A DNA stretch of 64,000 nucleotides, from positions 1 through 64,000 of the forward strand of contig NZ_NOXT01000116.1 of the NCBI RefSeq assembly GCF_002251755.1, in the 5' to 3' direction. The notes beneath the pieces were generated by a model. That model saw only the letters and a program-made list of their open reading frames with translations. It ran no database searches and was not told where the DNA came from. The stretch comes from Sandarakinorhabdus cyanobacteriorum (GTDB lineage Bacteria; Pseudomonadota; Alphaproteobacteria; Sphingomonadales; Sphingomonadaceae). Positions 1-64,000 of the stretch are shown piece after piece. A program made the position numbers and the translations under genes. How positions within the stretch are numbered: the first letter of the stretch is position 1; each line of letters starts with the position of its first letter.

Positions 1-117
1 CGCCAACCCGAAATCACCCGGCCGGTGAATAATCCGGGTTACAGAGGCGCTTTCACTGTGTCACGACGTCGCCAGCGCGCGGCCGATCTCCAACCCCTTG
101 CCGTAGCTGCCACCCCG

Positions 118-2553
118 CTATCCTGCCTGCCCCGGCCGCTTGGCGCGCAAGGTTGGCGGCGCTTCCAGCGGATTGTCCGGCCAGGGATGCTTCGGGTATC
201 GGCCCTTCAGCTCCTTGCGCACCTCGGCCCAGCTGCCGGCCCAGAATCCGGGCAGATCCTTGGTCACCTGGATCGGCCGCCCGGCCGGGGAGGTGAGGCG
301 CAAGGTGATGGGCACGCGGCCATCCGCCACCATTGGGTGGCGCGCCAGGCCAAACAGCGCCTGGCAGCGCACGTCCACCGCCGGGCCGCCATCGGCCGTG
401 TAATCAATGGCATGGCTGCTGCCCCCCGGGGTTTCCAAGCGCTGCGGCGCGAACCGGTCCAGCGCCTGACGCTGCGGCCAGTCCAGTCGGTTCAGCAATG
501 CATCCACCAGCTGTGCGTCACCAATGTCCGACAGGCGCCGGCCCATGATCGGGGCCAGCCAATCGTCCAGACTGGCGAGCAGTGCGGCATCATCACTGGC
601 CGGCAGCGCCAGCCCTTGCTGCGCAGCAAAGGCCAACCGGGCGCGCAGCATGCCGGCCGCGTCACCCCAGGGAAGCAGGCCCAGCCCGCGCTCCGCCACG
701 GCGGCCAGCAACACCTGCTTCACCCGCGCCGCGTCCGGCCGTTCCACCGGCTGGCGGGCCAGCACGATGGCACCCAAGCGGCGCTGGGTCTCGGCCGTCA
801 CCCCGGTGGTGGCCGGATCAAAACCAAACACCGGCCGGCTTTCGATGCGGTCGGCCAGCTGCCGCTCGACATCGCCGTGCAGGCTGGCGACCAGCAGCAG
901 CCGCGCACCCGCCGCACTCCCACTGGCATCGGCGACCACAATCCAGCTCTCCCGCGCCAGTGGCGATTCCTGGGGCACCGCAACCGCCCGGCCATTGGCC
1001 ATCAGAAAGGCCTCGCCGCGCCGCTTCGCCACCCGGTCGGGATAGCCCAAGGCCAGCGCCTCGCCGGCCCGCTCCGGCGGCGCCTCCGTCTCATGCGCGC
1101 CCACGGCCTTCGCCCAGCGTGCAGCCAATTTGCGCGCCGCCTCTGCCCGCTGGCCGCCCTCGCGCCCCCAGCCGCGCAGCCGCTGCTCCACATCAACGCT
1201 GCGCCCACCCAGCCCGCGCTCGCCCATCAGCACGGCGATGCGCGCCGCCAACAGGCCCAGGCCCTGCCCGGCCGCCGCAATCAGCATATGGGCCTGCGCC
1301 GGCGGCAGGGGCAGCGCCGCCATCGCTTCGCCATGCGCTGTCACCCGGCCATCCGCGCTGATCGCACCCAGGGCCAGCAGCCGGGCGCGCGCATCGGCAA
1401 CGGCGGCCGCAGGCGGCGGATCGCGCCATTTCAGCTGTGCCGGATCGGCCACCCCCCAGCGCGCGCATTCCAGCACCAGCCCGGCAAGATCCGCCTCCAC
1501 AATCTCCGGCGGATCAAAGGGCGCACGCCCGGCTGTTTCGGCCGCCTCCCACAGGCGGATGGCCACACCCGGCGCCGTGCGGCCGGCACGGCCGGCGCGC
1601 TGGGTCACCGCCGCCTGGCTGGCCCGCACCGTCACCAGCCGCTGCAAGCCCACGGCACGATCGAGCTGCGGCCGCCGCGCAAGCCCTGAATCCACCACCA
1701 CCCGCACGCCATCGATGGTGATGCTGGTTTCGGCGATGCTGGTCGCCAGCACGATCTTGCGGGTGCCGGCCGGCGCCGGGGCGATGGCGGCGCGCTGGTC
1801 CGCGCCCTCGCGCGCACCGTGCAGGCGGAACAGCGTCACATCCGGCGGCAGCCGCCCCTCCAGCCGCTCGGCGGTCCGCTCGATCTCGGCAACGCCGGGC
1901 AGAAAGGCCAGGATCGATCCCGCTTCCTCCGCCGCCGCCTTGCGGATGGCACTGGCCATCGCATCCTCCAGCCGCAGCGCCGGATCACGACCGATGTGCC
2001 GGTGCTCGACTGGAAACATGCGCCCAGCCGATTCCACCATGGCCAGATCGGGGATGATGCCGGCAAAGCCCCCGCCATCCAGCGTGGCCGACATCAGCGC
2101 CAGCCGCAGATCGGGCCGCAATGCTTCGCGTGCCTCCAGTGTCAGCGCGAGGGCGAAATCGCTTTCCAGGCTGCGCTCGTGCACTTCGTCGAACAACACG
2201 CCGGCCACACCGGGCAGTTCGGGATCGGCCACCAGCATCCGCGTGAAAATGCCTTCGGTCACCACCTCGATGCGGGTCGCGGCCGATGTCCGGCTGTCCA
2301 GACGCGTGCGATAACCGATGCTGCGGCCCACCGGCTCGCCCAGCTGCTCGGCCATGCGCTCGGCTGCGGCGCGGGCGGCCAGTCGGCGTGGGGAGAGGAG
2401 GATGATCTTGCCGGCCTGCGCCCAATCTTCCCCCAACAGGGCGGGCGGCAGCGCCGTTGTCTTGCCCGCACCGGGCGGGGCAATCAGGGCCAATGGCCGG
2501 TTGGCGGCCAGGGCGGCCTGCACCTCGGCCAACACGGCCAGAACCGGCAGCAT
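118..2553 (-). CDS. hrpB: ATP-dependent helicase HrpB
   Basis: 811-aa DEAH-type superfamily 2 helicase of the HrpB family, predicted to unwind RNA in the cytoplasm; its biological role is poorly defined. The N-terminal RecA-like domain has Walker A PPGAGKTT (26-33), the DEVH box (122-125) and SAT (155-157). The QRAGRAGR motif of the second helicase domain follows, and the C-terminal part matches the HrpB-specific extension in length. The ATG overlaps the TGA of hemJ as TGATG, so translation is probably coupled and the gene is last in hemE-hemJ-hrpB. The stop is TAG at 118-120. The frame is intact and full length for the family. Confidence 0.93.
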   Translation of the reverse strand: MLPVLAVLAEVQAALAANRPLALIAPPGAGKTTALPPALLGEDWAQAGKIILLSPRRLAARAAAERMAEQLGEPVGRSIGYRTRLDSRTSAATRIEVVTEGIFTRMLVADPELPGVAGVLFDEVHERSLESDFALALTLEAREALRPDLRLALMSATLDGGGFAGIIPDLAMVESAGRMFPVEHRHIGRDPALRLEDAMASAIRKAAAEEAGSILAFLPGVAEIERTAERLEGRLPPDVTLFRLHGAREGADQRAAIAPAPAGTRKIVLATSIAETSITIDGVRVVVDSGLARRPQLDRAVGLQRLVTVRASQAAVTQRAGRAGRTAPGVAIRLWEAAETAGRAPFDPPEIVEADLAGLVLECARWGVADPAQLKWRDPPPAAAVADARARLLALGAISADGRVTAHGEAMAALPLPPAQAHMLIAAAGQGLGLLAARIAVLMGERGLGGRSVDVEQRLRGWGREGGQRAEAARKLAARWAKAVGAHETEAPPERAGEALALGYPDRVAKRRGEAFLMANGRAVAVPQESPLARESWIVVADASGSAAGARLLLVASLHGDVERQLADRIESRPVFGFDPATTGVTAETQRRLGAIVLARQPVERPDAARVKQVLLAAVAERGLGLLPWGDAAGMLRARLAFAAQQGLALPASDDAALLASLDDWLAPIMGRRLSDIGDAQLVDALLNRLDWPQRQALDRFAPQRLETPGGSSHAIDYTADGGPAVDVRCQALFGLARHPMVADGRVPITLRLTSPAGRPIQVTKDLPGFWAGSWAEVRKELKGRYPKHPWPDNPLEAPPTLRAKRPGQAG

Positions 2554-3002
2554 CAGAACGGCTTGACGATCACCAGCACCGCCACCGCCAGTGTCACCAG
2601 CGACGGGATTTCATTGGCCAGTCGCAGGCCCTTCTCGCTCACCGGCCGCTCGCCGGCGGCAAAGCGCCTCACCATGGCCACCGTCCAGTGGTGGAACCAG
2701 GTGAGACCCAGCACAAACACGAACTTGGTGACCAGCCACAGCGGCCAGCCGAGATGGAAGGCCAGACCCAACCCGGCCGCCCAGCTCACCACCATCGCGG
2801 GTGACAGGATGATGCGGCGCAAGCGGCGGCAGCGCTCATCCCACAACAGCGCTTCGGGTGCACCCGGCGCCACCGGATGCCAATAGACGAGGAAGCGCGG
2901 GATCATGAACAGCCCGGCCATCCAGAAGATCACGAAGGCGACATGGAGGGCCTTGACCCAGAGATAGGCCTCCCCCAACCAGCCGACGCCGAAATCGATC
3001 AC
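2553..3002 (-). CDS. hemJ: protoporphyrinogen IX oxidase HemJ
   Basis: 149-aa integral membrane protein of the HemJ (CopD-like) family, which oxidises protoporphyrinogen IX to protoporphyrin IX in haem synthesis in bacteria lacking HemG/HemY. About four hydrophobic helices are visible. The first carries the conserved His (His20, in KALHVAFVIFW) and a later one holds WLVTKFVFVLGLTWFHHW. The start is GTG, immediately after the TAA of hemE with no gap, and the stop overlaps the hrpB start. Lying directly behind hemE supports a haem-pathway role. Family assignment is firm; activity is inferred. Confidence 0.9.
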   Translation of the reverse strand: MIDFGVGWLGEAYLWVKALHVAFVIFWMAGLFMIPRFLVYWHPVAPGAPEALLWDERCRRLRRIILSPAMVVSWAAGLGLAFHLGWPLWLVTKFVFVLGLTWFHHWTVAMVRRFAAGERPVSEKGLRLANEIPSLVTLAVAVLVIVKPF

Positions 3003-4043
3003 TTACAGCGGCCTGCGCAGCAGATCGAACAAATGCTCGACATGGGCGATGGGCGTGTCCTGCAAGATCCCATGGCCCAGGTTGAAGATGTGCGGCCGGC
3101 CCGACAGCGCGTGGCGGATGCGCGTCACCGCCTGCTCCAGCGCCTCGCCGCCGGCGATCAACGCCAGCGGATCAAGATTGCCCTGCACCGGCATGCCCGG
3201 CGGCAGCATGGCATCGGCCCAGGCCGGATCGACCGTTTCATCCAGGCCCACGGCATCGACACCGGTTTCGGCGGCATAGGCCGCCAGCTTGGCGCCGGCG
3301 CCCTTGGGGAAACCGATAATCGGCACATCCGGATGGCGCACCATTAGCCGGCCAACGATATCGGCGTTGGGCGCGATCACCCAGCGTTCGAACTGCGCCG
3401 GGCTCAACGTGCCGGCCCAGCTGTCAAACAGCTGGATGGCCTGCGCGCCCGCCTCGATCTGGCCCGACAGATAATCCACCGTCACCGCCACGATCTTGTC
3501 GATTAGCGCCTGGAAGCGAGCGGGGTCCTTGTAGGCGAGGCGGCGGGTTTCGGCCTGGTCCTTGCTGCCATGGCCGGCCACCATATAGGTGGCGATGGTC
3601 CAGGGGCTGCCGGCAAAGCCCAGCATCGTCTCCTTGGGATCGATGGCCTTGCGCACCTTGGCCACGGTTTCATAGATTTTCGCGAAGTGCAGCGGGTTGG
3701 GCTCCAGCATCGAGAAATCGCCATCGCTCAGCGCCGGGGTCAGCTGCGGGCCTTCGCCGGGACCAAAGGTCAGGCCCTGGCCCATGGCGTGCGGGACGAT
3801 CAGGATGTCGGAAAACAGGATGGCGCCATCCATGCCAAAGCGGCGCAGCGGCTGGATGGTGATCTCGGCAGCCGCGTCGCTGTCATAGACCAGCTCCAGA
3901 AACCCGCCCTTTTCGGCGCGCAGGGCGCGATATTCCGGCAGGTAGCGGCCAGCCTGGCGCATCAGCCAGACGGGCGGCGGATCACGGCGCTCACCCTTCA
4001 GAACGGCGAGCAGCGGCGGGTCAATGTGGGTCTCTTCGGCCAT
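3003..4043 (-). CDS. hemE: uroporphyrinogen decarboxylase
   Basis: 346-aa cytoplasmic enzyme converting uroporphyrinogen III to coproporphyrinogen III. The N-terminal signature PPVWLMRQAGRYLPEYR lies near residues 23-39, and FAGSPWTIATYMVAG and GFPKGAG follow as in the family. I place the start at the ATG at 4043 because AAGGGGAG sits just upstream. An in-frame TTG at 4061 would put that ribosome site inside the gene. It is first in hemE-hemJ-hrpB, transcribed away from the probable origin to its right. hemE flanking oriC is a conserved alphaproteobacterial arrangement, as in Caulobacter and Rickettsia. Confidence 0.96.
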   Translation of the reverse strand: MAEETHIDPPLLAVLKGERRDPPPVWLMRQAGRYLPEYRALRAEKGGFLELVYDSDAAAEITIQPLRRFGMDGAILFSDILIVPHAMGQGLTFGPGEGPQLTPALSDGDFSMLEPNPLHFAKIYETVAKVRKAIDPKETMLGFAGSPWTIATYMVAGHGSKDQAETRRLAYKDPARFQALIDKIVAVTVDYLSGQIEAGAQAIQLFDSWAGTLSPAQFERWVIAPNADIVGRLMVRHPDVPIIGFPKGAGAKLAAYAAETGVDAVGLDETVDPAWADAMLPPGMPVQGNLDPLALIAGGEALEQAVTRIRHALSGRPHIFNLGHGILQDTPIAHVEHLFDLLRRPL

Positions 4044-4237
4044 CGCTCCCCTTGGCGGCAAGGCGCATCGCCGGTCAAGAGTGGAGACACACAGCCAATA
4101 TCGAAAAAACTATATGAAAGGTTGCAGATGATAGTGGCGGCGTGAATCTTGGGGATCAAAGTTCGTGCCCGCATCCATCCACAGCCGGCGGCGGCAAGAT
4201 TCTGCCGGAATCCGGCGAGTCGTGGCCGTTGTCCCCA

Positions 4238-4246
4238 TTATCCACA
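4238..4246 (+). promoter_or_regulatory. DnaA box (perfect TTATCCACA)
   Basis: Exact match to the consensus DnaA-binding nine-mer inside the putative origin. A weaker inverted copy (GAATCCACA read on the minus strand) lies 7 bp downstream. Confidence 0.8.
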
Positions 4247-4361
4247 CCCCCCCTGTGGATTCTTGCCTCTGGGTGTGACTCCGGGTGCGGGCCGGGGGCG
4301 ATACCGGCGAAAAGCCGCTTGCTCCCATGTCCACACCGGCATTAACGCTTTGCCCTGATGC

Positions 4362-4370
4362 TTATCCACA
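4362..4370 (+). promoter_or_regulatory. DnaA box (perfect TTATCCACA)
   Basis: Second exact consensus DnaA box, same orientation as the one at 4238, about 50 bp before the ppsR start codon. DnaA bound here could also affect ppsR transcription (inference). Confidence 0.8.
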
Positions 4371-4419
4371 GAGTCATGCCACCGGTTTTTGTGCGACCCT
4401 GCCGGTCCGGGGCTGCCGC

Positions 4420-5253
4420 ATGACCAGTGGCGAGACCCTGCACCTGCACCTGATCAGCGATTCCACCGGTGAAACGCTGGAATCGGTGGCCAAGGCCAGC
4501 CTGGCGCGATTCGAAGGCGCAGAAGCCGTGAAGCATTTCTGGCCGATGGTGCGCAGCGAAGGCCATCTTGACCGGATCATCACCGAAGTGGCGAAAAAGC
4601 CCGGCCTCGTGATCTACACGCTGGTTGATGGCGCTGTGCGTGACCGGCTGGAACAGCGCTGCGCCACACTTGGCCTGCCGATGGTCTCGCCGCTCGATCC
4701 CACCATTTCCGCCCTGTCCGAACTTCTGGGCCAGGCCGCAACCCGCCGCCCGGGCCGCCAGCATGTGATGGACGAAGCCTATTTCCGCCGTGTTGACGCC
4801 ATCAACTACACGATGGTGCATGATGATGGCGCCCAGGCCGGCGTCGAGGATCTGGAAGAGGCAGACATCGTCCTGCTCGGCGTGTCGCGCACGTCGAAAA
4901 CCCCCACCTCCATCTATCTGGCCAACCGCGGTTACAAGACGGCCAATATCCCGCTGGTGCCGCAATCGCCGCCCCCGGCCCACGTCTGGCAGATCCGCGG
5001 CCCGCTGCTCGTCGGCCTCACCACCGCCACCGACCGGCTGGTGCAGATCCGCCGCAACCGACTGCTCACCCTGGGGCAGACGCCAGACACCGATTATGTC
5101 GACGCCGAACGCATCGATGCCGAACTGGCCTTTGCCCGCCGGCTGTTTGCCGATCACGATATCCCGGTCATCGATGTCTCGCGCCGCAGCATCGAGGAAA
5201 CGGCGGCGGCCATCATCAACCTGCACCAGGCCCGGATCGAGCGCGCCTCATGA
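4420..5253 (+). CDS. ppsR: pyruvate, phosphate dikinase regulatory protein family (DUF299)
   Basis: 277-aa protein of the bifunctional kinase/pyrophosphorylase family that inactivates and reactivates pyruvate phosphate dikinase or PEP synthase by ADP-dependent phosphorylation. The N-terminus LHLISDSTGETLE and the nucleotide-binding motif GVSRTSKTP (154-162) are both characteristic. I use the ATG at 4420. The frame is open further upstream, but that part lies in the origin, has no family similarity and would overlap a DnaA box. Its stop overlaps the maf ATG (ATGA). Conserved as the first gene on this side of the alphaproteobacterial origin (RP001 in Rickettsia). Confidence 0.9.
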   Translation: MTSGETLHLHLISDSTGETLESVAKASLARFEGAEAVKHFWPMVRSEGHLDRIITEVAKKPGLVIYTLVDGAVRDRLEQRCATLGLPMVSPLDPTISALSELLGQAATRRPGRQHVMDEAYFRRVDAINYTMVHDDGAQAGVEDLEEADIVLLGVSRTSKTPTSIYLANRGYKTANIPLVPQSPPPAHVWQIRGPLLVGLTTATDRLVQIRRNRLLTLGQTPDTDYVDAERIDAELAFARRLFADHDIPVIDVSRRSIEETAAAIINLHQARIERAS

Positions 5254-5846
5254 TGCTTGTCCTCGCCAGCCAGTCGGCCGCGCGCCGCGCCATGCTCAGC
5301 GCCGCCGGCGTGCCCCACGAAGCCTTGCCGGCGCATGTCGATGAAGAGGGCATCACCGCCGGCCTGATTGCCGAGCAGGCCAGCCCCGAACGCATCGCCG
5401 ATGCACTGGCCGAGGTGAAGGCCTTGAAGATCAGCCGCCAGCATCCCGGCGCCCTGGTGCTGGGGGCAGACAGCGTGGTCGTCACGGCTGACGGCAGCCT
5501 GGTCAACAAGCCCGAAACCCGGCCGCGCGCCGAAGCCCAACTGCGGCAGCTGGCCGGCACCACCCACCGGCTGATTTCGGCCGCGGTCATCTGTGAAGCC
5601 GGCAAGCCGGTGTGGCGCCAGGGTGGCGCGGCGCGGCTGAAGATGCGCACCCTCTCTGACGCCTTCATCACCCGCTATCTTGATGCCGAAGGCGATGCCG
5701 TGCTCGGCTGCGTCGGCTGTTACCGCATCGAGGGGCTGGGCGCGCAGCTGTTCAGCCGCATTGATGGCGATCAGTTCGTCATCCGCGGCCTGCCGCTGCT
5801 GGCCGTGCTGGACTATCTGCGTGTGCGGGGCATGCTGCCGTCATGA
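5250..5846 (+). CDS. maf: Maf family nucleoside triphosphate pyrophosphatase
   Basis: 198-aa Maf/YhdE-type protein, predicted to hydrolyse non-canonical or UTP/dTTP-type nucleotides to monophosphates, preventing misincorporation. The N-terminal LVLASQSAARRAML is the Maf nucleotide-binding signature, although the usual SPRR reads SAARR here. LGADSVV and KPETRPRAEAQLRQLAGTTH follow as in the family, as does the DAVLGCVGCYRIEGLGAQLF segment. The start overlaps the ppsR stop as ATGA, and the aroE start overlaps its own stop, so the three are translationally coupled. Subfamily (YhdE or YceF type) is not certain. Confidence 0.9.
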   Translation: MMLVLASQSAARRAMLSAAGVPHEALPAHVDEEGITAGLIAEQASPERIADALAEVKALKISRQHPGALVLGADSVVVTADGSLVNKPETRPRAEAQLRQLAGTTHRLISAAVICEAGKPVWRQGGAARLKMRTLSDAFITRYLDAEGDAVLGCVGCYRIEGLGAQLFSRIDGDQFVIRGLPLLAVLDYLRVRGMLPS

Positions 5847-6655
5847 TCGAACCCGCTGTCGCCGGCGTCATCGGCTGGCCCATCACGCATTCCAAGTCGC
5901 CGCTGATCCACCGCTTCTGGCTGGGCAAGCTTGGCCTCGACGGCGATTACAGCCGCTTCCCGGTCGCGCCGGAGCGGTTGGGTGCGTTCCTCACTGCGCT
6001 GCCGGCGATGGGCCTGCGCGGCGTCAATGTCACCATCCCGCACAAGCTGGCGGTGATGCCCCATCTTGATGCCATCGCGCCGGCCGCTGCCGCCGTGGGT
6101 GCGGTCAACACGATTACCGTGGGCCCCGATGGCCGCTTGACCGGCCACAACAGCGATGTTGCCGGCATCACCGGCCCGGCCGCCAACGCCATGGCCGGGC
6201 GGCCGATGCTGATGATCGGCAGTGGCGGCGCCGCCCGGGCCGGGGCGGCCGCAGCACGCATCGGTGGGGCCAGCGCGCTGTGGATCATCGCCCGCAATGC
6301 CTCGGCCGCCGCCGAACTGCTGGCCGCCAGCGGCCTGCCTGGCGGCGTGCTGGCGATGGACGCCGTGCTGCCCGGCGATATCGGCCTGTTGTTCAATGCC
6401 ACCAGCCTTGGCATGACCGGCCAGCCGCCGCTCGATCTCGATCTGGCGACATTGCCGGCCGATGCAACCGTGTTCGATGCCGTCTATGTCCCGCTCGAAA
6501 CCCCGCTGCTCGCCGCCGCCCGCGCCCGTGGCCTTGCCACCATCGATGGGTTGGCCATGCTGATTGGCCAGGCAGCGGAGGCCTTCCGGCTGTTCTTTGG
6601 CGCCGAAGCACCGCGTGACCATGATGCCGATCTGAAGGAGCTGCTGACGCGATGA
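5843..6655 (+). CDS. aroE: shikimate dehydrogenase (NADP+)
   Basis: 270-aa enzyme reducing 3-dehydroshikimate to shikimate in aromatic amino-acid synthesis. The substrate-binding SKSP (17-20), NVTIPHK (62-68, catalytic Lys68), NT (89-90) and GHNSDVAG (101-108) are all present. The Rossmann motif GSGGAARAG begins at residue 126. Length is normal for AroE. ATGA overlaps couple it to maf upstream and coaE downstream. The conserved maf-aroE-coaE-dnaQ run beside the origin supports the call. Confidence 0.95.
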   Translation: MIEPAVAGVIGWPITHSKSPLIHRFWLGKLGLDGDYSRFPVAPERLGAFLTALPAMGLRGVNVTIPHKLAVMPHLDAIAPAAAAVGAVNTITVGPDGRLTGHNSDVAGITGPAANAMAGRPMLMIGSGGAARAGAAAARIGGASALWIIARNASAAAELLAASGLPGGVLAMDAVLPGDIGLLFNATSLGMTGQPPLDLDLATLPADATVFDAVYVPLETPLLAAARARGLATIDGLAMLIGQAAEAFRLFFGAEAPRDHDADLKELLTR

Positions 6656-7236
6656 GCCGCACCACCATCATCGGCCTCACCGGCTCGATCGGCATGGGCA
6701 AGTCCACGGTGGCGGCCATGTTCCGCACGCTGGGCGTGCCGGTGTTCGACGCCGATGCCGAGGTGCGGCGCCTGCAGGGCCCCTGCGGCCGGGCGCTCGC
6801 TGCCATCGAGGCGCTGTTCCCCGGCACCACCCATGCAGGCGGCCTGCACCGCGAGAAGCTCGGCGCGGCGGTGTTTGGCGATCATGCCAAGCTCCGCCAG
6901 CTTGAACAGATCTTGCACCCGCTGGTCGCCGAAGCGCAGAGCAGCTTTCTGGGCGCACACCGGCTCAAGCCCGCCATCGTGCTCGACGTGCCGCTGCTGT
7001 TTGAAAAGGGCGGCTGGCGGCGCTGCCATCTGACCGTCGTCGTCTCTGCCCCCTATCGCGTGCAGCGTGCCCGTGTGCTGGCCCGGCCGGGCATGACGCG
7101 CGAAAAATTCGCCGGCATCCTGAAAGGCCAGATGCCTGACCGCGAGAAACGCGCGCTTGCCGATGTGGTTATCGAAACCGGCCGCGGCCGCCGCGAGACC
7201 TGGACGGCGGTGAAATCATTGGTCAACAGCCTCTAG
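6652..7236 (+). CDS. coaE: dephospho-CoA kinase
   Basis: 194-aa enzyme for the last step of coenzyme A synthesis, phosphorylating the ribose 3'-OH of dephospho-CoA. The P-loop GSIGMGKS (11-18) opens the protein. VFDADAEVRRL and LDVPLLFEKGGW match CoaE substrate and lid motifs. The start ATG overlaps the aroE TGA. A short gap separates it from dnaQ, the conserved next gene. Nothing is unusual in length or frame. Confidence 0.95.
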   Translation: MSRTTIIGLTGSIGMGKSTVAAMFRTLGVPVFDADAEVRRLQGPCGRALAAIEALFPGTTHAGGLHREKLGAAVFGDHAKLRQLEQILHPLVAEAQSSFLGAHRLKPAIVLDVPLLFEKGGWRRCHLTVVVSAPYRVQRARVLARPGMTREKFAGILKGQMPDREKRALADVVIETGRGRRETWTAVKSLVNSL

Positions 7237-7273
7237 CGCTTGCCCTTCGGCCCCTTTGCATTACATGGGGTCC

Positions 7274-7939
7274 ATGCGCGAAATTGTCTGGGACACTGAA
7301 ACCACCGGCATCATGCCCGGTGATGGCCACCGCATCGTCGAAATCGGCGCGGTGGAAATGATCAACCGCACCATCACGGGGCGGACCTTCCACACCTATC
7401 TCGATCCGCAGCGGCCGATGCCCAAGGATGCCGAGCGGGTGCACGGCCTGTCGAGCGACTTTCTCACCGGCCAGCCGATCTTCGAACAGGTGATCGATGA
7501 TTTCCTCGCCTTCATCGGCGATGCACCGCTGGTGGCGCACAATGCCGCCTTCGACATGGAGTTCCTGAACTGGGAACTGAAGCGCGCCGGAATGCCGATT
7601 ATCCCGATCAGCCGCGCCATCGACACGCTGGAGATCAGCCGCAAGGCCAACCCCGGCGCCAAGCACACGCTGGATGCGCTGTGCACCCGCTATGGCATTG
7701 ATCTTTCGGCCCGCACCAAGCACGGCGCGCTGCTCGATGCCGAGCTGCTGGCCCGTGTCTATATCGAGTTGACCGGAGGCCGGCAGATCGGATTCGACCT
7801 TGCCACCGGGGCCGCACAGGAAGAGACTGAATATGAGCGGGTGAGTCTGGCGCCACGTGTTCACCATGCCAGCGCGGAGGAGCTGGCAGCCCACGCCACC
7901 TTTGTGGCCGGCCTGAAAGACCCGCTCTGGCTGTCGTGA
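7274..7939 (+). CDS. dnaQ: DNA polymerase III epsilon subunit (3'-5' exonuclease)
   Basis: 221-aa proofreading subunit of the replicative polymerase. DEDDh exonuclease motifs are visible: ExoI DTETTG (7-12), ExoII around VAHNAAFDMEF and ExoIII HGALLDAELLARVYIEL. I take the ATG at 7274, which gives the usual MREIVWDTETTG start. An ATG at 7265 and a TTG at 7256 are in frame but add only residues not typical of the family. It follows coaE in the origin-proximal block. The sequence ends shortly before hpf. Confidence 0.93.
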   Translation: MREIVWDTETTGIMPGDGHRIVEIGAVEMINRTITGRTFHTYLDPQRPMPKDAERVHGLSSDFLTGQPIFEQVIDDFLAFIGDAPLVAHNAAFDMEFLNWELKRAGMPIIPISRAIDTLEISRKANPGAKHTLDALCTRYGIDLSARTKHGALLDAELLARVYIELTGGRQIGFDLATGAAQEETEYERVSLAPRVHHASAEELAAHATFVAGLKDPLWLS

Positions 7940-7983
7940 CCGGCAGTAGTCGCTGGTCAACAGCGCTCAAGGAGAATCAAGGC

Positions 7984-8613
7984 ATGGATATCCGCATTTC
8001 AGGGCACCAGGTCGATACCGGGGCCGCCTTTGGCGAACATGTGCACGAACGGCTTGGCGCGATGGTGGCGAAATATTTCCCCCGCGCCCTGTCCGCCCAT
8101 GTCACGCTCGGGCCGGCGCCTTATGGGCATTTCGCATGCGACATCGTCATGCACGTGATGGCCGATCTGATCCTGAAGGGCTCGGCGCGCGCCGCCGATG
8201 CGCATGTCGCCTTCGATGGCGCCGCCGATCGCATCGACAAGCAGCTGCGGCGCTACATGCGCCGCCTGAAGGATCGGCATTCCCCCGCCGCCGGCCGCAG
8301 CGCGCCGGAAGTGGCGGAACTGCCGCCGCTCGACAATGCCGAATACAAGATCTTCGCTGCCGCGCCCGACGATGTGGAGCCGGCCGGTGATGCCCCGCTG
8401 ATCATCGCTGAAACCCGGGTGGATATTCCCACCGCCAGCGTTGGCGATGCGGTGATGATGCTCGATCTCAGGAACACCACCGCCCTGTTGTTCGTCAACA
8501 GCGCGACCGGCGATCACAACATGGTCTATCGCCGCGAGGATGGCACCATCGGCTGGGTCGAGCCCCGGGCCCAGGTGGCCGGAGCGCCGCGCCGCGCCGT
8601 CATGGCCGGCTGA
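7984..8613 (+). CDS. hpf: ribosome hibernation promoting factor, long form
   Basis: 209-aa protein that dimerises inactive 70S ribosomes into 100S particles in stationary phase. The N-terminal S30AE domain covers about residues 1-105. A C-terminal dimerisation domain of about 55 residues contains NTTALLFVNSATGDHNMVYR and GTIGWVEP, which makes it the long form. AAGGAG lies 9 bases before the ATG at 7984 and fixes the start. ptsN follows after 11 bp. In many proteobacteria hpf and ptsN follow rpoN; here rpoN is about 11 kb away on the other strand. Confidence 0.92.
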   Translation: MDIRISGHQVDTGAAFGEHVHERLGAMVAKYFPRALSAHVTLGPAPYGHFACDIVMHVMADLILKGSARAADAHVAFDGAADRIDKQLRRYMRRLKDRHSPAAGRSAPEVAELPPLDNAEYKIFAAAPDDVEPAGDAPLIIAETRVDIPTASVGDAVMMLDLRNTTALLFVNSATGDHNMVYRREDGTIGWVEPRAQVAGAPRRAVMAG

Positions 8614-8624
8614 CCGGAACCATC

Positions 8625-9119
8625 ATGGGAAGCGCCGCCCAGTCTGCCGGTTTTGCCGGCCTGCTGCTCGCCAACGGGATCATCCCCGGCCTGGCGGCGT
8701 TTTCCCGTGATGCCGTGCTGATGGCGCTGGCCCGCCATGCCGAGGCCGAACTCGGCATCCCCGCGATCATCGTCAACGAGGCATTGCGCACCCGCGAGGC
8801 GCTGGGTTCGACCAGCTTTGGCGGCGGCGTCGCCATTCCGCACGCAAGGCTGGCCGGGCTTGATCAGTGCCAGGCGGCGCTGGCCCGCCTGCCGCAGCCG
8901 ATCGACTGGCAATCCAGCGACCGCGAACAGGTTGATGTCGTGGTGCTGCTGCTCTCCCCCGAAACAGCGGGCAGCGATCATCTGAAGGCGCTGGCCCGGA
9001 TCAGCCGCACGCTGCGCGATCCCGCCACGCTGCCGGCCATCCGTGCCGCCGCCGATGCCGCCGCCATCCGCGCCATCATCACCGGCGACACCCGCGTTTC
9101 AGCCAAAGCCACTGCATGA
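8625..9119 (+). CDS. ptsN: nitrogen-PTS EIIA component PtsN
   Basis: 164-aa EIIA-Ntr protein, the terminal phosphoacceptor of the nitrogen phosphotransferase system, which regulates potassium, nitrogen and carbon functions by protein contacts. The phosphorylatable His is His73 in FGGGVAIPHAR. The family's ALxxREALGSTSFGGG segment precedes it. Its TGA overlaps the ATG of the DUF1491 gene. It is paired with hpf. No other PTS genes (ptsP, ptsO) are in the window. Confidence 0.93.
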   Translation: MGSAAQSAGFAGLLLANGIIPGLAAFSRDAVLMALARHAEAELGIPAIIVNEALRTREALGSTSFGGGVAIPHARLAGLDQCQAALARLPQPIDWQSSDREQVDVVVLLLSPETAGSDHLKALARISRTLRDPATLPAIRAAADAAAIRAIITGDTRVSAKATA

Positions 9120-9448
9120 GCGAGGCAGAACTGCCGCGGCTGGTCAGCCGGCTGCGGGTTGATTGGCTGTTGCGCCAAGTCGCGGCCCAGGGCGGCTTTG
9201 GCGCCGTGCTGGCGCGCGGCGATGCCGAAGCTGGCGCCATTGCCGTGGTCGCCCGCAGCGGCGGCAACGAAGAGCTGCTGGCCCCGGTGCTGGGCGCCGC
9301 CGGCTATGAAATGGTGGTGATGGCCAGCGGCGATGCCGTGCCCGGCTGGATCGAACGGGCGCGCCGGCGCGACCCGGATTTGTGGGTGATCGAACTGGAT
9401 ATCCCGCAGGCGGCTCAACTCGTCGCGCAAATCCTGTCGCCCGGTTGA
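9116..9448 (+). CDS. DUF1491 family protein
   Basis: 110-aa small soluble protein of unknown function, matching the alphaproteobacterial DUF1491 family in length and pattern: an N-terminal RLRVDWLLRQVAAQGGFGAVLARGD and a C-terminal RRDPDLWVIELDI. No signal peptide or membrane segment. The ATGA overlap with ptsN suggests co-translation. Family membership is judged from the conserved ending; no function can be assigned. Confidence 0.8.
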   Translation: MSEAELPRLVSRLRVDWLLRQVAAQGGFGAVLARGDAEAGAIAVVARSGGNEELLAPVLGAAGYEMVVMASGDAVPGWIERARRRDPDLWVIELDIPQAAQLVAQILSPG

Positions 9449-9481
9449 TTGCCAACCCCCAGCTACGCTGTAACCCTTGCC

Positions 9482-10054
9482 ATGGTTGCAGGGGCGATCC
9501 GGAACATCAAAAGCCAGGCGGCGCGGTTGATCGCGGCGGCCATGCTGATGGCCGTTGCCGCCCCGGCGCTGGCCGAAACCAGCCTGCCGATCCTGCCCGG
9601 TGAGGATGACCGCGTGGTCGCCGCTGCCGCTGGCCAGCCGGTTCCCGGCGCTTCCGGCCTCGCCAATCTGGTGCAGATGGTCTCGACCGCCCCGGCCGCC
9701 ACGGATGCGGAGCTGGATTGCCTCGCCACCGCCGTCTGGTTCGAAAGCCGGGGTGAGGCGCTGGAAGGCCAACTCGCCGTCGCTCAGGCCGTCGTCAACC
9801 GCGCCCAGTCCGGCCGCTGGGGCAAGGGTGTGTGCGGCGTCATCAAGGCCCCGCGCCAGTTCAACTTCATCGCCGCCAAGGTGCAGCGTGGCACCGCCAC
9901 CTTCACCACCGCGCTCGCCGTGGCCCGCATCGCCATGCAGGGCCTCTGGCACGACATGGCCGAAGGCGCCCACAGCTTCCACGCCGCCCGCCTCAACCCG
10001 CGCTGGCGCCTGACCCGCGTCGCCCGCATCGGCAACCACGTCTTCTATCGCTGA
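9482..10054 (+). CDS. SleB-type cell wall hydrolase, exported
   Basis: 190-aa protein with an N-terminal signal peptide ending in APALA before ETSLP. The Hydrolase_2 (SleB-like) domain covers about residues 75-190: DCLATAVWFESRGEALEGQLAVAQAVVNR with the likely catalytic Glu, then VCGVIKAPRQFNF and the C-terminal GNHVFYR. It is predicted to cleave peptidoglycan in the periplasm. I use the ATG at 9482; an in-frame TTG at 9449 touches the previous stop. No good ribosome site is seen for either. It is probably a housekeeping wall-remodelling enzyme rather than a sporulation one. Confidence 0.85.
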   Translation: MVAGAIRNIKSQAARLIAAAMLMAVAAPALAETSLPILPGEDDRVVAAAAGQPVPGASGLANLVQMVSTAPAATDAELDCLATAVWFESRGEALEGQLAVAQAVVNRAQSGRWGKGVCGVIKAPRQFNFIAAKVQRGTATFTTALAVARIAMQGLWHDMAEGAHSFHAARLNPRWRLTRVARIGNHVFYR

Positions 10055-10108
10055 AGCACTGGCCCGCCAGGGCTTGCCGTTCCCCATGCGTTCCGCCACG
10101 ATGGCGGC

Positions 10109-10573
10109 ATGGCCCATCATCTCAGCGCTGCTGATGTGTTGCGTGGCACCTGCCGCTGGCTGCTGCGCGCCGGGGTCGCCCCGTTGGCCGAGGTGCCGCT
10201 GTCTGGCGGCCGCCGCGCCGACATTTTGGGCGTCGATGCCGCCGGCCGGCTGACGCTGGTTGAAATCAAGGTCAGCCTCGCCGATCTGCGCGGCGACCGC
10301 AAATGGACCGACTATCTCGACCATTGCGACCGCTATTTCTGGGCCGTCCCCGCCGGCCTGCCCCTGGATGATCTGCACACCCCGGCGTTCCGGCCGGAGG
10401 AGACCGGCCTGATCATCGCGGATCGCTTCGATGCGGAAGGCGTGCGGGATGCCCCCTGGCGCCCGCTCAACGCCAGCCGACGCAAGGCCATCACCCTCAA
10501 TCTCGCCCGGCGCGGGGCGCAGCGCTGGCTGGCGCTCACCGATCCCGAAAGCCTGGCCTTCGGGATCGATTGA
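10109..10573 (+). CDS. mmcB: MmcB family DNA repair protein
   Basis: 154-aa protein of the MmcB family, a PD-(D/E)XK-type fold found in alphaproteobacteria and, in Caulobacter, belonging to the SOS/mitomycin C response. The nuclease-like core is RRADILGVDAAGRLTLVEIK near residues 31-50, with the Asp and the Glu-x-Lys in place, followed by SLADLRGDRKWTDYLDHCD. It is convergent with regA, with 6 bp between stops. I saw no clear LexA site upstream by eye. Confidence 0.87.
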   Translation: MAHHLSAADVLRGTCRWLLRAGVAPLAEVPLSGGRRADILGVDAAGRLTLVEIKVSLADLRGDRKWTDYLDHCDRYFWAVPAGLPLDDLHTPAFRPEETGLIIADRFDAEGVRDAPWRPLNASRRKAITLNLARRGAQRWLALTDPESLAFGID

Positions 10574-10579
10574 GCCCGA

Positions 10580-11125
10580 CTATTTCGGGGACCGCTTGGC
10601 CAGGATGCGCTGCAGCGTGCGGCGGAGCATCTTCAACCGGCGCGCGGTTTCCGACACGTTGCGGTCACACAGTTCATACACGCGCTGGATATGCTCCCAG
10701 CGCACCCGGTCGGCCGACATCGGCTCCGGCGGCGCTTCCGGGCGGGTGCCACCATCGGCCGACAGCGCGCGCACAATGTCTTCCGGGTCGGCCGGCTTGG
10801 CCAGATAATCGATGGCGCCAGCCTTCACCGCCGCCACCGCCGTGGCCAGATTGCCATAGCCGGTCAGCATCACGATGCGCACATCCGGGCTCATCGCGCG
10901 CATCTCGGCGACGAGGTCGAGACCGTTGCCATCTTCCAGCCGCATGTCCACCACCGCATGGCTGGGCTTCAGCCGGGCGGCTTCCACCCGGGCTTCCGAA
11001 ATGCTGCCCACCGATGTGACCGCAAAGCCCTTGCGCGCCAGCAGCACCGACAGGCGTTGGCGGAACGGAGCATCATCATCCACCAGCAGCAGCGGGCGGC
11101 CTTCGGCTTCAGGCTCGGTTGCCAT
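10580..11125 (-). CDS. regA: redox response regulator of the ActR/PrrA/RegA family
   Basis: 181-aa response regulator. The receiver domain (about 12-125) has acidic residues DDD (16-18), phosphoacceptor Asp60 in AVVDMRLEDGNGL and a conserved Lys in YLAKP. The C-terminal Fis-type helix-turn-helix is RNVSETARRLKMLRRTLQRI. The family controls respiration, carbon and nitrogen genes by redox state. The start is the ATG at 11125 because GAGGAG lies 8 bases upstream; a TTG at 11131 is too close to that site. regB ends 2 bases before this ATG, so the pair is an operon. Confidence 0.92.
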   Translation of the reverse strand: MATEPEAEGRPLLLVDDDAPFRQRLSVLLARKGFAVTSVGSISEARVEAARLKPSHAVVDMRLEDGNGLDLVAEMRAMSPDVRIVMLTGYGNLATAVAAVKAGAIDYLAKPADPEDIVRALSADGGTRPEAPPEPMSADRVRWEHIQRVYELCDRNVSETARRLKMLRRTLQRILAKRSPK

Positions 11126-11127
11126 CG

Positions 11128-12426
11128 TCAATACTCCTCTTGCCCCTGAACAGGCTCATTAACCTCAAATACTTCCCTTGGCCAGCGCACGTCCACGCGC
11201 GCCCCGCCCTCGGGCCGGTTGGAAAAGGCCAGCCGGCCACCAGTGCGTTCGATCAGGGTGGTGGCGATGAACACGCCCAGCCCGGTTGAATCCGATTTCG
11301 ATCGCGACGGCCCCAGCATCGGCTCGCCCAGCCGTGGCAGCAGATCGGGCGGAAAGCCAAAGCCGTCATCCAGCACGGCGATGCGGATTTCCGACGGCGT
11401 CACGATGCTTTCCATCCGCACCTCGGTGCCGGCATGGCGCACCGCGTTCGACACCAGATTGTTCAGCGCGTGCAGCAGTTCCGGGGACCGCTGCACCAGC
11501 GGCTGCGGTGGGTCCGCCATCACCTTCACTGGCACCCGGGTCGGCTTCACGCTCTGCGCCACCTCGTGCAACAGCAGATCCAGCGTCAGCACCGCAAACG
11601 GGTCCTCCGCCTCGGCCCGCGTCGAAAGCTCCTTCATGATGCGGCGGCTGCGCTTGGCCTCCTCGCCCAGCAGGCGGATATCATCGCCAAAATCCGGATC
11701 ATCGCCCAACTGCTCTTCCAGGCTGTGGGCAATCAGGCTGATCGAACCCAGCGGCCCGCCCAGTTCGTGCGCGGCCGCCGCCGCCAGGCTGCCCAGCGCA
11801 TTCATGCGGGCTTCGCGGGTCAACGCCGCCTCGGTGGCCACCAGGGCGCGGGCGCGATCACGCGCCTCGGCCGAAACCATCCACAGATAGACCGCCAGAA
11901 ACCCGATGGCGAGCGCATAGGCGATCAGCATGCCAAAGCGGTAAACCAGCGGAAATTCCGGCGGTGGGCCCGCCCAGGGCAGCGGCTGCGCCCACAGCCA
12001 CACCACCATCAGCACGCCGCAGGCCAGCGCCACCAATGGCCCCATGTCGCGCGCGCGCAGCAATGTGGCGGCAATTGTCACCGGCACGATCAGCAACAGC
12101 GCAAAGGGATTGGCCAAACCACCGGTGAGGAACAGCAGCACCCCGGCCTGGATCAGATCAAAGGCCAGATGCAGGCTCAATTCCCGGCCGGTCATCCGGT
12201 CGGTGCGCTCATACAGGGTCGAAAGCCCGATGTTCAGGATCATCGACGCGCCAACCGCGGCCAGCAGCGATCCCCACGGCAGCGGGAATTCGAACCACAG
12301 CCCCACCACCAGCAGGGTGATGAACTGGCCGAAAATCGCGATCCAGCGGATATTGGCCAGCGTGCGCACCCGCACACTGGGGCGATCAAACGCCGCTGCC
12401 GCAATCGATGGCCGTTCCATCGCCAT
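11128..12426 (-). CDS. regB: redox sensor histidine kinase RegB/PrrB
   Basis: 432-aa membrane kinase partnering RegA. About six hydrophobic helices occupy residues 25-185 and include the ubiquinone-binding heptad GGLANPF (102-108). The H-box is AAAAAHELGGPLGSI with His220, followed by the N-box NNLVSNAVRHAG and glycine-rich ATPase motifs. At residue 260 (EEAKRSRRIM) there is Ser, exactly 40 residues after the phosphoacceptor His, where Rhodobacter RegB has its redox-active Cys265. ATGs at 12426 and 12420 are both possible starts. It forms an operon with regA. Confidence 0.92.
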   Translation of the reverse strand: MAMERPSIAAAAFDRPSVRVRTLANIRWIAIFGQFITLLVVGLWFEFPLPWGSLLAAVGASMILNIGLSTLYERTDRMTGRELSLHLAFDLIQAGVLLFLTGGLANPFALLLIVPVTIAATLLRARDMGPLVALACGVLMVVWLWAQPLPWAGPPPEFPLVYRFGMLIAYALAIGFLAVYLWMVSAEARDRARALVATEAALTREARMNALGSLAAAAAHELGGPLGSISLIAHSLEEQLGDDPDFGDDIRLLGEEAKRSRRIMKELSTRAEAEDPFAVLTLDLLLHEVAQSVKPTRVPVKVMADPPQPLVQRSPELLHALNNLVSNAVRHAGTEVRMESIVTPSEIRIAVLDDGFGFPPDLLPRLGEPMLGPSRSKSDSTGLGVFIATTLIERTGGRLAFSNRPEGGARVDVRWPREVFEVNEPVQGQEEY

Positions 12427-12491
12427 CGCCTAGTCCCTCAAACAGGTCATGCCCATGCGGCGCATGGTTCCAGTCGGTCTGGCCCGTGCCG

Positions 12492-13079
12492 CTACAGGCT
12501 GGGCCCCTGCATCTTGCTGGGCGTCTTCACCGGCACATCCTTCAACAGCTTGGCGATGGCGCCTGCGCGCGGATCACGTTCGGCGGCATTGCGGGCCGAA
12601 ATGCCGCTGTTGTCGGCAATGTCCGGGTTGGCGCCGGCATCGATCAGCAATTTGGTGCCATCGGTGTCGCGCGCCTGCACGGCTTTCAACAACGCGGTCT
12701 CGCCCAGCCGGTTCTGGGCATTCACCTGCGCCTTCAACCGGATCAAGGTCGCCATCCCTTCCGACCAGCGGCTGATGCTGGCCAGGATCAGCGGCGTGTT
12801 GCCATCGCGATCCTTCAGATTCAGATTGGCACCCTTCTGATACAACAGGCCCAGCCAGCCCAGATCGGCGCGCTTGGCGACAATATGGATCGCGGCATCG
12901 CCGCTGTCGGCATCGCGCACGTTGACAATGGTGGTGCCCGGCTTGTCCGCCAGCTCGATCGCCTTGTTGACGTCGCGTTCCTTCACCGCCTTGATGAAAT
13001 TGTAACTGTCGGAAAACTGTGCCGCCGCCGGGCTGGCCAGCGCCAGCATCAGCATTGCGGCCATCAACTGCCTTTTCAT
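12492..13079 (-). CDS. exported ankyrin-repeat protein
   Basis: 195-aa protein with a cleavable signal peptide (MKRQLMAAMLMLALASPAAAQ). The mature part is about four ankyrin repeats, for example DGNTPLILAS and LGETALLKAVQARDTDGTKLL, with consensus G-x-T-x-L spacing. It probably acts as a periplasmic protein-protein interaction module; the partner is unknown. The start is the ATG at 13079, since the open frame upstream runs into the promoter region shared with the divergent SCO gene. It is followed after 65 bp by regB on the same strand. Confidence 0.82.
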   Translation of the reverse strand: MKRQLMAAMLMLALASPAAAQFSDSYNFIKAVKERDVNKAIELADKPGTTIVNVRDADSGDAAIHIVAKRADLGWLGLLYQKGANLNLKDRDGNTPLILASISRWSEGMATLIRLKAQVNAQNRLGETALLKAVQARDTDGTKLLIDAGANPDIADNSGISARNAAERDPRAGAIAKLLKDVPVKTPSKMQGPSL

Positions 13080-13144
13080 CGACAAGCGCCCGCCTTTCGC
13101 CTTATGCCAGTCCTGATGATAGCGAATAGCCAGTTGAGCCGCCA

Positions 13145-13762
13145 ATGAACAGAGGCAAGAATCTGCGCCTGTGGCTGGTGCTGGCCATCGCGGTGGCGAT
13201 CGCCGGCCTGCTCGGCTGGATGCGCTTTGCCGCCCCACCCGCACCCCAGGGCAATCTGGCCGGGGCCAGCCTGGGCGGGCCCTTCACCCTCACCGATCAG
13301 AACGGCCAAAGCGTGCGCGAGGCCGATTTTGCCGGCCGCTATCGCCTGATCTATTTCGGCTATGGCTTCTGCCCCGATGTCTGCCCCACCGATCTGGCGC
13401 TGCTGGGCCGTGGTCTGAAGGCCTTTGAAGCCAGCGATGCCGCCCGGGGCGCCAGGGTGGCACCGATCTTCATCACCATCGATCCCCAGCGGGACACGCC
13501 GGCCGCATTGAAGCCCTTTGTCGCCGCCTTTCACCCCCGCCTTGTCGGCCTCACCGGCACGCCAGACCAGATTGCTGCGGTTGCCAGGGCCTATGGCGTC
13601 TATGCCAAGCGGATGGAGACCGGCGATCCGGAAAATTATCTGATGGACCACAGCGCCATGGTCTATCTCTATGGTCCGGATGGCAAACCCATCGGCTTCC
13701 TGCCGCATCAGGGCCTGACCGCCGAAGCCATCACGCAAATGCTGGCCACCCATGTCCGCTAA
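13145..13762 (+). CDS. SCO family copper chaperone for cytochrome oxidase assembly
   Basis: 205-aa Sco1/SenC-type protein with one N-terminal membrane anchor (residues 9-26) and a thioredoxin-like periplasmic domain. The copper ligands are visible: CPDVC (Cys76 and Cys80) and His169 in MDHSAMVYL. It delivers copper to the CuA centre of cytochrome c oxidase or acts as a thiol reductase. It is divergent from the ankyrin gene and overlaps the YcgN gene by 11 bp. Length is normal for SCO proteins. Confidence 0.92.
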   Translation: MNRGKNLRLWLVLAIAVAIAGLLGWMRFAAPPAPQGNLAGASLGGPFTLTDQNGQSVREADFAGRYRLIYFGYGFCPDVCPTDLALLGRGLKAFEASDAARGARVAPIFITIDPQRDTPAALKPFVAAFHPRLVGLTGTPDQIAAVARAYGVYAKRMETGDPENYLMDHSAMVYLYGPDGKPIGFLPHQGLTAEAITQMLATHVR

Positions 13763-14189
13763 ACCCTTCTGGGAGGTGATCCCGCTGCAGCGGATGAGCC
13801 GCGAGCAGTGGGAAAGCATCTGTGACGGCTGCGGCAAATGCTGCGTGCACAAGCTGGAGGACGAGGAGACGGGGGAGATTTTCCCCACCAATGTCTGCTG
13901 CCGGCTGCTCGACACCGCCACCGCCCGCTGTTCGGATTATCGCAACAGGAAGGCGCTGGTGCCGGAATGCGTGCGCCTCACCCCGCACCGGCTGGACGAG
14001 ATCGACTGGCTGCCCGACAGTTGTTCCTATCTGCGCGTCCATCGCGGCCAGGGCCTGGCGCCGTGGCACCATCTGATCAGCGGCGATCGCGACGCCATCC
14101 ACCGCGCCGGCCAATCGGTTGCCGGCCGCGTGGTCCGCGAAGATCAGGTCGGTGATCTGGAAGACCATATCATCGACAAGCCGCTCTGA
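13752..14189 (+). CDS. YcgN family cysteine cluster protein (UPF0260)
   Basis: 145-aa cytoplasmic protein of the YcgN/UPF0260 family, function unknown. The cysteine pattern CDGCGKCCVHKLEDEETGEI, then VCCRLLD, CSDY, PECV and SCSYL, matches the family and suggests a metal or Fe-S site. The start overlaps the SCO gene end by 11 bp, so the two are probably co-translated; whether that implies a metal-handling link is inference. A palindromic repeat lies directly downstream. Confidence 0.88.
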   Translation: MSAKPFWEVIPLQRMSREQWESICDGCGKCCVHKLEDEETGEIFPTNVCCRLLDTATARCSDYRNRKALVPECVRLTPHRLDEIDWLPDSCSYLRVHRGQGLAPWHHLISGDRDAIHRAGQSVAGRVVREDQVGDLEDHIIDKPL

Positions 14190-14222
14190 AGGGCCGCCCT
14201 GGGTTCCATCGCCCCTGGACTG

Positions 14223-14324
14223 AACCGCTCATGCCGAGCTTGTCGAGGCACGCACCGCCCTGGGAACCTGCCTCGACAAGCTCGCCCTTCGGCGGGCTCA
14301 GGATGAGCGGGTTTGGGATTCCAC
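14223..14324. repeat. palindromic intergenic repeat, family A, copy 1
   Basis: Imperfect dyad between YcgN and the YgjP-like gene. The left arm contains CTCATGCCGAGCTTGTCGAG and the right arm CTCGACAAGCTCGCCCTTCG, continuing to GATGAGCGGGTTT. The right 50 bases (14269-14318) recur exactly, inverted, at 15112-15161. A third member is at 54107-54181. This is REP-like intergenic DNA that may terminate or stabilise transcripts. Confidence 0.85.
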
Positions 14325-14354
14325 CAAAACGCAATCGAGGCTAGTTCGCACTCC

Positions 14355-15089
14355 ATGCTGCGCCTGCGCCCCACCCTGCCCGACGTGCTGGAGATCGCCG
14401 GCCGCCGTGTGCCGCTGGTCGCCACCCGCCGCACCACCGCCCGCATGGTGCGGCTGAAGGCCAACAGTGTCTCGGGCGCGATCGAAATCAGCCTGCCGCC
14501 GCGCGGTGGGGAGGCGGCGGCGCTGGCGCTGCTGAAATCCCACCACGACTGGCTTGCCGCCAAAGTGGCGACCTGGCCGCGCCCGATCCCGTTCGCGCCG
14601 GGCTTCATCATCCCCATCGATGGCGCCCCGGTGCTGATCGATTGGCAGGCCGGCCACCCGCGCACGCCGGCCCTGCTGGCCGACCGGCTGCGGCTGGGCG
14701 GGCCGGCGGAATCGCTTGGCCCCAGGCTGGAACGCTGGCTGAAGGCGCGGGCCAAGGCCGATCTGGAGGCCGCGACGCAGCGCTTTGCCGATCAATTGGG
14801 CCGCACGGTGGCCCGTGTCTCCGTGGGTGATCCCGCCACCCGCTGGGGCAGCTGCGCCGGCTGGAATCGGCCGGAAGGCGCGCGCATCGCCTACAGCTGG
14901 CGGCTGATCCTGGCGCCGGCCTTCGTGCGCCACGCCATCGCCGCGCACGAGGCCGCCCACCTTGTCCACCCCAATCACTCGCCGGCCTTCCACGCCCTCA
15001 ACCGCGCGCTCGATCCGCGCGCCCAGGATGCCCGCCGCTGGCTCGCCCGCCACGGCGCCGCCCTCCACTGGGTCGGCCGCCCGTTCTAG
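14355..15089 (+). CDS. YgjP-like zinc metallopeptidase (M48/DUF45 family)
   Basis: 244-aa soluble protein of the YgjP/DUF45 family. RWGSC (163-167) and the zinc motif HEAAH (198-202), followed by a third ligand His208 in PNHSPAFHAL, are diagnostic. Cytoplasmic location is inferred from the lack of a signal peptide; the substrate is unknown. I use the ATG at 14355; the frame is open upstream into repeat DNA. The gene is bracketed by a perfect 50-bp inverted repeat (14269-14318 and 15112-15161), which may be chance placement of repeats or a transposable unit. Confidence 0.87.
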   Translation: MLRLRPTLPDVLEIAGRRVPLVATRRTTARMVRLKANSVSGAIEISLPPRGGEAAALALLKSHHDWLAAKVATWPRPIPFAPGFIIPIDGAPVLIDWQAGHPRTPALLADRLRLGGPAESLGPRLERWLKARAKADLEAATQRFADQLGRTVARVSVGDPATRWGSCAGWNRPEGARIAYSWRLILAPAFVRHAIAAHEAAHLVHPNHSPAFHALNRALDPRAQDARRWLARHGAALHWVGRPF

Positions 15090-15111
15090 ACCCGATTGAA
15101 ATCCGGTCGAG

Positions 15112-15161
15112 TCCCAAACCCGCTCATCCTGAGCCCGCCGAAGGGCGAGCTTGTCGAGGCA
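15112..15161. repeat. palindromic intergenic repeat, family A, copy 2
   Basis: 50 bases that are the exact reverse complement of 14269-14318, including CCGAAGGGCGAGCTTGTCGA. Only one half of the dyad seen in copy 1 is present. The remaining 15162-15372, before the M2 peptidase stop codon, holds no gene I can support. Confidence 0.85.
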
Positions 15162-15372
15162 CCGCCCGCTCTAACCCTGTCCTACACGGGCAAAGCCTGT
15201 CATCATGCCATGGTCGACGGCTCAGGCGTACGGAACCGCCAGCCGTCTCACACCCGCGAGATGTGTTACTTGTGTCGCATCTGGCGCGGCGAATTGAGCA
15301 AAAACAACGCTGAATCCCGCAAGAATCGTCAATTGTGTCAAAACCGGCGGGGCGCTCCTTCTCATCAGAGGA

Positions 15373-17187
15373 TCAGGATTTGGCGGTGCCCCAGCCGCAT
15401 TTCTGGCCCTTGTTCTGCTGCTTCAACCAGGCGTGCAGCGGCGCGAAATAGGCCAGCATGGCCTTGCCGCTCATCTCCCTGGTGCCAGTGAAGGCGGCCA
15501 GCGCCTCCGGCCACGGCTTTGACATGCCCATTTCCAGCATGGCGTTCAGCCTGGTGCCCACCGCCTTGTCGCCAAACACCGAACAGCGGTGCAACGGCCC
15601 GGTCCAGCCGGCTTGGGCACAGGCGGCCTCATAAAACTGGAACTGCAGGATGCGGGCCAGGAAATAGCGGGCATAGGGCGTGTTGCCGGGGATGTGATAT
15701 TTGGCACCCGGATCAAAGGCGTCCGCCGGCCGTTCGCCCGGCGGAATGATGCCCTGATATTTCAAGCGCAGATCGATCCAGGCCTTGTTGTAATCGGCCG
15801 GCTTGGTGGTGCCGGCAAACACGCCCCAGCGCCATTTGTCCACCAGTGCGGTCCACGGCATGCCCGGCACCTTTTCCATCGCCTGGCGCAGCAGGAGGCC
15901 TACGTCGCGGCTGGCATCGGGCACCTTGGCCGGATCCAGCAGGCCCACCTTCACCAGATATTCCGGCGTGACGTTCAGGGCCGCCCAGTCGCCAATCGCC
16001 TCGTGGAAGCCATCGTTGGCGCTGTTCAGATACAGGAACGGCTGCGCCTTGTAGGCGCGCTGGTAATAATTGTGGCCCAGCTCGTGGTGGATGGTCACGA
16101 AATCCGTGGCATTCACCTTGATGCACATCTTGATGCGCAGATCATCCTTGTTGTCGATGTCCCAGGCCGATGCGTGGCACACCACCTCGCGGTCCGCCGG
16201 CTTGGTGAACTGGCTGCGCGTCCAGAACGTGCCCGGCAACGGTGCAAAGCCCAGCGAGGAATAGAAATTCTCGCCATATTTCACCATCTCGATGGGGCCG
16301 GCCTTCTTGGCGGTGAGCAGATCGCCAATGTCATAGCCAACCTCGCCGGCCCCGGCCGGCGCCACCACATCATAGATGCTGGCCCATTCCTGCGCCCACA
16401 TGTTGCCCAGCAGATCGGCCCGGATCGGCCCGGTCTTCGGCTGCACCGCATCGCCATATTTCTGGTTCAGCTTGGCGCGGGTGTAGCAGTGGAGATCGAC
16501 ATAGAGCGGCATCACCTCGGCCAGCAGCCGGTCGATCAGCTTTTCGAAATCCGCGGCCGGCATGTCGTATCCGGCCCGCCACATGGCACCGGTGTCGGCA
16601 AAGCCCAGTTCCTTGGCGCCGGCATTGGCGATCTCGACCAGCCGGGCATAATCGGCCGCCATCGGCGTGCCCACCTTGTGCCAGCTTTCCCACATTTCCT
16701 GCAGCACCTTGGGGTCACGCTCCGTGCCCATCAGCGCTTCCAGGTCATTGCCCACGGTGTCCTTGCCGCGCGCCGTGCCCTTGCCCTTGCCGTATGTGCT
16801 CTGCAGGCGGGTGGCGATTTCGGCCAGTTCCTTGGCGGCACCCGGCGTCTCAGGCGCGGGCAGCACGATGGCCTGGCGCAGCAGGAACAGCTTGCGCGCC
16901 GTGTCCGCATCCAGCCCGGTCACGCTGTTGAACCGCGCCGCCTCCTTGGCCAGCTTCACCTGCAGCAACGTGCCTTCGGCCCCGGCTTCGGCCGCCATGG
17001 CATCGGTGTCGTCGGTGATGTGGGTGGCGTTCACCCAGGCCACCCGCTGCGCCCGGTCGGCATAGGCCGAAAGCTGCGCCTCGGCGCTGGCAACAAAGGC
17101 CTTGGCCTCCGCCACATCGGGTTCGGCGGCCTGCGCCGCCGTGGGCAGCAACAGGGCCACGGCCAGTGCCAGATGCGAACTCTTCAT
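15373..17187 (-). CDS. M2 family metallopeptidase (angiotensin-converting enzyme type)
   Basis: 604-aa exported peptidyl-dipeptidase of the M2 family, removing C-terminal dipeptides in the periplasm. A signal peptide (MKSSHLALAVALLLPTAAQA) starts at the ATG at 17187, preceded by GGGGGA. The zinc motif HELGH is at residues 368-372, and NDGFHEAIGDW downstream supplies the third zinc ligand Glu, as in ACE. Length is close to single-domain bacterial ACE homologues. An open frame extends 17 codons upstream without signal character. It lies behind the alpha/beta hydrolase gene on the same strand with a 22-bp gap. Confidence 0.92.
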   Translation of the reverse strand: MKSSHLALAVALLLPTAAQAAEPDVAEAKAFVASAEAQLSAYADRAQRVAWVNATHITDDTDAMAAEAGAEGTLLQVKLAKEAARFNSVTGLDADTARKLFLLRQAIVLPAPETPGAAKELAEIATRLQSTYGKGKGTARGKDTVGNDLEALMGTERDPKVLQEMWESWHKVGTPMAADYARLVEIANAGAKELGFADTGAMWRAGYDMPAADFEKLIDRLLAEVMPLYVDLHCYTRAKLNQKYGDAVQPKTGPIRADLLGNMWAQEWASIYDVVAPAGAGEVGYDIGDLLTAKKAGPIEMVKYGENFYSSLGFAPLPGTFWTRSQFTKPADREVVCHASAWDIDNKDDLRIKMCIKVNATDFVTIHHELGHNYYQRAYKAQPFLYLNSANDGFHEAIGDWAALNVTPEYLVKVGLLDPAKVPDASRDVGLLLRQAMEKVPGMPWTALVDKWRWGVFAGTTKPADYNKAWIDLRLKYQGIIPPGERPADAFDPGAKYHIPGNTPYARYFLARILQFQFYEAACAQAGWTGPLHRCSVFGDKAVGTRLNAMLEMGMSKPWPEALAAFTGTREMSGKAMLAYFAPLHAWLKQQNKGQKCGWGTAKS

Positions 17188-17209
17188 CGATCGTCCCCCA
17201 AATTTTTCG

Positions 17210-17977
17210 TTACAACGGGTGGCCCAGCCAGGCCGCAATGGCGGTGCCGAAATCCGGCTTGGTCACCGCGCTCATATGGTTGCCGTCAATCTCCACCAGC
17301 GCCGCATTGGGCAGTTCCAGCGCCAACGCCGGTGCCGATCCATTGTCCTGGTCGCTGCGGCCGCACAGCACCAGACAGCGCGTGTCCAGCCCGCGCAGCA
17401 CCTCCAGCGGCGTTGACACAAAGCTGTCCAGCAGATGGCCCACGGCGATACCATCCACCTTGTTCTGCTTCATGAACGCGGCGGCAAAGGCCTCCGGGCT
17501 GCCGGCGGGCCAACCATCGGGCCGGGCGACCACCCGCTTGAAGAAATCCGCTCGCGCGGTGCCGCCGATCAACCCTTCCAGCCCCATGCCGGAAATGATC
17601 GCCTTGCCCGGTTTCAGGCCCCCAGATTCCTTTGCTCTGGCCAGCAACCGCACCAGCGTGCGGGCGCCCATCGAATAGCCGCCAATGTCGAAATCGGTCA
17701 GGCCCAGCTGGCCGATCAGAGCCTCGATATCCATCGCCAGCACATCGGGCGGATAGGCAGCCGCGTCATGCGGCGCCGCGCTCAGGCCGTGGGCGCGGAA
17801 ATCCGGCATGATCACGCGGTACCCGGCGCCGGCAATCTCGGCCGCCGCACCATAACGGCGCCAGTTCATCTCGCCGGATGAGAACAGCCCGTGCAGCAGG
17901 ATGATCGGCCGGCCCTCACCCAGCTCGGCCACGTGGAGGGCGGCGCCGCCGAAACCGCGCAACTGGCGCGAGGTCAT
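17210..17977 (-). CDS. alpha/beta hydrolase
   Basis: 255-aa alpha/beta-fold hydrolase. The oxyanion region IILLHGLFSSG (25-35), nucleophile Ser102 in GGYSMGA, an acid in GRSDQDNG and a C-terminal His in DGNHMSAV give a complete triad. No signal peptide; the substrate is unknown. The ATG at 17977 overlaps the stop of the upstream DsbA-like gene (TGATG), implying coupling. An in-frame TTG just before is a less likely start. Confidence 0.87.
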   Translation of the reverse strand: MTSRQLRGFGGAALHVAELGEGRPIILLHGLFSSGEMNWRRYGAAAEIAGAGYRVIMPDFRAHGLSAAPHDAAAYPPDVLAMDIEALIGQLGLTDFDIGGYSMGARTLVRLLARAKESGGLKPGKAIISGMGLEGLIGGTARADFFKRVVARPDGWPAGSPEAFAAAFMKQNKVDGIAVGHLLDSFVSTPLEVLRGLDTRCLVLCGRSDQDNGSAPALALELPNAALVEIDGNHMSAVTKPDFGTAIAAWLGHPL

Positions 17978-18735
17978 CAACGGCCCTTCTCGGCCCGGGC
18001 GCTGGCCACGGCGGCCTTCAGCTGGTCATAACCCACCGCGCCCGACAGGATGCGGTTGCCGATGATATAACTGGGCGTGCCGGTCAGCCCCAGCGCCCGG
18101 CCCAGCGCCAGGTTGCGGTCCAGCTCGGCGCGCAGGGCAGGGTTTTTCAGATCGCCGGCCACCTTGTCTTCCGACAGGCCAACGCCTTTCACGATGCCCA
18201 TGGTGCGCGCCAGGCTCACCCGGCCGGGGCTTTCGAACATGGCATTGTGAAACTTGGCATAACCGCCCTGGGTGGCGGCCGACAGGCTGGCCATCGCGGC
18301 CTCGCTGCTGGCCGGTGAAAGCACCGGAAAATCGCGGTAGATCACGGTCAACCGGCTGTCTTCGCTCACCAGCTTCTGCACATCGGCATGGCCCTGGCGA
18401 CAATAAGGGCAGGCATAATCAAAGAACACCACCAGCTTCACATCGCCCTTCGGATTGCCCGCCACCGCACCAGGGAAAGGCGTTTCGATGGCTTCGCGAT
18501 TGGCCGCCAGCGCCTTTCTCGCCTCGGCCTGCTCCAGTCGGGCAACCGCTTCGGGAATGATCTCCGGATGGTTCAGGATATAGTCGCGAACAATGGCCTC
18601 GATCTCGGCGCGGTTGGCCGGCTGGCCCGATTGTCCGGCCGCGGCAACGGCGGTGCCGGCGCCCACACCGGCCCCGGCCAGCCCCACCGCCAGGGCGGTC
18701 GCCATGCTCAACCGCCGGCTCCAGAAACTGGCCAT
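17977..18735 (-). CDS. DsbA/ScsC-like thiol-disulfide oxidoreductase
   Basis: 252-aa exported protein with a signal peptide and a DsbA-family thioredoxin fold. The N-terminal segment NRAEIEAIVRDYILNHPEII is like the ScsC N-terminal domain. The redox site is CPYC (109-112) and the cis-Pro loop TGTPSYIIG. It is predicted to introduce or shuffle disulfides in periplasmic proteins. AAGAGG before the ATG at 18735 decides the start over a GTG at 18741. The gene overlaps the end of the M48 protease gene, so protease and oxidoreductase form one envelope quality-control operon (inference). Confidence 0.88.
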   Translation of the reverse strand: MASFWSRRLSMATALAVGLAGAGVGAGTAVAAAGQSGQPANRAEIEAIVRDYILNHPEIIPEAVARLEQAEARKALAANREAIETPFPGAVAGNPKGDVKLVVFFDYACPYCRQGHADVQKLVSEDSRLTVIYRDFPVLSPASSEAAMASLSAATQGGYAKFHNAMFESPGRVSLARTMGIVKGVGLSEDKVAGDLKNPALRAELDRNLALGRALGLTGTPSYIIGNRILSGAVGYDQLKAAVASARAEKGR

Positions 18736-18737
18736 GT

Positions 18738-20114
18738 TCACCTCTTCTTCCTGCGCCGCTGCTGGTCAAGGGCATCGCCAGCCACCAGCATGATGTCGTC
18801 CGCCCGGATATAGTCAGGGGTGCCGGGCCGCAAGCCGGCATGGGCCATGCGGGCGTTCATCATCGCCCCCATGGCGTTGCCCTCCAGGCTGAACCGCTCG
18901 GCCGCGGCCAGCGCGGCGCGCGGCTTGTCGCCCCTGCGGTCATAGATCACCCCCAGCTGATACCAGGTGAAGGGGTTTTCCCGGTCCAGGCTCACCGCCC
19001 GGCGCAGCAATGGTTCGGCTTCCGCCTGCAGCAGCTTGTCTTCGCTGGTGACAAGCGCGTGGCCCAGAAGCGTGAGGATCATCGGCTCGTTCGGGGCGAA
19101 GATCGCGGCTCGCCGCAACACCGGCAGCGATTCCGACACCTTGCCTGATTCCAGCAGGATTTGGCCCTGCAGCTCAAGGAAATAGGGATCGTTCGGGGCC
19201 AGCGCGACCAGCTTTGCCGCCTCGGTCATGGCCTGGTCCGGAAAGCCTGACCGGTGCCAGGCATAGGCCCGGGCATAAAGGGCCGGTGCGGTGTTGGTGC
19301 CTTCGGGATAGCGCTGCATGACAATGCGCGGCTCCTCCACATAACCGCTCAGCTTGCCCTTGATCCGTTCGAACCGGCTTTGCAGACCCTTGTCGGTTGG
19401 GGCGTCCCAGGCCTTGTCGCGCTCATACACCGCCAGCAGGTTGTTGATGCGCGTGCTGGAAAGCGGGTGGGTCCGGGCATATTCGTTGTTCTGCGGAATG
19501 GCGAGCCGATACTCCTCCCCCTGCAGCTTGCGGAAAAAGGCGATGGACCCCCGGCCAGAAAGTCCCGCCTTTGACAGGAAACTGGCGCCAGCCTGGTCCG
19601 CACGGCTTTCCTGATCGCGGGTGAAACTCAGGAACTTGGCCAGCGCCGCCGTCTGCCCCAGGCCCAATATGGCCATGCCAGCCTCACCCGCGCCGGCCGC
19701 CACAGCAGCCGCCGCGCCTAGCAGGCTGAGCAACGAGATCCGTGTTGCCGGCGTGGCCCCCTCGCCAAAGCGCACGGCATGGCCGCCGGTGATATGGCCC
19801 AGTTCGTGGGCGATCACGCCCTGCAGCTCGTTCACATTGTCGGCCGCGATGAACAGGCCGGAATGGATGAACACATTCTGCCCACCCGTCACAAAGGCGT
19901 TGATGCTGGGATCGCCCACCAGCACGAACTGCACATTGCGGGGGTCGAGCCCGGCGGCCACCACCATGTCGCGGCTGATATCGCGCAGGAAGGCTTCGGT
20001 TTCCGCATCCCGCAGGATGGATTGTGCCGCCGCCGGCCGGGGCAGGGCCAGCAGCACCAGGGCCAACAGGGCAAGAACAGCGCGGGGCAACATGGATCGC
20101 CCCTGTCTTATCAT
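18738..20114 (-). CDS. M48 metalloprotease with TPR repeats (BepA-like)
   Basis: 458-aa periplasmic protease/chaperone resembling BepA (YfgC), which helps assemble or degrade outer-membrane proteins such as LptD and BamA. Signal peptide ending PAAAQ; HELGH at 96-100 counted from the ATG at 20093, with SRAD downstream as third ligand. The second half is tetratricopeptide repeats (ALYARAYAWHRSGFPDQAM, NPFTWYQLGVIYDRRGDK). Either the ATG at 20114 or the one at 20093 (AGGGG upstream) may be used. It sits between rpoN and the DsbA-like gene on the same strand. Confidence 0.9.
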   Translation of the reverse strand: MIRQGRSMLPRAVLALLALVLLALPRPAAAQSILRDAETEAFLRDISRDMVVAAGLDPRNVQFVLVGDPSINAFVTGGQNVFIHSGLFIAADNVNELQGVIAHELGHITGGHAVRFGEGATPATRISLLSLLGAAAAVAAGAGEAGMAILGLGQTAALAKFLSFTRDQESRADQAGASFLSKAGLSGRGSIAFFRKLQGEEYRLAIPQNNEYARTHPLSSTRINNLLAVYERDKAWDAPTDKGLQSRFERIKGKLSGYVEEPRIVMQRYPEGTNTAPALYARAYAWHRSGFPDQAMTEAAKLVALAPNDPYFLELQGQILLESGKVSESLPVLRRAAIFAPNEPMILTLLGHALVTSEDKLLQAEAEPLLRRAVSLDRENPFTWYQLGVIYDRRGDKPRAALAAAERFSLEGNAMGAMMNARMAHAGLRPGTPDYIRADDIMLVAGDALDQQRRRKKR

Positions 20115-20140
20115 GCTTTAACCCTGGGTGAAGCGGCACC

Positions 20141-21643
20141 TTACGCCGCGCGCATTGCCCGTGCCCGCCGCCGCTGGACAGATGATCCCAGGCCCAGCGC
20201 CTCGCGATATTTGGCGACCGTGCGCCGGGCGATGTCAAAGCCCTCGCCCTGCAGCAGTTCGACCAGCTTGTCGTCTGACAGAACATCATCGCCTTCAGCC
20301 GCGATCAGCCTGGCGATGCGGTCCTTCACGGCCAGCGCCGAAGCGGCCTCGCCATCGCCGCTGGCAACGCCTGAGGTGAAGAAATACTTCAATTCGAACT
20401 GGCCGCGTTCGCACAGCAGATATTTGTTGCTGGTCACCCGGCTCACGGTCGATTCATGCATTTCCACCAGATCCGCGACGGTCTTCAGTGTCAGCGGCTT
20501 CAGATGGCTGACACCGTTTTCAAAGAAGCCCTGCTGCAGCTTCACGATTTCGGTGGCAACCTTCACGATGGTTTTTGCGCGTTGGTCCAATGCCTTGAGC
20601 AGCCAGTTGGCGCTCGACACACATTCGTCGAGGAAGCTGTTGGTGGCCTTGTCGGCCCCGCTCGCCAGCTCGGCATGATAATCGCGATCGACGATCAGGC
20701 GGGGCAGGGTGGCCTGGTTCAGGCTGATCTGCCAGGCGCCGTCGGCACCGCGTGTCACGAACACATCGGGCACCACCGGTGTTGCCGGCTCGCCGCTGTA
20801 GCGCAGGCCCGGCTTGGGGTCATAGGATTTCAGCTCGCGGATCATGTCCACGATATCCTCCCGGTCCAACCGGGTCAGCCGCATCAGGCCGTTCATGTCA
20901 CCGCGGGCAACAAGATCAAGATTGCTCAACAACTTGTGCATGGCCGGGTCGCAGCGGTCAGCGGCGCGGGCCTGGGCGATCAGGCATTCCGACAAGGTGC
21001 GCGCCGCCACGCCAACCGGGTCAAACATCTGGACCTCAGCGAGCACCGCCTCCACGGCGGCGGGGCTGATATCGAGCCGGTCGGCGATCTCGTCCACCGG
21101 CTCCACCAGATAGCCGCACTCATCCAGCCCATTGATGATGAAGCGGGCGATGGCGAGCTCCATCCCGTCAAACCGGCTGGCGGCCTGTTGTTCCAGAATC
21201 TCGGCAAGCGTCTGGCCAGCACTGGCCACCCGATCAAAATCAAAGCCTTCCTCGTCACCGCCGCTCCCGGGCCGTTCGCTCCAGTCGGCCGGCTGGTCGC
21301 TGACGCAGTCGTGGTGGAAGCGTTCGCCGGTGTAATCGGCTTCCAGTGGCGTGCCGTCGCCGGACGGGACCCCCTCACGCAGCAATTGTTCAAGCCCGGC
21401 GCTGCTGGCCTCCACCGGTGCTGGCAGCGGCTCGCGGCTGTCGTCGATGCTGGATTGCGCCACCGGTTCGGCGGGTTCGGCCTCTCCCCCGCTGGCAAGT
21501 AGTGGATTTCGTTCAAGTTCCTCGCCAATCCAGCCTTCTAGCTCGACATTGGTGACGGTGAGAAGCTTGATCGCCAGCTGCAGCTGGGGCGTCATCACCA
21601 GCTGTTGGGACTGCCTGATTTCGAGGCGGGGCCCCAGGCCCAT
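20141..21643 (-). CDS. rpoN: RNA polymerase sigma-54 factor
   Basis: 500-aa sigma-54. The glutamine-rich region I (RQSQQLVMTPQLQLAIKLL) binds activators, an acidic linker spans about 50-125, and the core-binding and DNA-binding domains follow. The RpoN box ARRTVAKYRE (472-481) recognises the -24 element. It lies 12 bp behind lptB, the usual neighbour. The hpf-ptsN genes that often follow rpoN are instead at 7984-9119, so the conventional block is split here. Confidence 0.96.
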   Translation of the reverse strand: MGLGPRLEIRQSQQLVMTPQLQLAIKLLTVTNVELEGWIGEELERNPLLASGGEAEPAEPVAQSSIDDSREPLPAPVEASSAGLEQLLREGVPSGDGTPLEADYTGERFHHDCVSDQPADWSERPGSGGDEEGFDFDRVASAGQTLAEILEQQAASRFDGMELAIARFIINGLDECGYLVEPVDEIADRLDISPAAVEAVLAEVQMFDPVGVAARTLSECLIAQARAADRCDPAMHKLLSNLDLVARGDMNGLMRLTRLDREDIVDMIRELKSYDPKPGLRYSGEPATPVVPDVFVTRGADGAWQISLNQATLPRLIVDRDYHAELASGADKATNSFLDECVSSANWLLKALDQRAKTIVKVATEIVKLQQGFFENGVSHLKPLTLKTVADLVEMHESTVSRVTSNKYLLCERGQFELKYFFTSGVASGDGEAASALAVKDRIARLIAAEGDDVLSDDKLVELLQGEGFDIARRTVAKYREALGLGSSVQRRRARAMRAA

Positions 21644-21655
21644 ATCAGCCCCCCA

Positions 21656-22423
21656 TCACAGGCTGAAATCCTCGCCCAGATAGACGCGGCGCACGGTTTC
21701 ATCCGCCACCAGCGCTTCCGGCGTGCCTTCGAACAGCACGCGGCCATCATAGATGATGCAGGCGCGGTTAACGATTTCAAGGGTTTCGCGGACGTTGTGA
21801 TCGGTGATCAGCACGCCGATGTCACGGGCGCGCAGCTGAACGACCAGGGCGCGGATATCGGCGATGGAGATGGGGTCGATGCCGGCGAACGGCTCGTCCA
21901 GCAGCATGATGGAGGGGTTGGCGGCCAGCGCCCGGGCGATTTCGGCGCGGCGCCGTTCGCCGCCGGAAAGCGCCATGGCCGGGGCGGCGCGCAGGCGGGT
22001 AATGTTGAATTCGCTCAACAATTCTTCCAGGCGGGCGGCGCGGGCGGCGGCATCGGGTTCGGTCACTTCCAGCACGGCCATGATGTTTTGTTCCACCGTC
22101 ATCCCGCGGAAAATGCTTGTTTCCTGAGGGAGATAGCCCAGACCCAGAGCAGCCCGGCGATACATGGGCAGGCCGGTGATATCGTGGCCATCGAGCAGGA
22201 TGCGGCCCGAATCCGGCATGGCGAGGCCCATGATCGAATAGAAGCAGGTCGTCTTGCCGGCGCCATTTGGTCCAAGCAAACCAACGACTTCGCCGCGCCT
22301 GACCGACAGCGAGACATCGCGCAGCACCACCCGCTTGTCATAGCGCTTGCCAATGCCGTCCACCGACAGGCCACGGGTTGTGGCGCCAGTGTCGGTGCGG
22401 GGCAGGGTCTGCGTGGTGCTCAT
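21656..22423 (-). CDS. lptB: LPS-export-type ABC transporter ATP-binding protein LptB
   Basis: 255-aa cytoplasmic ATPase that powers the LptB2FG extractor. Walker A GPNGAGKTT, the Q-loop in YLPQETSIFRG, signature LSGGERRR, Walker B IMLLDEPFAGID and the H-switch ITDHN are complete. LptB normally follows lptC-lptA; neither is upstream here, where a 200-bp region divergent to a TauE gene begins. An LptF/LptG pair is present at 57296-59604. In sphingomonads the cargo may be glycosphingolipid rather than LPS (inference). Confidence 0.94.
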   Translation of the reverse strand: MSTTQTLPRTDTGATTRGLSVDGIGKRYDKRVVLRDVSLSVRRGEVVGLLGPNGAGKTTCFYSIMGLAMPDSGRILLDGHDITGLPMYRRAALGLGYLPQETSIFRGMTVEQNIMAVLEVTEPDAAARAARLEELLSEFNITRLRAAPAMALSGGERRRAEIARALAANPSIMLLDEPFAGIDPISIADIRALVVQLRARDIGVLITDHNVRETLEIVNRACIIYDGRVLFEGTPEALVADETVRRVYLGEDFSL

Positions 22424-22483
22424 CTTGCTTCAACACTCCCGCAACTGGCGCGATAGTTGCATGGGAATCTTGCTACCCGTATT

Positions 22484-22618
22484 TGCGGTCACCGCCAAGG
22501 CGTTGCATTGTGAAAAAACATGGAAAAACGTGCCAATTCGGCGCAGTTCGGTGACCGCACCAGCACACGCGGTGACCGCATCCCGGTCGCCGGTGACCGC
22601 AGGCCAGAAACGGGTGAC
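22484..22618. promoter_or_regulatory. array of GGTGACCGCA repeats with 21-bp phasing
   Basis: Between lptB and the TauE gene, the ten-mer GGTGACCGCA occurs exactly at 22550, 22571 and 22592, and GGTGAC again at 22613: steps of precisely 21 bp, two helical turns. A further exact copy is inverted at 22484-22493. The DNA between the ten-mers is not conserved. This looks like a cooperative operator or other protein-binding array ending 6 bp before the GTG/ATG of the TauE gene. The binding protein is unknown. Confidence 0.7.
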
Positions 22619-22626
22619 ATATTGTG

Positions 22627-23382
22627 ATGAACTTTCCCGAACCCGCAATGCTGGCACTTCTGGCCGGCGCCGGGCTGTGGGCCGGGGCGCAGAATGCCTT
22701 GGCCGGCGGTGGCAGTTTCATCACGCTGCCGGCGCTGATTGCCGCCGGGCTTGATCCCAAGCTGGCCAACATCACCTCCACCTTGGCGCTGTTTCCCGGC
22801 CAGATCACCACCGGCATTGCCGGGCGCAAGCTGGTGGCCGGGGCCGAACGGTTGAGCTTCACGGCGCTGGCGGCGATCGCGCTGGTGGGCGGTGTGGCCG
22901 GGGCGGCGCTGCTCAATGCCACGCCAACGCGCATCTTTGCCGCCATGGTGCCGTGGCTGGTGCTGCTGGCCACCATGGTGTTTGCCTGGGGGGCGTTCGG
23001 GCCGAAAAAATCGGCTGATCGGCCGCCGCCGCCCGCCTGGGTCACGGTCACCAGCCAGTCGTTGATCGCGCTTTATTCCGGTTTTTTCGGCGGCGGTGCC
23101 GGCATCCTCACGCTCGCCAGCCTGACCATTGCCGGCTTGCCGGTGCGCAATGCCGGCGGCACCAAGAATGTGCTGGTGTCCCTTTCCAACACCACGGCGG
23201 CCATCCTGTTCGCGCTCACCGGCAATGTGGCCTGGGCGCATGCGCTGGTGGTGGGGATCGGTGCCATGGCGGGCAGTTATGTTGGCGCGCGGGCACTGGC
23301 GGTGGTGCCGGAGAAGGCGCTGAAGATCGCGGTGATCCTGATCGGCCTGGGGCTGACCGTGGGCCTGTTCCTGCGCGCCTAG
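22627..23382 (+). CDS. TauE/SafE family sulfite or anion exporter
   Basis: 251-aa membrane protein with about seven to eight hydrophobic segments in two similar halves, the family's internal duplication: QNALAGGGSFITLPAL in the first and FFGGGAGILTLASL in the second. Members export sulfite, sulfoacetate or related anions; the substrate here is not known. The start is the ATG at 22627 or the GTG at 22624. The gene sits directly behind the phased repeat array, which probably regulates it. Its TAG and the stop of the convergent DUF2236 gene share the palindrome CTAG. Confidence 0.88.
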   Translation: MNFPEPAMLALLAGAGLWAGAQNALAGGGSFITLPALIAAGLDPKLANITSTLALFPGQITTGIAGRKLVAGAERLSFTALAAIALVGGVAGAALLNATPTRIFAAMVPWLVLLATMVFAWGAFGPKKSADRPPPPAWVTVTSQSLIALYSGFFGGGAGILTLASLTIAGLPVRNAGGTKNVLVSLSNTTAAILFALTGNVAWAHALVVGIGAMAGSYVGARALAVVPEKALKIAVILIGLGLTVGLFLRA

Positions 23383-24719
23383 GCGGCGGCCGGCTGGGCG
23401 TTGGCCGGGCGCTGTTCATACACCACGAACTCGGCGTGGCCATAATGCTTGAGCAGGCCGCCGATCTTGCGGATCAGCCGCTGGTCGGCCAGCGCTGACA
23501 GGCCGGGGATACGGGCCGCGAGGCGATAGGCGGTCATGGTGGCGGCGATCCACAGCCCGGCCAGGCCGGCCAGCGCCAGATCGCCCGCGGTGATCCGCAC
23601 CCCCACGGCCGCAGCGGCAGCGCGATCATTGTTCATGAAATTCTTGAGGAAAAACACCCGGCTGAAGCTGATTTCCACCCGGCGGAACAGCCGAATGGCG
23701 AGGCCATCGCCCTCCCACAGCCGGGCGGCCATGGTGGCGCGCACCAGGCTGCCGCAGGTGCGATCGTCAAAGCCGGCGCGCAGCGTGGCGGCCCGCACGT
23801 TCATGATGTCCACAATGGCTTGCGGTGTCGTTGGCAGCAGCGCTTCGGGCAGGCCGAGAAGGCGGCAGCGATAGCGGGCGAATTCGACAATGGCACGTTC
23901 GTCGGGCGTGAACTGGGTGCGGCCTTCGGCGATGAGGCGATAGGAGAGCAGGAAGATGTTGATGAGGCCGGCCGGCATCTGATCCACCTGCGGGATGGGG
24001 AAGCCATATTTGGCCCGGTCCCACAGCTGCGGGCGGCGGGCAATGTTGTAGCGCACCATCGAGTGCATCAGCCGCACCAGCGCTGCCGCCTTGAAGCCAG
24101 GGCCAAAGCGTTCCAGCGCGCCGGGCAGGGTGGTGACGGCGAAGAAATTGGCGGTTTCCTTCACCCGCCGCGCGGCGGCATGGTCAGACAGCGTGCCGGT
24201 GAGCGCCATCGGCAGCGCGGCATATTCGTTCATGAAGGTGGCGATGAAGGCGCCGCGCACGGCAAAGGGCGCGATGTGCGCGGTGCCGTTGCGCTCCAGC
24301 CTGGCGCCGCGTTCCACCAGCGCCATGTCAAGCCAGTCGGGCGTCTGTTCCATGTCAGCGATGAAGGCGGCCAGTTCCGGCGGTGCATCCGGCACCGCGT
24401 CAATCCCCTTGTTACAGGCGGCTTCCAGCAGGTCGATCAGGGTGCGGAACTTGGCGGTGGCCATCAGCGCGGCATAGGCATCGGCCGGCGGATCGCCCAT
24501 CATCGCATAGGCGCGCAAGCGTTCGACCAGATCATCATTGGCAAGGATTCGCGCCCGCTTGTGGGCATGGGCCGGCGGGATGGTGGAGGGCGCGTCGGGG
24601 TCGGTGGTGAAACGCTCTGCCGGGGCGTCGAAATCGAAATCGCCCCACAGCGCCGGCTCCGCTTCGCGCTGCGCCCGCACGGCCGCCCAGATGGCCTGAT
24701 GGTCTGGGGTGATGCTCAT
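23379..24719 (-). CDS. DUF2236 / MpaB-type oxygenase family protein
   Basis: 446-aa protein resembling the MpaB/latex-clearing-protein (Lcp) catalytic domain, which binds haem b in rubber oxygenases. The core reads RGAFIATFMNEYAALP, then RRVKETANFF and KAAALVRLMHSMVRY, whose His is the likely haem ligand. A hydrophobic segment near residues 385-405 may anchor it. The start is the ATG at 24719; the frame is open further but without family sequence. The substrate is unknown, and neighbours (TauE, ftsK) give no clue. It is convergent with the TauE gene, overlapping by 4 bp. Confidence 0.78.
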   Translation of the reverse strand: MSITPDHQAIWAAVRAQREAEPALWGDFDFDAPAERFTTDPDAPSTIPPAHAHKRARILANDDLVERLRAYAMMGDPPADAYAALMATAKFRTLIDLLEAACNKGIDAVPDAPPELAAFIADMEQTPDWLDMALVERGARLERNGTAHIAPFAVRGAFIATFMNEYAALPMALTGTLSDHAAARRVKETANFFAVTTLPGALERFGPGFKAAALVRLMHSMVRYNIARRPQLWDRAKYGFPIPQVDQMPAGLINIFLLSYRLIAEGRTQFTPDERAIVEFARYRCRLLGLPEALLPTTPQAIVDIMNVRAATLRAGFDDRTCGSLVRATMAARLWEGDGLAIRLFRRVEISFSRVFFLKNFMNNDRAAAAAVGVRITAGDLALAGLAGLWIAATMTAYRLAARIPGLSALADQRLIRKIGGLLKHYGHAEFVVYEQRPANAQPAAA

Positions 24720-24804
24720 CCCCGCTGCTCCCGCCTCGCGCCGGCGCTCCCCCACCGGCGGTTCAGCTGTAGCGGCGGCGGCTCAGGCTCATAAGACGCG
24801 GGGC

Positions 24805-27207
24805 TCACCGCCGCTGGCCATTCTCGTCGATCAGCACCTCGCGGCGGCCGACATGGTCGGGGCGGGAGACGAAACCGTCCTGCTCCATGCGCTCGATAAG
24901 CCTCGCGGCGTTGTTGTAGCCGATGCGCAGATGGCGCTGCAGGAAGCTGGTGCTGGCCTTTTGATGCCGGGCAATCACGTCGATGGCCTGGGCATAGCTG
25001 TCGGCTTCGTCGTCGCCGCGGCCGCCGCCGCCCGACAGGCCGGCATTGGCCAGATCCAGCTGCCCGTCGAGATCGGGCGGCTCCTCGGTGACGGCCTCGA
25101 CATAATCGGGCTCGCCCTGGGCACGCCAGAAATCGGCCACGGCCTCCACCTCGTCGTCCGAGACGAAGGGGCCGTGCACGCGCACCAGCTTGCCGCCGGC
25201 CATCCACAGCATGTCGCCCTTGCCCAGCAATTGTTCGGCGCCGGGTTCGCCCAGGATGGTGCGCGAATCGATCTTGCTGGTGACTTGGAAGCTGATGCGG
25301 GTGGGCAGATTGGCCTTGATGACGCCGGTGATCACGTCCACCGACGGGCGCTGCGTCGCCATGATCAGGTGGATGCCGGCGGCGCGGGCCTTTTGCGCCA
25401 GCCGCTGGATCAGGAATTCCACTTCCTTGCCGGCCGTCATCATCAGATCGGCCAGCTCGTCCACCACCACCACCACCAGCGGCAGCGGTTCGAAATCCAG
25501 CAGCTCCTCCTCGATGATCGGCAGTTCGGTTTCCGGATCCCAGCCGGTCTGCACGCGGCGGATGAACGGTTTGCCCGCCGCCTTGGCGTCGCGCACCTTC
25601 TGGTTGAAGCTGGCGAGGGAGCGGACGTTCAGCTCGCTCATCTTGCGATAGCGGTCCTCCATCTGCTCCACCGCCCATTTCAGCGCGCGGATGGCCTTGG
25701 GCGGATCGACGACGACGGGGGCCAGCAGATGCGGGATCCCGTCATACATCTTCAGCTCCAGCATCTTGGGATCGATCATGATCAGCCGGCATTCGGCCGG
25801 CGTCATGCGATACAGGAGCGACAGGATCATGGCGTTGAGGCCGACGGACTTGCCCGAACCGGTGGTGCCGGCGATCAACAGGTGCGGCATCGGCGCGAGA
25901 TCGGCCACCACCGGCTCGCCAGCGATATCCTTGCCCAGCACCAGCGGCAGGGTGACATTGCGGCTGTCGAAACTGGCGCTGGCCAGAAGTTCCGAAAGCG
26001 ACACGGTTTCGCGCGTCTGGTTCGGCAGTTCGATGCCGATGACGTTGCGGCCCGGCACCACCGCGACACGGGCGGACAGGGCGGACATGGAGCGGGCGAT
26101 GTCGTCGGCCAGGCCGATCACCCGGCTGGCCTTGATGCCCGGCGCCGGTTCCAGTTCATACATGGTGACAACCGGGCCGGGGCGCACTTCGCCGATGCGG
26201 CCGCGCACGCCGAAATCTTCGAGCACACCTTCGAGCAGCCGGGCATTTTGTTCCAGCGCGGCGGCATCGATTCGGGCGCGCGGCGCCGATGGCGGCGGGC
26301 GCAGCAGATCAAGGCCGGGCAGGATGGCGGCATCACCCAGATCGAGCGATTGCTGTTTCGCCTTCTGCACGCGCTTGCCGGCGACGGGCGTGGCCACCGG
26401 TTCCACCACGGTGGGGCCAGGGAGCACAATCTCTTCGACGGCGTCATCCTCCGCCTCGGCGGTGCGGCGGCGGCGGCCAAGGCCGGCGGTGGGCGCCTGC
26501 GGCAAGGGCAGGCTGCCATCATCATGGTCGTCCGTCTGGCCAGGCCACAGGCCGCGCAGGGTGGCCATGCCATCGGCAAAGCCATCGCGGCTGATCCCGG
26601 TGCCCCAGGCGATCAGCGCCAGCCCCAGCGGCAGCAGCAGCAGCGCCAGCACCGCGCCGGCGGGCACGCTGTCAAAGCCCGGCAGGGTTTCCAGTGCGCT
26701 GGCAGTGCCGGCAAGGCCATGGCCGATCAGGCCGCCGGGGCCGGCCGGGGCACCCAGCGCCGGCAGATCAAAGCCACCGGCGGCGCCGGCCACGCACAGC
26801 ACGCCCACCAGCGTGCCGCCCGCCATGCGCAGCACCGGCACGGCCGCTTCGGTGGCGACACGCCAGCCGGCGATGACGATGGCCGGCACCAGCAGCAGCA
26901 TCGGCCAGCCGGCCAGTTGCAGCAGCACATCGGCGAGATGGGCGCCGACATCACCCAGCGCATTGCCGGCCACCCGCGCCGTGGCGGTGTTGAACGACGG
27001 ATCGCGCGGCGAATAGCTGAGGACGGCGATGCCGAGGGCAATGCCCGCCGCTGCCACCAGGCCGCCGCTCAACAGCCGGATGGCGGTGCGCAGCGCCAGC
27101 GCCGCCGCCACGCGGGCGCGGGTGAGCAGGGCCGATCCGGCCGCCAGCCGGCCCGCGGGGGCGGGGCTGCGGCGGGCAGGAGGGGCGGCAGACGCCCTGG
27201 AAGCCAT
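24805..27207 (-). CDS. ftsK: DNA translocase FtsK
   Basis: 800-aa septal DNA pump coordinating chromosome segregation with division. About four membrane helices lie in residues 35-220, followed by a short charged linker. The alpha/beta motor has Walker A GTTGSGKSVGLN (around 447-458) and Walker B RLIMIDPKM. The C-terminal gamma winged helix (YAQAIDVIARHQKASTSFLQ to GRREVLID) recognises KOPS-like sites. It is divergent from the UbiH-type gene with about 180 bp between. Length is normal for alphaproteobacterial FtsK. Confidence 0.96.
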   Translation of the reverse strand: MASRASAAPPARRSPAPAGRLAAGSALLTRARVAAALALRTAIRLLSGGLVAAAGIALGIAVLSYSPRDPSFNTATARVAGNALGDVGAHLADVLLQLAGWPMLLLVPAIVIAGWRVATEAAVPVLRMAGGTLVGVLCVAGAAGGFDLPALGAPAGPGGLIGHGLAGTASALETLPGFDSVPAGAVLALLLLPLGLALIAWGTGISRDGFADGMATLRGLWPGQTDDHDDGSLPLPQAPTAGLGRRRRTAEAEDDAVEEIVLPGPTVVEPVATPVAGKRVQKAKQQSLDLGDAAILPGLDLLRPPPSAPRARIDAAALEQNARLLEGVLEDFGVRGRIGEVRPGPVVTMYELEPAPGIKASRVIGLADDIARSMSALSARVAVVPGRNVIGIELPNQTRETVSLSELLASASFDSRNVTLPLVLGKDIAGEPVVADLAPMPHLLIAGTTGSGKSVGLNAMILSLLYRMTPAECRLIMIDPKMLELKMYDGIPHLLAPVVVDPPKAIRALKWAVEQMEDRYRKMSELNVRSLASFNQKVRDAKAAGKPFIRRVQTGWDPETELPIIEEELLDFEPLPLVVVVVDELADLMMTAGKEVEFLIQRLAQKARAAGIHLIMATQRPSVDVITGVIKANLPTRISFQVTSKIDSRTILGEPGAEQLLGKGDMLWMAGGKLVRVHGPFVSDDEVEAVADFWRAQGEPDYVEAVTEEPPDLDGQLDLANAGLSGGGGRGDDEADSYAQAIDVIARHQKASTSFLQRHLRIGYNNAARLIERMEQDGFVSRPDHVGRREVLIDENGQRR

Positions 27208-27388
27208 GAGTGCGGTGCCTTTCGGAGATAACCAGCAGTGCTGCCCGGTGATGGCTGGCGAATCCGACCGGACAAAGCGAACAAAGTGTGAATCAAGCCG
27301 GGCTTCTGGTCAAGGTTGCACCCGGTTCATTGCGGATGACATCATGTCCCGCTTGGGGGAAGGCCCGCTGTGGTCTAAAGCCGTATTC

Positions 27389-28615
27389 ATGCAGACTCAT
27401 GATGCCGATGTGATCATCATTGGTGGCGGCCTGGTGGGCGCCACGCTGGCGCTGGCCCTGGCCAAGGGCGATGTGACGAGCATCGTGGTTGATGCGCAGG
27501 ATCTGGATTCAACCACGCTGCCGGCTTTTGACGGGCGGGCGAGCGCCATTGCCAGTGCATCGGGCCGGATGCTGCGAGCGCTGGGCCTGGGCGACATATT
27601 GGATGCCCATGGCTGCCCGATCCGCGAGATCAGGGTGACCGATGGCACCCACCCGCAGTTCCTGCATTTCGATGCCGGCGAGGGCAATGATCCGCTGGGC
27701 ACCATGCTGGAAAACCGCATGCTGCGCATCGGCCTGCTGCGCGCGGTACGGGCCGAGCCCAATGTGCAGTTGCTGGCGCCGGTGACGGTGGCAGGGCTGG
27801 AACGCGGCGAGCATGCCGCGACGCTGACGCTGGCTGATGGCCGGGTGTTCCGCAGCGCGCTGGTGGTGGCCTGTGACGGCCGGCGTTCGGCAACGCGCGA
27901 TGCGGCGGGCATTCCGATTGCCCAGTGGCAATATCCGCATGCCGCGCTGATCACCATGGTCGCCCACAGTGTGCCGCACGGCAATGTGGCGTGTGAGCTG
28001 TTTTACCCGGAAGGGCCGCTGGCGCTGCTGCCGATGACCGACACCGATGATGGCCGGCCGCGCACCGCCATCGTGTGGACGGTGGACGGCAAGCATATGG
28101 CCGCCGTGAAGAAGCTGGGGCCGAAGGCGCTCGCCGCCGAGATTGCCGCCCGCTGCGACGGCACCATGGGCGAGATCGAGGTGATCGCGCCGCAGACGGT
28201 GTGGCCTTTGGGTTTCCACCACGCCGCGCGCTACACCGATGACCGCTTGCTGCTGCTCGGCGATGCGGCGCACGGCATCCACCCGATTGCCGGCCAGGGC
28301 CTCAACATGGGCTTCCGCGATGTGGCGGCGGCGGCCGAGGTGATCACCAACGCCGCCCGCTCCGGCCTTGATCTGGGCAGCCCGGATGTGCTGGCCCAGG
28401 TTTCGGCATGGCGGATGTTTGACAACAGCCTGGTGTGCGCGGTGACCGACAATCTGAACCGCCTGTTCGCCATTCCCGGCCGGGTGCCCAGCCGGGTGCG
28501 GCGCATCGGCCTGTCGGCGGTGGAACGGCTGCCGTCATTGAAGCGATTCTTCATGAACCAGGCGCGCGGTGAGACCGGCAAGCTGCCGGCGCTGTTGAAG
28601 GGTGAACTGGTGTGA
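27389..28615 (+). CDS. UbiH/UbiF/COQ6-type FAD-dependent hydroxylase
   Basis: 408-aa flavoprotein monooxygenase, predicted to hydroxylate the ubiquinone ring precursor. The FAD Rossmann motif GGGLVG is at 12-17, the DG motif in ACDGRRSATR, and the GD motif is LLGDAAHGIHPIAGQGLNMG. The start at the ATG at 27389 gives the family's short N-terminus (MQTHDADVIIIGGG); the frame is open 120 codons upstream but crosses the ftsK promoter area. Ring position (C5, C6 or C1) cannot be told from sequence alone. Followed closely by a toxin-antitoxin pair. Confidence 0.88.
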   Translation: MQTHDADVIIIGGGLVGATLALALAKGDVTSIVVDAQDLDSTTLPAFDGRASAIASASGRMLRALGLGDILDAHGCPIREIRVTDGTHPQFLHFDAGEGNDPLGTMLENRMLRIGLLRAVRAEPNVQLLAPVTVAGLERGEHAATLTLADGRVFRSALVVACDGRRSATRDAAGIPIAQWQYPHAALITMVAHSVPHGNVACELFYPEGPLALLPMTDTDDGRPRTAIVWTVDGKHMAAVKKLGPKALAAEIAARCDGTMGEIEVIAPQTVWPLGFHHAARYTDDRLLLLGDAAHGIHPIAGQGLNMGFRDVAAAAEVITNAARSGLDLGSPDVLAQVSAWRMFDNSLVCAVTDNLNRLFAIPGRVPSRVRRIGLSAVERLPSLKRFFMNQARGETGKLPALLKGELV

Positions 28616-28633
28616 TCCCGCCCGCTGTGGCAT

Positions 28634-28891
28634 ATGCAGATCATGGCGAGCGTGGTTGAAACCATCCAGGTGCCGGCGGCGGTTGCGGCCGATCTTGATG
28701 CGCTGGTCGCTGCCGGACATGGTCCGTCGCGCGCAGCGGTGGTGGCCGCGCTTGTGGCTCGCGAACGCGAAGCGGCCGCCAGGCGCGACGCCTTTGAAGC
28801 CGCCATTGCCGAAGGTGAAGCAAGCGGTTCCTGCGGCATAACCCTTAACGAGATCATGGCTGAAGCACGCCGCCGGCATGGCCGTTCTTGA
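28634..28891 (+). CDS. ParD-like antitoxin (ribbon-helix-helix)
   Basis: 85-aa protein like ParD/CopG antitoxins. An N-terminal strand SVVETIQVP is followed by two helices (AAVAADLDALVAAGHGPSRAAVVAALVA) forming the DNA-binding fold, then a charged C-terminal tail (EIMAEARRRHG) that would wrap the toxin. It overlaps the ParE gene by 14 bp, the typical antitoxin-first arrangement. The start may be 28634 or the ATG at 28643. It probably autorepresses its operon. Confidence 0.85.
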   Translation: MQIMASVVETIQVPAAVAADLDALVAAGHGPSRAAVVAALVAREREAAARRDAFEAAIAEGEASGSCGITLNEIMAEARRRHGRS

Positions 28892-29168
28892 CCTTACCCA
28901 AAGCGCGCGGGCCGATCTTGATGGCATGATCGATGCCGGTGCGGAGCGCTTTGGTTTCGAGGTTGCCGAAGCCTATGCGCAAGGCCTTGTGGTGGCGTTG
29001 AAGCGGCTGGAGCAGTTTCCCGAGTCGGCGCCGCTGCTGCCGGGTCGCCAGGATGGCCTCCGCAAGCTGAGTGCCGGCAGCCATATTGCCCTGTATCGCC
29101 TCGAAGATGATGTCGTTCGCGTGTTGCGTATCCTGCATCAGCGCATGGACCCGGCCCGGCATCTCTGA
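28878..29168 (+). CDS. ParE/RelE-type toxin
   Basis: 96-aa type II toxin of the RelE/ParE fold. The N-terminus LDLTQSARADLDGMIDAGAERFG, the central ESAPLLPGRQDGLRKLSAGSHIALYRL and the C-terminal VVRVLRILHQRMDPARHL match ParE proteins, including the R-x-L-H-x-R-M-D end. ParE toxins target DNA gyrase; RelE toxins cut mRNA. The ParE assignment rests on the C-terminus and on the ParD partner. Both genes are intact, so the module may be active. Confidence 0.87.
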   Translation: MAVLDLTQSARADLDGMIDAGAERFGFEVAEAYAQGLVVALKRLEQFPESAPLLPGRQDGLRKLSAGSHIALYRLEDDVVRVLRILHQRMDPARHL

Positions 29169-29225
29169 CCGGCCTGTGACTTTCCAGTGTTGCCGAAACG
29201 GAGGACCGGCCACAGGCTGGTGGCC

Positions 29226-31007
29226 ATGATCGACCGCGACGCACTCCTCGAGAAATATCGGCTTGAGCGGGACAAGCGGCTGCGGCCCGAGGGCAACGCG
29301 CAATATGTGCGGGTGGCGACGCATTTTCCGCACATGCTGGACGATCCCTACACGCCGCGCGCTGAGCGGGCGCCGGTGACCGACCATGTGCGCTTTGCCA
29401 TGGTGGGCGGCGGCTTTGCAGGGCTGTGTACCGGGGCGCGGCTGGCCCAGGCCGGCATCACCGATGTGCGCATCATCGAGGCCGGCGGCGATGTCGGCGG
29501 CACCTGGTATTGGAACCGCTATCCGGGCGCGCAGTGTGACACGGCCTCGATCATCTACATGCCGCTGCTCGAGGAAACCGGGCATGTGCCGACCGAGAAA
29601 TATGCCCATGCCCCCGAGATCCTGGCGCAGGCGAAGAAGATCGCGCGCACGTTCAACCTCTATGACAAGGCGCTGTTCCACACCGAGGTCGAGCGGCTGA
29701 GTTGGGATGAAGCGCGCAAGGTCTGGCTGATCGAGACGGATCGGGGGGACAAGTTCACCGCCGATTTTGTCGGCGTCGGCACCGGGCCGCTGAACGTGCC
29801 CAAGCTGCCGGGCATCCCGGGCATCGAGACGTTCAAGGGCCACCAGTTCCACACCAGCCGCTGGGATTATGGCTATACCGGCGGTTCGGCCGAGGGCGCG
29901 CCGATGGACAGGTTGGCGAACAAGCGGGTCGCGATCATCGGCACCGGGGCGACCGCCGTGCAGTGCGTGCCGCACCTGGCGCGCGATTCCGGCGAATTGT
30001 TCGTGTTCCAGCGCACGCCCTCCAGTGTGGACGTGCGCGCCAACGCGCCGATCGATCCCGACTGGTTCCAGTCCATCGCCACGCCGGGCTGGCAGACGCG
30101 CTGGCTGGAGAATTTCGCAGCCAATGTCGGCATGGGCGGCGCGGCCGAGGATTGGGTGCAGGACGGCTGGACCGACCTGTCGCGCCGCATCCGCGCCCGG
30201 GTCATGCAGCTGCCGCCCACCGAATGGACTCCGGACAATATCATGAAGGTCTGGGAAATGGCCGATCATGAGAAGATGAGCGAGATCCGCGAGCGGGCGG
30301 TGACGGTGGTGGAGGACCGCCAGACCGGCGAGGCACTGCAGGCCTGGTACCGCCAACTGTGCAAGCGGCCGTGCTTCCACGATCAATATCTGCAGGCGTT
30401 CAACCGGCCGACGGTGACGCTGGTCCACACCGATGGCCAGGGGGTGGGACGCATCGATGAAACCGGCATCTGGGCCGGCGGCCAGCATCATGCGGTGGAC
30501 TGCATCATCCATTCGACCGGGTTTGAAGTGGGCACCCCAACCGAAGAGCGCGCCGGCTTTGACCCGGTGGGCATCGGCGGGCAGACGCTGTCGCAGGCCT
30601 GGGCCGACGGCATGCAGACGCTGCACGGGCTGAACAGCGCCGGTTTCCCCAACCTGTTCCTGATCCAGTTTGCGCAGGCCGCGAATTTCATCGTGAATGT
30701 GCCGCACAACTGGATGGAAACCGGCAGCACGGTGGCCAGCATCGTGCGCCACATGACCGACGCCGGCCTTGCCACCGTTGAGGCGGACGCAGACGCCCAG
30801 GCCGCCTGGGTGCAGCTGCTGCTGCAGGGGCCCGGCATGATGATCAACAATCCGGATTGCACGCCCGGCTATTACAACAACGAAGGCCAGCCGATGGATG
30901 ATCGGGCCCGATATGCTGTCGGCTATCCGGCCGGACCGAATGCGTTCTTCAGTTACATGAAGGGCTGGCGCAGCGACGGCCAGTTCAAGGGGCTGCGGTT
31001 CGGCTGA
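29226..31007 (+). CDS. flavin-containing (Baeyer-Villiger type) monooxygenase
   Basis: 593-aa NAD(P)H-dependent flavoprotein. First Rossmann GGGFAG (61-66), the Baeyer-Villiger fingerprint FKGHQFHTSRWD (203-214) and the second Rossmann GTGATA (239-244) are all present. It is predicted to oxidise a ketone to an ester or lactone, or a related substrate; which one is unknown. The start is the ATG at 29226 (MIDRDALLEKY), as in relatives. It stands alone between the ParDE pair and a palindromic repeat, with no catabolic partners nearby. Confidence 0.9.
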   Translation: MIDRDALLEKYRLERDKRLRPEGNAQYVRVATHFPHMLDDPYTPRAERAPVTDHVRFAMVGGGFAGLCTGARLAQAGITDVRIIEAGGDVGGTWYWNRYPGAQCDTASIIYMPLLEETGHVPTEKYAHAPEILAQAKKIARTFNLYDKALFHTEVERLSWDEARKVWLIETDRGDKFTADFVGVGTGPLNVPKLPGIPGIETFKGHQFHTSRWDYGYTGGSAEGAPMDRLANKRVAIIGTGATAVQCVPHLARDSGELFVFQRTPSSVDVRANAPIDPDWFQSIATPGWQTRWLENFAANVGMGGAAEDWVQDGWTDLSRRIRARVMQLPPTEWTPDNIMKVWEMADHEKMSEIRERAVTVVEDRQTGEALQAWYRQLCKRPCFHDQYLQAFNRPTVTLVHTDGQGVGRIDETGIWAGGQHHAVDCIIHSTGFEVGTPTEERAGFDPVGIGGQTLSQAWADGMQTLHGLNSAGFPNLFLIQFAQAANFIVNVPHNWMETGSTVASIVRHMTDAGLATVEADADAQAAWVQLLLQGPGMMINNPDCTPGYYNNEGQPMDDRARYAVGYPAGPNAFFSYMKGWRSDGQFKGLRFG

Positions 31008-31021
31008 CCCCGCAACCTTCG

Positions 31022-31133
31022 GATCCTCCCCCTCTGGGGGAGGTGCCCGCAGGGCGGAGGGGGCTCAAATGTGTCGGCGTGCGCGCCCCCTCCGCCTCCC
31101 TGCGGTCGGCACCTCCCCCAGAGGGGGAGGATC
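31022..31133. repeat. palindromic intergenic repeat, family B, copy 1
   Basis: Perfect 26-bp inverted arms (31022-31047 and 31108-31133), each built round CACCTCCCCCAGAGGGGGAG or its complement. Further inner pairing is possible between GGCGGAGGGGGC and GCCCCCTCCGCC. It lies between the convergent monooxygenase and Trm112 genes, where it could stop transcription both ways. Related cores occur at 33367 and 38519. Confidence 0.85.
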
Positions 31134-31141
31134 AGGCATGA

Positions 31142-31336
31142 TCACCCGGTGGGCGGCAGAAATTCGCGGGCTTCGTCGGCCAGCAGAATCGGCACCCCGT
31201 CGCGGATGGGGTAGGCGAGGCCGGCGGTGTCGTTGACCAGTTCCTGGGCCTTGGCGTCATAGCGCAGCGGCTGGCGGGTGACGGGGCAGACCAGGATGGC
31301 CAGCAGCCGGGGATCAAGCGCGCTGCTGCTCATCAT
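31142..31336 (-). CDS. Trm112 family protein
   Basis: 64-aa protein of the Trm112/YcaR family. It begins [21 protein letters not shown] and ends [17 protein letters not shown], as in bacterial members. Eukaryotic Trm112 activates methyltransferases; the bacterial role is little known. Only one Cys remains of the zinc-ribbon pattern, as is common in the bacterial family. The start overlaps the stop of the LON-domain gene (ATGA), and both follow the thioredoxin/TPR gene on the same strand. Confidence 0.88.
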
Positions 31337-31992
31337 TGCAATCCTGTGGGTCCGCTGGAGGCAGCAAAGCTCATCAGCGTGGCCAGCGTCTGGGCGCGTT
31401 CGGCGAGCGTGATGGTTTCCAGCAGCGCCTGTTTTTCCGCCGGTTCGAACGGCAGCACGCTGGCCAGCGTCGTCACCAGCGCCTCGTCATCGGCGCTTTG
31501 CACCGCGTCCCAATCGGCGGACAGGCCGCGCGCGTCGAGATAGGGGCGCAACGCCTCTTCAAGGCCGGCGCGAGTGGCGGGATCGAGCGCAGCAGGTTCG
31601 TGGCGATCATCGGCAAAGCCGTGATAATCGGTCATCACTTGGCGGTAGAGCGTGTCCCGCTCCAGCTCGGCCCCGACCCGGAAGCGGCTGACGCCGACCA
31701 GCGCGATCAGGATACGGCCATCATCGGTTTCGCGATATTCGGTGATGCGCCCCAGGCACCCCACCTTGTAGAGCGCCAGCGGCGCACCATTCTTGCCACC
31801 GCCTTTCGGCTGGATAATGCCGATGATGCGGTGCGCGGCGCCGGTGGCGGCCATGGCGTCCTTGACCATGGCGAGATAGCGCGGTTCGAAGATGTTGAGC
31901 GGGAGCACGCCGCGCGGGAACAGCACCGCGCCGGTCAAGGGGAAGACCGGCACCGCGGCCGGCAGCGGTTCAAAGGCTTCGCTCTCGCTCAT
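31333..31992 (-). CDS. LON peptidase substrate-binding domain protein
   Basis: 219-aa protein consisting of a LON N-terminal (substrate-binding) domain without protease or ATPase parts. [30 protein letters not shown] and [29 protein letters not shown] are the diagnostic stretches. Its role is unclear; it may bind unfolded proteins. It lies 7 bp after the thioredoxin/TPR gene and overlaps the Trm112 gene, a small operon conserved in sphingomonads and relatives. Confidence 0.9.
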
Positions 31993-31999
31993 CCCGGAC

Positions 32000-32938
32000 T
32001 CAAGCGAACCAGATGGCGCGCAAGAGCGCGCGGGTCTTGACGCTCCACGGATCGGCCAGGCCCACCGCCTCGAACATCTTCAGCAGCTTCTCGCGCGCCG
32101 CGCCCTCGTTCCAGGTGCGATCGGCCTTGATGATGGCGAGCAGATGATCGGCGGCGGCATCGCGGTCACCGCGGGCGGCCAGCGCGCTGGCCAGCTCGAA
32201 GCGGGCCTCGTGATTGGCCGGATCAGCCTCCACTGCCTGCATCAGCGGGGCGAGTTCGTCATCGGCCGGCGCATCGGCGGCGAGCGCGAGGGCGGCGCGG
32301 GCGCGGGCCACCACCTCGTCCTTCGAGGTTTCGGGCACGGCGGCGAGCGCGGCGGCGGCACCTTCCAGCTTGCCGGCGGCGATCAGCGCCAGGGCATAAT
32401 GGCCGGCCAGATCCTCGCGCTCCGGCAGTTCCTGCACCAGCGCGCCCAGCATGGCGGCGGCATCATCATGCGCGCCGGCGGCGGTGGCTTCGGCGGCGGC
32501 ACCGATCAGGGCGGCGATCTGTTCCTCCAGCGCGGCCTCGTCCTCGCTGGCGGGCACGCCGGCCAGTAACCGGTCGACAAAGGCGGTCAGCTCGCGTTCG
32601 CCCAGCGCGCCCTGGAAGCCATCGACCGGGCGGCCATCCAGAAAGGCATAGACGGTGGGGATGGACTGGATGCGGAACTGCGCGGCCAGCATCTGGTTCT
32701 TGTCGACATCGATCTTGACCAGCTTCACCTTGGGGGCGCGGGCGGCGACGACCTTTTCAATGAGGGGGCCCAGCGTCTTGCACGGGCCGCACCATTCCGC
32801 CCAGAAATCCACCAGCACCAGCGCGCCCTTCGACGCCTCGATCACGTCGCGGCGGAAGGCTTCGATGCTGGCCTTTTCGGCGGCCGGATTGGGAATGCTG
32901 GCCAAGAGGATGCTCCGGTTGGATGACGTGGTTGCCAT
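32000..32938 (-). CDS. thioredoxin-TPR protein of the YbbN/CnoX family
   Basis: 312-aa protein. The N-terminal thioredoxin domain (about 20-130) has an intact WCGPC site (Cys50, Cys53) and cis-Pro in IQSIPTVYAF. The C-terminal half is TPR-like helices. CnoX/YbbN is a holdase chaperone that protects proteins from over-oxidation; in E. coli one active-site Cys is lost, whereas here both are present, so reductase activity is likely. The ATG at 32938 is preferred over an upstream in-frame TTG. It is first in the operon with the LON-domain and Trm112 genes. Confidence 0.88.
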   Translation of the reverse strand: MATTSSNRSILLASIPNPAAEKASIEAFRRDVIEASKGALVLVDFWAEWCGPCKTLGPLIEKVVAARAPKVKLVKIDVDKNQMLAAQFRIQSIPTVYAFLDGRPVDGFQGALGERELTAFVDRLLAGVPASEDEAALEEQIAALIGAAAEATAAGAHDDAAAMLGALVQELPEREDLAGHYALALIAAGKLEGAAAALAAVPETSKDEVVARARAALALAADAPADDELAPLMQAVEADPANHEARFELASALAARGDRDAAADHLLAIIKADRTWNEGAAREKLLKMFEAVGLADPWSVKTRALLRAIWFA

Positions 32939-33054
32939 ATGGGGGCGGCAGGGGTGGTTTGCCAAGACGGCGCTTGGGCGCAGATATCTGGAAAAAAGGG
33001 GCTTGCAAGTCCGCGAAGGCCGGTGCTAGAGGCGCGCTTCCCGGCGACGGGTGA

Positions 33055-33129
33055 GCGGGTGTAGCTCAGGGGTAGAGCGCAACCTTGCCAAGGTTGAAGT
33101 CGAGAGTTCGAATCTCTTCACCCGCTCCA
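33055..33129 (+). tRNA. tRNA-Gly (GCC)
   Basis: Complete cloverleaf of 75 nt. Acceptor arms GCGGGTG / CACCCGC, D-arm GCTC-AGGGGTA-GAGC, anticodon stem CAACC / GGTTG with loop TTGCCAA (anticodon GCC at 33087-33089), T-arm GAGAG-TTCGAAT-CTCTT. Discriminator T is followed by an encoded CCA. It reads glycine codons GGC and GGU. A folded trailer and a strong terminator follow directly. Confidence 0.98.
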
Positions 33130-33198
33130 GTCGCTGCCGGGCGTGCAAACAGCGAAGCTGTTTGCCGACTCCGGCAAGACCGGCCAGCGACCAAAACA
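33130..33198 (+). ncRNA. structured trailer or small RNA downstream of tRNA-Gly
   Basis: Directly after the tRNA CCA, an outer 7-bp stem (GTCGCTG 33130-33136 with CAGCGAC 33185-33191) encloses a perfect 9-bp hairpin (GCAAACAGC-GAA-GCTGTTTGC, 33145-33165) and a short CCGG-CAAGA-CCGG hairpin. Together they make a three-way junction ahead of the terminator at 33199. It may be only a processed trailer, or a stable small RNA released by RNase P/Z-type processing. There is no coding sign. Confidence 0.45.
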
Positions 33199-33222
33199 GG
33201 CGGCTTTCGAGCCGCCTTTTTT
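33199..33222 (+). terminator. rho-independent terminator of tRNA-Gly transcript
   Basis: Perfect 6-bp stem GGCGGC-TTTCGA-GCCGCC followed by six T. It is followed at 33235 by a second GC hairpin (GGCGCGGCTTTGCCGCGCC). The rest of 33223-33468, up to argS, holds only a repeat-B fragment at 33367 and no gene I can support. Confidence 0.88.
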
Positions 33223-33366
33223 GTGTCGTCTGACGGCGCGGCTTTGCCGCGCCCTTCCTTCCTTTTCGTGTCCCCCTGAAACGGACTCGGCGGCTCTGCC
33301 GCCGGCCGTGGCGGCTTGGCTCGTGCTGTGAAGCCCACGCACGGCCTCCTCCGTCGCTTGTCGCCC

Positions 33367-33390
33367 CACCTCCCCCAGAGGGGGAAGATC
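33367..33390. repeat. palindromic intergenic repeat, family B, partial copy
   Basis: CACCTCCCCCAGAGGGGGAA followed by GATC: the core of family B with one mismatch (GGAAG for GGAGG). It lies upstream of argS, preceded by pyrimidine-rich DNA resembling the right half of copy 1. Confidence 0.7.
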
Positions 33391-33468
33391 GTCACCCCCA
33401 TGGACGCCGCCCCCTGCCCGCGTTAGGGAACGGCAAATCTGTATCCAGCGAAGATTGCGCCCCTGCCC

Positions 33469-35190
33469 GTGAACCTGTTTGCCCATTTCACCACCACCGT
33501 CCACGCCGCGCTCGGCCGTCTGGTGGCGGCTGGAACGCTGCCCGATGGCCTGTCGTTTGCCAATGTCGCGGTGGAGCCGCCGCGTGATGCGTCGCATGGC
33601 GATCTGGCCACCAATGCCGCCATGGTGCTGGCCAAGCCGGCGGGCACCAACCCGCGCGCCTTGGCCGAAGCGCTGGCGGCGGAGCTGCGCAGTGCGCCGG
33701 TGATCCTGGCGGCCGATGTGGCGGGGCCAGGCTTCATCAACCTGAAGCTGGCCGACAGCGTGTGGCATGATCAGATCAACGCGATGCTGGGCGCCGGGGC
33801 CGATTATGGCCGCAGCACGGCGGGTGCCGGCAAGCGCATCAACGTCGAATATGTCTCGGCCAATCCCACCGGGCCGATGCACATGGGCCATTGCCGCGGC
33901 GCGGTGGTGGGCGATGCGCTGGCCGGGCTGCTGGCCTTTGCCGGCTGGGATGTGACACGCGAATATTATATCAACGATGCCGGCGGCCAGGTCGATACGC
34001 TCGCCCGCTCTGCCCATCTGCGCTATCGCGAGGCGCTGGGCGAAACCATTGAAATTCCTGAAGGTCTTTATCCGGGCGATTATCTGGTGCCGGTGGGCCA
34101 GGCCTTTGCCGCCGAATTCGGCGATGCCTATGTGAACGCGCCCGAATCCGAATGGCTGGCGCTGTTCCGCACCCGCACCGTTGCCCTGATGATGGAGCGT
34201 ATCCGCGCCGATCTTGCCCTGCTGGGCATCGAGCAGGATATGTTCTTCTCGGAAGCGTCGCTGGGCGCCAGGGTGGGCGAGGCGCTCGACACGCTGAAGG
34301 GCAAGGGCCTGATTTACGAAGGCGTGCTGGAAAAGCCCAAGGGCGAGGCCGCCGACGATTGGGAGCCGCGCCCGCAGACCCTGTTCCGCTCGACCGATTT
34401 CGGCGACGATCAGGACCGGCCGATGATGAAATCGAACGGCAGCTGGACCTATTTTGCCGGCGATGTCGCCTATCACTGGGACAAGCTTACCCGGGGTTTC
34501 GATGCGCTGGTCAACATCTTTGGCGCCGATCATGCCGGCTATGTGAAGCGCATGACGGCGGCGGTGAAGGCGCTGTCGGACGGCAAGGTTCCGCTCGACA
34601 TCAAGATCGTCAATCTGGTGAAGCTGCTGCGCGCCGGCGAGCCGGTGAAAATGTCAAAGCGGGCCGGCACCTTCGTGACGCTGGGCGAGGTGGTGGAGGA
34701 AGTTGGCAAGGATGTGGTGCGCTTTGTCATGCTGACCAAGCGGCCCGAATCGCTGATGGATTTCGATTTCGCCAAGGTGGTGGAGCAGAGCCGCGACAAC
34801 CCGGTCTTCTATGTCCAATATGCCCATGCCCGCATCGCTAGCCTGGGCCGCAAGGTGGCCGAAGCGGGCATCGCCCTGCCGGCACCCGACCTGGCGCTGC
34901 TGGACGGCGATGAGCTGGCGGTGGTGAAGCTGGCGGCGACCTTCCCGCGGCTGGTCGAGCAGGCGGCCGAGGCGCGCGAACCGCACCGCATCGCCTTCTG
35001 GCTGGGCGATCTGGCCGCCGCCTTCCACAGCCAGTGGAATGCCGGCAATGATGATCCCGCCAAACGCTTCGTGCTGGCCGAGCGGCCGGACCTGACGGCG
35101 GCGCGGCTGGCGATGGCGCGGGCGGTGGGCCAGGTGATCCGCACCGGCCTTGGCGTGATTGGTGTTGCCGCTGCCGAGGAGCTGCACTGA
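33469..35190 (+). CDS. argS: arginine-tRNA ligase
   Basis: 573-aa class I synthetase charging tRNA-Arg. The N-terminal Add-1 domain covers about 1-110. The HIGH motif reads HMGH (138-141, in NPTGPMHMGHCRGA) and KMSKR is at 394-398; the DALR anticodon-binding domain ends the protein. The start is GTG at 33469, without a clear ribosome site. It leads a run argS-SPOR-nagZ-scpA-scpB with tiny gaps or overlaps. Confidence 0.95.
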   Translation: MNLFAHFTTTVHAALGRLVAAGTLPDGLSFANVAVEPPRDASHGDLATNAAMVLAKPAGTNPRALAEALAAELRSAPVILAADVAGPGFINLKLADSVWHDQINAMLGAGADYGRSTAGAGKRINVEYVSANPTGPMHMGHCRGAVVGDALAGLLAFAGWDVTREYYINDAGGQVDTLARSAHLRYREALGETIEIPEGLYPGDYLVPVGQAFAAEFGDAYVNAPESEWLALFRTRTVALMMERIRADLALLGIEQDMFFSEASLGARVGEALDTLKGKGLIYEGVLEKPKGEAADDWEPRPQTLFRSTDFGDDQDRPMMKSNGSWTYFAGDVAYHWDKLTRGFDALVNIFGADHAGYVKRMTAAVKALSDGKVPLDIKIVNLVKLLRAGEPVKMSKRAGTFVTLGEVVEEVGKDVVRFVMLTKRPESLMDFDFAKVVEQSRDNPVFYVQYAHARIASLGRKVAEAGIALPAPDLALLDGDELAVVKLAATFPRLVEQAAEAREPHRIAFWLGDLAAAFHSQWNAGNDDPAKRFVLAERPDLTAARLAMARAVGQVIRTGLGVIGVAAAEELH

Positions 35191-35191
35191 G

Positions 35192-36070
35192 ATGGCGAAT
35201 CGCGATGAGGATGCCCCCTGGCTGGCGGAGGCCGCCCCGCTGAACGCCGGGCCGGCGCCGAAACGCGGCTGGCTGAACATCGCGATTGCCGTGCTGGCGC
35301 TGGGCGCGGTGGCGGCGGTGGCGCTGCTGATGCTGCTCGGCCGCAAGGACAATGGCAGCAGCGAAGGCTATATGGAGCCCGACCAGGCCCCGTTGATCGA
35401 AGCCGATCCCGGTCCGTGGAAGGTGCCGCCGGCCGACCGTGCCGGCATGGAGGTGGAAGGCGACGGCGAGGTGATTCACGAGGCAGTGCGCGGCCAGGAT
35501 CTGGGCAGCGTGATCGACATGAGCGCCGTGCCGGAAGAGCCGATCGGCCGCCCGCGTGACCTGTTGCCGCCCGAAACCGGCCCCGCCCCGCCGCCATCGG
35601 CCCCGCCGCTGGCCCAGCCGCCTGCCGCTTCGCCGGCTGCGGCGCCCGCCGGGCAGCCGGTGCAGGTGCAGATGCTGCCGCCCGCCGGGGCCCGGCCGGC
35701 CGCGCCGGTGGCGAAACCGGCTGCCCCGCCGGCGGCAAAGCCCGCGCCGGTTGTGGTGAAGCCGGTGGTGCCGGTGCCGACCAAACCGGCGGCCGCGCCG
35801 CCCAAGCCGGCCGTGCCGCCGCCTGCCGCCGCCAAGCCGGCCACGGGTGCGGTGACCGTGCAGATCGGGGCCTTTTCCAGCGAGGCCAAGGCCGACGAGG
35901 AATGGGCGCGGGTGGCCGGCAAGGCCGGGCTGACCGGCAAGAGCGTGCAGAAATTGACCAACAGCGCCGGCAAGACGCTGTGGCGCGTGCGCGGCCAGGC
36001 GGCCGATGCCGACAAGGCGTGCAAGGCCATCCTCGCGGCCAAGGGCGCGTGTGAAGTGGTGAAGAAATGA
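35192..36070 (+). CDS. SPOR domain-containing membrane protein
   Basis: 292-aa protein. One membrane helix lies at about residues 29-50 (IAIAVLALGAVAAVALLMLL), followed by a long Pro/Ala-rich periplasmic linker (about 120-225). The C-terminal SPOR domain (GAVTVQIGAFSSEAKADEEW to the end) binds denuded septal glycan. It probably acts in cell division or wall remodelling, like FtsN/DedD. It lies 1 bp after argS and overlaps nagZ by 4 bp; the nagZ neighbour fits a peptidoglycan link. Confidence 0.88.
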   Translation: MANRDEDAPWLAEAAPLNAGPAPKRGWLNIAIAVLALGAVAAVALLMLLGRKDNGSSEGYMEPDQAPLIEADPGPWKVPPADRAGMEVEGDGEVIHEAVRGQDLGSVIDMSAVPEEPIGRPRDLLPPETGPAPPPSAPPLAQPPAASPAAAPAGQPVQVQMLPPAGARPAAPVAKPAAPPAAKPAPVVVKPVVPVPTKPAAAPPKPAVPPPAAAKPATGAVTVQIGAFSSEAKADEEWARVAGKAGLTGKSVQKLTNSAGKTLWRVRGQAADADKACKAILAAKGACEVVKK

Positions 36071-37110
36071 TGCAGCCGGTGTTTTTCGGCCTGACTGGCC
36101 TGACGCTGTCGGCCGATGAGGTGGCACTGTTCAAGGCGGCGGACCCGGCCGGCTACATATTGTTCAAGCGCAACATCGACACGCCCGACCAGGTGCGGGC
36201 GCTCACCGCGTCGCTGCGCGATCTGGCCGGGCGCGATGTGCCGATCCTGATCGATCAGGAAGGCGGCCGGGTGGCGCGGCTGCGGCCGCCGCACTGGCCG
36301 GAATTTCCGCCCGGTGAGGTGTTTGGCCGCCTGTATGACAAGGCGCCGATCACTGCGATCGAGGCGTGCCGGCTGAACGCGCTGGCGCTGGCGGCGCTGC
36401 TCCGGGATCTGGGCATCAATGTCGATTGCCTGCCGCTGCTCGACGTGCGCGACCCCGGCGGCCACGACATCATCGGCGACCGCAGCTTCGGCACCGAGCC
36501 GCTGGTGGTCGCCGCGCTGGGCAAGGCGGTGCTGGATGGCTTTCAGGCCGGCGGCATCTGCGGGGTGGTGAAGCATATCCCCGGCCATGGCCGCGCCCGG
36601 GCGGACAGCCATCTGGAACTGCCGGTTGTGACGACCAGCCGCGAAGAGCTGGAGCGGGATTTCATCCCCTTCCGCCGGCTGGCGAACGCGCCGATGGCGA
36701 TGACGGCGCACATCACCTACACCGCGCTGGATGCGGAGCGCTGCGCAACGCTGTCACCGGCGGTGATCGATTTCATCCGGCAGGATATCGGCTTTGGCGG
36801 GCTGTTGATGTCGGACGATCTGGGCATGCACGCGCTGGGCAATCCGCAATCGGGCGGCTATCCGCTGGGCAGCAACGCGCTGGCCGATTTCGGCGCCCGG
36901 GCGCTGGCCAGCATCGATGCCGGTTGTGATATCGCCCTGCATTGTTCGGGCGATTTCGCCGAGATGCGCTCGATTGTCGAAGCCGCGCCGGTGATGGGGG
37001 CGGCGGCTGCCGCGCGGTTGGCCGCCGCCATGGCCTGGATGGGCAGCGGGGATGACACGCCGGTGGCCGAATGGGCCGCCGCGCGCGATGCGCTGCTGGC
37101 GCTTGCATGA
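36067..37110 (+). CDS. nagZ: beta-N-acetylhexosaminidase NagZ
   Basis: 347-aa cytoplasmic glycoside hydrolase family 3 enzyme that removes GlcNAc from anhydro-muropeptides in wall recycling. The mobile loop with catalytic His is KHIPGHGRARADSH. The nucleophile Asp is in LLMSDDLGMHALG (Asp250 or 251). ILIDQEGGRVARLR lies near the N-terminus. It overlaps both the SPOR gene and scpA by 4 bp (ATGA). Complete and of normal length. Confidence 0.94.
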   Translation: MMQPVFFGLTGLTLSADEVALFKAADPAGYILFKRNIDTPDQVRALTASLRDLAGRDVPILIDQEGGRVARLRPPHWPEFPPGEVFGRLYDKAPITAIEACRLNALALAALLRDLGINVDCLPLLDVRDPGGHDIIGDRSFGTEPLVVAALGKAVLDGFQAGGICGVVKHIPGHGRARADSHLELPVVTTSREELERDFIPFRRLANAPMAMTAHITYTALDAERCATLSPAVIDFIRQDIGFGGLLMSDDLGMHALGNPQSGGYPLGSNALADFGARALASIDAGCDIALHCSGDFAEMRSIVEAAPVMGAAAAARLAAAMAWMGSGDDTPVAEWAAARDALLALA

Positions 37111-37883
37111 GCGAGGCGGAGGATTTCAGCGAGCCCGTGCGCGCCGCCGTGGCGCCGGGCACGCTGATCCTGCAGCTGGGCAGCTGGGAAGGCCCGCTTG
37201 ACCTGCTGCTCACCCTGGCGCGGGCGCAAAAGGTTGATCTGGCGCAGATTTCGATCCTGGCGCTGGTCGATCAATATCTGGACTTCATCCGGGAGGCCAA
37301 GGCGCTGAGCCTGGAGTTGGCCGCCGATTACCTCGTCATGGCGGCCTGGCTGGCGTACCTCAAAAGCCTGCTGCTGCTGCCCAAGGACCCGGAGGCCGAG
37401 CCCGATCCGGCCGAGATGGCGCTGAAGCTGCAGTTCCAGCTGCAGCGGCTGGAGGCGATGCGCGAGGCCGGGCAAAAGCTGCTGGCCCGCCCGCAGCTGG
37501 GCTGGGACATGTTCCGCCGGCCCAACCCGGAAGGTTTGGCCGAGGAACGGCGCGCGGTGTATGACTGCAGCTATTACGAGCTGATCACCGCCTATGGCGC
37601 CATCACCGCGCGGCGGACGAAATCGGTGCATGTGGTGCGGCGGCGGCCGGTGATGGCGCTGGATGAGGCGATGGAGCGGCTGGAGCATCTCTTGGGCCGC
37701 AGCCTCGATTGGACCGAGCTGTCCCGCTTCCTGCCCAGCGATCTGGTGGACGAATCCTATGCCCGGTCGGTGCTGGCATCCAGCTTTGTCGCCGCGCTGG
37801 AACTGACCCGGCAAGGCAAGGCGACCCTGAGCCAGGGCGCTGCCTTTGCCCCCATCCTGCTGAAGGCCCGGACTGATGGATGA
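37107..37883 (+). CDS. scpA: segregation and condensation protein A
   Basis: 258-aa kleisin of the SMC-ScpAB condensin. The N-terminal SMC-head-binding part has WEGPLDLLLTLARAQKVDLA and ISILALVDQYLDFI. The middle is acidic and the C-terminal winged helix binds the second SMC head. I use the ATG at 37107, which overlaps the nagZ stop as ATGA. scpB overlaps its end by 8 bp. The nagZ-scpA-scpB order is common in alphaproteobacteria; the tatA/tatB genes that often follow are absent here. Confidence 0.93.
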   Translation: MSEAEDFSEPVRAAVAPGTLILQLGSWEGPLDLLLTLARAQKVDLAQISILALVDQYLDFIREAKALSLELAADYLVMAAWLAYLKSLLLLPKDPEAEPDPAEMALKLQFQLQRLEAMREAGQKLLARPQLGWDMFRRPNPEGLAEERRAVYDCSYYELITAYGAITARRTKSVHVVRRRPVMALDEAMERLEHLLGRSLDWTELSRFLPSDLVDESYARSVLASSFVAALELTRQGKATLSQGAAFAPILLKARTDG

Positions 37884-38454
37884 AACTGGCGATCTGGCGC
37901 TGACCCGCGCGCTGGAGGCGATCCTGTTTGCCGCCGAAGCGCCGATGACGCTGGCCGAACTGACGCGGCATGTCGGCGAGCGCGGCGATCTGCTGCCCAG
38001 CTTGCGGGCGCTGGCCGAATCCTATGCCCCGCGCGGGATCAACCTGGTGGAGCGCGGCGGGCGCTGGCAGTTCCAGACCGCGCCTGATCTGGGCCATTAT
38101 CTGCGCACGTCCCGCGAAACCGTGAAAAAGCTTTCCCGCGCCGCGGTCGAGACGCTGGCGGTGATTGCCTATCACGAGCCGGTGACGCGCCCGGAAATCG
38201 AGGAGATTCGCGGTGTTGCGGTCTCGGGCGGCACCATCGATGTGCTGATGGAGGCGGGCTGGGTGCGCCCGGCCGGCCGCCGCGAAACGCCGGGGCGGCC
38301 GCTGCAATATGCCACCACGCCGGAATTTCTGGCGCATTTCAACCTCGCCACACGGCGCGATCTGCCCGGCCTGGCTGATCTGAAGGCCGCCGGCCTGCTG
38401 GATCGTGAGCCGCCGCGCGAGCTGCCGCTGCCGCTGGGTGGGCGCGAGGAATAG
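37876..38454 (+). CDS. scpB: segregation and condensation protein B
   Basis: 192-aa condensin subunit with two winged-helix domains that dimerises and holds ScpA. LTRALEAILFAAEAPMTLAEL at the N-terminus and LSRAAVETLAVIAYHEPVTRPEIEEIRGV in the middle are family hallmarks, followed by GRPLQYATTPEFLAHF. It overlaps scpA by 8 bp. A palindromic repeat lies between its stop and the convergent trcR gene. Confidence 0.93.
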   Translation: MDETGDLALTRALEAILFAAEAPMTLAELTRHVGERGDLLPSLRALAESYAPRGINLVERGGRWQFQTAPDLGHYLRTSRETVKKLSRAAVETLAVIAYHEPVTRPEIEEIRGVAVSGGTIDVLMEAGWVRPAGRRETPGRPLQYATTPEFLAHFNLATRRDLPGLADLKAAGLLDREPPRELPLPLGGREE

Positions 38455-38473
38455 GAAGCTTATGCGCCGCCGG

Positions 38474-38540
38474 AGAGGGCCGTGCTTGCCGGCCCCCTCC
38501 GTCACGCTTCGCGTGCCACCTCCCCCAGCGGGGGAGGATC
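38474..38540. repeat. palindromic intergenic repeat, family B, copy 3
   Basis: Contains CCTCCCCC-AGC-GGGGGAGG (38519-38537), then GATC, preceded by CCCCCTCCGTCACGCTTCGC as in the right half of copy 1. It lies between the convergent scpB and trcR genes and could act as a two-way terminator. Confidence 0.75.
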
Positions 38541-38546
38541 AAGGGC

Positions 38547-39209
38547 TTACTTCTTGAAGAGGGTTTCCGCCGTCAGCGCTTCGGTCGGGATGGTGCCAAC
38601 CGCGTGGCGTTCGGCCTGCAGCTGGTTGATCAGGGCGGCGCGCTGGGCTTCGGCCTTTTCCGGGTCCACGCTGGTATCGATGCCGGCCTTCTTGGCGGCG
38701 GTGGCGACCATGGCGTCCAGCTCGCGCTGGCTGGCCAGGCCCAGCGTCACCGGATCGCGCGCCTGCAGATTGGCATAGTTCCAGTGGCTCTTGTCGCGGA
38801 TGGCGGCAATCGTCGTCTTGGTGGTGCCGATCAGCTTGGAAATCTGCGCATCGGTGATTTCCGGGTGATTCTTGATGATCCACAGGATGCCGTCCGGCTT
38901 GTCCTGCCGCTTCGACACCGGGGTGTAGCGCGGGCCCGAAGTGCGGCGGGCCTGTTCCGGCAGGCGCGCGATGCGCAGCACATGATCCGGATTCGCCTCG
39001 CCCTTGGCCAGCTCTTCCTTGGTCAGCTCGCCGGCGCGAATGGGATCGCGGCCCTTCAGCTTGGTGGCGGCGGTGTCATCGGCGATGGCCTGGATTTCCA
39101 GGATGTGCAGACCGCAGAATTCGGCGATCTGCGAGAAGGTCAGGCCGGTTTCGTCGACCAGCCAGGCGGCGGTGGCGTGGGGCATCAGCGGCAGGTTGGC
39201 AGCGGCCAT
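38547..39209 (-). CDS. trcR: TrcR-type cell-cycle transcriptional regulator (DUF1013)
   Basis: 220-aa DUF1013 protein, an alphaproteobacterial family named TrcR for a role in cell-cycle transcription. Helix-turn-helix-like stretches are visible: LVDETGLTFSQIAEFCGLHILEIQAIAD near the N-terminus and ITDAQISKLIGTTKTTIAAIR in the middle. YTPVSKRQDKPDGILWIIKNHPE is strongly typical. The start is the ATG at 39209 with AGGAG upstream; the longer frame lacks conservation. It is divergent from kynU. Confidence 0.88.
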   Translation of the reverse strand: MAAANLPLMPHATAAWLVDETGLTFSQIAEFCGLHILEIQAIADDTAATKLKGRDPIRAGELTKEELAKGEANPDHVLRIARLPEQARRTSGPRYTPVSKRQDKPDGILWIIKNHPEITDAQISKLIGTTKTTIAAIRDKSHWNYANLQARDPVTLGLASQRELDAMVATAAKKAGIDTSVDPEKAEAQRAALINQLQAERHAVGTIPTEALTAETLFKK

Positions 39210-39327
39210 GATCGTGGCTCCTGGTTCGGCGGGCGCGGGCCCGGAAATGGAAACAGCCGCCCCGGGGGGGACGGCTGGACAGGGGGACTTGTAATGGAGG
39301 GCGGGCTGTGGCGCAAGGGCGGCCGAT

Positions 39328-40548
39328 ATGCAGCCCACGCCCGCACAGCTTGCCGCCCTTGATGCGGCCGATCCCCTAGCCCACGCCCGTGGCCGGTTCC
39401 GGCTGCCCGAAGGCCTCGTCTATCTGGACGGCAATTCGCTGGGGCCATTGCCGGCCGCCCTGCCCGATGCGCTGGCGGCAACCGTGGCGGGGGAATGGGG
39501 CGATGGGCTGATCCGCAGCTGGAATGATGCCGGCTGGATCGATCTGCCGGTGCAGCTGGGCGCGGCCATCGCGCCGATCGTCGGCGCAGAGCCGGACAGC
39601 GTTGTGGCCTGCGATTCGGTCAGCCTCAACCTGTTCAAGCTGGCCAGCGCGGCGCTTGGCCTGCGGCCGGGCCGGCGCACCATCCTGATGGAGGCGGATG
39701 ATTTCCCCACCGATGCCTATGTGATGCAGGGCCTGGCCCGGCTGGCTGGTGTCACCCTGAAACGCGTCCCGCGCGCCGATCTGCTGGCCGCGCTGAACGA
39801 TGATGTGGCGCTGCTGCTGCTCACCCACGCCCATTATGTGACCGGCCATGTCCATGACATGGCGGCGATGAACGCGGCGGCTCATGCCGTCGGCGCGCTC
39901 ACCCTGTGGGATTTGTCGCATTCGGCCGGCGCGCTGGTGGTGCGGCTGGATGCGGATGGTGCTGATTTCGCGGTGGGCTGTGGCTACAAATATCTGAACG
40001 GTGGGCCCGGCGCCCCGGCCTTTGCCTATCTGGCGCGGCGGCATTGGGATGCGGCGCTGCCGGCGCTCACCGGCTGGATGGGGCACGCGGCACCGTTCGA
40101 TTTTGCCGGGGATTATGCGCCGGCGGCCGGCGCCCGCCGCCTGCTCACCGGCACGCCGCCGATCCTGGCCATGCGCGCGCTGGAAGCCGGGGTCGCCACA
40201 TTTGCCGGCATCGATCTTGCGCAAGCCGAGGCCAAGTCGCGCGCGCTGGTGCATCTGTTTGCCGATGGCGCCGCCGGCCTGCCCGGCGTGACGGTGGATG
40301 CGCCGCCAGCCGGCCGCCACGCCGCCCATGTCATCATCCGCCATCCCCAGGCCCGCCGCGTGATGGCCGCCCTGATCGCCCGCGGCGTGGTTGGTGACAT
40401 GCGGCCGCCCGATGCCATGCGCTTCGGCTTTCCGGCGCTCACCACCCGTTATGCCGATGTTGGCCTGGCGCTGGCGGCGTTGCAGGCCGTGCTGGCCAGC
40501 GGGGAATGGCAGGACGAGCGCTTTGCGCCGCGCGGGATGGTCAGCTGA
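39328..40548 (+). CDS. kynU: kynureninase
   Basis: 406-aa PLP enzyme cleaving kynurenine (or 3-hydroxykynurenine) to anthranilate (or 3-hydroxyanthranilate) and alanine. YLDGNSLGPLP lies at the N-terminus, WDLSHSAGAL carries the PLP-binding Asp, and the Schiff-base Lys is in CGYKYLNGGPGAPAF. Neither tryptophan dioxygenase nor kynurenine formamidase is beside it, so the rest of the pathway must be elsewhere or absent. A hairpin repeat separates it from the convergent quinone oxidoreductase gene. Confidence 0.93.
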   Translation: MQPTPAQLAALDAADPLAHARGRFRLPEGLVYLDGNSLGPLPAALPDALAATVAGEWGDGLIRSWNDAGWIDLPVQLGAAIAPIVGAEPDSVVACDSVSLNLFKLASAALGLRPGRRTILMEADDFPTDAYVMQGLARLAGVTLKRVPRADLLAALNDDVALLLLTHAHYVTGHVHDMAAMNAAAHAVGALTLWDLSHSAGALVVRLDADGADFAVGCGYKYLNGGPGAPAFAYLARRHWDAALPALTGWMGHAAPFDFAGDYAPAAGARRLLTGTPPILAMRALEAGVATFAGIDLAQAEAKSRALVHLFADGAAGLPGVTVDAPPAGRHAAHVIIRHPQARRVMAALIARGVVGDMRPPDAMRFGFPALTTRYADVGLALAALQAVLASGEWQDERFAPRGMVS

Positions 40549-40559
40549 ACCCTCACCCT

Positions 40560-40606
40560 CCCACCGCGTGGCGGTGGGCCCCTCCCTCTCCCCCTGGGGG
40601 AGAGGG
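40560..40606. repeat. double hairpin between convergent genes
   Basis: Two GC-rich hairpins in tandem: CCCACCGC-GTG-GCGGTGGG (40560-40578) and an 11-bp stem CCCTCTCCCCC with GGGGGAGAGGG (40584-40606). They sit in the kynU / quinone oxidoreductase gap. No T-run follows, so they may be rho-assisted or structural rather than simple terminators. Confidence 0.65.
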
Positions 40607-40608
40607 GT

Positions 40609-41604
40609 TCAGAGGCTGAGCACGATCTTGCCCACATGCGCGCCGGCCTCCATGCGGCGGTGCGCGTCGGCGGCTTCGGCCAGCGGAAAGACCCTGTCGG
40701 TCACCGGCGTGAGGCGGCCGGCGGCGAAGGCTGGCCAGATCACGCCTTCCAGCGTTTCGGCAATCGCCTGCTTGAAGGCCACCGTGCGTGGCCGCAGCAT
40801 CGAACCCGTCAGCACCAGCCGCTTGCGCATCACTTGGGCCAGGTTCACCTCCGCCGTTGGCCCGCGCTGGAAGGCGATGCTGACGTGGCGGCCATCGTCG
40901 GCCAGGCAGGCGATGTTCTTCGGCAGATAATCGCCGCCCACCATGTCCAGCACGATATCCACGCCCTTGCCGCCGGTCAGCGCCAGCGCCTCGGCGGCGA
41001 AATCCTGGGTGCGGTAATTGATGGCATGCGCGGCCCCATGGGCAAGCGCGGCCGCGCATTTGTCATCGCTGCCGCAGGTGGCGATCGCGGTCAGGCCGAT
41101 TTCCTGCGCCAGTTGCAGGGCAGTGATGCCAATGCCGCTGGTGCCACCGTGGACAAGCAAGGTTTCCCCCGGCCTTGCATGGCCACGGTCCATCACGCTG
41201 GACCAGACGGTGAACCAGGTTTCCGGCAGCCCGGCGGCATCGGTCATCGCCATGCCGGCCGGCACCGGCAGACATTGCTCGGCCGGCGCCACGCAATATT
41301 CGGCATAGCCGCCGCCTGCCACCAGCGCGCACACCGCATCACCGGGGCGCCAGCGCGTGACATTCTCCCCCACCGCCACCACGGTGCCGGCGATTTCCAG
41401 CCCCATGATCGTCGGCGTGCCGGGCTGCATCGGATACAGGCCCAGCCGCTGCAGCACATCGGGCCGGTTCACCCCGGCGGCTGCCACCTTCACCAGCACA
41501 TCGCCGGGGCCGGGCTGAGGCACGGGGCGCGAAACCGGCACCAGCACCTCCGGCCCTCCGGGTGCTGCGGGATCGATGGCGGTCATGTGGCTGGGAATGG
41601 TCAT
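40609..41604 (-). CDS. PIG3-like NAD(P)H quinone oxidoreductase
   Basis: 331-aa zinc-free medium-chain dehydrogenase/reductase. GLEIAGTVVAVGENV, the cofactor loop LLVHGGTSGIGITALQLAQ and the C-terminal RRMEAGAHVGKIVLSL match the PIG3 subfamily (quinone oxidoreductase, TP53I3-like). It reduces quinones and other electrophiles using NADPH. It is divergent from a MarR-type gene, with an operator palindrome (41649-41665) in between, so it is probably induced by the same signal. The ATG at 41604 or an internal one at 41586 may start it. Confidence 0.9.
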   Translation of the reverse strand: MTIPSHMTAIDPAAPGGPEVLVPVSRPVPQPGPGDVLVKVAAAGVNRPDVLQRLGLYPMQPGTPTIMGLEIAGTVVAVGENVTRWRPGDAVCALVAGGGYAEYCVAPAEQCLPVPAGMAMTDAAGLPETWFTVWSSVMDRGHARPGETLLVHGGTSGIGITALQLAQEIGLTAIATCGSDDKCAAALAHGAAHAINYRTQDFAAEALALTGGKGVDIVLDMVGGDYLPKNIACLADDGRHVSIAFQRGPTAEVNLAQVMRKRLVLTGSMLRPRTVAFKQAIAETLEGVIWPAFAAGRLTPVTDRVFPLAEAADAHRRMEAGAHVGKIVLSL

Positions 41605-41648
41605 GGCTGCACCATGCCAGCCCGGCAGCGACGGTCAATGCTTGCAGA

Positions 41649-41665
41649 ATATGCGCGGCGCACAT
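41649..41665. promoter_or_regulatory. MarR operator palindrome, site 1
   Basis: ATATGC-GCGGC-GCACAT, extended to ATAT, between the divergent quinone oxidoreductase and MarR genes, 11 bp before the MarR ATG. It matches sites 2 and 3 (ATATGC-N5-GCATAT type), pointing to autoregulation and control of both genes. Confidence 0.72.
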
Positions 41666-41676
41666 ATATCGCTGGC

Positions 41677-42183
41677 ATGAGCAACGATGATCTGGCCAAC
41701 CAGCTGGGCGCACTGGCGCTTGCCCTTGCCGACGACATGCGGGCCGCGGCGGAAACGGCGGCCGGAGAGCCTGGCCCGGCGGCTGCCGCGCTGGTGCTTG
41801 CCGGCCATGTGCCCGATCTCAGCATCGCGGCACTAGCGCCGGCGGTGGGCCTGTCCCACCCCGGTGCGGTGCGGCTGGTGGACCGGCTGGTCGCCGATGG
41901 GCTGATGCAGCGGCAGCCATCGCCGCAGGATCGCCGCGCTGTGCAGCTCCAGCTCACCCCGGCGGGCCGCGCGCGGGCGATGGCGGTGCAGGCGGCCCGC
42001 ACCGCGCCGCTGCGCCAGCTGGTGGCGATGCTCGATCCCGGCGAAACCGATGTGCTGGCCGGGGCGGTGGCCCGCCTGCTGGCAGCGCGGGTGGAGAGCA
42101 TGGCCGACGCGCTGCGCCTGTGCCGCCTGTGTGACCATGATCGCTGTGACAACTGCCCGGCGGAGCGGGCGCTGCCCGCATAG
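41677..42183 (+). CDS. MarR-family regulator with C-terminal cysteine cluster
   Basis: 168-aa winged-helix regulator. The DNA-binding part includes LSIAALAPAVGLSHPGAVRL, RLVADGLMQR and the wing DRRAVQLQLTPAG. The C-terminus has Cys149, Cys152, Cys157 and Cys160 in CRLCDHDRCDNC (C-x2-C-x4-C-x2-C), a likely metal- or redox-sensing site. The ATG at 41677 starts the conserved part. Palindromes of one consensus flank the gene on both sides, and a quinone reductase and an RclC-like protein adjoin, so an oxidant or electrophile sensor is the best guess. Confidence 0.85.
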   Translation: MSNDDLANQLGALALALADDMRAAAETAAGEPGPAAAALVLAGHVPDLSIAALAPAVGLSHPGAVRLVDRLVADGLMQRQPSPQDRRAVQLQLTPAGRARAMAVQAARTAPLRQLVAMLDPGETDVLAGAVARLLAARVESMADALRLCRLCDHDRCDNCPAERALPA

Positions 42184-42184
42184 T

Positions 42185-42201
42185 ATATGCGTGACGCATA
42201 T
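42185..42201. promoter_or_regulatory. MarR operator palindrome, site 2
   Basis: ATATGC-GTGAC-GCATAT, perfect through ATATGCGT/ACGCATAT. It begins right after the MarR stop codon and lies upstream of the RclC-like gene. It is the best of three copies of the same dyad. Confidence 0.78.
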
Positions 42202-42228
42202 TTAATTTGGTGAGCCGACAGGGAAGAT

Positions 42229-42245
42229 ATATGCTTGGCGCATCT
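42229..42245. promoter_or_regulatory. MarR operator palindrome, site 3
   Basis: ATATGC-TTGGC-GCATCT, one mismatch between arms, 44 bp (four helical turns) after site 2 and just before the ribosome site of the RclC-like gene. Binding here would block its promoter or initiation. Confidence 0.68.
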
Positions 42246-42261
42246 TTTTTGGAGATGTGCC

Positions 42262-42708
42262 ATGAACACCACCCGTAATGCTGCCGCCGGTGAACATCTG
42301 CTGCGCGGGGCCCTGATCCTGTTTTTCCTGGGCTTTGGCCTCTACAAGTTCACTGCGGTCGAAGCCGCCGCCATCCAGCCGCTGATGGCCAACAGCCCGT
42401 TCTTCAGCTGGCTCTATGCGCTGTTCAGCGTGCAGGGCGCTTCCAATCTGATCGGCGTCTATGAGGTGGCCGCTGCCCTGTTGCTGCTGGCGCGGCCCTG
42501 GTCGGCGCGGGCCGGGCTGATCGGCAGCTTGATGATTGCCGTGGCGCTCTTCGGCACCCTCAGCTTCCTGTTCACCACGCCCAATGCCGGCGGCGATCTG
42601 CAGGGCTTCATCCTGAAGGATATCGGCCTCCTGGCCATTGCCTTGTGGTCGGCGCTGGAAAGCCGCGCCGCGCTGCCGGCCGCCCGTTCCAGGCTTGCCA
42701 TGGCCTGA
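42262..42708 (+). CDS. RclC/YkgB-like inner membrane protein (DUF417)
   Basis: 148-aa protein with four predicted membrane helices. GLYKFTAVEAAAIQPLMANSPFFSWLY, VQGASNLIGVYEVAAALLLL and GTLSFLFTTPNAG are strongly typical of DUF417. E. coli RclC belongs to this family and is needed for resistance to reactive chlorine species. GGAG precedes the ATG at 42262. Two copies of the MarR operator lie in its leader. It probably protects against hypochlorous acid or electrophile stress, but the biochemical activity is unknown. Confidence 0.88.
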   Translation: MNTTRNAAAGEHLLRGALILFFLGFGLYKFTAVEAAAIQPLMANSPFFSWLYALFSVQGASNLIGVYEVAAALLLLARPWSARAGLIGSLMIAVALFGTLSFLFTTPNAGGDLQGFILKDIGLLAIALWSALESRAALPAARSRLAMA

Positions 42709-42762
42709 TCACGCCGTCCCCCCGGCTTGACGACATGCCCGCCGCACGCCAGCGTGGCGGGC

Positions 42763-42957
42763 ATGTTCGATGATGATCTGCCCAGGAAGAAACATGACCT
42801 CCTTGCCGATCTGGCGCGGGAGGATCTGGACCGTCTGTCCATCGCCGATCTGGATGAGCGCATCGCCGCGCTGGAGGCCGAACTGGCGCGCGCCAGGGCG
42901 AAGCGCGACGGGGCCGCCAAGTTCCGCGCCGCGGCCGACAGTCTGTTCAAGTCATGA
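42763..42957 (+). CDS. DUF1192 family protein
   Basis: 64-aa protein. It starts MFDDDLPRKKH and ends in a coiled-coil-like helix (LSIADLDERIAALEAELARARAKRDGAAKFRAAADSLF without its last residues), as in alphaproteobacterial DUF1192. Function unknown. The start is the ATG at 42763; an upstream in-frame ATG at 42727 lacks conservation. Its TGA overlaps the ATG of the class IV aminotransferase gene. Confidence 0.85.
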   Translation: MFDDDLPRKKHDLLADLAREDLDRLSIADLDERIAALEAELARARAKRDGAAKFRAAADSLFKS

Positions 42958-43904
42958 CCGGCCATCAGACCTCATTGGGCACGCATGATTATGCGCCCGA
43001 TGCCCGCAACGAAACCATCCTGATCAACGTGAACGGCGTGCTGCGCCCGCGCGCCGAAGCGATGGTGAGCGTGTTTGATTCGGGCTTCATGCTCGGCGAC
43101 GGTGTGTGGGAGGGCCTGCGCGTCCATGCCGGGCGCGTGGCCTTTCTGGACCAGCATCTCGACCGGCTGTGGGAAGGCGCCAAGGCCATTTTCATGGACA
43201 TCGGCATCAGCCGCGACGAGCTGGAACGGCGGATTTACGCCACCATCGACGCGAACGCGATGACCGCCTGCCATATCAGGCTGATGGTGACGCGCGGCCT
43301 GCGCTCCACCCCCTATCAGGATCCCCGCGTGGTGGTGTCACCGGCCACCATCGTCATCATTGCCGAGCACAAGGACCCGCTGCCCAGCACCATCGAGAAG
43401 GGCATCCGCCTTGCCACCGTGCATGTGCGGCGCGGTTATCCGGACGTGCAGGACCCGAAGCTGAACAGCCATTCGAAGCTCAACTGCATCACCGCCTGCA
43501 TCCAGGCGACGCAAGCCGGGGCGGACGAGGCGTTGATGCTGGATCCACACGGCTTTGTGGCGACATGCAATTCCACGCATTTCTTCATCGTGAAGCGCAA
43601 CCGGCGCGGCGTGCAGGAGGTGTGGACATCGAGCGGCGATTATTGCCTGGCCGGCATCACGCGCGGCAACGTGATCCGCGTGTGCGAGGATCATGGCATC
43701 CCGGTGTTTGAGAAGAATTTCAGCCTGACCGATGTCTATTCGGCGGATGAGGCCTTTGTGACCGGCACCTTTGCCGGCGTGGTGCCGGTGACCAGCATTG
43801 ATGGCCGGCCGCTGACCCCGGCGCGCGGGCCGATGGTGGAACGGCTGCAGGGCCTGTATCGCGCCCTGATCGAAGCCGATGTGGCGGCGCGGGGGCGGCC
43901 GTGA
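42954..43904 (+). CDS. class IV PLP-dependent aminotransferase
   Basis: 316-aa fold-type IV enzyme, related to D-amino-acid and branched-chain aminotransferases and aminodeoxychorismate lyase. VFDSGFMLGDGVWEGLRVHAGR is the N-terminal hallmark. The PLP Lys is probably in LNSHSKLNC, and Glu of the family lies in ADEALMLDPHGFVAT. The substrate cannot be told by eye. It overlaps the downstream sulfotransferase-like gene (GTGA), a pair found as one fused protein in plants (from memory of Arabidopsis annotation). Confidence 0.87.
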   Translation: MTGHQTSLGTHDYAPDARNETILINVNGVLRPRAEAMVSVFDSGFMLGDGVWEGLRVHAGRVAFLDQHLDRLWEGAKAIFMDIGISRDELERRIYATIDANAMTACHIRLMVTRGLRSTPYQDPRVVVSPATIVIIAEHKDPLPSTIEKGIRLATVHVRRGYPDVQDPKLNSHSKLNCITACIQATQAGADEALMLDPHGFVATCNSTHFFIVKRNRRGVQEVWTSSGDYCLAGITRGNVIRVCEDHGIPVFEKNFSLTDVYSADEAFVTGTFAGVVPVTSIDGRPLTPARGPMVERLQGLYRALIEADVAARGRP

Positions 43905-44635
43905 CCATCCGCATTGCCCAACCCCTTCGCATTGCCATGTGGTCGGGCCCGCGCAACCTGTCGACCGCGATGATGCGCAGCTTTGGCGCCCGCAGCGACT
44001 GCCATGTCAGCGACGAGCCTTATTATGGCGCCTATCTGAAGCAGACCGGCGATGATCATCCGATGGCGGCCGAGGTCATCGCTGCCATGGACTGTGATTG
44101 GCACAGCGTGACCGCCGCGCTGTCGGGCGCGTGCGACCGGCCGGTCTGGTATCAGAAGCACATGGTTCACCACATGGTCGGGCCGGTCGATCTGTTCAGC
44201 CTTGCGGGCTTTCGTCATGCCTTCCTGATCCGCGCGCCGGAACGGGTGATCGCCAGCTATGCCGCCAAGCGGGAGGTGGTGACGGCACAAGGGCTGGGCT
44301 TTGCCAGGCAGCGCGACTGGTTCGAACGGCTGGCCGACCAGGCGGGCCAGGCGCCGCCGGTGGTTGATTCGGCCGATGTGCTGCGCGATCCGGCCGGCAC
44401 GCTGGCCCGGCTGTGCGCGGCGCTGGGCCTTGATTGGGACCCGGCCATGCTGCGCTGGGCGCCGGGGCCGCGGGTGACGGACGGCGTGTGGGCGCCGCAC
44501 TGGTATGGCCGGGTGCTGGCCTCCACCGGCTTTGATGCCGCCGAAGGGCCGCTGCCGGTGCTGGACGGCGAGGCGGCGCGGGTGCGCGATGAATGCCGCC
44601 CGCATTATGAGGCGATGGCGGCGCATCGCATCTGA
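43901..44635 (+). CDS. sulfotransferase-like P-loop protein
   Basis: 244-aa protein with a sulfotransferase-type fold: the N-terminal phosphosulfate-like loop IAMWSGPRNLSTAMMRSF, a middle segment HAFLIRAPERVIASYAAKRE resembling the 3'-phosphate-binding region, and a C-terminal GPRVTDGVWAPHWYGRVL. True sulfotransferase activity is not shown for this branch. GTG start overlapping the aminotransferase stop. The pairing suggests they act on one substrate (inference). Confidence 0.8.
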   Translation: MTIRIAQPLRIAMWSGPRNLSTAMMRSFGARSDCHVSDEPYYGAYLKQTGDDHPMAAEVIAAMDCDWHSVTAALSGACDRPVWYQKHMVHHMVGPVDLFSLAGFRHAFLIRAPERVIASYAAKREVVTAQGLGFARQRDWFERLADQAGQAPPVVDSADVLRDPAGTLARLCAALGLDWDPAMLRWAPGPRVTDGVWAPHWYGRVLASTGFDAAEGPLPVLDGEAARVRDECRPHYEAMAAHRI

Positions 44636-44756
44636 GGTCCTCCCCAAACTTGTTTGGGGAGGTGCCGAGCGGAGCGAGGCGGAGGGGCAGGGACTGCACA
44701 AGCCCCTCCACCGCCGTGCCGGCGGTCCCCCTCCCCAAACCAGTTTGGGGAGGACC
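44636..44756. repeat. palindromic intergenic repeat, family C
   Basis: Outer inverted arms GGTCCTCCCCAAACTTGTTT... and the complement of that pattern at 44731-44756 (CTCCCCAAACCAGTTTGGGG then AGGACC). Each arm is itself a small hairpin (CCCCAAAC..GTTTGGGG). The inner part GGCGGAGGGGC pairs with GCCCCTCCACC. It has the same architecture as family B but a different core, and lies between two genes on the plus strand. Confidence 0.8.
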
Positions 44757-44840
44757 TTGTGTCTCAAATCAAAAGCGACAGGTTGCCCAAGGCTGACGCG
44801 CGCGTAATCTGCGCCGCGTCATGACTTGGGGAGTGGACCC

Positions 44841-45938
44841 GTGAACTTCGATTTTTCCGACGAAGCCAAGGAACTGGGCGAACAGGCGAAGAAGCTGCTC
44901 GCCGAAAAGGCCGGCACCGGCCCGGCGCGCAAGGCGATGGCGGCCGATGCGCCGGCCATGGACGCGGCGCTGTGGAAGGAGATCAGCGAGCTGGGCTGGA
45001 CGGCGGCGCGCGTGCCGGAAGCCCATGGCGGCCTCGGCCTTTCGGTGGAGGAGGTTGCCCAGCTGGCCGAAGCCGCCGGCGGCAGCCTGGCGCATGTGCC
45101 GCTCGTGTCCACCCTGCTCGCCACCGAAGCGCTGGTGCTGGCCGGCACCGAGGCACAGCAGGCCAAATGGCTGCCCGGCATCGCCAGCGGCGAGACCATC
45201 GCCTGCGTGGCGTGGAGCGAGTCCGGCGCGGTGAACCCGGCCAATGTGCGGACCGAGGCCAAGGGCGGCAAGCTGACCGGCGTGAAGCAGCCGGTCGCCG
45301 ATCTGGCTGTTGCCCATGTCGCCATCGTGGTGGCCGCCGGTGCCGATGGCCCGCAGCTGCACATCGTCGATCTGAACGGGGCCGACACGGCGGCGGTGGA
45401 AACGCTTGATCTCGTCCGCCGCCATGGCCGGCTGACGCTGAACGCCACCCCGGCTGAGGCGCTGGGCACGGTCGGCGATTATCAGGATTGGCTCGACCGC
45501 GCGGCGGTGATCCTGGCCTATGAGGCGATTGGCACCGCCGGTGCCGCGATGGCGATGACGGTGGATTATGCCAAGACCCGCGTTGCCTTTGGCCAGAAGA
45601 TCGGCCGCTATCAGGCGGTGAAGCACAAGTGCGCCGACATGTATATCAAGCTGGAACTGGCCCGCGCCCATGCCCTGCATGGCCTGGCCATGATCGGCAC
45701 CAACGGCGCCGAATTGCGCCAGGCTGCGGCAGCGGCGCGCGTCGCCAGCCTCGATGCGCTGGCCTATTGTGCCGAGGAGAATGTGCAGCTGCACGGCGGC
45801 ATCGGGTTCACCTGGGAAAGCGATTGCCAGTTTTATTACCGCCGCAACCGGGCGCTGGTGGCCGCGCTGGGCCCGCGCGGCTGGTGGGCGGAACGGCTGG
45901 TGCGCGCGCTGGAACAGCGCAACCGCGCGGCCGCGTGA
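44841..45938 (+). CDS. acyl-CoA dehydrogenase family protein, subunit 1
   Basis: 365-aa flavoprotein of the acyl-CoA dehydrogenase fold. The C-terminal AYCAEENVQLHGGIGFTWESD with a Glu in the catalytic-base region is clear. The middle FAD-binding segment reads CVAWSESGAVNP, lacking the usual E/T-P-x-A-G-S-D pattern. GGGGAG sits before the GTG at 44841, fixing the start over a TTG at 44826. A second acyl-CoA dehydrogenase follows after 21 bp; paired divergent subunits of this type form heterotetramers in steroid side-chain degradation. Confidence 0.87.
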   Translation: MNFDFSDEAKELGEQAKKLLAEKAGTGPARKAMAADAPAMDAALWKEISELGWTAARVPEAHGGLGLSVEEVAQLAEAAGGSLAHVPLVSTLLATEALVLAGTEAQQAKWLPGIASGETIACVAWSESGAVNPANVRTEAKGGKLTGVKQPVADLAVAHVAIVVAAGADGPQLHIVDLNGADTAAVETLDLVRRHGRLTLNATPAEALGTVGDYQDWLDRAAVILAYEAIGTAGAAMAMTVDYAKTRVAFGQKIGRYQAVKHKCADMYIKLELARAHALHGLAMIGTNGAELRQAAAAARVASLDALAYCAEENVQLHGGIGFTWESDCQFYYRRNRALVAALGPRGWWAERLVRALEQRNRAAA

Positions 45939-45959
45939 TCGGGTTACGGGAGAGGCAAG

Positions 45960-47186
45960 ATGAATTTCAACGACACCCCGCAGGAAGCCGAATATCGCGC
46001 GACGGTGCGCGCCTGGCTGGAAGCGAACGCCGCCGAATATCGGGAGCCGCCGGCCGACAGCTGGAAACTGCCCGAGTTCATCGCGCGTTCGAAGGCCTGG
46101 CAGGCCAAGAAGCACGCCGCCGGATATACCGGCATCACCTGGCCCAAGATGTTCGGCGGCCAGGGCCTGACCCCGATGCACAGCATCATCTATGGCCAGG
46201 AGGAAAGCCGCTGGCACGTGCCGCAGGGCCTCTATTCCATCGGCCTTGGCATGTGCATTCCCACCGTCTTCACCCACGGCCAGCCCGATGTGATCCAGCG
46301 TTATGTGCCGAAAGCGCTGCTGGGCGAGGAGGTGTGGTGCCAGCTGTTTTCCGAACCGGCGGCCGGGTCTGACCTCGCCGGCATCCGCACCAAGGCGGTG
46401 CGCGATGGCGATGAATGGGTGATCGATGGCCAGAAGGTGTGGACCAGCTTTGCCCACGCCAGCGATTACGGCATCGTGGTCACCCGCACCGATCCCAGCC
46501 TGCCCAAGCACAAGGGCCTGACCATGTTCATCGTGAACATGAAGGCTAGCGGAGTGACGGTGAAGGGCATCAAGCAGATGTCGGGCGGCAGCGATTTCAA
46601 TGAGGTGTTCTTCGATGGCGTGCGCGTCCATGATTCGCACCGGCTCGGCGCTGTCGGCGATGGCTGGAAGGTGGCGCTGACCACGCTGATGCACGAGCGT
46701 CTCGCCGTCGGCGGAAAGCCGCGCTATGCGCCCGGCTATGAAACGCTGATGAAGCTGGCGCGCGGCGTGGATGCCCCCGATGGCAACCCGGCGATTGCCG
46801 CCAGCGACGTGCGCCAGAAGATCGCCCAGACCTATATCAACGATCAGGGCATCAAGCTGACCCAGATGCGCGCGCTCTCGGCATTGTCAAAGGGCCAGGT
46901 GCCGGGGCCGGAACAGTCCATCTCCAAGGTGGTGGTGGCCAAGACCATGCAGGATCTGGCCAGCTTCGCGCTGGATCTGTCGGGCGGCGATGGTTTTGTC
47001 GCCGGGGCGGACGCCGATCCCGAATTGGCCAAGCTGCAGGGCAGCTATCTCGGCTCGGCCGGTCTGCGCATTGCCGGCGGGACGGACGAAATCCTGAGGA
47101 ACATCATCGCCGAACGCGTGCTCGGCCTGCCCGGCGACATGCGGCCGGACAAGGACACGCCGTTCAACCAGGCGGTGACTGCGTAA
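45960..47186 (+). CDS. acyl-CoA dehydrogenase family protein, subunit 2
   Basis: 408-aa flavoprotein. The complete FAD/substrate motif CQLFSEPAAGSDLAGIRTKA lies at about 130-150, with WVIDGQKVWTS after it and the C-terminal RIAGGTDEILRNIIAERVLGLP. It oxidises acyl-CoA thioesters at C2-C3; the chain type is unknown. GGGAGAGG precedes the ATG. It is coupled to subunit 1 by a 21-bp gap and probably forms a complex with it. No thiolase or hydratase is adjacent. Confidence 0.9.
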   Translation: MNFNDTPQEAEYRATVRAWLEANAAEYREPPADSWKLPEFIARSKAWQAKKHAAGYTGITWPKMFGGQGLTPMHSIIYGQEESRWHVPQGLYSIGLGMCIPTVFTHGQPDVIQRYVPKALLGEEVWCQLFSEPAAGSDLAGIRTKAVRDGDEWVIDGQKVWTSFAHASDYGIVVTRTDPSLPKHKGLTMFIVNMKASGVTVKGIKQMSGGSDFNEVFFDGVRVHDSHRLGAVGDGWKVALTTLMHERLAVGGKPRYAPGYETLMKLARGVDAPDGNPAIAASDVRQKIAQTYINDQGIKLTQMRALSALSKGQVPGPEQSISKVVVAKTMQDLASFALDLSGGDGFVAGADADPELAKLQGSYLGSAGLRIAGGTDEILRNIIAERVLGLPGDMRPDKDTPFNQAVTA

Positions 47187-47243
47187 CCGCCACAGGCGGG
47201 ACAAATTGGGGCGCTGGCCAGCCGGCCGGCGCTCCTTTTGCTG

Positions 47244-48014
47244 TCAGGTCGCCGGGCAGCCTTCCGGCACCGGGGCCAGGCTCAATTCGGCGCGGGCCTT
47301 TTCCAGATCGGCCTTGTAATCGCGCGTGTCCTCGATGCGCTGGTAAAGCGCGGTGGCCATCAGCCGCCCGCCCACCACGTCCGACGCCCAGTGCACCCGG
47401 CAGGCGATGCGCAGATCGCCGGTGGACTTGCCGAACTTCAGGATCTCGGTGCTGCGCGCGGGCCGCGCATCCGACAGGATCAGGCCCCACAGCCAGCCCA
47501 CCGCGGCATGGCCGGACGGATAGGCAAAGCCCAGGGGCTTGCCGCCATCCTTGGCATGATCGGGATCACAGGCCTTGCCGCCATCGGTGGTGAACGGGCG
47601 TTGGCGCTTGTAATGTTCCTTGGCGGCAAACACGGCGCGGCCCAGATCGGTGCCGGCGCGGCGCAGCAGGGCCATGGTGGCTGGCGTGGTTTCCGCGGAC
47701 AATTGCGCCCCCAGCGCGCAGCTGATCGCCTTGACGAAGCTCGGGCTGGTCACGCTCAACTGGCCAATGGCGCGCTGCCATTCGGGGCCGCCGATGCCCT
47801 TGCGGCTCTGGCGATAGACGAATTCATCCGCTTCGGCCTCGCTGCTGCCGGCCGCGGGCGGCGGCGGCAACAGGCGCAGCATGCTGAGCGGCTGCATGCG
47901 TTCGACATAGCCGGCCGGGGCGGCGCTGCCCGTCATTGCGGGCGGGGCCGCAGGGGCTGCCGGCTGGGCGGCGGCCGCGTTGGCGGTGAGCAACAGGGGC
48001 AGGATCAGGCGCAT
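47244..48014 (-). CDS. class A acid phosphatase (PAP2), exported, copy 1
   Basis: 256-aa protein with a signal peptide (MRLILPLLLTANAAAAQ). PAP2 motifs in order: KEHYKRQRPF, YPSGHAAVGW and CRVHWASDVVGGR, giving the phosphate-binding Lys/Arg and the two catalytic His of PhoN-type non-specific acid phosphatases. The substrate is probably periplasmic phosphomonoesters. The start is the ATG at 48014. It lies 13 bp after a clear paralogue (48028-48792), so the pair arose by tandem duplication. Confidence 0.89.
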   Translation of the reverse strand: MRLILPLLLTANAAAAQPAAPAAPPAMTGSAAPAGYVERMQPLSMLRLLPPPPAAGSSEAEADEFVYRQSRKGIGGPEWQRAIGQLSVTSPSFVKAISCALGAQLSAETTPATMALLRRAGTDLGRAVFAAKEHYKRQRPFTTDGGKACDPDHAKDGGKPLGFAYPSGHAAVGWLWGLILSDARPARSTEILKFGKSTGDLRIACRVHWASDVVGGRLMATALYQRIEDTRDYKADLEKARAELSLAPVPEGCPAT

Positions 48015-48027
48015 GGCGTCCCTTTCA

Positions 48028-48792
48028 TCAGCAGAAAAATGCCGGCGGCGCACTCGCCGCCTCGGCACGGGCCTTGGCCAGATCGGCGCGATAGGCCGGG
48101 CTGGCCGACAATTGGCGGTGCAACAGGCCGGCCAGGGTGCGGCTGGCCGCGATATCCGACGGCCAGTGCACCCGGCAGGCCACCCGCAGATTGCCGGTGT
48201 CGCGGCCGAACGCGTCCAAATCGCTGGCCCGGGCCGGTGTCACATCGGCGAGCACCAGCGCCCACAGCGCCGCCGTGGTGCCATGGCCCGACGGGTAGGA
48301 AAAATCCGGATCGGCCGGCTTGCCCGGCCTGCCCATCAGATCGCACGCCTCACCGCCATCGGTGGTGAACGGGCGCGGGCGGGCAAATTTGTCCTTGGCG
48401 GCGTTGACGGCGCGCCGGGCATCCTGGGCACTGCGGCTGAGCAGGGTGACCAGATGCGGCGTCAGCTTGGCGTCGAGCTGGCGGCCAAAGGCGCAGCTCA
48501 ATTGCTGGCGATAGGCTGGCAGATTCAGCGAGCGCTGGGCCCGGGCGCGCTGCCAGTCGCGGCTGCCGATGCCGCTGGCGGCGGCGGCATAGGCGGCGCG
48601 ATCCTCGCGCTCGGCCGCGCTGCCCGGTGCCGGTGGCGGCGGCAGCTGCCTGACAACGGCGGTCACCGCCGGCTGCGGCAGATAGGGCGCAGCGCCCTTC
48701 TGCGCCAGGCCCTGGCCGCTGGCCGGCACCGCCAGCACCAGGCCGGCGATGGCGGTGAGCAGCCGGGCAGATGATGTTCGGATTGTCCCCAT
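48028..48792 (-). CDS. class A acid phosphatase (PAP2), exported, copy 2
   Basis: 254-aa paralogue of the previous gene. Signal peptide (RLLTAIAGLVLAVPASGQ), then KDKFARPRPFTTDGGEACD, YPSGHGTTAALW and CRVHWPSDIAASR carry the three PAP2 motifs. Both copies share the L-PPPP and WQRA segments before the motifs. The start is the ATG at 48792; an open frame upstream crosses the clpA promoter region. It is divergent from clpA. Confidence 0.88.
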   Translation of the reverse strand: MGTIRTSSARLLTAIAGLVLAVPASGQGLAQKGAAPYLPQPAVTAVVRQLPPPPAPGSAAEREDRAAYAAAASGIGSRDWQRARAQRSLNLPAYRQQLSCAFGRQLDAKLTPHLVTLLSRSAQDARRAVNAAKDKFARPRPFTTDGGEACDLMGRPGKPADPDFSYPSGHGTTAALWALVLADVTPARASDLDAFGRDTGNLRVACRVHWPSDIAASRTLAGLLHRQLSASPAYRADLAKARAEAASAPPAFFC

Positions 48793-49037
48793 GGCTTCAT
48801 TCTGCCTTCGCGGCCGGCCATCTGGCCAGAAAAAACCGCAGGCCACGCCAGCGCCAAGGGCTGTTCGGTCCCTGTGCGACCCCTGTGCGACCATGCCACA
48901 GCTATAAAAGCGGCCAGCTGGGCCGTTTGCCCCTTGATGTTTGGCCATGCCGGGCAGACATTGGGGACAAGGCCCGACATCTGGCCGGGCCGGCAATGGT
49001 GCTGATTTCCCCCCGAAACAGCGCCCCGGAGAATTTG

Positions 49038-51392
49038 ATGCCCTCGTTCACACGGGAACTGGAGAAGACCCTCCACAACGCTCTGGCCGAAGCTGCCCGC
49101 CGGACGCACGAATATGCCACGCTGGAACATCTGTTGCTGGCGCTCACCACCGACACGCATGCCGCCCAGGTGATGAAGGCCTGCAATGTTGATCTGGAAG
49201 AGCTGCAGAGCCAGCTGATCCGCTATCTCGATACCGAGCTGACCGCGCTGAAGGCCGATGCCAGCATCGATCCGTCGCCCACCGCCGGCTTCCAGCGCGT
49301 GGTGCAGCGTGCCATCCTGCACGTGCAATCATCGGGCCGCGAGGAAGTGACCGGCGCCAATGTGCTGGTCGCGCTGTTTTCCGAACGCGAAAGCCATGCC
49401 GTCTTCTTCCTGCAGCAGCAGGACATGACGCGCCTCGATGCCGTCAGCTTCATCAGCCATGGCATCGCCAAGTCCGGCCAGTCCGAAGCCAAGCCGCCCA
49501 AGGGTGCGGCCGGCGGCGGTGCCGAGAAGGACGAGCCGGAGGAAAAGCCGGCCAAGGCGGAGAAGACCGAGAAGAAGGGCAGCGAAAGCGCCCTCAAGCA
49601 GTTCACCGTCAACCTCAACGATAAGGCGAAGAACGGCAAGGTCGATCCGCTGATTGGCCGCAGCGCCGAGGTGGACCGCACCATCCAGATCCTGTGCCGG
49701 CGCACCAAGAACAACCCGCTCTATGTGGGGGATCCGGGCGTGGGCAAGACGGCGATCGCCGAAGGCCTGGCCCGCAAGATCATCGAGGGCCAGGTGCCCG
49801 ATGTGCTGAAGCCCGCGGTGATCTACAGCCTCGACATGGGCGCGCTCTTGGCCGGCACCCGCTATCGCGGCGATTTTGAAGAGCGGCTGAAGAATGTCGT
49901 GTCCGAACTGGAAAAGCTGCCCGATGCGGTGCTGTTCATCGATGAAATCCACACGGTGATCGGTGCCGGCGCCACCAGCGGCGGCGCGATGGACGCATCC
50001 AACCTGTTGAAGCCGGCGCTGTCATCCGGCGCGATCCGCTGCATCGGTTCGACCACCTACAAGGAGTTCCGCAATCATTTCGAGAAGGACCGCGCCCTGC
50101 TGCGCCGGTTCCAGAAGATCGACGTGAACGAGCCGAGCATCGAGGACACGGTGAAGATCCTGATGGGCCTGCGCCCGTCGTACGAAGAGCATCACAAGCT
50201 GAAATACACTCCCGATGCCATCAAGGCGGCGGTGGAGCTTTCGGCGCGCTACATCAACGATCGCAAGCTGCCCGACAAGGCCATCGACGTGATCGACGAG
50301 ACCGGTGCCAGCCAGATGCTGCTGCCCGAGCACAAGCGCAAGAAGACCATCGGCGTGAAGGAGGTGGAGGCGGTGATCGCCACCATGGCCCGCATCCCGC
50401 CGAAGAGCGTTTCGACCGACGACAAGGCCCAGCTCGCCACGCTGGAAGCCGATCTGAAGCGCGTGGTGTTCGGCCAGGATGCCGCCATCGAGAAGCTGGC
50501 CAGCGCCATCAAGCTGGCCCGCGCCGGGCTTCGCGAACCCAACAAGCCGATCGGCTGCTATCTCTTCTCCGGCCCGACCGGGGTCGGCAAGACCGAGGTG
50601 GCCAAGCAGCTGGCGACCATCCTGGGCATTCCGCTCACCCGTTTCGACATGTCGGAATATATGGAGCGCCATTCGGTCAGCCGGCTGATCGGTGCGCCTC
50701 CCGGTTATGTCGGCTTTGACCAGGGCGGCCTCTTGACCGATGCGGTCGATCAGCAGCCGCATTCGGTGCTGCTGCTGGACGAGATCGAGAAGGCCCACCC
50801 CGATCTGTTCAACATCCTGCTGCAGGTGATGGACAACGGCAAGTTGACCGATCACCACGGCAAGACGGTGGATTTCCGCAACATCATCCTGATCATGACC
50901 ACCAATGCCGGGGCCGCCGACATGGCGCGCGAAGGCATCGGCTTTGGCGCCACCACCCGCGTGGGCGAGGACGAGGAAGCGATCAAGAAGCTGTTCAGCC
51001 CGGAATTCCGCAACCGCCTCGATGCCACCGTGCCGTTCGGCTATCTGCCGCCGGCCGTGGTTGCCATGGTGATCGACAAGTTCGTGCTGGGCCTGGAACT
51101 GCAGCTGGCCGACCGCGAGGTGCACATCAGCCTCACCGAAGAGGCCAAGGCCTGGCTGATCCAGCGCGGCTATGACCGGCTTTATGGTGCGCGGCCGATG
51201 GGCCGCCTGATCCAGGAGAAGATCAAGCAGCCGCTGGCCGAGGAGTTGCTGTTCGGCAAGCTGGTCAACGGCGGCGAGGTGCGCGTGCACGTGAAGGACG
51301 ATGATCTGTCGTTCGAGATAGTGCCGGCGATCAAGAAGCTGAAGGCGAGGCGGGCGCCCAAGGCGCTGCCGGCGCCAACCGAAGAGGCATGA
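49038..51392 (+). CDS. clpA: ATP-dependent Clp protease ATP-binding subunit ClpA
   Basis: 784-aa AAA+ unfoldase feeding ClpP. Clp-N repeats lie at 1-145, then a charged linker (about 155-190). D1 has Walker A GDPGVGKT and VLFIDEIHTVIGAGA; D2 has GPTGVGKTEVAKQLA and LLLDEIEKAHPD. There is no ClpB-type middle coiled coil, which makes it ClpA. GGAG before the ATG at 49038 fixes the start. clpS, usually just upstream, is not in the 245-bp gap to the divergent phosphatase gene. That gap shows a direct repeat CCTGTGCGACC (twice) and a TATAAA box. Confidence 0.94.
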   Translation: MPSFTRELEKTLHNALAEAARRTHEYATLEHLLLALTTDTHAAQVMKACNVDLEELQSQLIRYLDTELTALKADASIDPSPTAGFQRVVQRAILHVQSSGREEVTGANVLVALFSERESHAVFFLQQQDMTRLDAVSFISHGIAKSGQSEAKPPKGAAGGGAEKDEPEEKPAKAEKTEKKGSESALKQFTVNLNDKAKNGKVDPLIGRSAEVDRTIQILCRRTKNNPLYVGDPGVGKTAIAEGLARKIIEGQVPDVLKPAVIYSLDMGALLAGTRYRGDFEERLKNVVSELEKLPDAVLFIDEIHTVIGAGATSGGAMDASNLLKPALSSGAIRCIGSTTYKEFRNHFEKDRALLRRFQKIDVNEPSIEDTVKILMGLRPSYEEHHKLKYTPDAIKAAVELSARYINDRKLPDKAIDVIDETGASQMLLPEHKRKKTIGVKEVEAVIATMARIPPKSVSTDDKAQLATLEADLKRVVFGQDAAIEKLASAIKLARAGLREPNKPIGCYLFSGPTGVGKTEVAKQLATILGIPLTRFDMSEYMERHSVSRLIGAPPGYVGFDQGGLLTDAVDQQPHSVLLLDEIEKAHPDLFNILLQVMDNGKLTDHHGKTVDFRNIILIMTTNAGAADMAREGIGFGATTRVGEDEEAIKKLFSPEFRNRLDATVPFGYLPPAVVAMVIDKFVLGLELQLADREVHISLTEEAKAWLIQRGYDRLYGARPMGRLIQEKIKQPLAEELLFGKLVNGGEVRVHVKDDDLSFEIVPAIKKLKARRAPKALPAPTEEA

Positions 51393-51400
51393 CCGTTCAT

Positions 51401-51434
51401 CTGCCGCTCAGGCCCGTCGCGGCATGAGCGGCAG
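51401..51434. terminator. hairpin after clpA
   Basis: Perfect 10-bp inverted arms CTGCCGCTCA and TGAGCGGCAG with a 14-nt loop, 8 bp past the clpA stop. No T-run follows, so intrinsic termination is uncertain. Confidence 0.4.
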
Positions 51435-51464
51435 CAGGACAAGGTTGAAGGCGGGACTCGGGCC

Positions 51465-51668
51465 ATGGGACGCATGGTGATCGAACGGCTGGGCATGGTG
51501 ATGCTGGTGGTGGCGGCGGTTGTGGCCGCCGAGCCGCGTCTGACCCTGGCCTTCGAAGATGCCGGCGATCCGCGCCCGCAACGCTTTGCGCTGACCGGCG
51601 AAATCATGGGCAAGGCGCTGGGCCTGGTGATCAGCTGGTCCGGCGGCGCCCGTCAGCTGCTGAACTGA
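51465..51668 (+). CDS. small hypothetical protein
   Basis: 67 aa. A hydrophobic N-terminus (LGMVMLVVAAVVAAEPRLTL) is followed by FEDAGDPRPQRFALTGEIMGKALGLVISWSG. I do not recognise a named family. The conserved look of GDP-x-P-x-R and its place after clpA suggest a real gene. Its last 16 bp overlap the 3' end of the convergent recX. Probably an exported or membrane-tethered small protein. Confidence 0.5.
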   Translation: MGRMVIERLGMVMLVVAAVVAAEPRLTLAFEDAGDPRPQRFALTGEIMGKALGLVISWSGGARQLLN

Positions 51669-52207
51669 TCCGCCTCCAGATCATCGGTTGACCCGGCCGC
51701 CAGCACGCGGCGGGCCACCGCCATGCCATGGCCGGCCCGCAGCATGGCCGCCAATTGCTTCTGCTGCGTCGCGCGGTCGGCATCCGCCGGCCCGAACGGC
51801 CCCAGCCGCTTGCGCCGGGCAAAGGCGATGGCCACTGCCAGCGCTTCAGCCTCGTCGGGCCCGTCGCCGCGATCATCCACATCCACCCCATCGGCGGCCA
51901 GTTGCGCCGCCACCCGGCGCGGGCCGAGGCCGCGCGCCGCCATGGCGCGCGATTTCATGCCGGCATAGGCGGCATCATCGACATAGCGCAGCGCCGCCAG
52001 CCGGTTGATCAGCGCCGGCACATCGGGCGGGGCCTCGCCGGACCAGCCGCGTTCCTTCAGCTTGCGCGCCAGATAGCGCTGCAGCCGGGCCCTGGTGGTG
52101 GCAAAACGGGCGGCATAATGCAGCGCCAGTTCGCGCAACTGCGCCTCGTTCAGCGGCGGTGGGGCCCGGCGTGGGGCCTTGGGCTGCGGGCGCCTTTCAT
52201 CGGTCAT
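51653..52207 (-). CDS. recX: RecX family regulatory protein
   Basis: 184-aa protein of the RecX family, which caps RecA filaments and limits recombination. The helical triplet pattern is visible: LRELALHYAARFATTRARLQRYLARKL, LINRLAALRYVDDAAYAGM and RAMAARGLGPRRVAAQLAADGV. The start is the ATG at 52207. recA is not nearby. The 3' end overlaps the small gene after clpA. The sequence is somewhat divergent from enterobacterial RecX but typical for sphingomonads. Confidence 0.85.
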   Translation of the reverse strand: MTDERRPQPKAPRRAPPPLNEAQLRELALHYAARFATTRARLQRYLARKLKERGWSGEAPPDVPALINRLAALRYVDDAAYAGMKSRAMAARGLGPRRVAAQLAADGVDVDDRGDGPDEAEALAVAIAFARRKRLGPFGPADADRATQQKQLAAMLRAGHGMAVARRVLAAGSTDDLEADQFSS

Positions 52208-52329
52208 GCCACTTTCCTGCCATGATCGGGCCGGATTTTGAACGCCCCAGCGTGCCAGAGGGAGAGTGGACAAGAATATTTCCCCCGCCATTTGGGTCGA
52301 ATTTCGGGCGGGGTGCAAGGGAGAAGACC

Positions 52330-54081
52330 ATGGCTGACACGGCTGCAACGCTGCGCCCTACCCCGACCGATGATGGCCGCCCGATGCGCCAATCGGATTT
52401 CGGCACCGTGGTGGAGGCGCTGGATTATGCCGCGCAGGGGCAAAAGGGCTTCAACTTCCACGATGCCCGCGCCGATCTCGTCCGTGTCTATCCCTATGCC
52501 GAGCTGGCCGCCGATGCCCGCCGCTATGCCATGCACTTCATCGCCGAAGGCGTGCAGCCGGGTGACCGCATTGCCCTGATCGCCGAAACCGGTGCCGGTT
52601 TCGCCGCCGCCTTCTTCGGCGCGATCTATGCCGGCGCGCTGCCGGTGCCGCTGCCGCTGCCGACCAGCTTTGGCGGCCGCGATGCCTATGTCGATCAGAT
52701 CCGCGTGCAGCTGAACAGCTGTGATCCGGTGATGGTGCTCTCCCCCACCGGCCTTTATCCGATGGTGGCCGAAGCTGCCGCCGGCAAGTGCGCCGCGCAC
52801 GACTGGTCGCAATGGTTTGCAGCGGACGCGCCGGTGGTGGCGCTGCCGCAGGCCAAGCCGACCGACATCGCCTATCTGCAATATTCCTCGGGCTCCACCC
52901 GTTTCCCGCACGGCGTTGCCGTCACCCACGAGGCGCTGCTGGCCAATCTGGCCGGCCATGCCTTCATGATGAAGGTGGGCGAAGGCGACCGCGTGGTGAG
53001 CTGGCTGCCCTGGTATCACGACATGGGCCTGGTGGGCTGCATGTTGTCGCCGATGGCGAACCAGCTGTCGGTCGATTATATCGCCACCGAGGATTTTGCC
53101 CGCCGGCCGCTGTCGTGGCTCACGCTGATCAGCCGCAACAAGGATGCGACGCTCAGCTATTCGCCGACCTTTGGCTATGACATTTGCGCCCGCCGCATTT
53201 CCCATTCGATCCCGGTGGCCGAACGTTATGACCTGTCGCGCTGGCGCGTGGCCGGCAACGGCGCCGACATGATCCGCCCCGAAGTGATGCAGGCCTTTGT
53301 CGATGCCTTCGCGCCGGCCGGGTTCAAGGCCAGCGCCTTCCTGCCCAGCTATGGCCTCGCCGAAGCCACGCTGGCGGTGACGATCATGCCGCCGGGTGAC
53401 GGCATCCATTGCGACCTGATCGACGAGCGCACCCTGTCGGGCGCGGCGGGCGATGCCCGCGCCGATCAGCGGCTGCCCACCCGCTATCGCGCCATCGTCA
53501 ATTGCGGCAAGGCCGTGCCGGGCATGACGATCGAGGTGCGCGACGAGAAGGGCCGCGTCCTGCCCGACCGCAAGATCGGCCGTGTGTTCGTGCGCGGGCT
53601 GGGCGTGATGGCCGGATATTTCCGCGATCCTGAAGCCACCGAGGCGGCGCTGTCGCCCGACGGCTGGCTCGACACCGGCGACATGGCCTATATGAAGGAT
53701 GGTTCGATCTATATCGTTGGCCGCGCCAAGGACATGATCATCATCAACGGCAAGAATCACTGGCCGCAGGATATCGAATGGGCGATCGAGCAGCTGCCCG
53801 GCTTCAAGGCCGGCGACATTGCCGCCTTCTCGATCACCACCCCCTCGGGCGAGGAAGCGCCGGCGGTGCTGGTGCAGTGCCGCACCAGCGACAATGACGA
53901 GCGCATCAAGCTGCGCGACGCCATCCGCACCAAGGTGAAGGCGATCACCGGCATGAGCAGCGTGGTCGAACTGGTGCCGCCGCGCACCCTGCCGCGCACC
54001 TCGTCGGGCAAGCTGTCGCGCTCCAAGGCGCGGCTGCAATATCTGTCGGGCGAGATTCAGCCGTTTGAAGTGGCGGCCTGA
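52330..54081 (+). CDS. fatty acyl-AMP ligase of the sphingolipid locus
   Basis: 583-aa adenylate-forming enzyme of the FAAL type, activating a fatty acid as acyl-AMP for transfer to a carrier protein. AMP-binding motif YLQYSSGSTRFPHGVAVTHEA, PSYGLAEATLAV, WLDTGDMAYMKDG and the C-terminal hinge GRAKDMIIINGKNHWPQDIE are complete. GGGAGAAG precedes the ATG at 52330. The likely partner is the 83-aa carrier at 55733, with serine palmitoyltransferase as user. A homologue sits in the Caulobacter sphingolipid cluster. A palindromic repeat separates it from cerR. Confidence 0.88.
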   Translation: MADTAATLRPTPTDDGRPMRQSDFGTVVEALDYAAQGQKGFNFHDARADLVRVYPYAELAADARRYAMHFIAEGVQPGDRIALIAETGAGFAAAFFGAIYAGALPVPLPLPTSFGGRDAYVDQIRVQLNSCDPVMVLSPTGLYPMVAEAAAGKCAAHDWSQWFAADAPVVALPQAKPTDIAYLQYSSGSTRFPHGVAVTHEALLANLAGHAFMMKVGEGDRVVSWLPWYHDMGLVGCMLSPMANQLSVDYIATEDFARRPLSWLTLISRNKDATLSYSPTFGYDICARRISHSIPVAERYDLSRWRVAGNGADMIRPEVMQAFVDAFAPAGFKASAFLPSYGLAEATLAVTIMPPGDGIHCDLIDERTLSGAAGDARADQRLPTRYRAIVNCGKAVPGMTIEVRDEKGRVLPDRKIGRVFVRGLGVMAGYFRDPEATEAALSPDGWLDTGDMAYMKDGSIYIVGRAKDMIIINGKNHWPQDIEWAIEQLPGFKAGDIAAFSITTPSGEEAPAVLVQCRTSDNDERIKLRDAIRTKVKAITGMSSVVELVPPRTLPRTSSGKLSRSKARLQYLSGEIQPFEVAA

Positions 54082-54106
54082 CGCGCAGCGCCCCGGACAA
54101 GACCAG

Positions 54107-54181
54107 ACCCGCTCATGCCGAGCTTGTCGAGGCACGCACCACAGCCGGCGTGGTGCCTCGACAAGCTCGGCATGAGCGGGT
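54107..54181. repeat. palindromic intergenic repeat, family A, copy 3
   Basis: Perfect 29-bp inverted arms (54107-54135 and 54153-54181), each containing CTCATGCCGAGCTTGTCGAG or its complement, around a 17-nt centre. The transcript would fold into a very stable hairpin between the acyl-AMP ligase and the cerR-like gene, and might uncouple their expression. Same family as 14223 and 15112. Confidence 0.88.
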
Positions 54182-54197
54182 TGGGGTTTGTTGAACG

Positions 54198-55100
54198 ATG
54201 ACCGCTGACATTCCCCCCCTCGCCATCACCGGCGCCACCGGCTTCGTCGGCCGCCGCGTGCTGGCGCTGGCCGGCGCCCGCCCCGTCCGCGCCCTTACCC
54301 GCCGGCCGCAGCCGCCGCAGCCCGGTGTCGAATGGGTGCTGGGCGATCTTAACGACCGGCACGCCCTCGCCCGGCTTTGCGATGGTGCCGCCGCCGTGCT
54401 GCACATTGCCGGCGTGGTGAACGCGCCTGATGCCGCCGGTTTCCACGCCGGCAATGTCACCGGCACCGCCAATGTGCTGGCCGCAGCCGCCGCCGTGCCG
54501 CGCATTGTCCATGTTTCCAGCCTGGCCGCACGGGAACCCGGCCTGTCGATTTATGGCGCCTCCAAGGCCGCCGGCGATCGCCAAGTTCAGGCGCGCGACG
54601 GCGATTGGCTGATCGTGCGCCCGCCCGGTGTCTATGGCCCCGGCGATGCCGAAATGCGTGATCTGTTCGCGCTGGCGCGGTTCGGCCTGGGCGTCGCCCC
54701 CGGCGGCCCGGCGGCCCGCATCAGCCTGATCCATGTCAACGATCTCGCCCGCGCCCTGCTGGCGCTGGCCGATGCAGGGCCCAGCCGCACCGTGCTTGAA
54801 ATCGATGATGGCGCCGGTGCCCAGGGCGGCCACAGCCACGCCGGCTTTGCCCGCGCCATCGGCCGCGCGCTCGGTCGCCGGCCGCTGGTGCTGCCGATCC
54901 CCGGCGGCCTGCTCACCGCGCTGGCGGCATCGCGGCTGATCCCCAAGCTCACACCCGATCGCGCCCGTTATCTGGCCCATCCCGATTGGGTGGCGCGCGG
55001 CGGCAATGATCATCTGGCCGGCCTCTGGCAGCCGCAGATCGATCTCGCGGCCGGCCTGGCCGACACGGTGCGGGATTACCGCGCCCGCGGCTGGCTATAG
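54198..55100 (+). CDS. cerR: NAD-dependent epimerase/dehydratase, probable ceramide reductase CerR
   Basis: 300-aa extended short-chain dehydrogenase. The Rossmann motif GATGFVGRR lies at 13-21; catalytic Ser/Tyr-x3-Lys are in HVSSLAA and YGASKAAGD. In Caulobacter the epimerase in this cluster (CerR) reduces the 3-keto group of the sphingoid base or ceramide. Placement beside the acyl-AMP ligase, carrier protein, SPT and ceramide synthase supports the same role; the exact substrate is inferred. Its TAG abuts the stop of the convergent DUF5706 gene. Confidence 0.83.
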   Translation: MTADIPPLAITGATGFVGRRVLALAGARPVRALTRRPQPPQPGVEWVLGDLNDRHALARLCDGAAAVLHIAGVVNAPDAAGFHAGNVTGTANVLAAAAAVPRIVHVSSLAAREPGLSIYGASKAAGDRQVQARDGDWLIVRPPGVYGPGDAEMRDLFALARFGLGVAPGGPAARISLIHVNDLARALLALADAGPSRTVLEIDDGAGAQGGHSHAGFARAIGRALGRRPLVLPIPGGLLTALAASRLIPKLTPDRARYLAHPDWVARGGNDHLAGLWQPQIDLAAGLADTVRDYRARGWL

Positions 55101-55634
55101 CGCAAGCACGGTTTGCGCCACGAACATCGCAAAGGTGGCGATCAGGCCGCCGATGAACACGCGATAGCCCCAACCGAGATATTTGTATTTCTTTTGCGCC
55201 AGCACCTGGCCCAGCTGATAGACATCGCGCGCCATGGCCATCTGGATGGCATGATCATTGGCGTTGGTGCGTTCCAGCCAGTCGATCCAGGCCGCCTCGC
55301 TCATCTGGGTGAAGCCGTCAAAGAACAGCAGGTTGGGTGGCGCGGCCGGCCCCTTGGGCGGGCGGCCGATGGAGGGCACCACCGCCAGCATGCACAACAC
55401 GGCCGCCAACCCCGAACTGGCCGCCAGCACCAGCAACGCCGGGTTGTGTGCGGCCTCCTTCACCACCAGGGCAAAGATCACCGAATTCACCCCGATGATG
55501 ATGTTGGCCTTCTGATCGGCCATGGCCGACAGGGTGACGTGGTGCGCCTGCATGGTGCGGATCAGGTGGATGGCATTGGCATGCGACGCCCCAGGAACCC
55601 CGTCGGCCGCGGCATCCATGCTGATATCGGTCAT
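55095..55634 (-). CDS. DUF5706 (Pycsar-effector-type) membrane protein
   Basis: 179-aa protein with two adjacent membrane helices (KANIIIGVNSVIFALVV and LLVLAASSGLAAVLCMLAVV), a soluble middle and a C-terminal helix (FIGGLIATFAMFVAQTVLAL). The pattern ADQKANIIIGVNS matches DUF5706, whose members include PycTM effectors of cyclic-pyrimidine antiphage defence. No cyclase gene is adjacent. It is inserted antisense between cerR and the carrier gene. Start uncertain: ATGs at 55634, 55643 or upstream. Confidence 0.72.
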   Translation of the reverse strand: MTDISMDAAADGVPGASHANAIHLIRTMQAHHVTLSAMADQKANIIIGVNSVIFALVVKEAAHNPALLVLAASSGLAAVLCMLAVVPSIGRPPKGPAAPPNLLFFDGFTQMSEAAWIDWLERTNANDHAIQMAMARDVYQLGQVLAQKKYKYLGWGYRVFIGGLIATFAMFVAQTVLAL

Positions 55635-55732
55635 GTCCCCCATGCGCGGCATGATGGCACCAGATGAACAGTTCCGCAATTTGGCCATGATGTGGGGGCA
55701 AAGAGCCCGCAACGCTTGTGGATGGAGCCATC

Positions 55733-55984
55733 ATGACTGACCGCGCCGGGGTTTATGCCCGCATCATCGAACTGATCGAACCGTTGAATGCCAAGAAGGT
55801 GGCGCTCACCGAAGCCACGACCTTTGCCGGCGACATGGAGATGGATTCGCTCACCGTCATGGATCTGGTCGCCAGCATGGAAGACGAATGGGATATCCTG
55901 ATCCCCTTGAACATGCTGCCCGATCTGGAAACCATCGGCCAGGTCGCCGATGCTGTGCACGGCCTGGTGACGAAGAAGGGCTGA
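55733..55984 (+). CDS. acyl carrier protein of the sphingolipid locus
   Basis: 83-aa carrier. The phosphopantetheine site is Ser in EMDSLTVMDLV (DSL motif near residue 40), with the family's acidic helix II. GGAG precedes the ATG at 55733. It ends 4 bp before the SPT gene, so it is very probably the dedicated acyl donor for SPT, charged by the acyl-AMP ligase at 52330. Its sequence differs from the housekeeping AcpP (no GADSLD). Confidence 0.9.
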   Translation: MTDRAGVYARIIELIEPLNAKKVALTEATTFAGDMEMDSLTVMDLVASMEDEWDILIPLNMLPDLETIGQVADAVHGLVTKKG

Positions 55985-55988
55985 GGCC

Positions 55989-57203
55989 ATGACCGATCTT
56001 CTGTCGAAGTTTGATCCTCTGATCGCCGAACATGCCGGGCTGCTGTCGGCCGGCATCCGCGATCCGTTCGGCATCGTGATGGACAAGGTGCTGTCGCCCA
56101 CCGAAGCCATCATCAAGGGCCAGCACACCATCCTGCTCGGCACCTACAATTATATGGGGATGACGTTCGATCCCGATGTGGTGGCCGCTGGCCAGGCCGC
56201 CATCCGCGATTATGGCGCCGGCACCACCGGCAGCCGCGTGCTCAACGGCACCTACCAGACCCACAAGGAGTGCGAGGAAGCGCTGAAGGACTTCTATGGC
56301 ATGTCCCACGCCATGGTGTTCTCCACCGGCTACCAGGCCAATCTCGGCATGGTCTCCACGCTGGCCGGCAAGGGCGATTTCATCATCCTCGATGCCGACA
56401 GCCACGCCTCCATCTATGATGGCTGCAAGATGTCCAACGCCGACATCGTGCGCTTCCGCCACAATGATGCCGCCGATCTGGAAAAGCGGCTGAAGCGGCT
56501 GCCGCCCGAAGCCGGTAAGCTGGTGGTGCTGGAAGGCGTCTATTCGATGCTGGGCGACATCGCGCCGCTGCCCGAACTGGTGGCCATCGCCAAGGCGCAT
56601 GGCGCCATGCTGCTGGTCGATGAAGCGCATGGCATGGGCTTTTTCGGGCCCAACGGCCGCGGCGTGTACGAGGAACAGGGCGTCGCCGATGATGTCGATT
56701 TCGTCGTCGGCACCTTCTCCAAATCGGTGGGCACGGTCGGCGGTTTCTGCGTCTCCAACCATCCCAAGTTCGAGATTTTGCGCCTCGTCTGCCGGCCCTA
56801 TACCTTCACCGCCTCGCTGCCGCCGGCCGTGGTGGCCAGCGCCGCCACCTCCATCCGCAAGCTGATGACCGCGCACGACAAGCGCGCCCGGCTGTGGGAA
56901 GCCACCCGCCGCCTGCACGGTGGGCTGAAGGCGCGCGGCTTCAAGCTCGCCACCGAAACGCCGGAAAGCGCCATTGTTTCGGTGCTGATGCCGGATCAGG
57001 AAACCACGGCGCTGATGTGGTCCACGCTGATTGAACTCGGCGTCTATGTGAACATGAGCCGGCCGCCAGCCACGCCGGCCGGCGTGTTCCTGCTGCGCTG
57101 TTCCATCTGCGCCCTGCATTCGGATGCGCAGATCGACACGGTGCTGGGCAAGTTCGAACAGGCCGCGCAGATGGCCAATCTGGCCTTGCACGAGCCCGCC
57201 TGA
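55989..57203 (+). CDS. spt: serine palmitoyltransferase
   Basis: 404-aa soluble PLP enzyme of the alpha-oxoamine synthase family that condenses serine with a long acyl thioester to 3-ketosphinganine, the first step of sphingolipid synthesis. The Schiff-base Lys is Lys245 in GTFSKSVGTVGGF, nearly identical to Sphingomonas paucimobilis SPT. LVDEAHGMGFFG and NYMGM match too. It is 4 bp behind the carrier gene and is followed by the LptF/LptG pair. AONS/KBL are excluded by the SPT-like active-site loop and the context. Confidence 0.94.
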   Translation: MTDLLSKFDPLIAEHAGLLSAGIRDPFGIVMDKVLSPTEAIIKGQHTILLGTYNYMGMTFDPDVVAAGQAAIRDYGAGTTGSRVLNGTYQTHKECEEALKDFYGMSHAMVFSTGYQANLGMVSTLAGKGDFIILDADSHASIYDGCKMSNADIVRFRHNDAADLEKRLKRLPPEAGKLVVLEGVYSMLGDIAPLPELVAIAKAHGAMLLVDEAHGMGFFGPNGRGVYEEQGVADDVDFVVGTFSKSVGTVGGFCVSNHPKFEILRLVCRPYTFTASLPPAVVASAATSIRKLMTAHDKRARLWEATRRLHGGLKARGFKLATETPESAIVSVLMPDQETTALMWSTLIELGVYVNMSRPPATPAGVFLLRCSICALHSDAQIDTVLGKFEQAAQMANLALHEPA

Positions 57204-57295
57204 TTTCTTCATGACGCAGCAAGGCTGGGCGGCTATAGCATGGCCGCCCGGTCGTTCGCGCGCCCGGTGACCAAGACACCACCTGGGGCAGCTGC

Positions 57296-58510
57296 GTGAC
57301 CAAACGCATCGATCGTTACCTGTTCGGCCTGATCCTGGTGCCGCTCATCGGCACGCTGGTGGTGGCGGCCATGCTGCTGGTGCTGGATCGCATGCTGCGC
57401 CTGTTCGATTTCGTCATCAACGAAGGCGGGCCGGTCAGCGTGGTGTGGCGCATGCTGGGCAATCTGCTGCCCGAATATCTGTCGCTCGGCATCCCCATTG
57501 GCGTGATGCTGGGCACGCTGCTGGCCTTCCGCCGGCTGGCGCTGTCGTCCGAACTGGATTCGCTGCTGGCCGTCGGCATTTCCTATGGCCGGCTGCTGCG
57601 GGTGCCGTTCATCTTTGCCGGCGTGTTTGCCGTGGTGAATTTCGGCATTGTCGGCTGGCTGCAGCCGGTCACCCGCTATGCCTATGAGAATCTGCGCTTT
57701 GAACTGCGCTCGGGCGCGCTGGGTGCGTCGATCAAGGTGGGGGAATTCGCCAATCTGGGCGGCGGCATGACCTTGCGGGTGGAGGAATCCCGTGAAGGCG
57801 GCGCCGATCTCAGGGGCCTGTTCGTGCGCGGCAGCAAGGATGGCCAGACCATCGCCGCCACCGCGGCGCGCGGCAGCTTCCTCGCCACCGACGATCCCGA
57901 AACCATCCTGCTGCGCCTGCGCGATGGCACGCTGGTGCACAGCCCGTCGCCGGGGGCCACCCCGCGCGTGCTCAGCTTTTCCCAGCATGATGTGCCGATC
58001 CCGCTGCCGGAAATGGTCGCCTTCCGCAAACGCGGCGAAGGCAATCTGGAAGCAACGCTGCCCGAATTGCTGCGCAGCATGTGGAATGGCGACACGGCCG
58101 ATCTGCGCCGCAGCGCTGCGGCCACCTTCCACCGGCGTGTTGTCCAGTGCGTGATCATGTTCGTGCTGCCCTTCCTCGCCGTCGCCATGGCGGTGCCGCC
58201 CAAGCGCTCCACCTCGGCGCTGGGGGTGTTTCTGTCGATCATCGCGCTCGTCACCTTCCACAAGCTCACCGAATATGGCGAGCGCATGGGCGCGCTGGGC
58301 CGGGTTGATCCGGTGCTGGCGCAATGGGTGCCCTATGCCCTGTTCCTCGGCCTGGCGCTGTGGATGTTCCGCGTGCTGTGCCGGCCGGGCGGCCAGCCCA
58401 TCGGCGCGCTCGACCGCTGGTTCGGCAAGATCAGCGGCCTGGTCACCGGCCTGGCGGCGCGCCTGGTGCGCCGGCAGAGCTGGGCCGATGATGTGCTGTC
58501 GGCAGGGTGA
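57296..58510 (+). CDS. lptF: LptF-type permease in the sphingolipid locus
   Basis: 404-aa YjgP/YjgQ-family permease. Three membrane helices lie before and three after a periplasmic beta-jellyroll (about 135-265). The N-terminus IDRYLFGLILVPLIGTLVV and FRRLALSSELDSLLAVGIS are LptF hallmarks. GTG start. With LptB (one copy at 21656) LptFG extracts lipid from the inner membrane. It is in one run with spt and the ceramide synthase, so glycosphingolipid export is plausible. Whether another lptFG pair exists elsewhere is not visible. Confidence 0.9.
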   Translation: MTKRIDRYLFGLILVPLIGTLVVAAMLLVLDRMLRLFDFVINEGGPVSVVWRMLGNLLPEYLSLGIPIGVMLGTLLAFRRLALSSELDSLLAVGISYGRLLRVPFIFAGVFAVVNFGIVGWLQPVTRYAYENLRFELRSGALGASIKVGEFANLGGGMTLRVEESREGGADLRGLFVRGSKDGQTIAATAARGSFLATDDPETILLRLRDGTLVHSPSPGATPRVLSFSQHDVPIPLPEMVAFRKRGEGNLEATLPELLRSMWNGDTADLRRSAAATFHRRVVQCVIMFVLPFLAVAMAVPPKRSTSALGVFLSIIALVTFHKLTEYGERMGALGRVDPVLAQWVPYALFLGLALWMFRVLCRPGGQPIGALDRWFGKISGLVTGLAARLVRRQSWADDVLSAG

Positions 58511-58515
58511 TCCGC

Positions 58516-59604
58516 ATGGCCTTGTTCCCCTCCCGCACCATCGCCTGGTACACGGCGCGGATGTTCCTGATCCGGGTGGCGGCCTTCATCATCGGCCTCA
58601 CCGTCATTCTGCAGTCGCTGGATCTGTTGTCGGAAAGCGGCAAGGTGCTCGCAGCGGCCGGCAACACCGAGTCCGATCTGTGGGTCTATGTCTCCCTGCG
58701 CGCGCCGCAGATCGTGCAATTGTTTCTGCCCTTTTCGGTGCTGCTGGCCACGCTGGTGACGCTGGCGACCCTCAACCAGAACAGCGAGGTGGTGATCTTC
58801 AAGGCGGCGGGCTTGTCAGCCCACCATATCCTGGCGCCGCTGATGCTGGCGGCGCTGGGCGTTGCCGTGGCCAATTTCGCCTGGAACGAACGCATCGCCA
58901 CACGGGCCAGCGCCACGCTGAAGGCCTGGCAGGAGGTGGAATATCGCAAGCTGCCCAAGGCGACGGCCGCCAAGACGCAAAGCTGGGTGCGCGGCGGCGA
59001 TGATCTGTTCCACGCCGAAGCGGTCATCGGCCGGGGCGCCACCACCCGGCTGGATGATGTCACCATCTATGACCGGCGCGGCAACCGGCTGGTGCAGGTG
59101 GTGATGGCCGCCAGCGCGACACCGGCACCGGGCGGCTGGCAGCTGAACAAGGTGCGGCTGTTCGACGTGGCGAGCGGCGGGCTGGAACGGCGTGACCAGT
59201 TGCTGTTCACCACCGATGTGGTGCCGCGCCAGTTCACCACCGCCAGCATCAACCCCAATTTCGTGCCGCTGTGGGACTTGTGGCCGCAGATCGCCGAACA
59301 ACGCGCCGCCGGCAAATCCACCGACGTGCTGGAGGCGGCGGCCTGGCACAAGATTTCGGGGCCGCTGTCGGCGGTGCTGATGCCGCTCCTGGGCGCGGTG
59401 GCGGCCTTTGGCCTGGCCCGCTCCGGCAAATTGTTCGTGCGCGCGGTGATCGGCATGGCGCTGGGCTTCGCCTTTTTCGTGGCCGACAATTTCATGCTGG
59501 CGATGGGCAATTTCGGCACGGTGCCGCCGCTGATGGCGGCCTGGTCGCCGTTCATCCTGTTCCTGCTGATCGGCGAGGCCGTGCTGATCCGCACCGAGGA
59601 ATGA
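58516..59604 (+). CDS. lptG: LptG-type permease in the sphingolipid locus
   Basis: 362-aa partner permease of the same family. SRTIAWYTARMFLIRVAAFI, LINQNSE-like TLNQNSEVVIFKAAGLSAH and C-terminal helices ISGPLSAVLMPLLG and VIGMALGFAFFVADNFML are typical of LptG. The jellyroll domain occupies about 125-260. I choose the ATG at 58516 (GGTGAT six bases upstream); a GTG at 58507 overlapping the lptF stop is an alternative. It follows lptF directly and precedes the ceramide synthase by 41 bp. Confidence 0.9.
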   Translation: MALFPSRTIAWYTARMFLIRVAAFIIGLTVILQSLDLLSESGKVLAAAGNTESDLWVYVSLRAPQIVQLFLPFSVLLATLVTLATLNQNSEVVIFKAAGLSAHHILAPLMLAALGVAVANFAWNERIATRASATLKAWQEVEYRKLPKATAAKTQSWVRGGDDLFHAEAVIGRGATTRLDDVTIYDRRGNRLVQVVMAASATPAPGGWQLNKVRLFDVASGGLERRDQLLFTTDVVPRQFTTASINPNFVPLWDLWPQIAEQRAAGKSTDVLEAAAWHKISGPLSAVLMPLLGAVAAFGLARSGKLFVRAVIGMALGFAFFVADNFMLAMGNFGTVPPLMAAWSPFILFLLIGEAVLIRTEE

Positions 59605-59645
59605 TTGCCCCCAAACTGCCTTGATTGCCGCTTACCAAGGGCCCG

Positions 59646-60800
59646 ATGAGCATGATCACCCTGAAGCGCGTCGAGAGCGCGGCCGACCGCAAGGCCTTTG
59701 TTGACCTGCCGTGGACGCTCTATGCCAACGATCCCCATTGGGTGCCGCCGCTGAAAGGCGAGATGCTCGGCCTGATTGGCGGCATCAAGACCAACCCCTG
59801 GTTCGGCCATGCCGAAGCCGCCTTCTGGTTGGCGCTGAAGGATGGCCAGGTCGTCGGCCGCATTTCGGCGCAGGTCGATCAGCTGGTGATTGCGCCCGGC
59901 GCACCCGGCGGTGGCCCCGGCACCGGCCATTGGGGCATGTTCGAATGCATCGATGATGCAGCCGTGGCCAATGCACTGTTTGGCGCGGCGGAGGATAGGC
60001 TGCGCAGCCGTGGCATGACCCGGGCGCAGGGGCCGTTCAGCCTGTCGGTGTGGGACGAGCCGGGCCTTTTGGTGCAGGGCTTTGAAGGGCCGCCCACCGT
60101 GATGATGGGTCACCATCTGCCGCATTATGAGCGGCTGGTGACGGCGCGCGGCTATCAGGGGGTGAAGGATCTGCACGCCTGGTCACTGCCGATCGCCCAG
60201 CCGTTTCCGGAGATGGTGCAGCGCATCGTCGCCTTTTCCGAACGCAACGCCAAGCTGGTGACGCGGCCGGTGAACAAGGCGAAATTTGACCAGGAAGCCG
60301 CGCTGATCCTCGATATCCTGAACGACGCCTGGTCCGACAACTGGGGCTTCGTGCCGCTCACCCCGGCCGAAATCGCCTATGTCGGCAAGAAGCTGAAACC
60401 GATCATCTTTGAAAACCTGGTGCGCATCGCCGAATATGAAGGCGTGCCCGTCGGCTTCATGATCACCCTGCCCGACATCAACGAGCTGACCCGCGACCTC
60501 AATGGCAGCCTGTTCCCGTTCGGCTGGGCCAAGCTGTTGTGGCGGCTGCGCGCGCCACGCGTGAAGCGCATGCGTGTGCCGCTGATGGGCATAAGGAAGT
60601 CGCTGCAGGGCCACCGCGTCGCCAGCCTGATGGCGTTCCAGATGATCGAATATATCCGCCGCGCCTCCGTCGCCGAATTCGGCGCCAGCGAAGGCGAAAT
60701 CGGCTGGATCCTGGATGACAACGGCCCGATGCGCTCCATCGCCGACGCCATCGACAGCCATGTGACGCGCACCTATCGCATCTACGAACGCGCACTCTGA
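59646..60800 (+). CDS. bacterial ceramide synthase (GNAT-like acyltransferase)
   Basis: 384-aa protein of the GNAT-like family that includes Caulobacter bCerS, which N-acylates the sphingoid base. FVDLPWTLYANDPHWVPPLKGEM at the N-terminus, HYERLVTARGYQGVKDLHAW in the middle and the C-terminal acetyltransferase-like part EIGWILDDNGPMRSIADAI match the family I know as YghO-like. The last gene of the sphingolipid run. ATG at 59646 or 59652. Function rests on context plus family resemblance. Confidence 0.82.
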   Translation: MSMITLKRVESAADRKAFVDLPWTLYANDPHWVPPLKGEMLGLIGGIKTNPWFGHAEAAFWLALKDGQVVGRISAQVDQLVIAPGAPGGGPGTGHWGMFECIDDAAVANALFGAAEDRLRSRGMTRAQGPFSLSVWDEPGLLVQGFEGPPTVMMGHHLPHYERLVTARGYQGVKDLHAWSLPIAQPFPEMVQRIVAFSERNAKLVTRPVNKAKFDQEAALILDILNDAWSDNWGFVPLTPAEIAYVGKKLKPIIFENLVRIAEYEGVPVGFMITLPDINELTRDLNGSLFPFGWAKLLWRLRAPRVKRMRVPLMGIRKSLQGHRVASLMAFQMIEYIRRASVAEFGASEGEIGWILDDNGPMRSIADAIDSHVTRTYRIYERAL

Positions 60801-60802
60801 CG

Positions 60803-60831
60803 AAAAAGGGGGAGCGGTCGCCCGCTCCCCC
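60803..60831 (-). terminator. rho-independent terminator of degP
   Basis: Perfect 10-bp stem GGGGGAGCGG / CCGCTCCCCC (60808-60831) with a 4-nt loop. On the minus strand it is followed by TTTTT (60807-60803), giving an intrinsic terminator for the degP transcript. On the plus strand, after the ceramide synthase gene, no T-run follows. Confidence 0.85.
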
Positions 60832-60855
60832 CTCGTTCCCGGCAGTGTCGCCGGC

Positions 60856-62424
60856 TTATTTCACCGGCTGCAGCTTGATGCCGCGATAGGTGGGCGGGGT
60901 GTTGCCGCGCTGCACCAGCATCAGCACCGTGTCCTTGCCGGCCTTGCGCTCCGCGTCCACGGCGGCGGCGGCTTCGGCCGGGCTCGTCACCGGCTTCTGG
61001 CCGATCTTCAGGATGATGTCGCCGCGCTGCAGACCCTTGGCGGCCGCGTCAGACGATGGGCTGATGCCGGCAATCACCACGCCCTGCACCTTGTCGTCGA
61101 TGCGCAACTGCTGGCGCAACTGGGCGGTGATCGGCTGCAGGGTGATGCCCAGGCTGGCCTTGGCCGCCTCGATGCCCGGTGCCTTGGTGGCATCATCGGC
61201 CGGCGTGTCGTCATCATTGGCGGGCAGGCCGGCGCGCTGGGCCACCACGGCTTCGGACGGCCGCTGCGCGATGGTGGCATTGATCGTCATGCGCTTGCCG
61301 TCGCGCAGCAGCTCGATCGGCACGGTGGAACCGATCGGCGTGGTGGCCACGATGTACGACAGGCTGTTGTCATAATCCACTTCGCGGCCCGCGACCTTCA
61401 GGATCACGTCGCCTTGGCGGACGCCGGCGCGGCCGGCCGGGCCGTTGGGTTCGACATTGGCGACAATCTCGCCCTTGTCCTTGGGCAGGCCCAGGCCGTC
61501 GGCAATGTCGCTGGTCAACCGCTGGATGGCGACACCAAGATAGCCGCGCTTGACGGCGCCCGTCGCCTTCAGCTGGTCCACCACCGGCTTGGCCAGTTCG
61601 GCCGGAATGGCAAAGCCCAGGCCGACATTGCCGCCGGTGGGCGAGAAGATCGCCGTGTTGATGCCGATGACATTGCCATTGAGATCAAACAGCGGCCCGC
61701 CCGAATTGCCCTGGTTGATGGAAGCATCGGTCTGGATATAGCGGTCATACTGGCCGGAACCGATGTCGCGATGCAGGGCCGAAATGATGCCGGCGGTCAC
61801 GGTGCCGCCCAGGCCAAAGGGGTTGCCGATGGCGATGGACCAATCGCCGACGCGCACCGCCTGGCTGTTGCCGAACTGCACGAAGGGCAGGCCGCTGGCC
61901 TCGATCTTCAGCACGGCCAGATCGGTCAGCGGATCGCGGCCCACCACGCGCGCCTTGTACTCGCGGCGATCGGCCAGCGTGACCGTGATCGATTCCACCG
62001 GCTGGTTGCGGCCTTCACCGGCCGAAATCACGTGGTTGTTGGTGACGATATAGCCATCAGCGGCGATGATGAACCCCGAACCCAGGCTGGTCGCCTCGCG
62101 GGTGACCGGCTCGCCGCCGTCCTGCTGTTCCTGGAACCGGCGGAAAAATTCCTCCAGCGGGTTGCCGCCGGGCTGGCCGGGGAAGCGGCGCATGCGGCCG
62201 ATTTCCACCTTCTGGGTGGTGGAAACATTGACCACGGCCGGGGCCAGACGCGCTGTCAGATCGGCAAAGCTGCGCGGCGCGCCACCGGGCGGCATGATCG
62301 CCGTGGCCGGGGCAACCGCATTCTGGGCCACGCCCTGCTGCGGCGCCTGGGCCACGGCAATGGCGGCCACACCGGTGGCCAGCAGGGCGGCGGGGATCAG
62401 ATTGCGCATGATCTTGTTCGGCAT
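60856..62424 (-). CDS. degP: DegP/DegQ-type periplasmic serine protease (Do family)
   Basis: 522-aa exported protease/chaperone. Signal peptide about 1-27. The trypsin-like domain has His in VTNNHVIS, Asp in DPLTDLAVLK and Ser in QGNSGGPLFD. Two PDZ domains follow (RGYLGVAIQRL..., and LGITLQPITAQLRQQL...). It degrades or refolds damaged envelope proteins. Lying after hflK-hflC on the same strand is the common alphaproteobacterial order. ATG at 62424 or 62409. Confidence 0.92.
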   Translation of the reverse strand: MPNKIMRNLIPAALLATGVAAIAVAQAPQQGVAQNAVAPATAIMPPGGAPRSFADLTARLAPAVVNVSTTQKVEIGRMRRFPGQPGGNPLEEFFRRFQEQQDGGEPVTREATSLGSGFIIAADGYIVTNNHVISAGEGRNQPVESITVTLADRREYKARVVGRDPLTDLAVLKIEASGLPFVQFGNSQAVRVGDWSIAIGNPFGLGGTVTAGIISALHRDIGSGQYDRYIQTDASINQGNSGGPLFDLNGNVIGINTAIFSPTGGNVGLGFAIPAELAKPVVDQLKATGAVKRGYLGVAIQRLTSDIADGLGLPKDKGEIVANVEPNGPAGRAGVRQGDVILKVAGREVDYDNSLSYIVATTPIGSTVPIELLRDGKRMTINATIAQRPSEAVVAQRAGLPANDDDTPADDATKAPGIEAAKASLGITLQPITAQLRQQLRIDDKVQGVVIAGISPSSDAAAKGLQRGDIILKIGQKPVTSPAEAAAAVDAERKAGKDTVLMLVQRGNTPPTYRGIKLQPVK

Positions 62425-62503
62425 GAGTCTCTTTCTGGTTGGCAGACGGATGACCGGCTTATGCGAACAACACGCCTAACCGTGCATGAACGGCGGTGAA
62501 CGT

Positions 62504-63355
62504 TCAGCGATTGGTCTTCCGGCCTTCGAATTCGCGCAGGAATTCGTTGTTGGGCCCCAGCACCACCGTGGCGGTGCCGTCCTCGAACGTGGTGCGATAG
62601 GCCTGCATGGCGCGATAAAAGGCATAGAATTCCGGATCCTTGCCGAAACTGTCGGCATAGATGCGGGCGGCGGTGGCGTCGGCTTCGGCCTGCACGACCT
62701 GCGCCTGCTTCTGCCCCTGCGCACGGATGTTGGCGGCTTCCTGGGCGCGGGCCGATGCCATGCGGGCATAGGCCGCGTCGAGGGTTGCGCCCGACGGCAG
62801 ATCGGCGCGCTTGATGCGCACATCGATGATTTCGGCGCCATATTGCTTGGCCTGCGTGTTCACGCTGGCCTGGATCTCGTCCATCACCTCGCCGCGTTCG
62901 GGCGACAGCAGCGCGGCAAAGGGCTGCTTGCCCAGTTCGTTGCGCAGCTTTGAGGCGAGGATCCGCTTCAGCGCATCGGCGGCATTCTCCTCGGTGCCCA
63001 CCGTCTGCACCATCCGCTGCGGATCAACGATGCGGAACCGGGCAAAGGCATCCACCACCAGCCGCAGCTGATCGGTGGACAGCACGGTCTGCGCGTCCAT
63101 GTCGAGGTCCATGATGCGCTTGTCGACAAAGCGCACATCCTCGATGAAGGGCACCTTGATGGCGAGGCCAGCGCCGCTTTCGCCAAAGGGTGCCTTGGGA
63201 TCATATTCGTTCACGATCCGCTCCGGCTTGCCCAGCCGCAGCACCACGGCCTGCTTGGTTTCCGGCACGGTGTAGAAACTGGCCATGGCGAGCACGACGG
63301 CGGCAAAGCCGACCCCGGCGAGCAGCATGGGATTGCGCATCAGGCTGTCCATCAT
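62504..63355 (-). CDS. hflC: FtsH protease modulator HflC
   Basis: 283-aa SPFH/prohibitin-family protein anchored by one N-terminal helix (MLLAGVGFAAVVLAMASFYT). It forms with HflK the periplasmic cage around FtsH. TKQAVVLRLGKPERIV, RIMDLDMDAQTVLSTDQLRL and the coiled-coil AQEAANIRAQGQKQAQVVQA are typical. AGGAGA precedes the ATG. Only 15 bp separate it from hflK upstream. Confidence 0.94.
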   Translation of the reverse strand: MMDSLMRNPMLLAGVGFAAVVLAMASFYTVPETKQAVVLRLGKPERIVNEYDPKAPFGESGAGLAIKVPFIEDVRFVDKRIMDLDMDAQTVLSTDQLRLVVDAFARFRIVDPQRMVQTVGTEENAADALKRILASKLRNELGKQPFAALLSPERGEVMDEIQASVNTQAKQYGAEIIDVRIKRADLPSGATLDAAYARMASARAQEAANIRAQGQKQAQVVQAEADATAARIYADSFGKDPEFYAFYRAMQAYRTTFEDGTATVVLGPNNEFLREFEGRKTNR

Positions 63356-63370
63356 CTTGTCTCCTGGGGC

Positions 63371-64000
63371 TCAGCGGGCCGGGGCCGGCGCTTCGGCCGG
63401 GGCGGGCACGGCGCGGCGGCGCACCTCGGGCAGCGGCAGATAGGGCGCGACACCGGGGGCATCCACGATGGTCTTGTCCACCTTGGCCAGCACCCGTTCC
63501 ATGGTTTCCAGATACATGCGCTTGCGCGTCACTTCGGGCGCCAGCCGATACTGGGCATAAACCGCATCAAAGGCCGCGGCATCGCCCTGGGCGCGGGCCA
63601 CCACCGTCTGGGCATAGGTGCGGGCACGGTTGAGATATTGCTGCTCGTCCTGCTGGGCGGCCGAAACATCCTTGAAGGCGGTGTCCACCGCGGCGGGCGG
63701 ATCGGCCTGCTTGATGTCCACCCCGCGCACGTCGATCCCGCTCTTGTAGCTGTCGAGCAGCTCCTGCATGCGGTCGCGCACCTGATCGGCGATCTGGGCG
63801 CGCTGCGGCCCCAGCGCGGCATTGAGCGAGGCGCGGGCAATCTCGGCCCGCATGGCGCTTTCCGCCACTTCGCGCACCGTCTTTTCCGGATCGGCCAGCT
63901 CATACAGGAAATTTTCCGGGTTCCGGATCTTCCAGCGCACGGCATAGGCGAGGTTGATCAGATTCTGGTCCCCGGTCAGCATCAAATTCTCGCTGGCGCC
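63371..64000 (-). CDS. hflK: FtsH protease modulator HflK (3' part, cut by window end)
   Basis: About 209 C-terminal residues; the start lies beyond the right edge. The frame is open through 64000 (reading ENLMLTGDQNLINLAYAVRW from near the edge, a clear HflK sequence). FLYELADPEKTVREVAESAM, GVDIKQADPPAAVDTAFKDV and a coiled-coil follow, with a Pro/Ala-rich tail. It partners HflC downstream. The truncation is due to the window, not a broken gene. Confidence 0.93.
   Translation of the reverse strand, partial: GASENLMLTGDQNLINLAYAVRWKIRNPENFLYELADPEKTVREVAESAMRAEIARASLNAALGPQRAQIADQVRDRMQELLDSYKSGIDVRGVDIKQADPPAAVDTAFKDVSAAQQDEQQYLNRARTYAQTVVARAQGDAAAFDAVYAQYRLAPEVTRKRMYLETMERVLAKVDKTIVDAPGVAPYLPLPEVRRRAVPAPAEAPAPAR

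Follow-up and report, generated by a model that had tools for sequence, protein, structure and literature searches.

An LptF/LptG pair of separate ancestry in the ceramide synthesis locus of Sandarakinorhabdus cyanobacteriorum

Which lipid is moved by an LptF/LptG exporter whose genes lie inside a sphingolipid synthesis locus? Such a locus was found in the window analyzed here, the first 64,000 nucleotides of contig NZ_NOXT01000116.1 of Sandarakinorhabdus cyanobacteriorum. According to a passage of PMC11324152, it is unknown how sphingolipids get to the outer membrane. The first-pass annotation read the pair as specialized for the extraction of sphingolipids, a reading supported by the number of pairs in the genome and by the trees, with a sphingolipid as the predicted substrate. 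The idea is not new, having been proposed earlier for LptF2/G2 of Caulobacter crescentus (PMC11324152).

Layout of the sphingolipid locus

The ceramide synthesis set is complete at the locus (Table 1): spt is accompanied by its dedicated ACP, an acyl-AMP ligase, CerR, and CerS, the last assigned by homology and fold only. Profile searches and coordinates placed all seven genes where the first-pass annotation had put them, between 52330 and 60800; the aasR start is that reader's choice, and its frame is open from 52159. The claimed one-direction run of the last five genes also held, as acpR, spt, lptF, lptG, and cerS are all on the plus strand with successive gaps of 4 bp, 92 bp (from spt to lptF), a 4-bp overlap, and 20 bp. 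Co-expression of the synthesis and export genes would fit this layout. A promoter scan found 0 sigma-70-like sites where 1.6 were expected, and the same scan found 8 terminator-like sites where 4.9 were expected, so the case for co-transcription is the spacing. The same gene linkage is seen again in other genomes, which excludes chance.

Table 1. Positions of the genes discussed and the evidence for each
Feature	Position	Strand	Evidence
lptB, ATPase	21656..22423	-	TIGR04406 357.7 bits, cut-off 240
aasR-like fatty acyl-AMP ligase	52330..54081	+	PF00501 E 2.7e-54; NF006624 858.6 bits, cut-off 600
cerR-like SDR reductase/epimerase	54198..55100	+	PF01370 E 1.8e-19
PycTM-family membrane protein ORF	55095..55712	-	PF18967 74 bits, cut-off 27.2
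acpR, acyl carrier protein for SPT	55718..55984 (ATG 55736 possible)	+	PF00550 E 2.5e-7
spt, serine palmitoyltransferase	55989..57203	+	NF047603 740.9 bits, cut-off 670
lptF, sphingolipid-type permease subunit	57296..58510	+	PF03739 207.3 bits, cut-off 27.9; tree position
lptG, sphingolipid-type permease subunit	58507..59604	+	PF03739 227 bits, cut-off 27.9; tree position
cerS, putative ceramide synthase, tandem-GNAT-like fold	59625..60800 (ATG 59643 possible)	+	homologues; fold

Two of the synthesis proteins reached no curated family in the profile searches. For the CerR-like protein no specific family was reached, and for CerS the only match was a sub-threshold one to GNAT (PF00583, E 0.004). 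Three other families have CerS homologues (L203, L204, and L205), at 40-43% identity, in their sphingolipid loci. Its AlphaFold model, made with 8 sequences (mean pLDDT 78.6), matched known structures of GNAT acetyltransferases, with several tandem-GNAT proteins among them; the best E was 2.2e-14, at a TM-score of about 0.57. A GNAT-like fold fits the bacterial ceramide synthase. Among the 80 best spt loci out of at least 594, and hence among close relatives only, acpR was present in 79 and cerR in 54.

An opposite-strand ORF of the PycTM family, absent from the first-pass annotation, separates cerR from acpR. It recurs in 30 of the same 80 loci, and in all 30 it lies opposite in strand to spt and upstream of acpR.

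The two adjacent genes lptF and lptG both pass the gathering score of PF03739. LptG scores above the NCBIfam equivalog TIGR04408 (283.2, cut-off 240), and LptF scores 229.6 against the cut-off of 230 for TIGR04407. When the genome was searched for a second lptFG pair, 2 matches were returned, that is, one pair. Profile searches also found one LptB, one LptC, and one LptD, and 0 matches in the genome to LpxC or to the WaaA domain. The LptB named in the first-pass annotation is the sole one found in the genome above the family cut-off and would be expected to power LptFG. Consistent with this, LptF E84 and LptG E88 (E. coli numbers), described in passages of PMC5548808 as coupling-helix contacts to LptB, are both present in the window and are invariant in the 38 sphingolipid-type and 34 LPS-type rows of the trees described below.

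An argument about the substrate from the E. coli LPS-contact residues was set aside as weak. A basic residue is found at LptG K40 in 1 of 38 sphingolipid-type rows compared to 29 of 34 alphaproteobacterial LPS-type rows, and at K41 in 9 of 38 compared to 33 of 34. However, K34 and R136 of LptG are basic in neither type, the window's own LptG has a lysine at K41, and K40E/K41E is reported as harmless in E. coli in passages of PMC5548808.

Lipid pathways and Lpt genes across genomes

In 118 Sphingomonadales genomes, LpxC was found in none, SPT in 116, and LptF/G in 115; three genomes with completeness of 93-96% (G009, G021, and G037) have SPT and no LptFG match. The second set covered 232 Alphaproteobacteria, with SPT counted at E <= 1e-100. 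Here, genomes with both lipid pathways tend to carry two pairs: four or more LptF/G matches were found in 11 of 12 SPT+ LpxC+ genomes compared to 2 of 190 SPT- LpxC+ genomes (Fisher p 2e-15, with genomes taken as independent). LptFG is also present in 20 of the 22 SPT+ LpxC- genomes. WaaA was found in none of these 22 genomes and in all 12 SPT+ LpxC+ genomes. The 12 two-pathway genomes each have one LptB and one LptD (apart from contig-end pieces in G284). A search of these 12 for a second LptC, such as the one named in Caulobacter, gave one match per genome to the divergent LptC family (PF06835).

Three families, f26, f65, and f75, each include genomes predicted to keep LPS and genomes predicted to lack it. 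Three genomes without LpxC or SPT but with LPS-type LptFG (G158, G161, and G217) were considered as exceptions and then dropped. All three have WaaA; therefore, LPS is probably made there, with LpxC missed or replaced.

Two types of LptFG

The trees divide LptFG into an LPS type and a sphingolipid type, and the window's pair falls in the sphingolipid type. In the concatenated LptF+LptG tree, the sphingolipid type (38 rows) has support of 100/98 and the LPS type (34 rows) 100/100. Five long or odd rows (L153, L154, L157, L177, and L119) were removed before the alignments and this tree, which reduced 78 rows to 73. The single-gene trees, which were quick and gave long-branch warnings, kept these rows (L177 in the LptF tree only) and gave the sphingolipid group lower support, 84 for LptF and 91 for LptG. 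In the LptG tree, the very long row L153, from an SPT-free genome (G131), falls among the sphingolipid type. Joining the 12 sphingomonad rows to the 34 LPS-type rows was rejected by the AU test (p-AU 0.0023), for a grouping picked after inspection of the tree. Thus, the window's pair stands with the pairs of spt-bearing genomes and apart from those of LPS makers. An outcome that the first-pass annotation had named as contrary to its reading, grouping with canonical LPS exporters in an LPS-making strain, is absent from the trees, and neither LpxC nor WaaA was found in this genome. In these trees, LpxC+ genomes with two pairs stand in for Caulobacter CC_1156/CC_1155.

The two types differ in distribution and surroundings. 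First, the sphingolipid type is present in all 20 SPT+ LpxC- genomes that have LptFG, and the two-pair genomes have one pair of each type in 11 of 11 cases. Second, spt and the sphingolipid-type pair lie at most 15 kb apart in 20 of 31 genomes, compared to 0 of 12 for the LPS-type pair. In family f1, spt lies this close to lptFG in only 26 of the 56 genomes with listed positions; position counts for Sphingomonadales cover 108 of 118 genomes, those with both genes among the matches listed. Third, the LPS-type pair has lptD within 3 kb in 21 of 29 genomes, compared to 0 of 31 for the sphingolipid type. Finally, sphingolipid head-group genes adjoin lptFG in other families. A second sub-group of the sphingolipid type, with 19 loci, has the phosphosphingolipid-type gene set next to lptFG, with a DAGK-type kinase in 17 and a metallophosphatase in 16, usually with cerS near. 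The first sub-group (sphingomonads, f34, and f99) has no such set there, with a metallophosphatase in 0 of 13 loci. Taken with the trees, this suggests that the sphingolipid-type pair is a separate, old version of the exporter.

Substrate, partners, and known systems

We consider it highly probable that this LptFG is the membrane half of a separate, sphingolipid-type LptB2FG transporter, in an organism that would have dropped lipid A synthesis together with the LPS-type LptFG and retained only the sphingolipid-type pair. This reading builds on gene content, linkage, the missing LpxC and WaaA, the separate ancestry of the pair, and the single LptB and LptD. The product of lptF-lptG would carry sphingolipids towards the cell surface, as a dedicated extractor working on a shared LptB/LptD machine. 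The direction of transport, the shared bridge, and a path ending in LptD are predictions from sequence, as is the substrate, both that it is a sphingolipid and which one.

An unlikely alternative is that the pair exports another envelope lipid, such as a non-ceramide glycolipid, and that the linkage reflects a common role at the outer membrane. The substrate is assigned from sequence, and SPT does not always come with such a pair: G173 has SPT and LpxC, yet only an LPS-type pair, and G164 and G320 (SPT+, of one genus) have no LptFG, LptD, or LptB in profile searches. However, this does not fit well with the ceramide-linked head-group genes of the second sub-group, or with the 23 class-set genomes of the LPS-only class, in none of which the sphingolipid type was found (the sole SPT-free row within that type is the doubtful long row L153). 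Improbable, too, is that the pair moves a sphingolipid, by flipping or extracting it, but feeds another acceptor and bypasses LptC-LptA-LptD. Such a bypass could account for the distance of lptD from every sphingolipid-type pair and for the weak or missing LptC match in some genomes with such a pair (G157, G214, and G288), whereas LptD is present in all 20 SPT+ LpxC- genomes with LptFG and is missing in each of the 7 genomes in the set that have no LptFG. The reading of an ordinary LPS-type exporter that lies by accident among sphingolipid genes, as its Pfam and LptG equivalog scores might suggest, is hardly credible and already largely refuted by the missing LpxC and WaaA, the AU test, and the contrast in spt linkage.

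A broader picture can be drawn, to which we give about an even chance. Lpt would be a conveyor with exchangeable LptFG cartridges of old, separate ancestry, one for LPS and one for sphingolipid, served by one LptB and one LptD. In Alphaproteobacteria, LPS would have been abandoned on more than one occasion, the lipid A genes being lost along with the LPS cartridge. The two sub-groups track head-group genes, so each may have a sphingolipid cartridge adapted to its head group. If the sphingolipid reading of LptFG is right, it explains how bacteria can replace outer-membrane LPS by sphingolipid without a new transport machine, and the LptFG type would be a marker predicting the surface lipid that a genome exports. 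An "LPS export permease" annotation would then be informative about LPS only in a genome with lipid A genes. Sphingomonads offer a clean test bed, since with one LptFG pair and no LpxC a depletion phenotype cannot stem from LPS. If, as may be the case, a preprint has already treated Lpt homologues in the transport of sphingolipids in Caulobacter, the general claim is less new.

In the searched set of open-licence PubMed Central papers, preprints excluded, LptF/LptG was joined with sphingolipid in PMC11324152 alone. Five Lpt- and LPS-related terms are absent from the text of PMC9386255, and "Lpt" is absent from PMC13318209, which covers glycosphingolipid synthesis. Passages of PMC11324152 propose Caulobacter LptC2/F2/G2 (CC_1168/CC_1156/CC_1155) as movers of phosphosphingolipid from the inner to the outer membrane, name orthologues in Sphingomonas wittichii and Zymomonas mobilis, and state that transport was not investigated there. 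Like the window's lptFG, the Caulobacter crescentus genes lie inside a sphingolipid gene region. The two differ, however, in that Caulobacter, the control genome, also has an LPS system with LpxC and WaaA, whereas the window's host has a sole LptFG pair and searches of its genome for LpxC and WaaA found neither. The E. coli/Shigella LptB2FG(C) complexes (PDB 6mhu, 6s8g, and others) belong to the same permease family (window LptG match E 3e-25) and share the LptB-contacting glutamates; in contrast to them, the window's pair is on a separate branch, has type-specific residues, and comes from a host in which no LPS pathway was found. Finally, the ceramide synthesis set of Rhodobacteria is given in PMC11324152 as five genes, aasR-cerR-acpR-spt-cerS. 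All five are present in the window in that order, but with the PycTM-family ORF between cerR and acpR and with lptF-lptG between spt and cerS.

The LptFG pair of the window

All seven genes that the first-pass annotation had named at 52330-60800 were confirmed. Because no sigma-70-like promoter was found in the promoter scan, the operon structure is predicted from spacing alone. The cerS product has no curated family, and its predicted model shows a tandem-GNAT-like fold. The ORF between cerR and acpR belongs to the PycTM family, a Pycsar effector, and was present in the same orientation in 30 of the best 80 of at least 594 spt loci; that it is conserved within a lipid locus points to a function at the membrane more than to defence against phage.

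Genes of the 52330-60800 locus, with spacing to the preceding consecutive gene
Feature	Position	Strand	Remarks
aasR (acyl-AMP ligase)	upstream of acpR	+	
cerR (SDR reductase)	upstream of acpR	+	
PycTM-family ORF	55095-55712	-	between cerR and acpR, opposite orientation
acpR (acyl carrier)	52330-60800 locus	+	first of five consecutive genes
spt (serine palmitoyltransferase, SPT)	52330-60800 locus	+	4 bp
lptF	52330-60800 locus	+	92 bp
lptG	52330-60800 locus	+	4-bp overlap
cerS (putative ceramide synthase)	52330-60800 locus	+	20 bp

The first-pass annotation proposed that this LptFG pair may be specialised to extract (glyco)sphingolipids, powered by an LptB near 21656. The latter gene was located at 21656-22423, 35 kb away, and the two computational checks of the proposal, a search for a second pair and a tree of LptF and LptG, both came out in its favor, supporting the pair as a putative sphingolipid transporter. 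First, in the assembly containing the window (3.53 Mb, 130 contigs, completeness 99.95%), a genome-wide search gave two LptF_LptG matches, both inside the locus, and hence a single pair. Neither LpxC nor the WaaA domain, markers of lipid A/LPS synthesis, had a match in this genome, which contains one each of LptB, LptC, and LptD, with LptD on a different contig. The nearest SPT relatives, from Sphingomonadales MAGs and Sandarakinorhabdus, were 92 to 97% identical.

Second, both single-gene trees (LptF, 78 rows; LptG, 77 rows) divided into an LPS-type and a sphingolipid-type group, with SH-aLRT support of 97 and 100 for the LPS-type branch and 84 and 91 for the sphingolipid-type branch, respectively. 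In the careful concatenated tree (73 rows), support was 100/100 for the LPS type (34 rows) and 100/98 for the sphingolipid type (38 rows), and the window's pair was among the latter, not with the LPS-type pairs. Genomes with SPT and two pairs had one pair of each type (11 out of 11), and the pair was of the sphingolipid type in all 20 LptFG-bearing genomes with SPT and no LpxC; the single pair of genome G173 was LPS-type. A tree uniting the sphingomonad rows with LPS-type rows, a grouping picked after tree inspection, was rejected (p-AU 0.0023). Since families f26, f65, and f75 contain both sphingolipid-only and LPS-only genomes in the tree, exchange between the two lipids probably happened more than once.

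Lipid pathway and LptF/G copy number

SPT (found in 34), LpxC (found in 202), and LptF/G were each sought in one set of 232 alphaproteobacterial genomes. At least four LptF/G matches were present in 11 of the 12 genomes with both SPT and LpxC (the five of G134 include contig-end pieces of one gene), compared to 2 of 190 with LpxC and no SPT, among which another five had three matches. Genomes with SPT and no LpxC had LptFG in 20 of 22 cases (two matches in 19, three in one) and none in 2, and those with neither had a pair in 3 of 8 and none in 5 of 8. WaaA was found in 12/12 genomes with SPT and LpxC and, by domain search, in 0/22 with SPT and no LpxC.

The 2 of 190 were G131 and G296, SPT-free LPS makers whose highly divergent second pairs (L153 and L154, respectively) were very long rows lying mostly outside both types; L153 fell among the sphingolipid type in the LptG tree and outside both groups in the LptF tree. 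The three pair-bearing genomes with neither marker (G158, G161, and G217) had LPS-type LptFG and WaaA, yet no LpxC match was found. Because the WaaA search was positive, these are probably LPS makers in which the LpxC gene may have been missed or a different deacetylase may be used.

LptD was missing from 7 of 56 genomes searched, the same 7 that lacked LptFG in this set. Genomes G164 and G320, from one genus of family f55, have SPT, but searches found no LpxC, WaaA, LptF/G, LptD, or LptB; G253, also of f55, has a sphingolipid-type pair. Sphingolipid synthesis without the Lpt machine thus seems possible, and these two genomes count against a strict SPT-Lpt rule.

Among 118 Sphingomonadales genomes, LpxC was found in none, SPT in 116 (E <= 1e-100), and LptF/LptG in 115, mostly as two genes. 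Five of them with no LpxC found (G003, G050, G056, G071, and G084) had four or five LptF/LptG matches each, perhaps several sphingolipid-type pairs serving different lipids. The LPS-free sphingomonad G018 has a third, solitary LptF-like gene distant from spt (L206 6171-7316, also L177), which forms a long branch in the LptF tree and adjoins a gene beginning like the L203 glycosyltransferase.

Gene neighbourhoods

In 20/31 genomes, spt was no more than 15 kb from the sphingolipid-type pair, compared to 0/12 for the LPS-type pair, counted over the genomes that carry SPT as well. For lptD, at a limit of 3 kb, the figures were 0/31 for the sphingolipid type and 21/29 for the LPS type. In loci from other families, the pair occurred with aasR, cerR, acpR, spt, cerS, fatty acid hydroxylase, and head-group genes.

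Linkage of spt to lptFG is widespread, yet not universal within the window's family, f1. Among 108 Sphingomonadales genomes with positions of both among the matches listed, lptF or lptG was within 15 kb of spt in 26/56 of f1 and 50/52 of the remaining families. Of the best 80 of at least 594 spt loci, 57 had at least 9 kb on each side of spt, and 39 of these 57 contained lptF and lptG (on the spt strand in 35, with cerS in 34). In Rhizorhabdus histidinilytica, spt and lptF flank a gene for a hybrid histidine kinase with CHASE3, HisKA, and receiver domains (L080 11268-13253).

The sphingolipid type comprised two sub-groups (100/100 and 100/99 in the concatenated tree). Near the pair in the sub-group without sphingomonads (19 of 22 LptF-tree rows, query locus counted), metallophosphatase, DAGK-type kinase, and NTP-transferase genes were found in 16/19, 17/19, and 16/19 loci, compared to 0/13, 7/13, and 1/13, respectively, in the sub-group with the window; the window has none of the three. 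This apparent head-group contrast is a lead, because the queries came from the former sub-group and the stretch lengths were unequal.

Motor contact and comparison with the Caulobacter proposal

Between the two types, the substrate-facing half differs and the motor contact is shared. LptF E84 and LptG E88, the E. coli LptB contacts according to PMC5548808, did not vary in either type, and LptG R301, which PMC6744409 reports as essential, was conserved in 35/38 sphingolipid-type and 31/34 LPS-type rows. By contrast, LptG positions K40 and K41 were basic in 29/34 and 33/34 LPS-type rows and in 1/38 and 9/38 sphingolipid-type rows (the window's LptG keeps the lysine at K41), and LptF positions K30 and R292 were basic in 38/38 and 37/38 sphingolipid-type rows and in 1/34 each of the alphaproteobacterial LPS type, unlike which E. 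coli LptF carries both. Arginine at window LptF 244 was found in 38/38 sphingolipid-type rows. No further binding-site conclusion is drawn, because the K40E/K41E change in LptG was harmless in E. coli (PMC5548808) and positions K34/R136 were basic in neither type. In the 12 genomes carrying both pathways, the searches found one LptB apiece over the cut-off (45 ABC candidates scored in large genomes) and one LptD apiece (contig-end pieces in G284), which fits one motor (LptB) and one exit (LptD) that would work with two permeases.

The general idea was proposed for Caulobacter, as LptC2/F2/G2, in PMC11324152, which used BLAST to carry it over to S. wittichii and Z. mobilis as well. New here are four points: the sphingolipid-type pair is the one remaining in the window's genome and the sampled LPS-free relatives; LptF/G copy number tracks SPT and LpxC; the two LptFG types are, judging from the trees, old and separate; and LptB and LptD appear to be common to both permease types.
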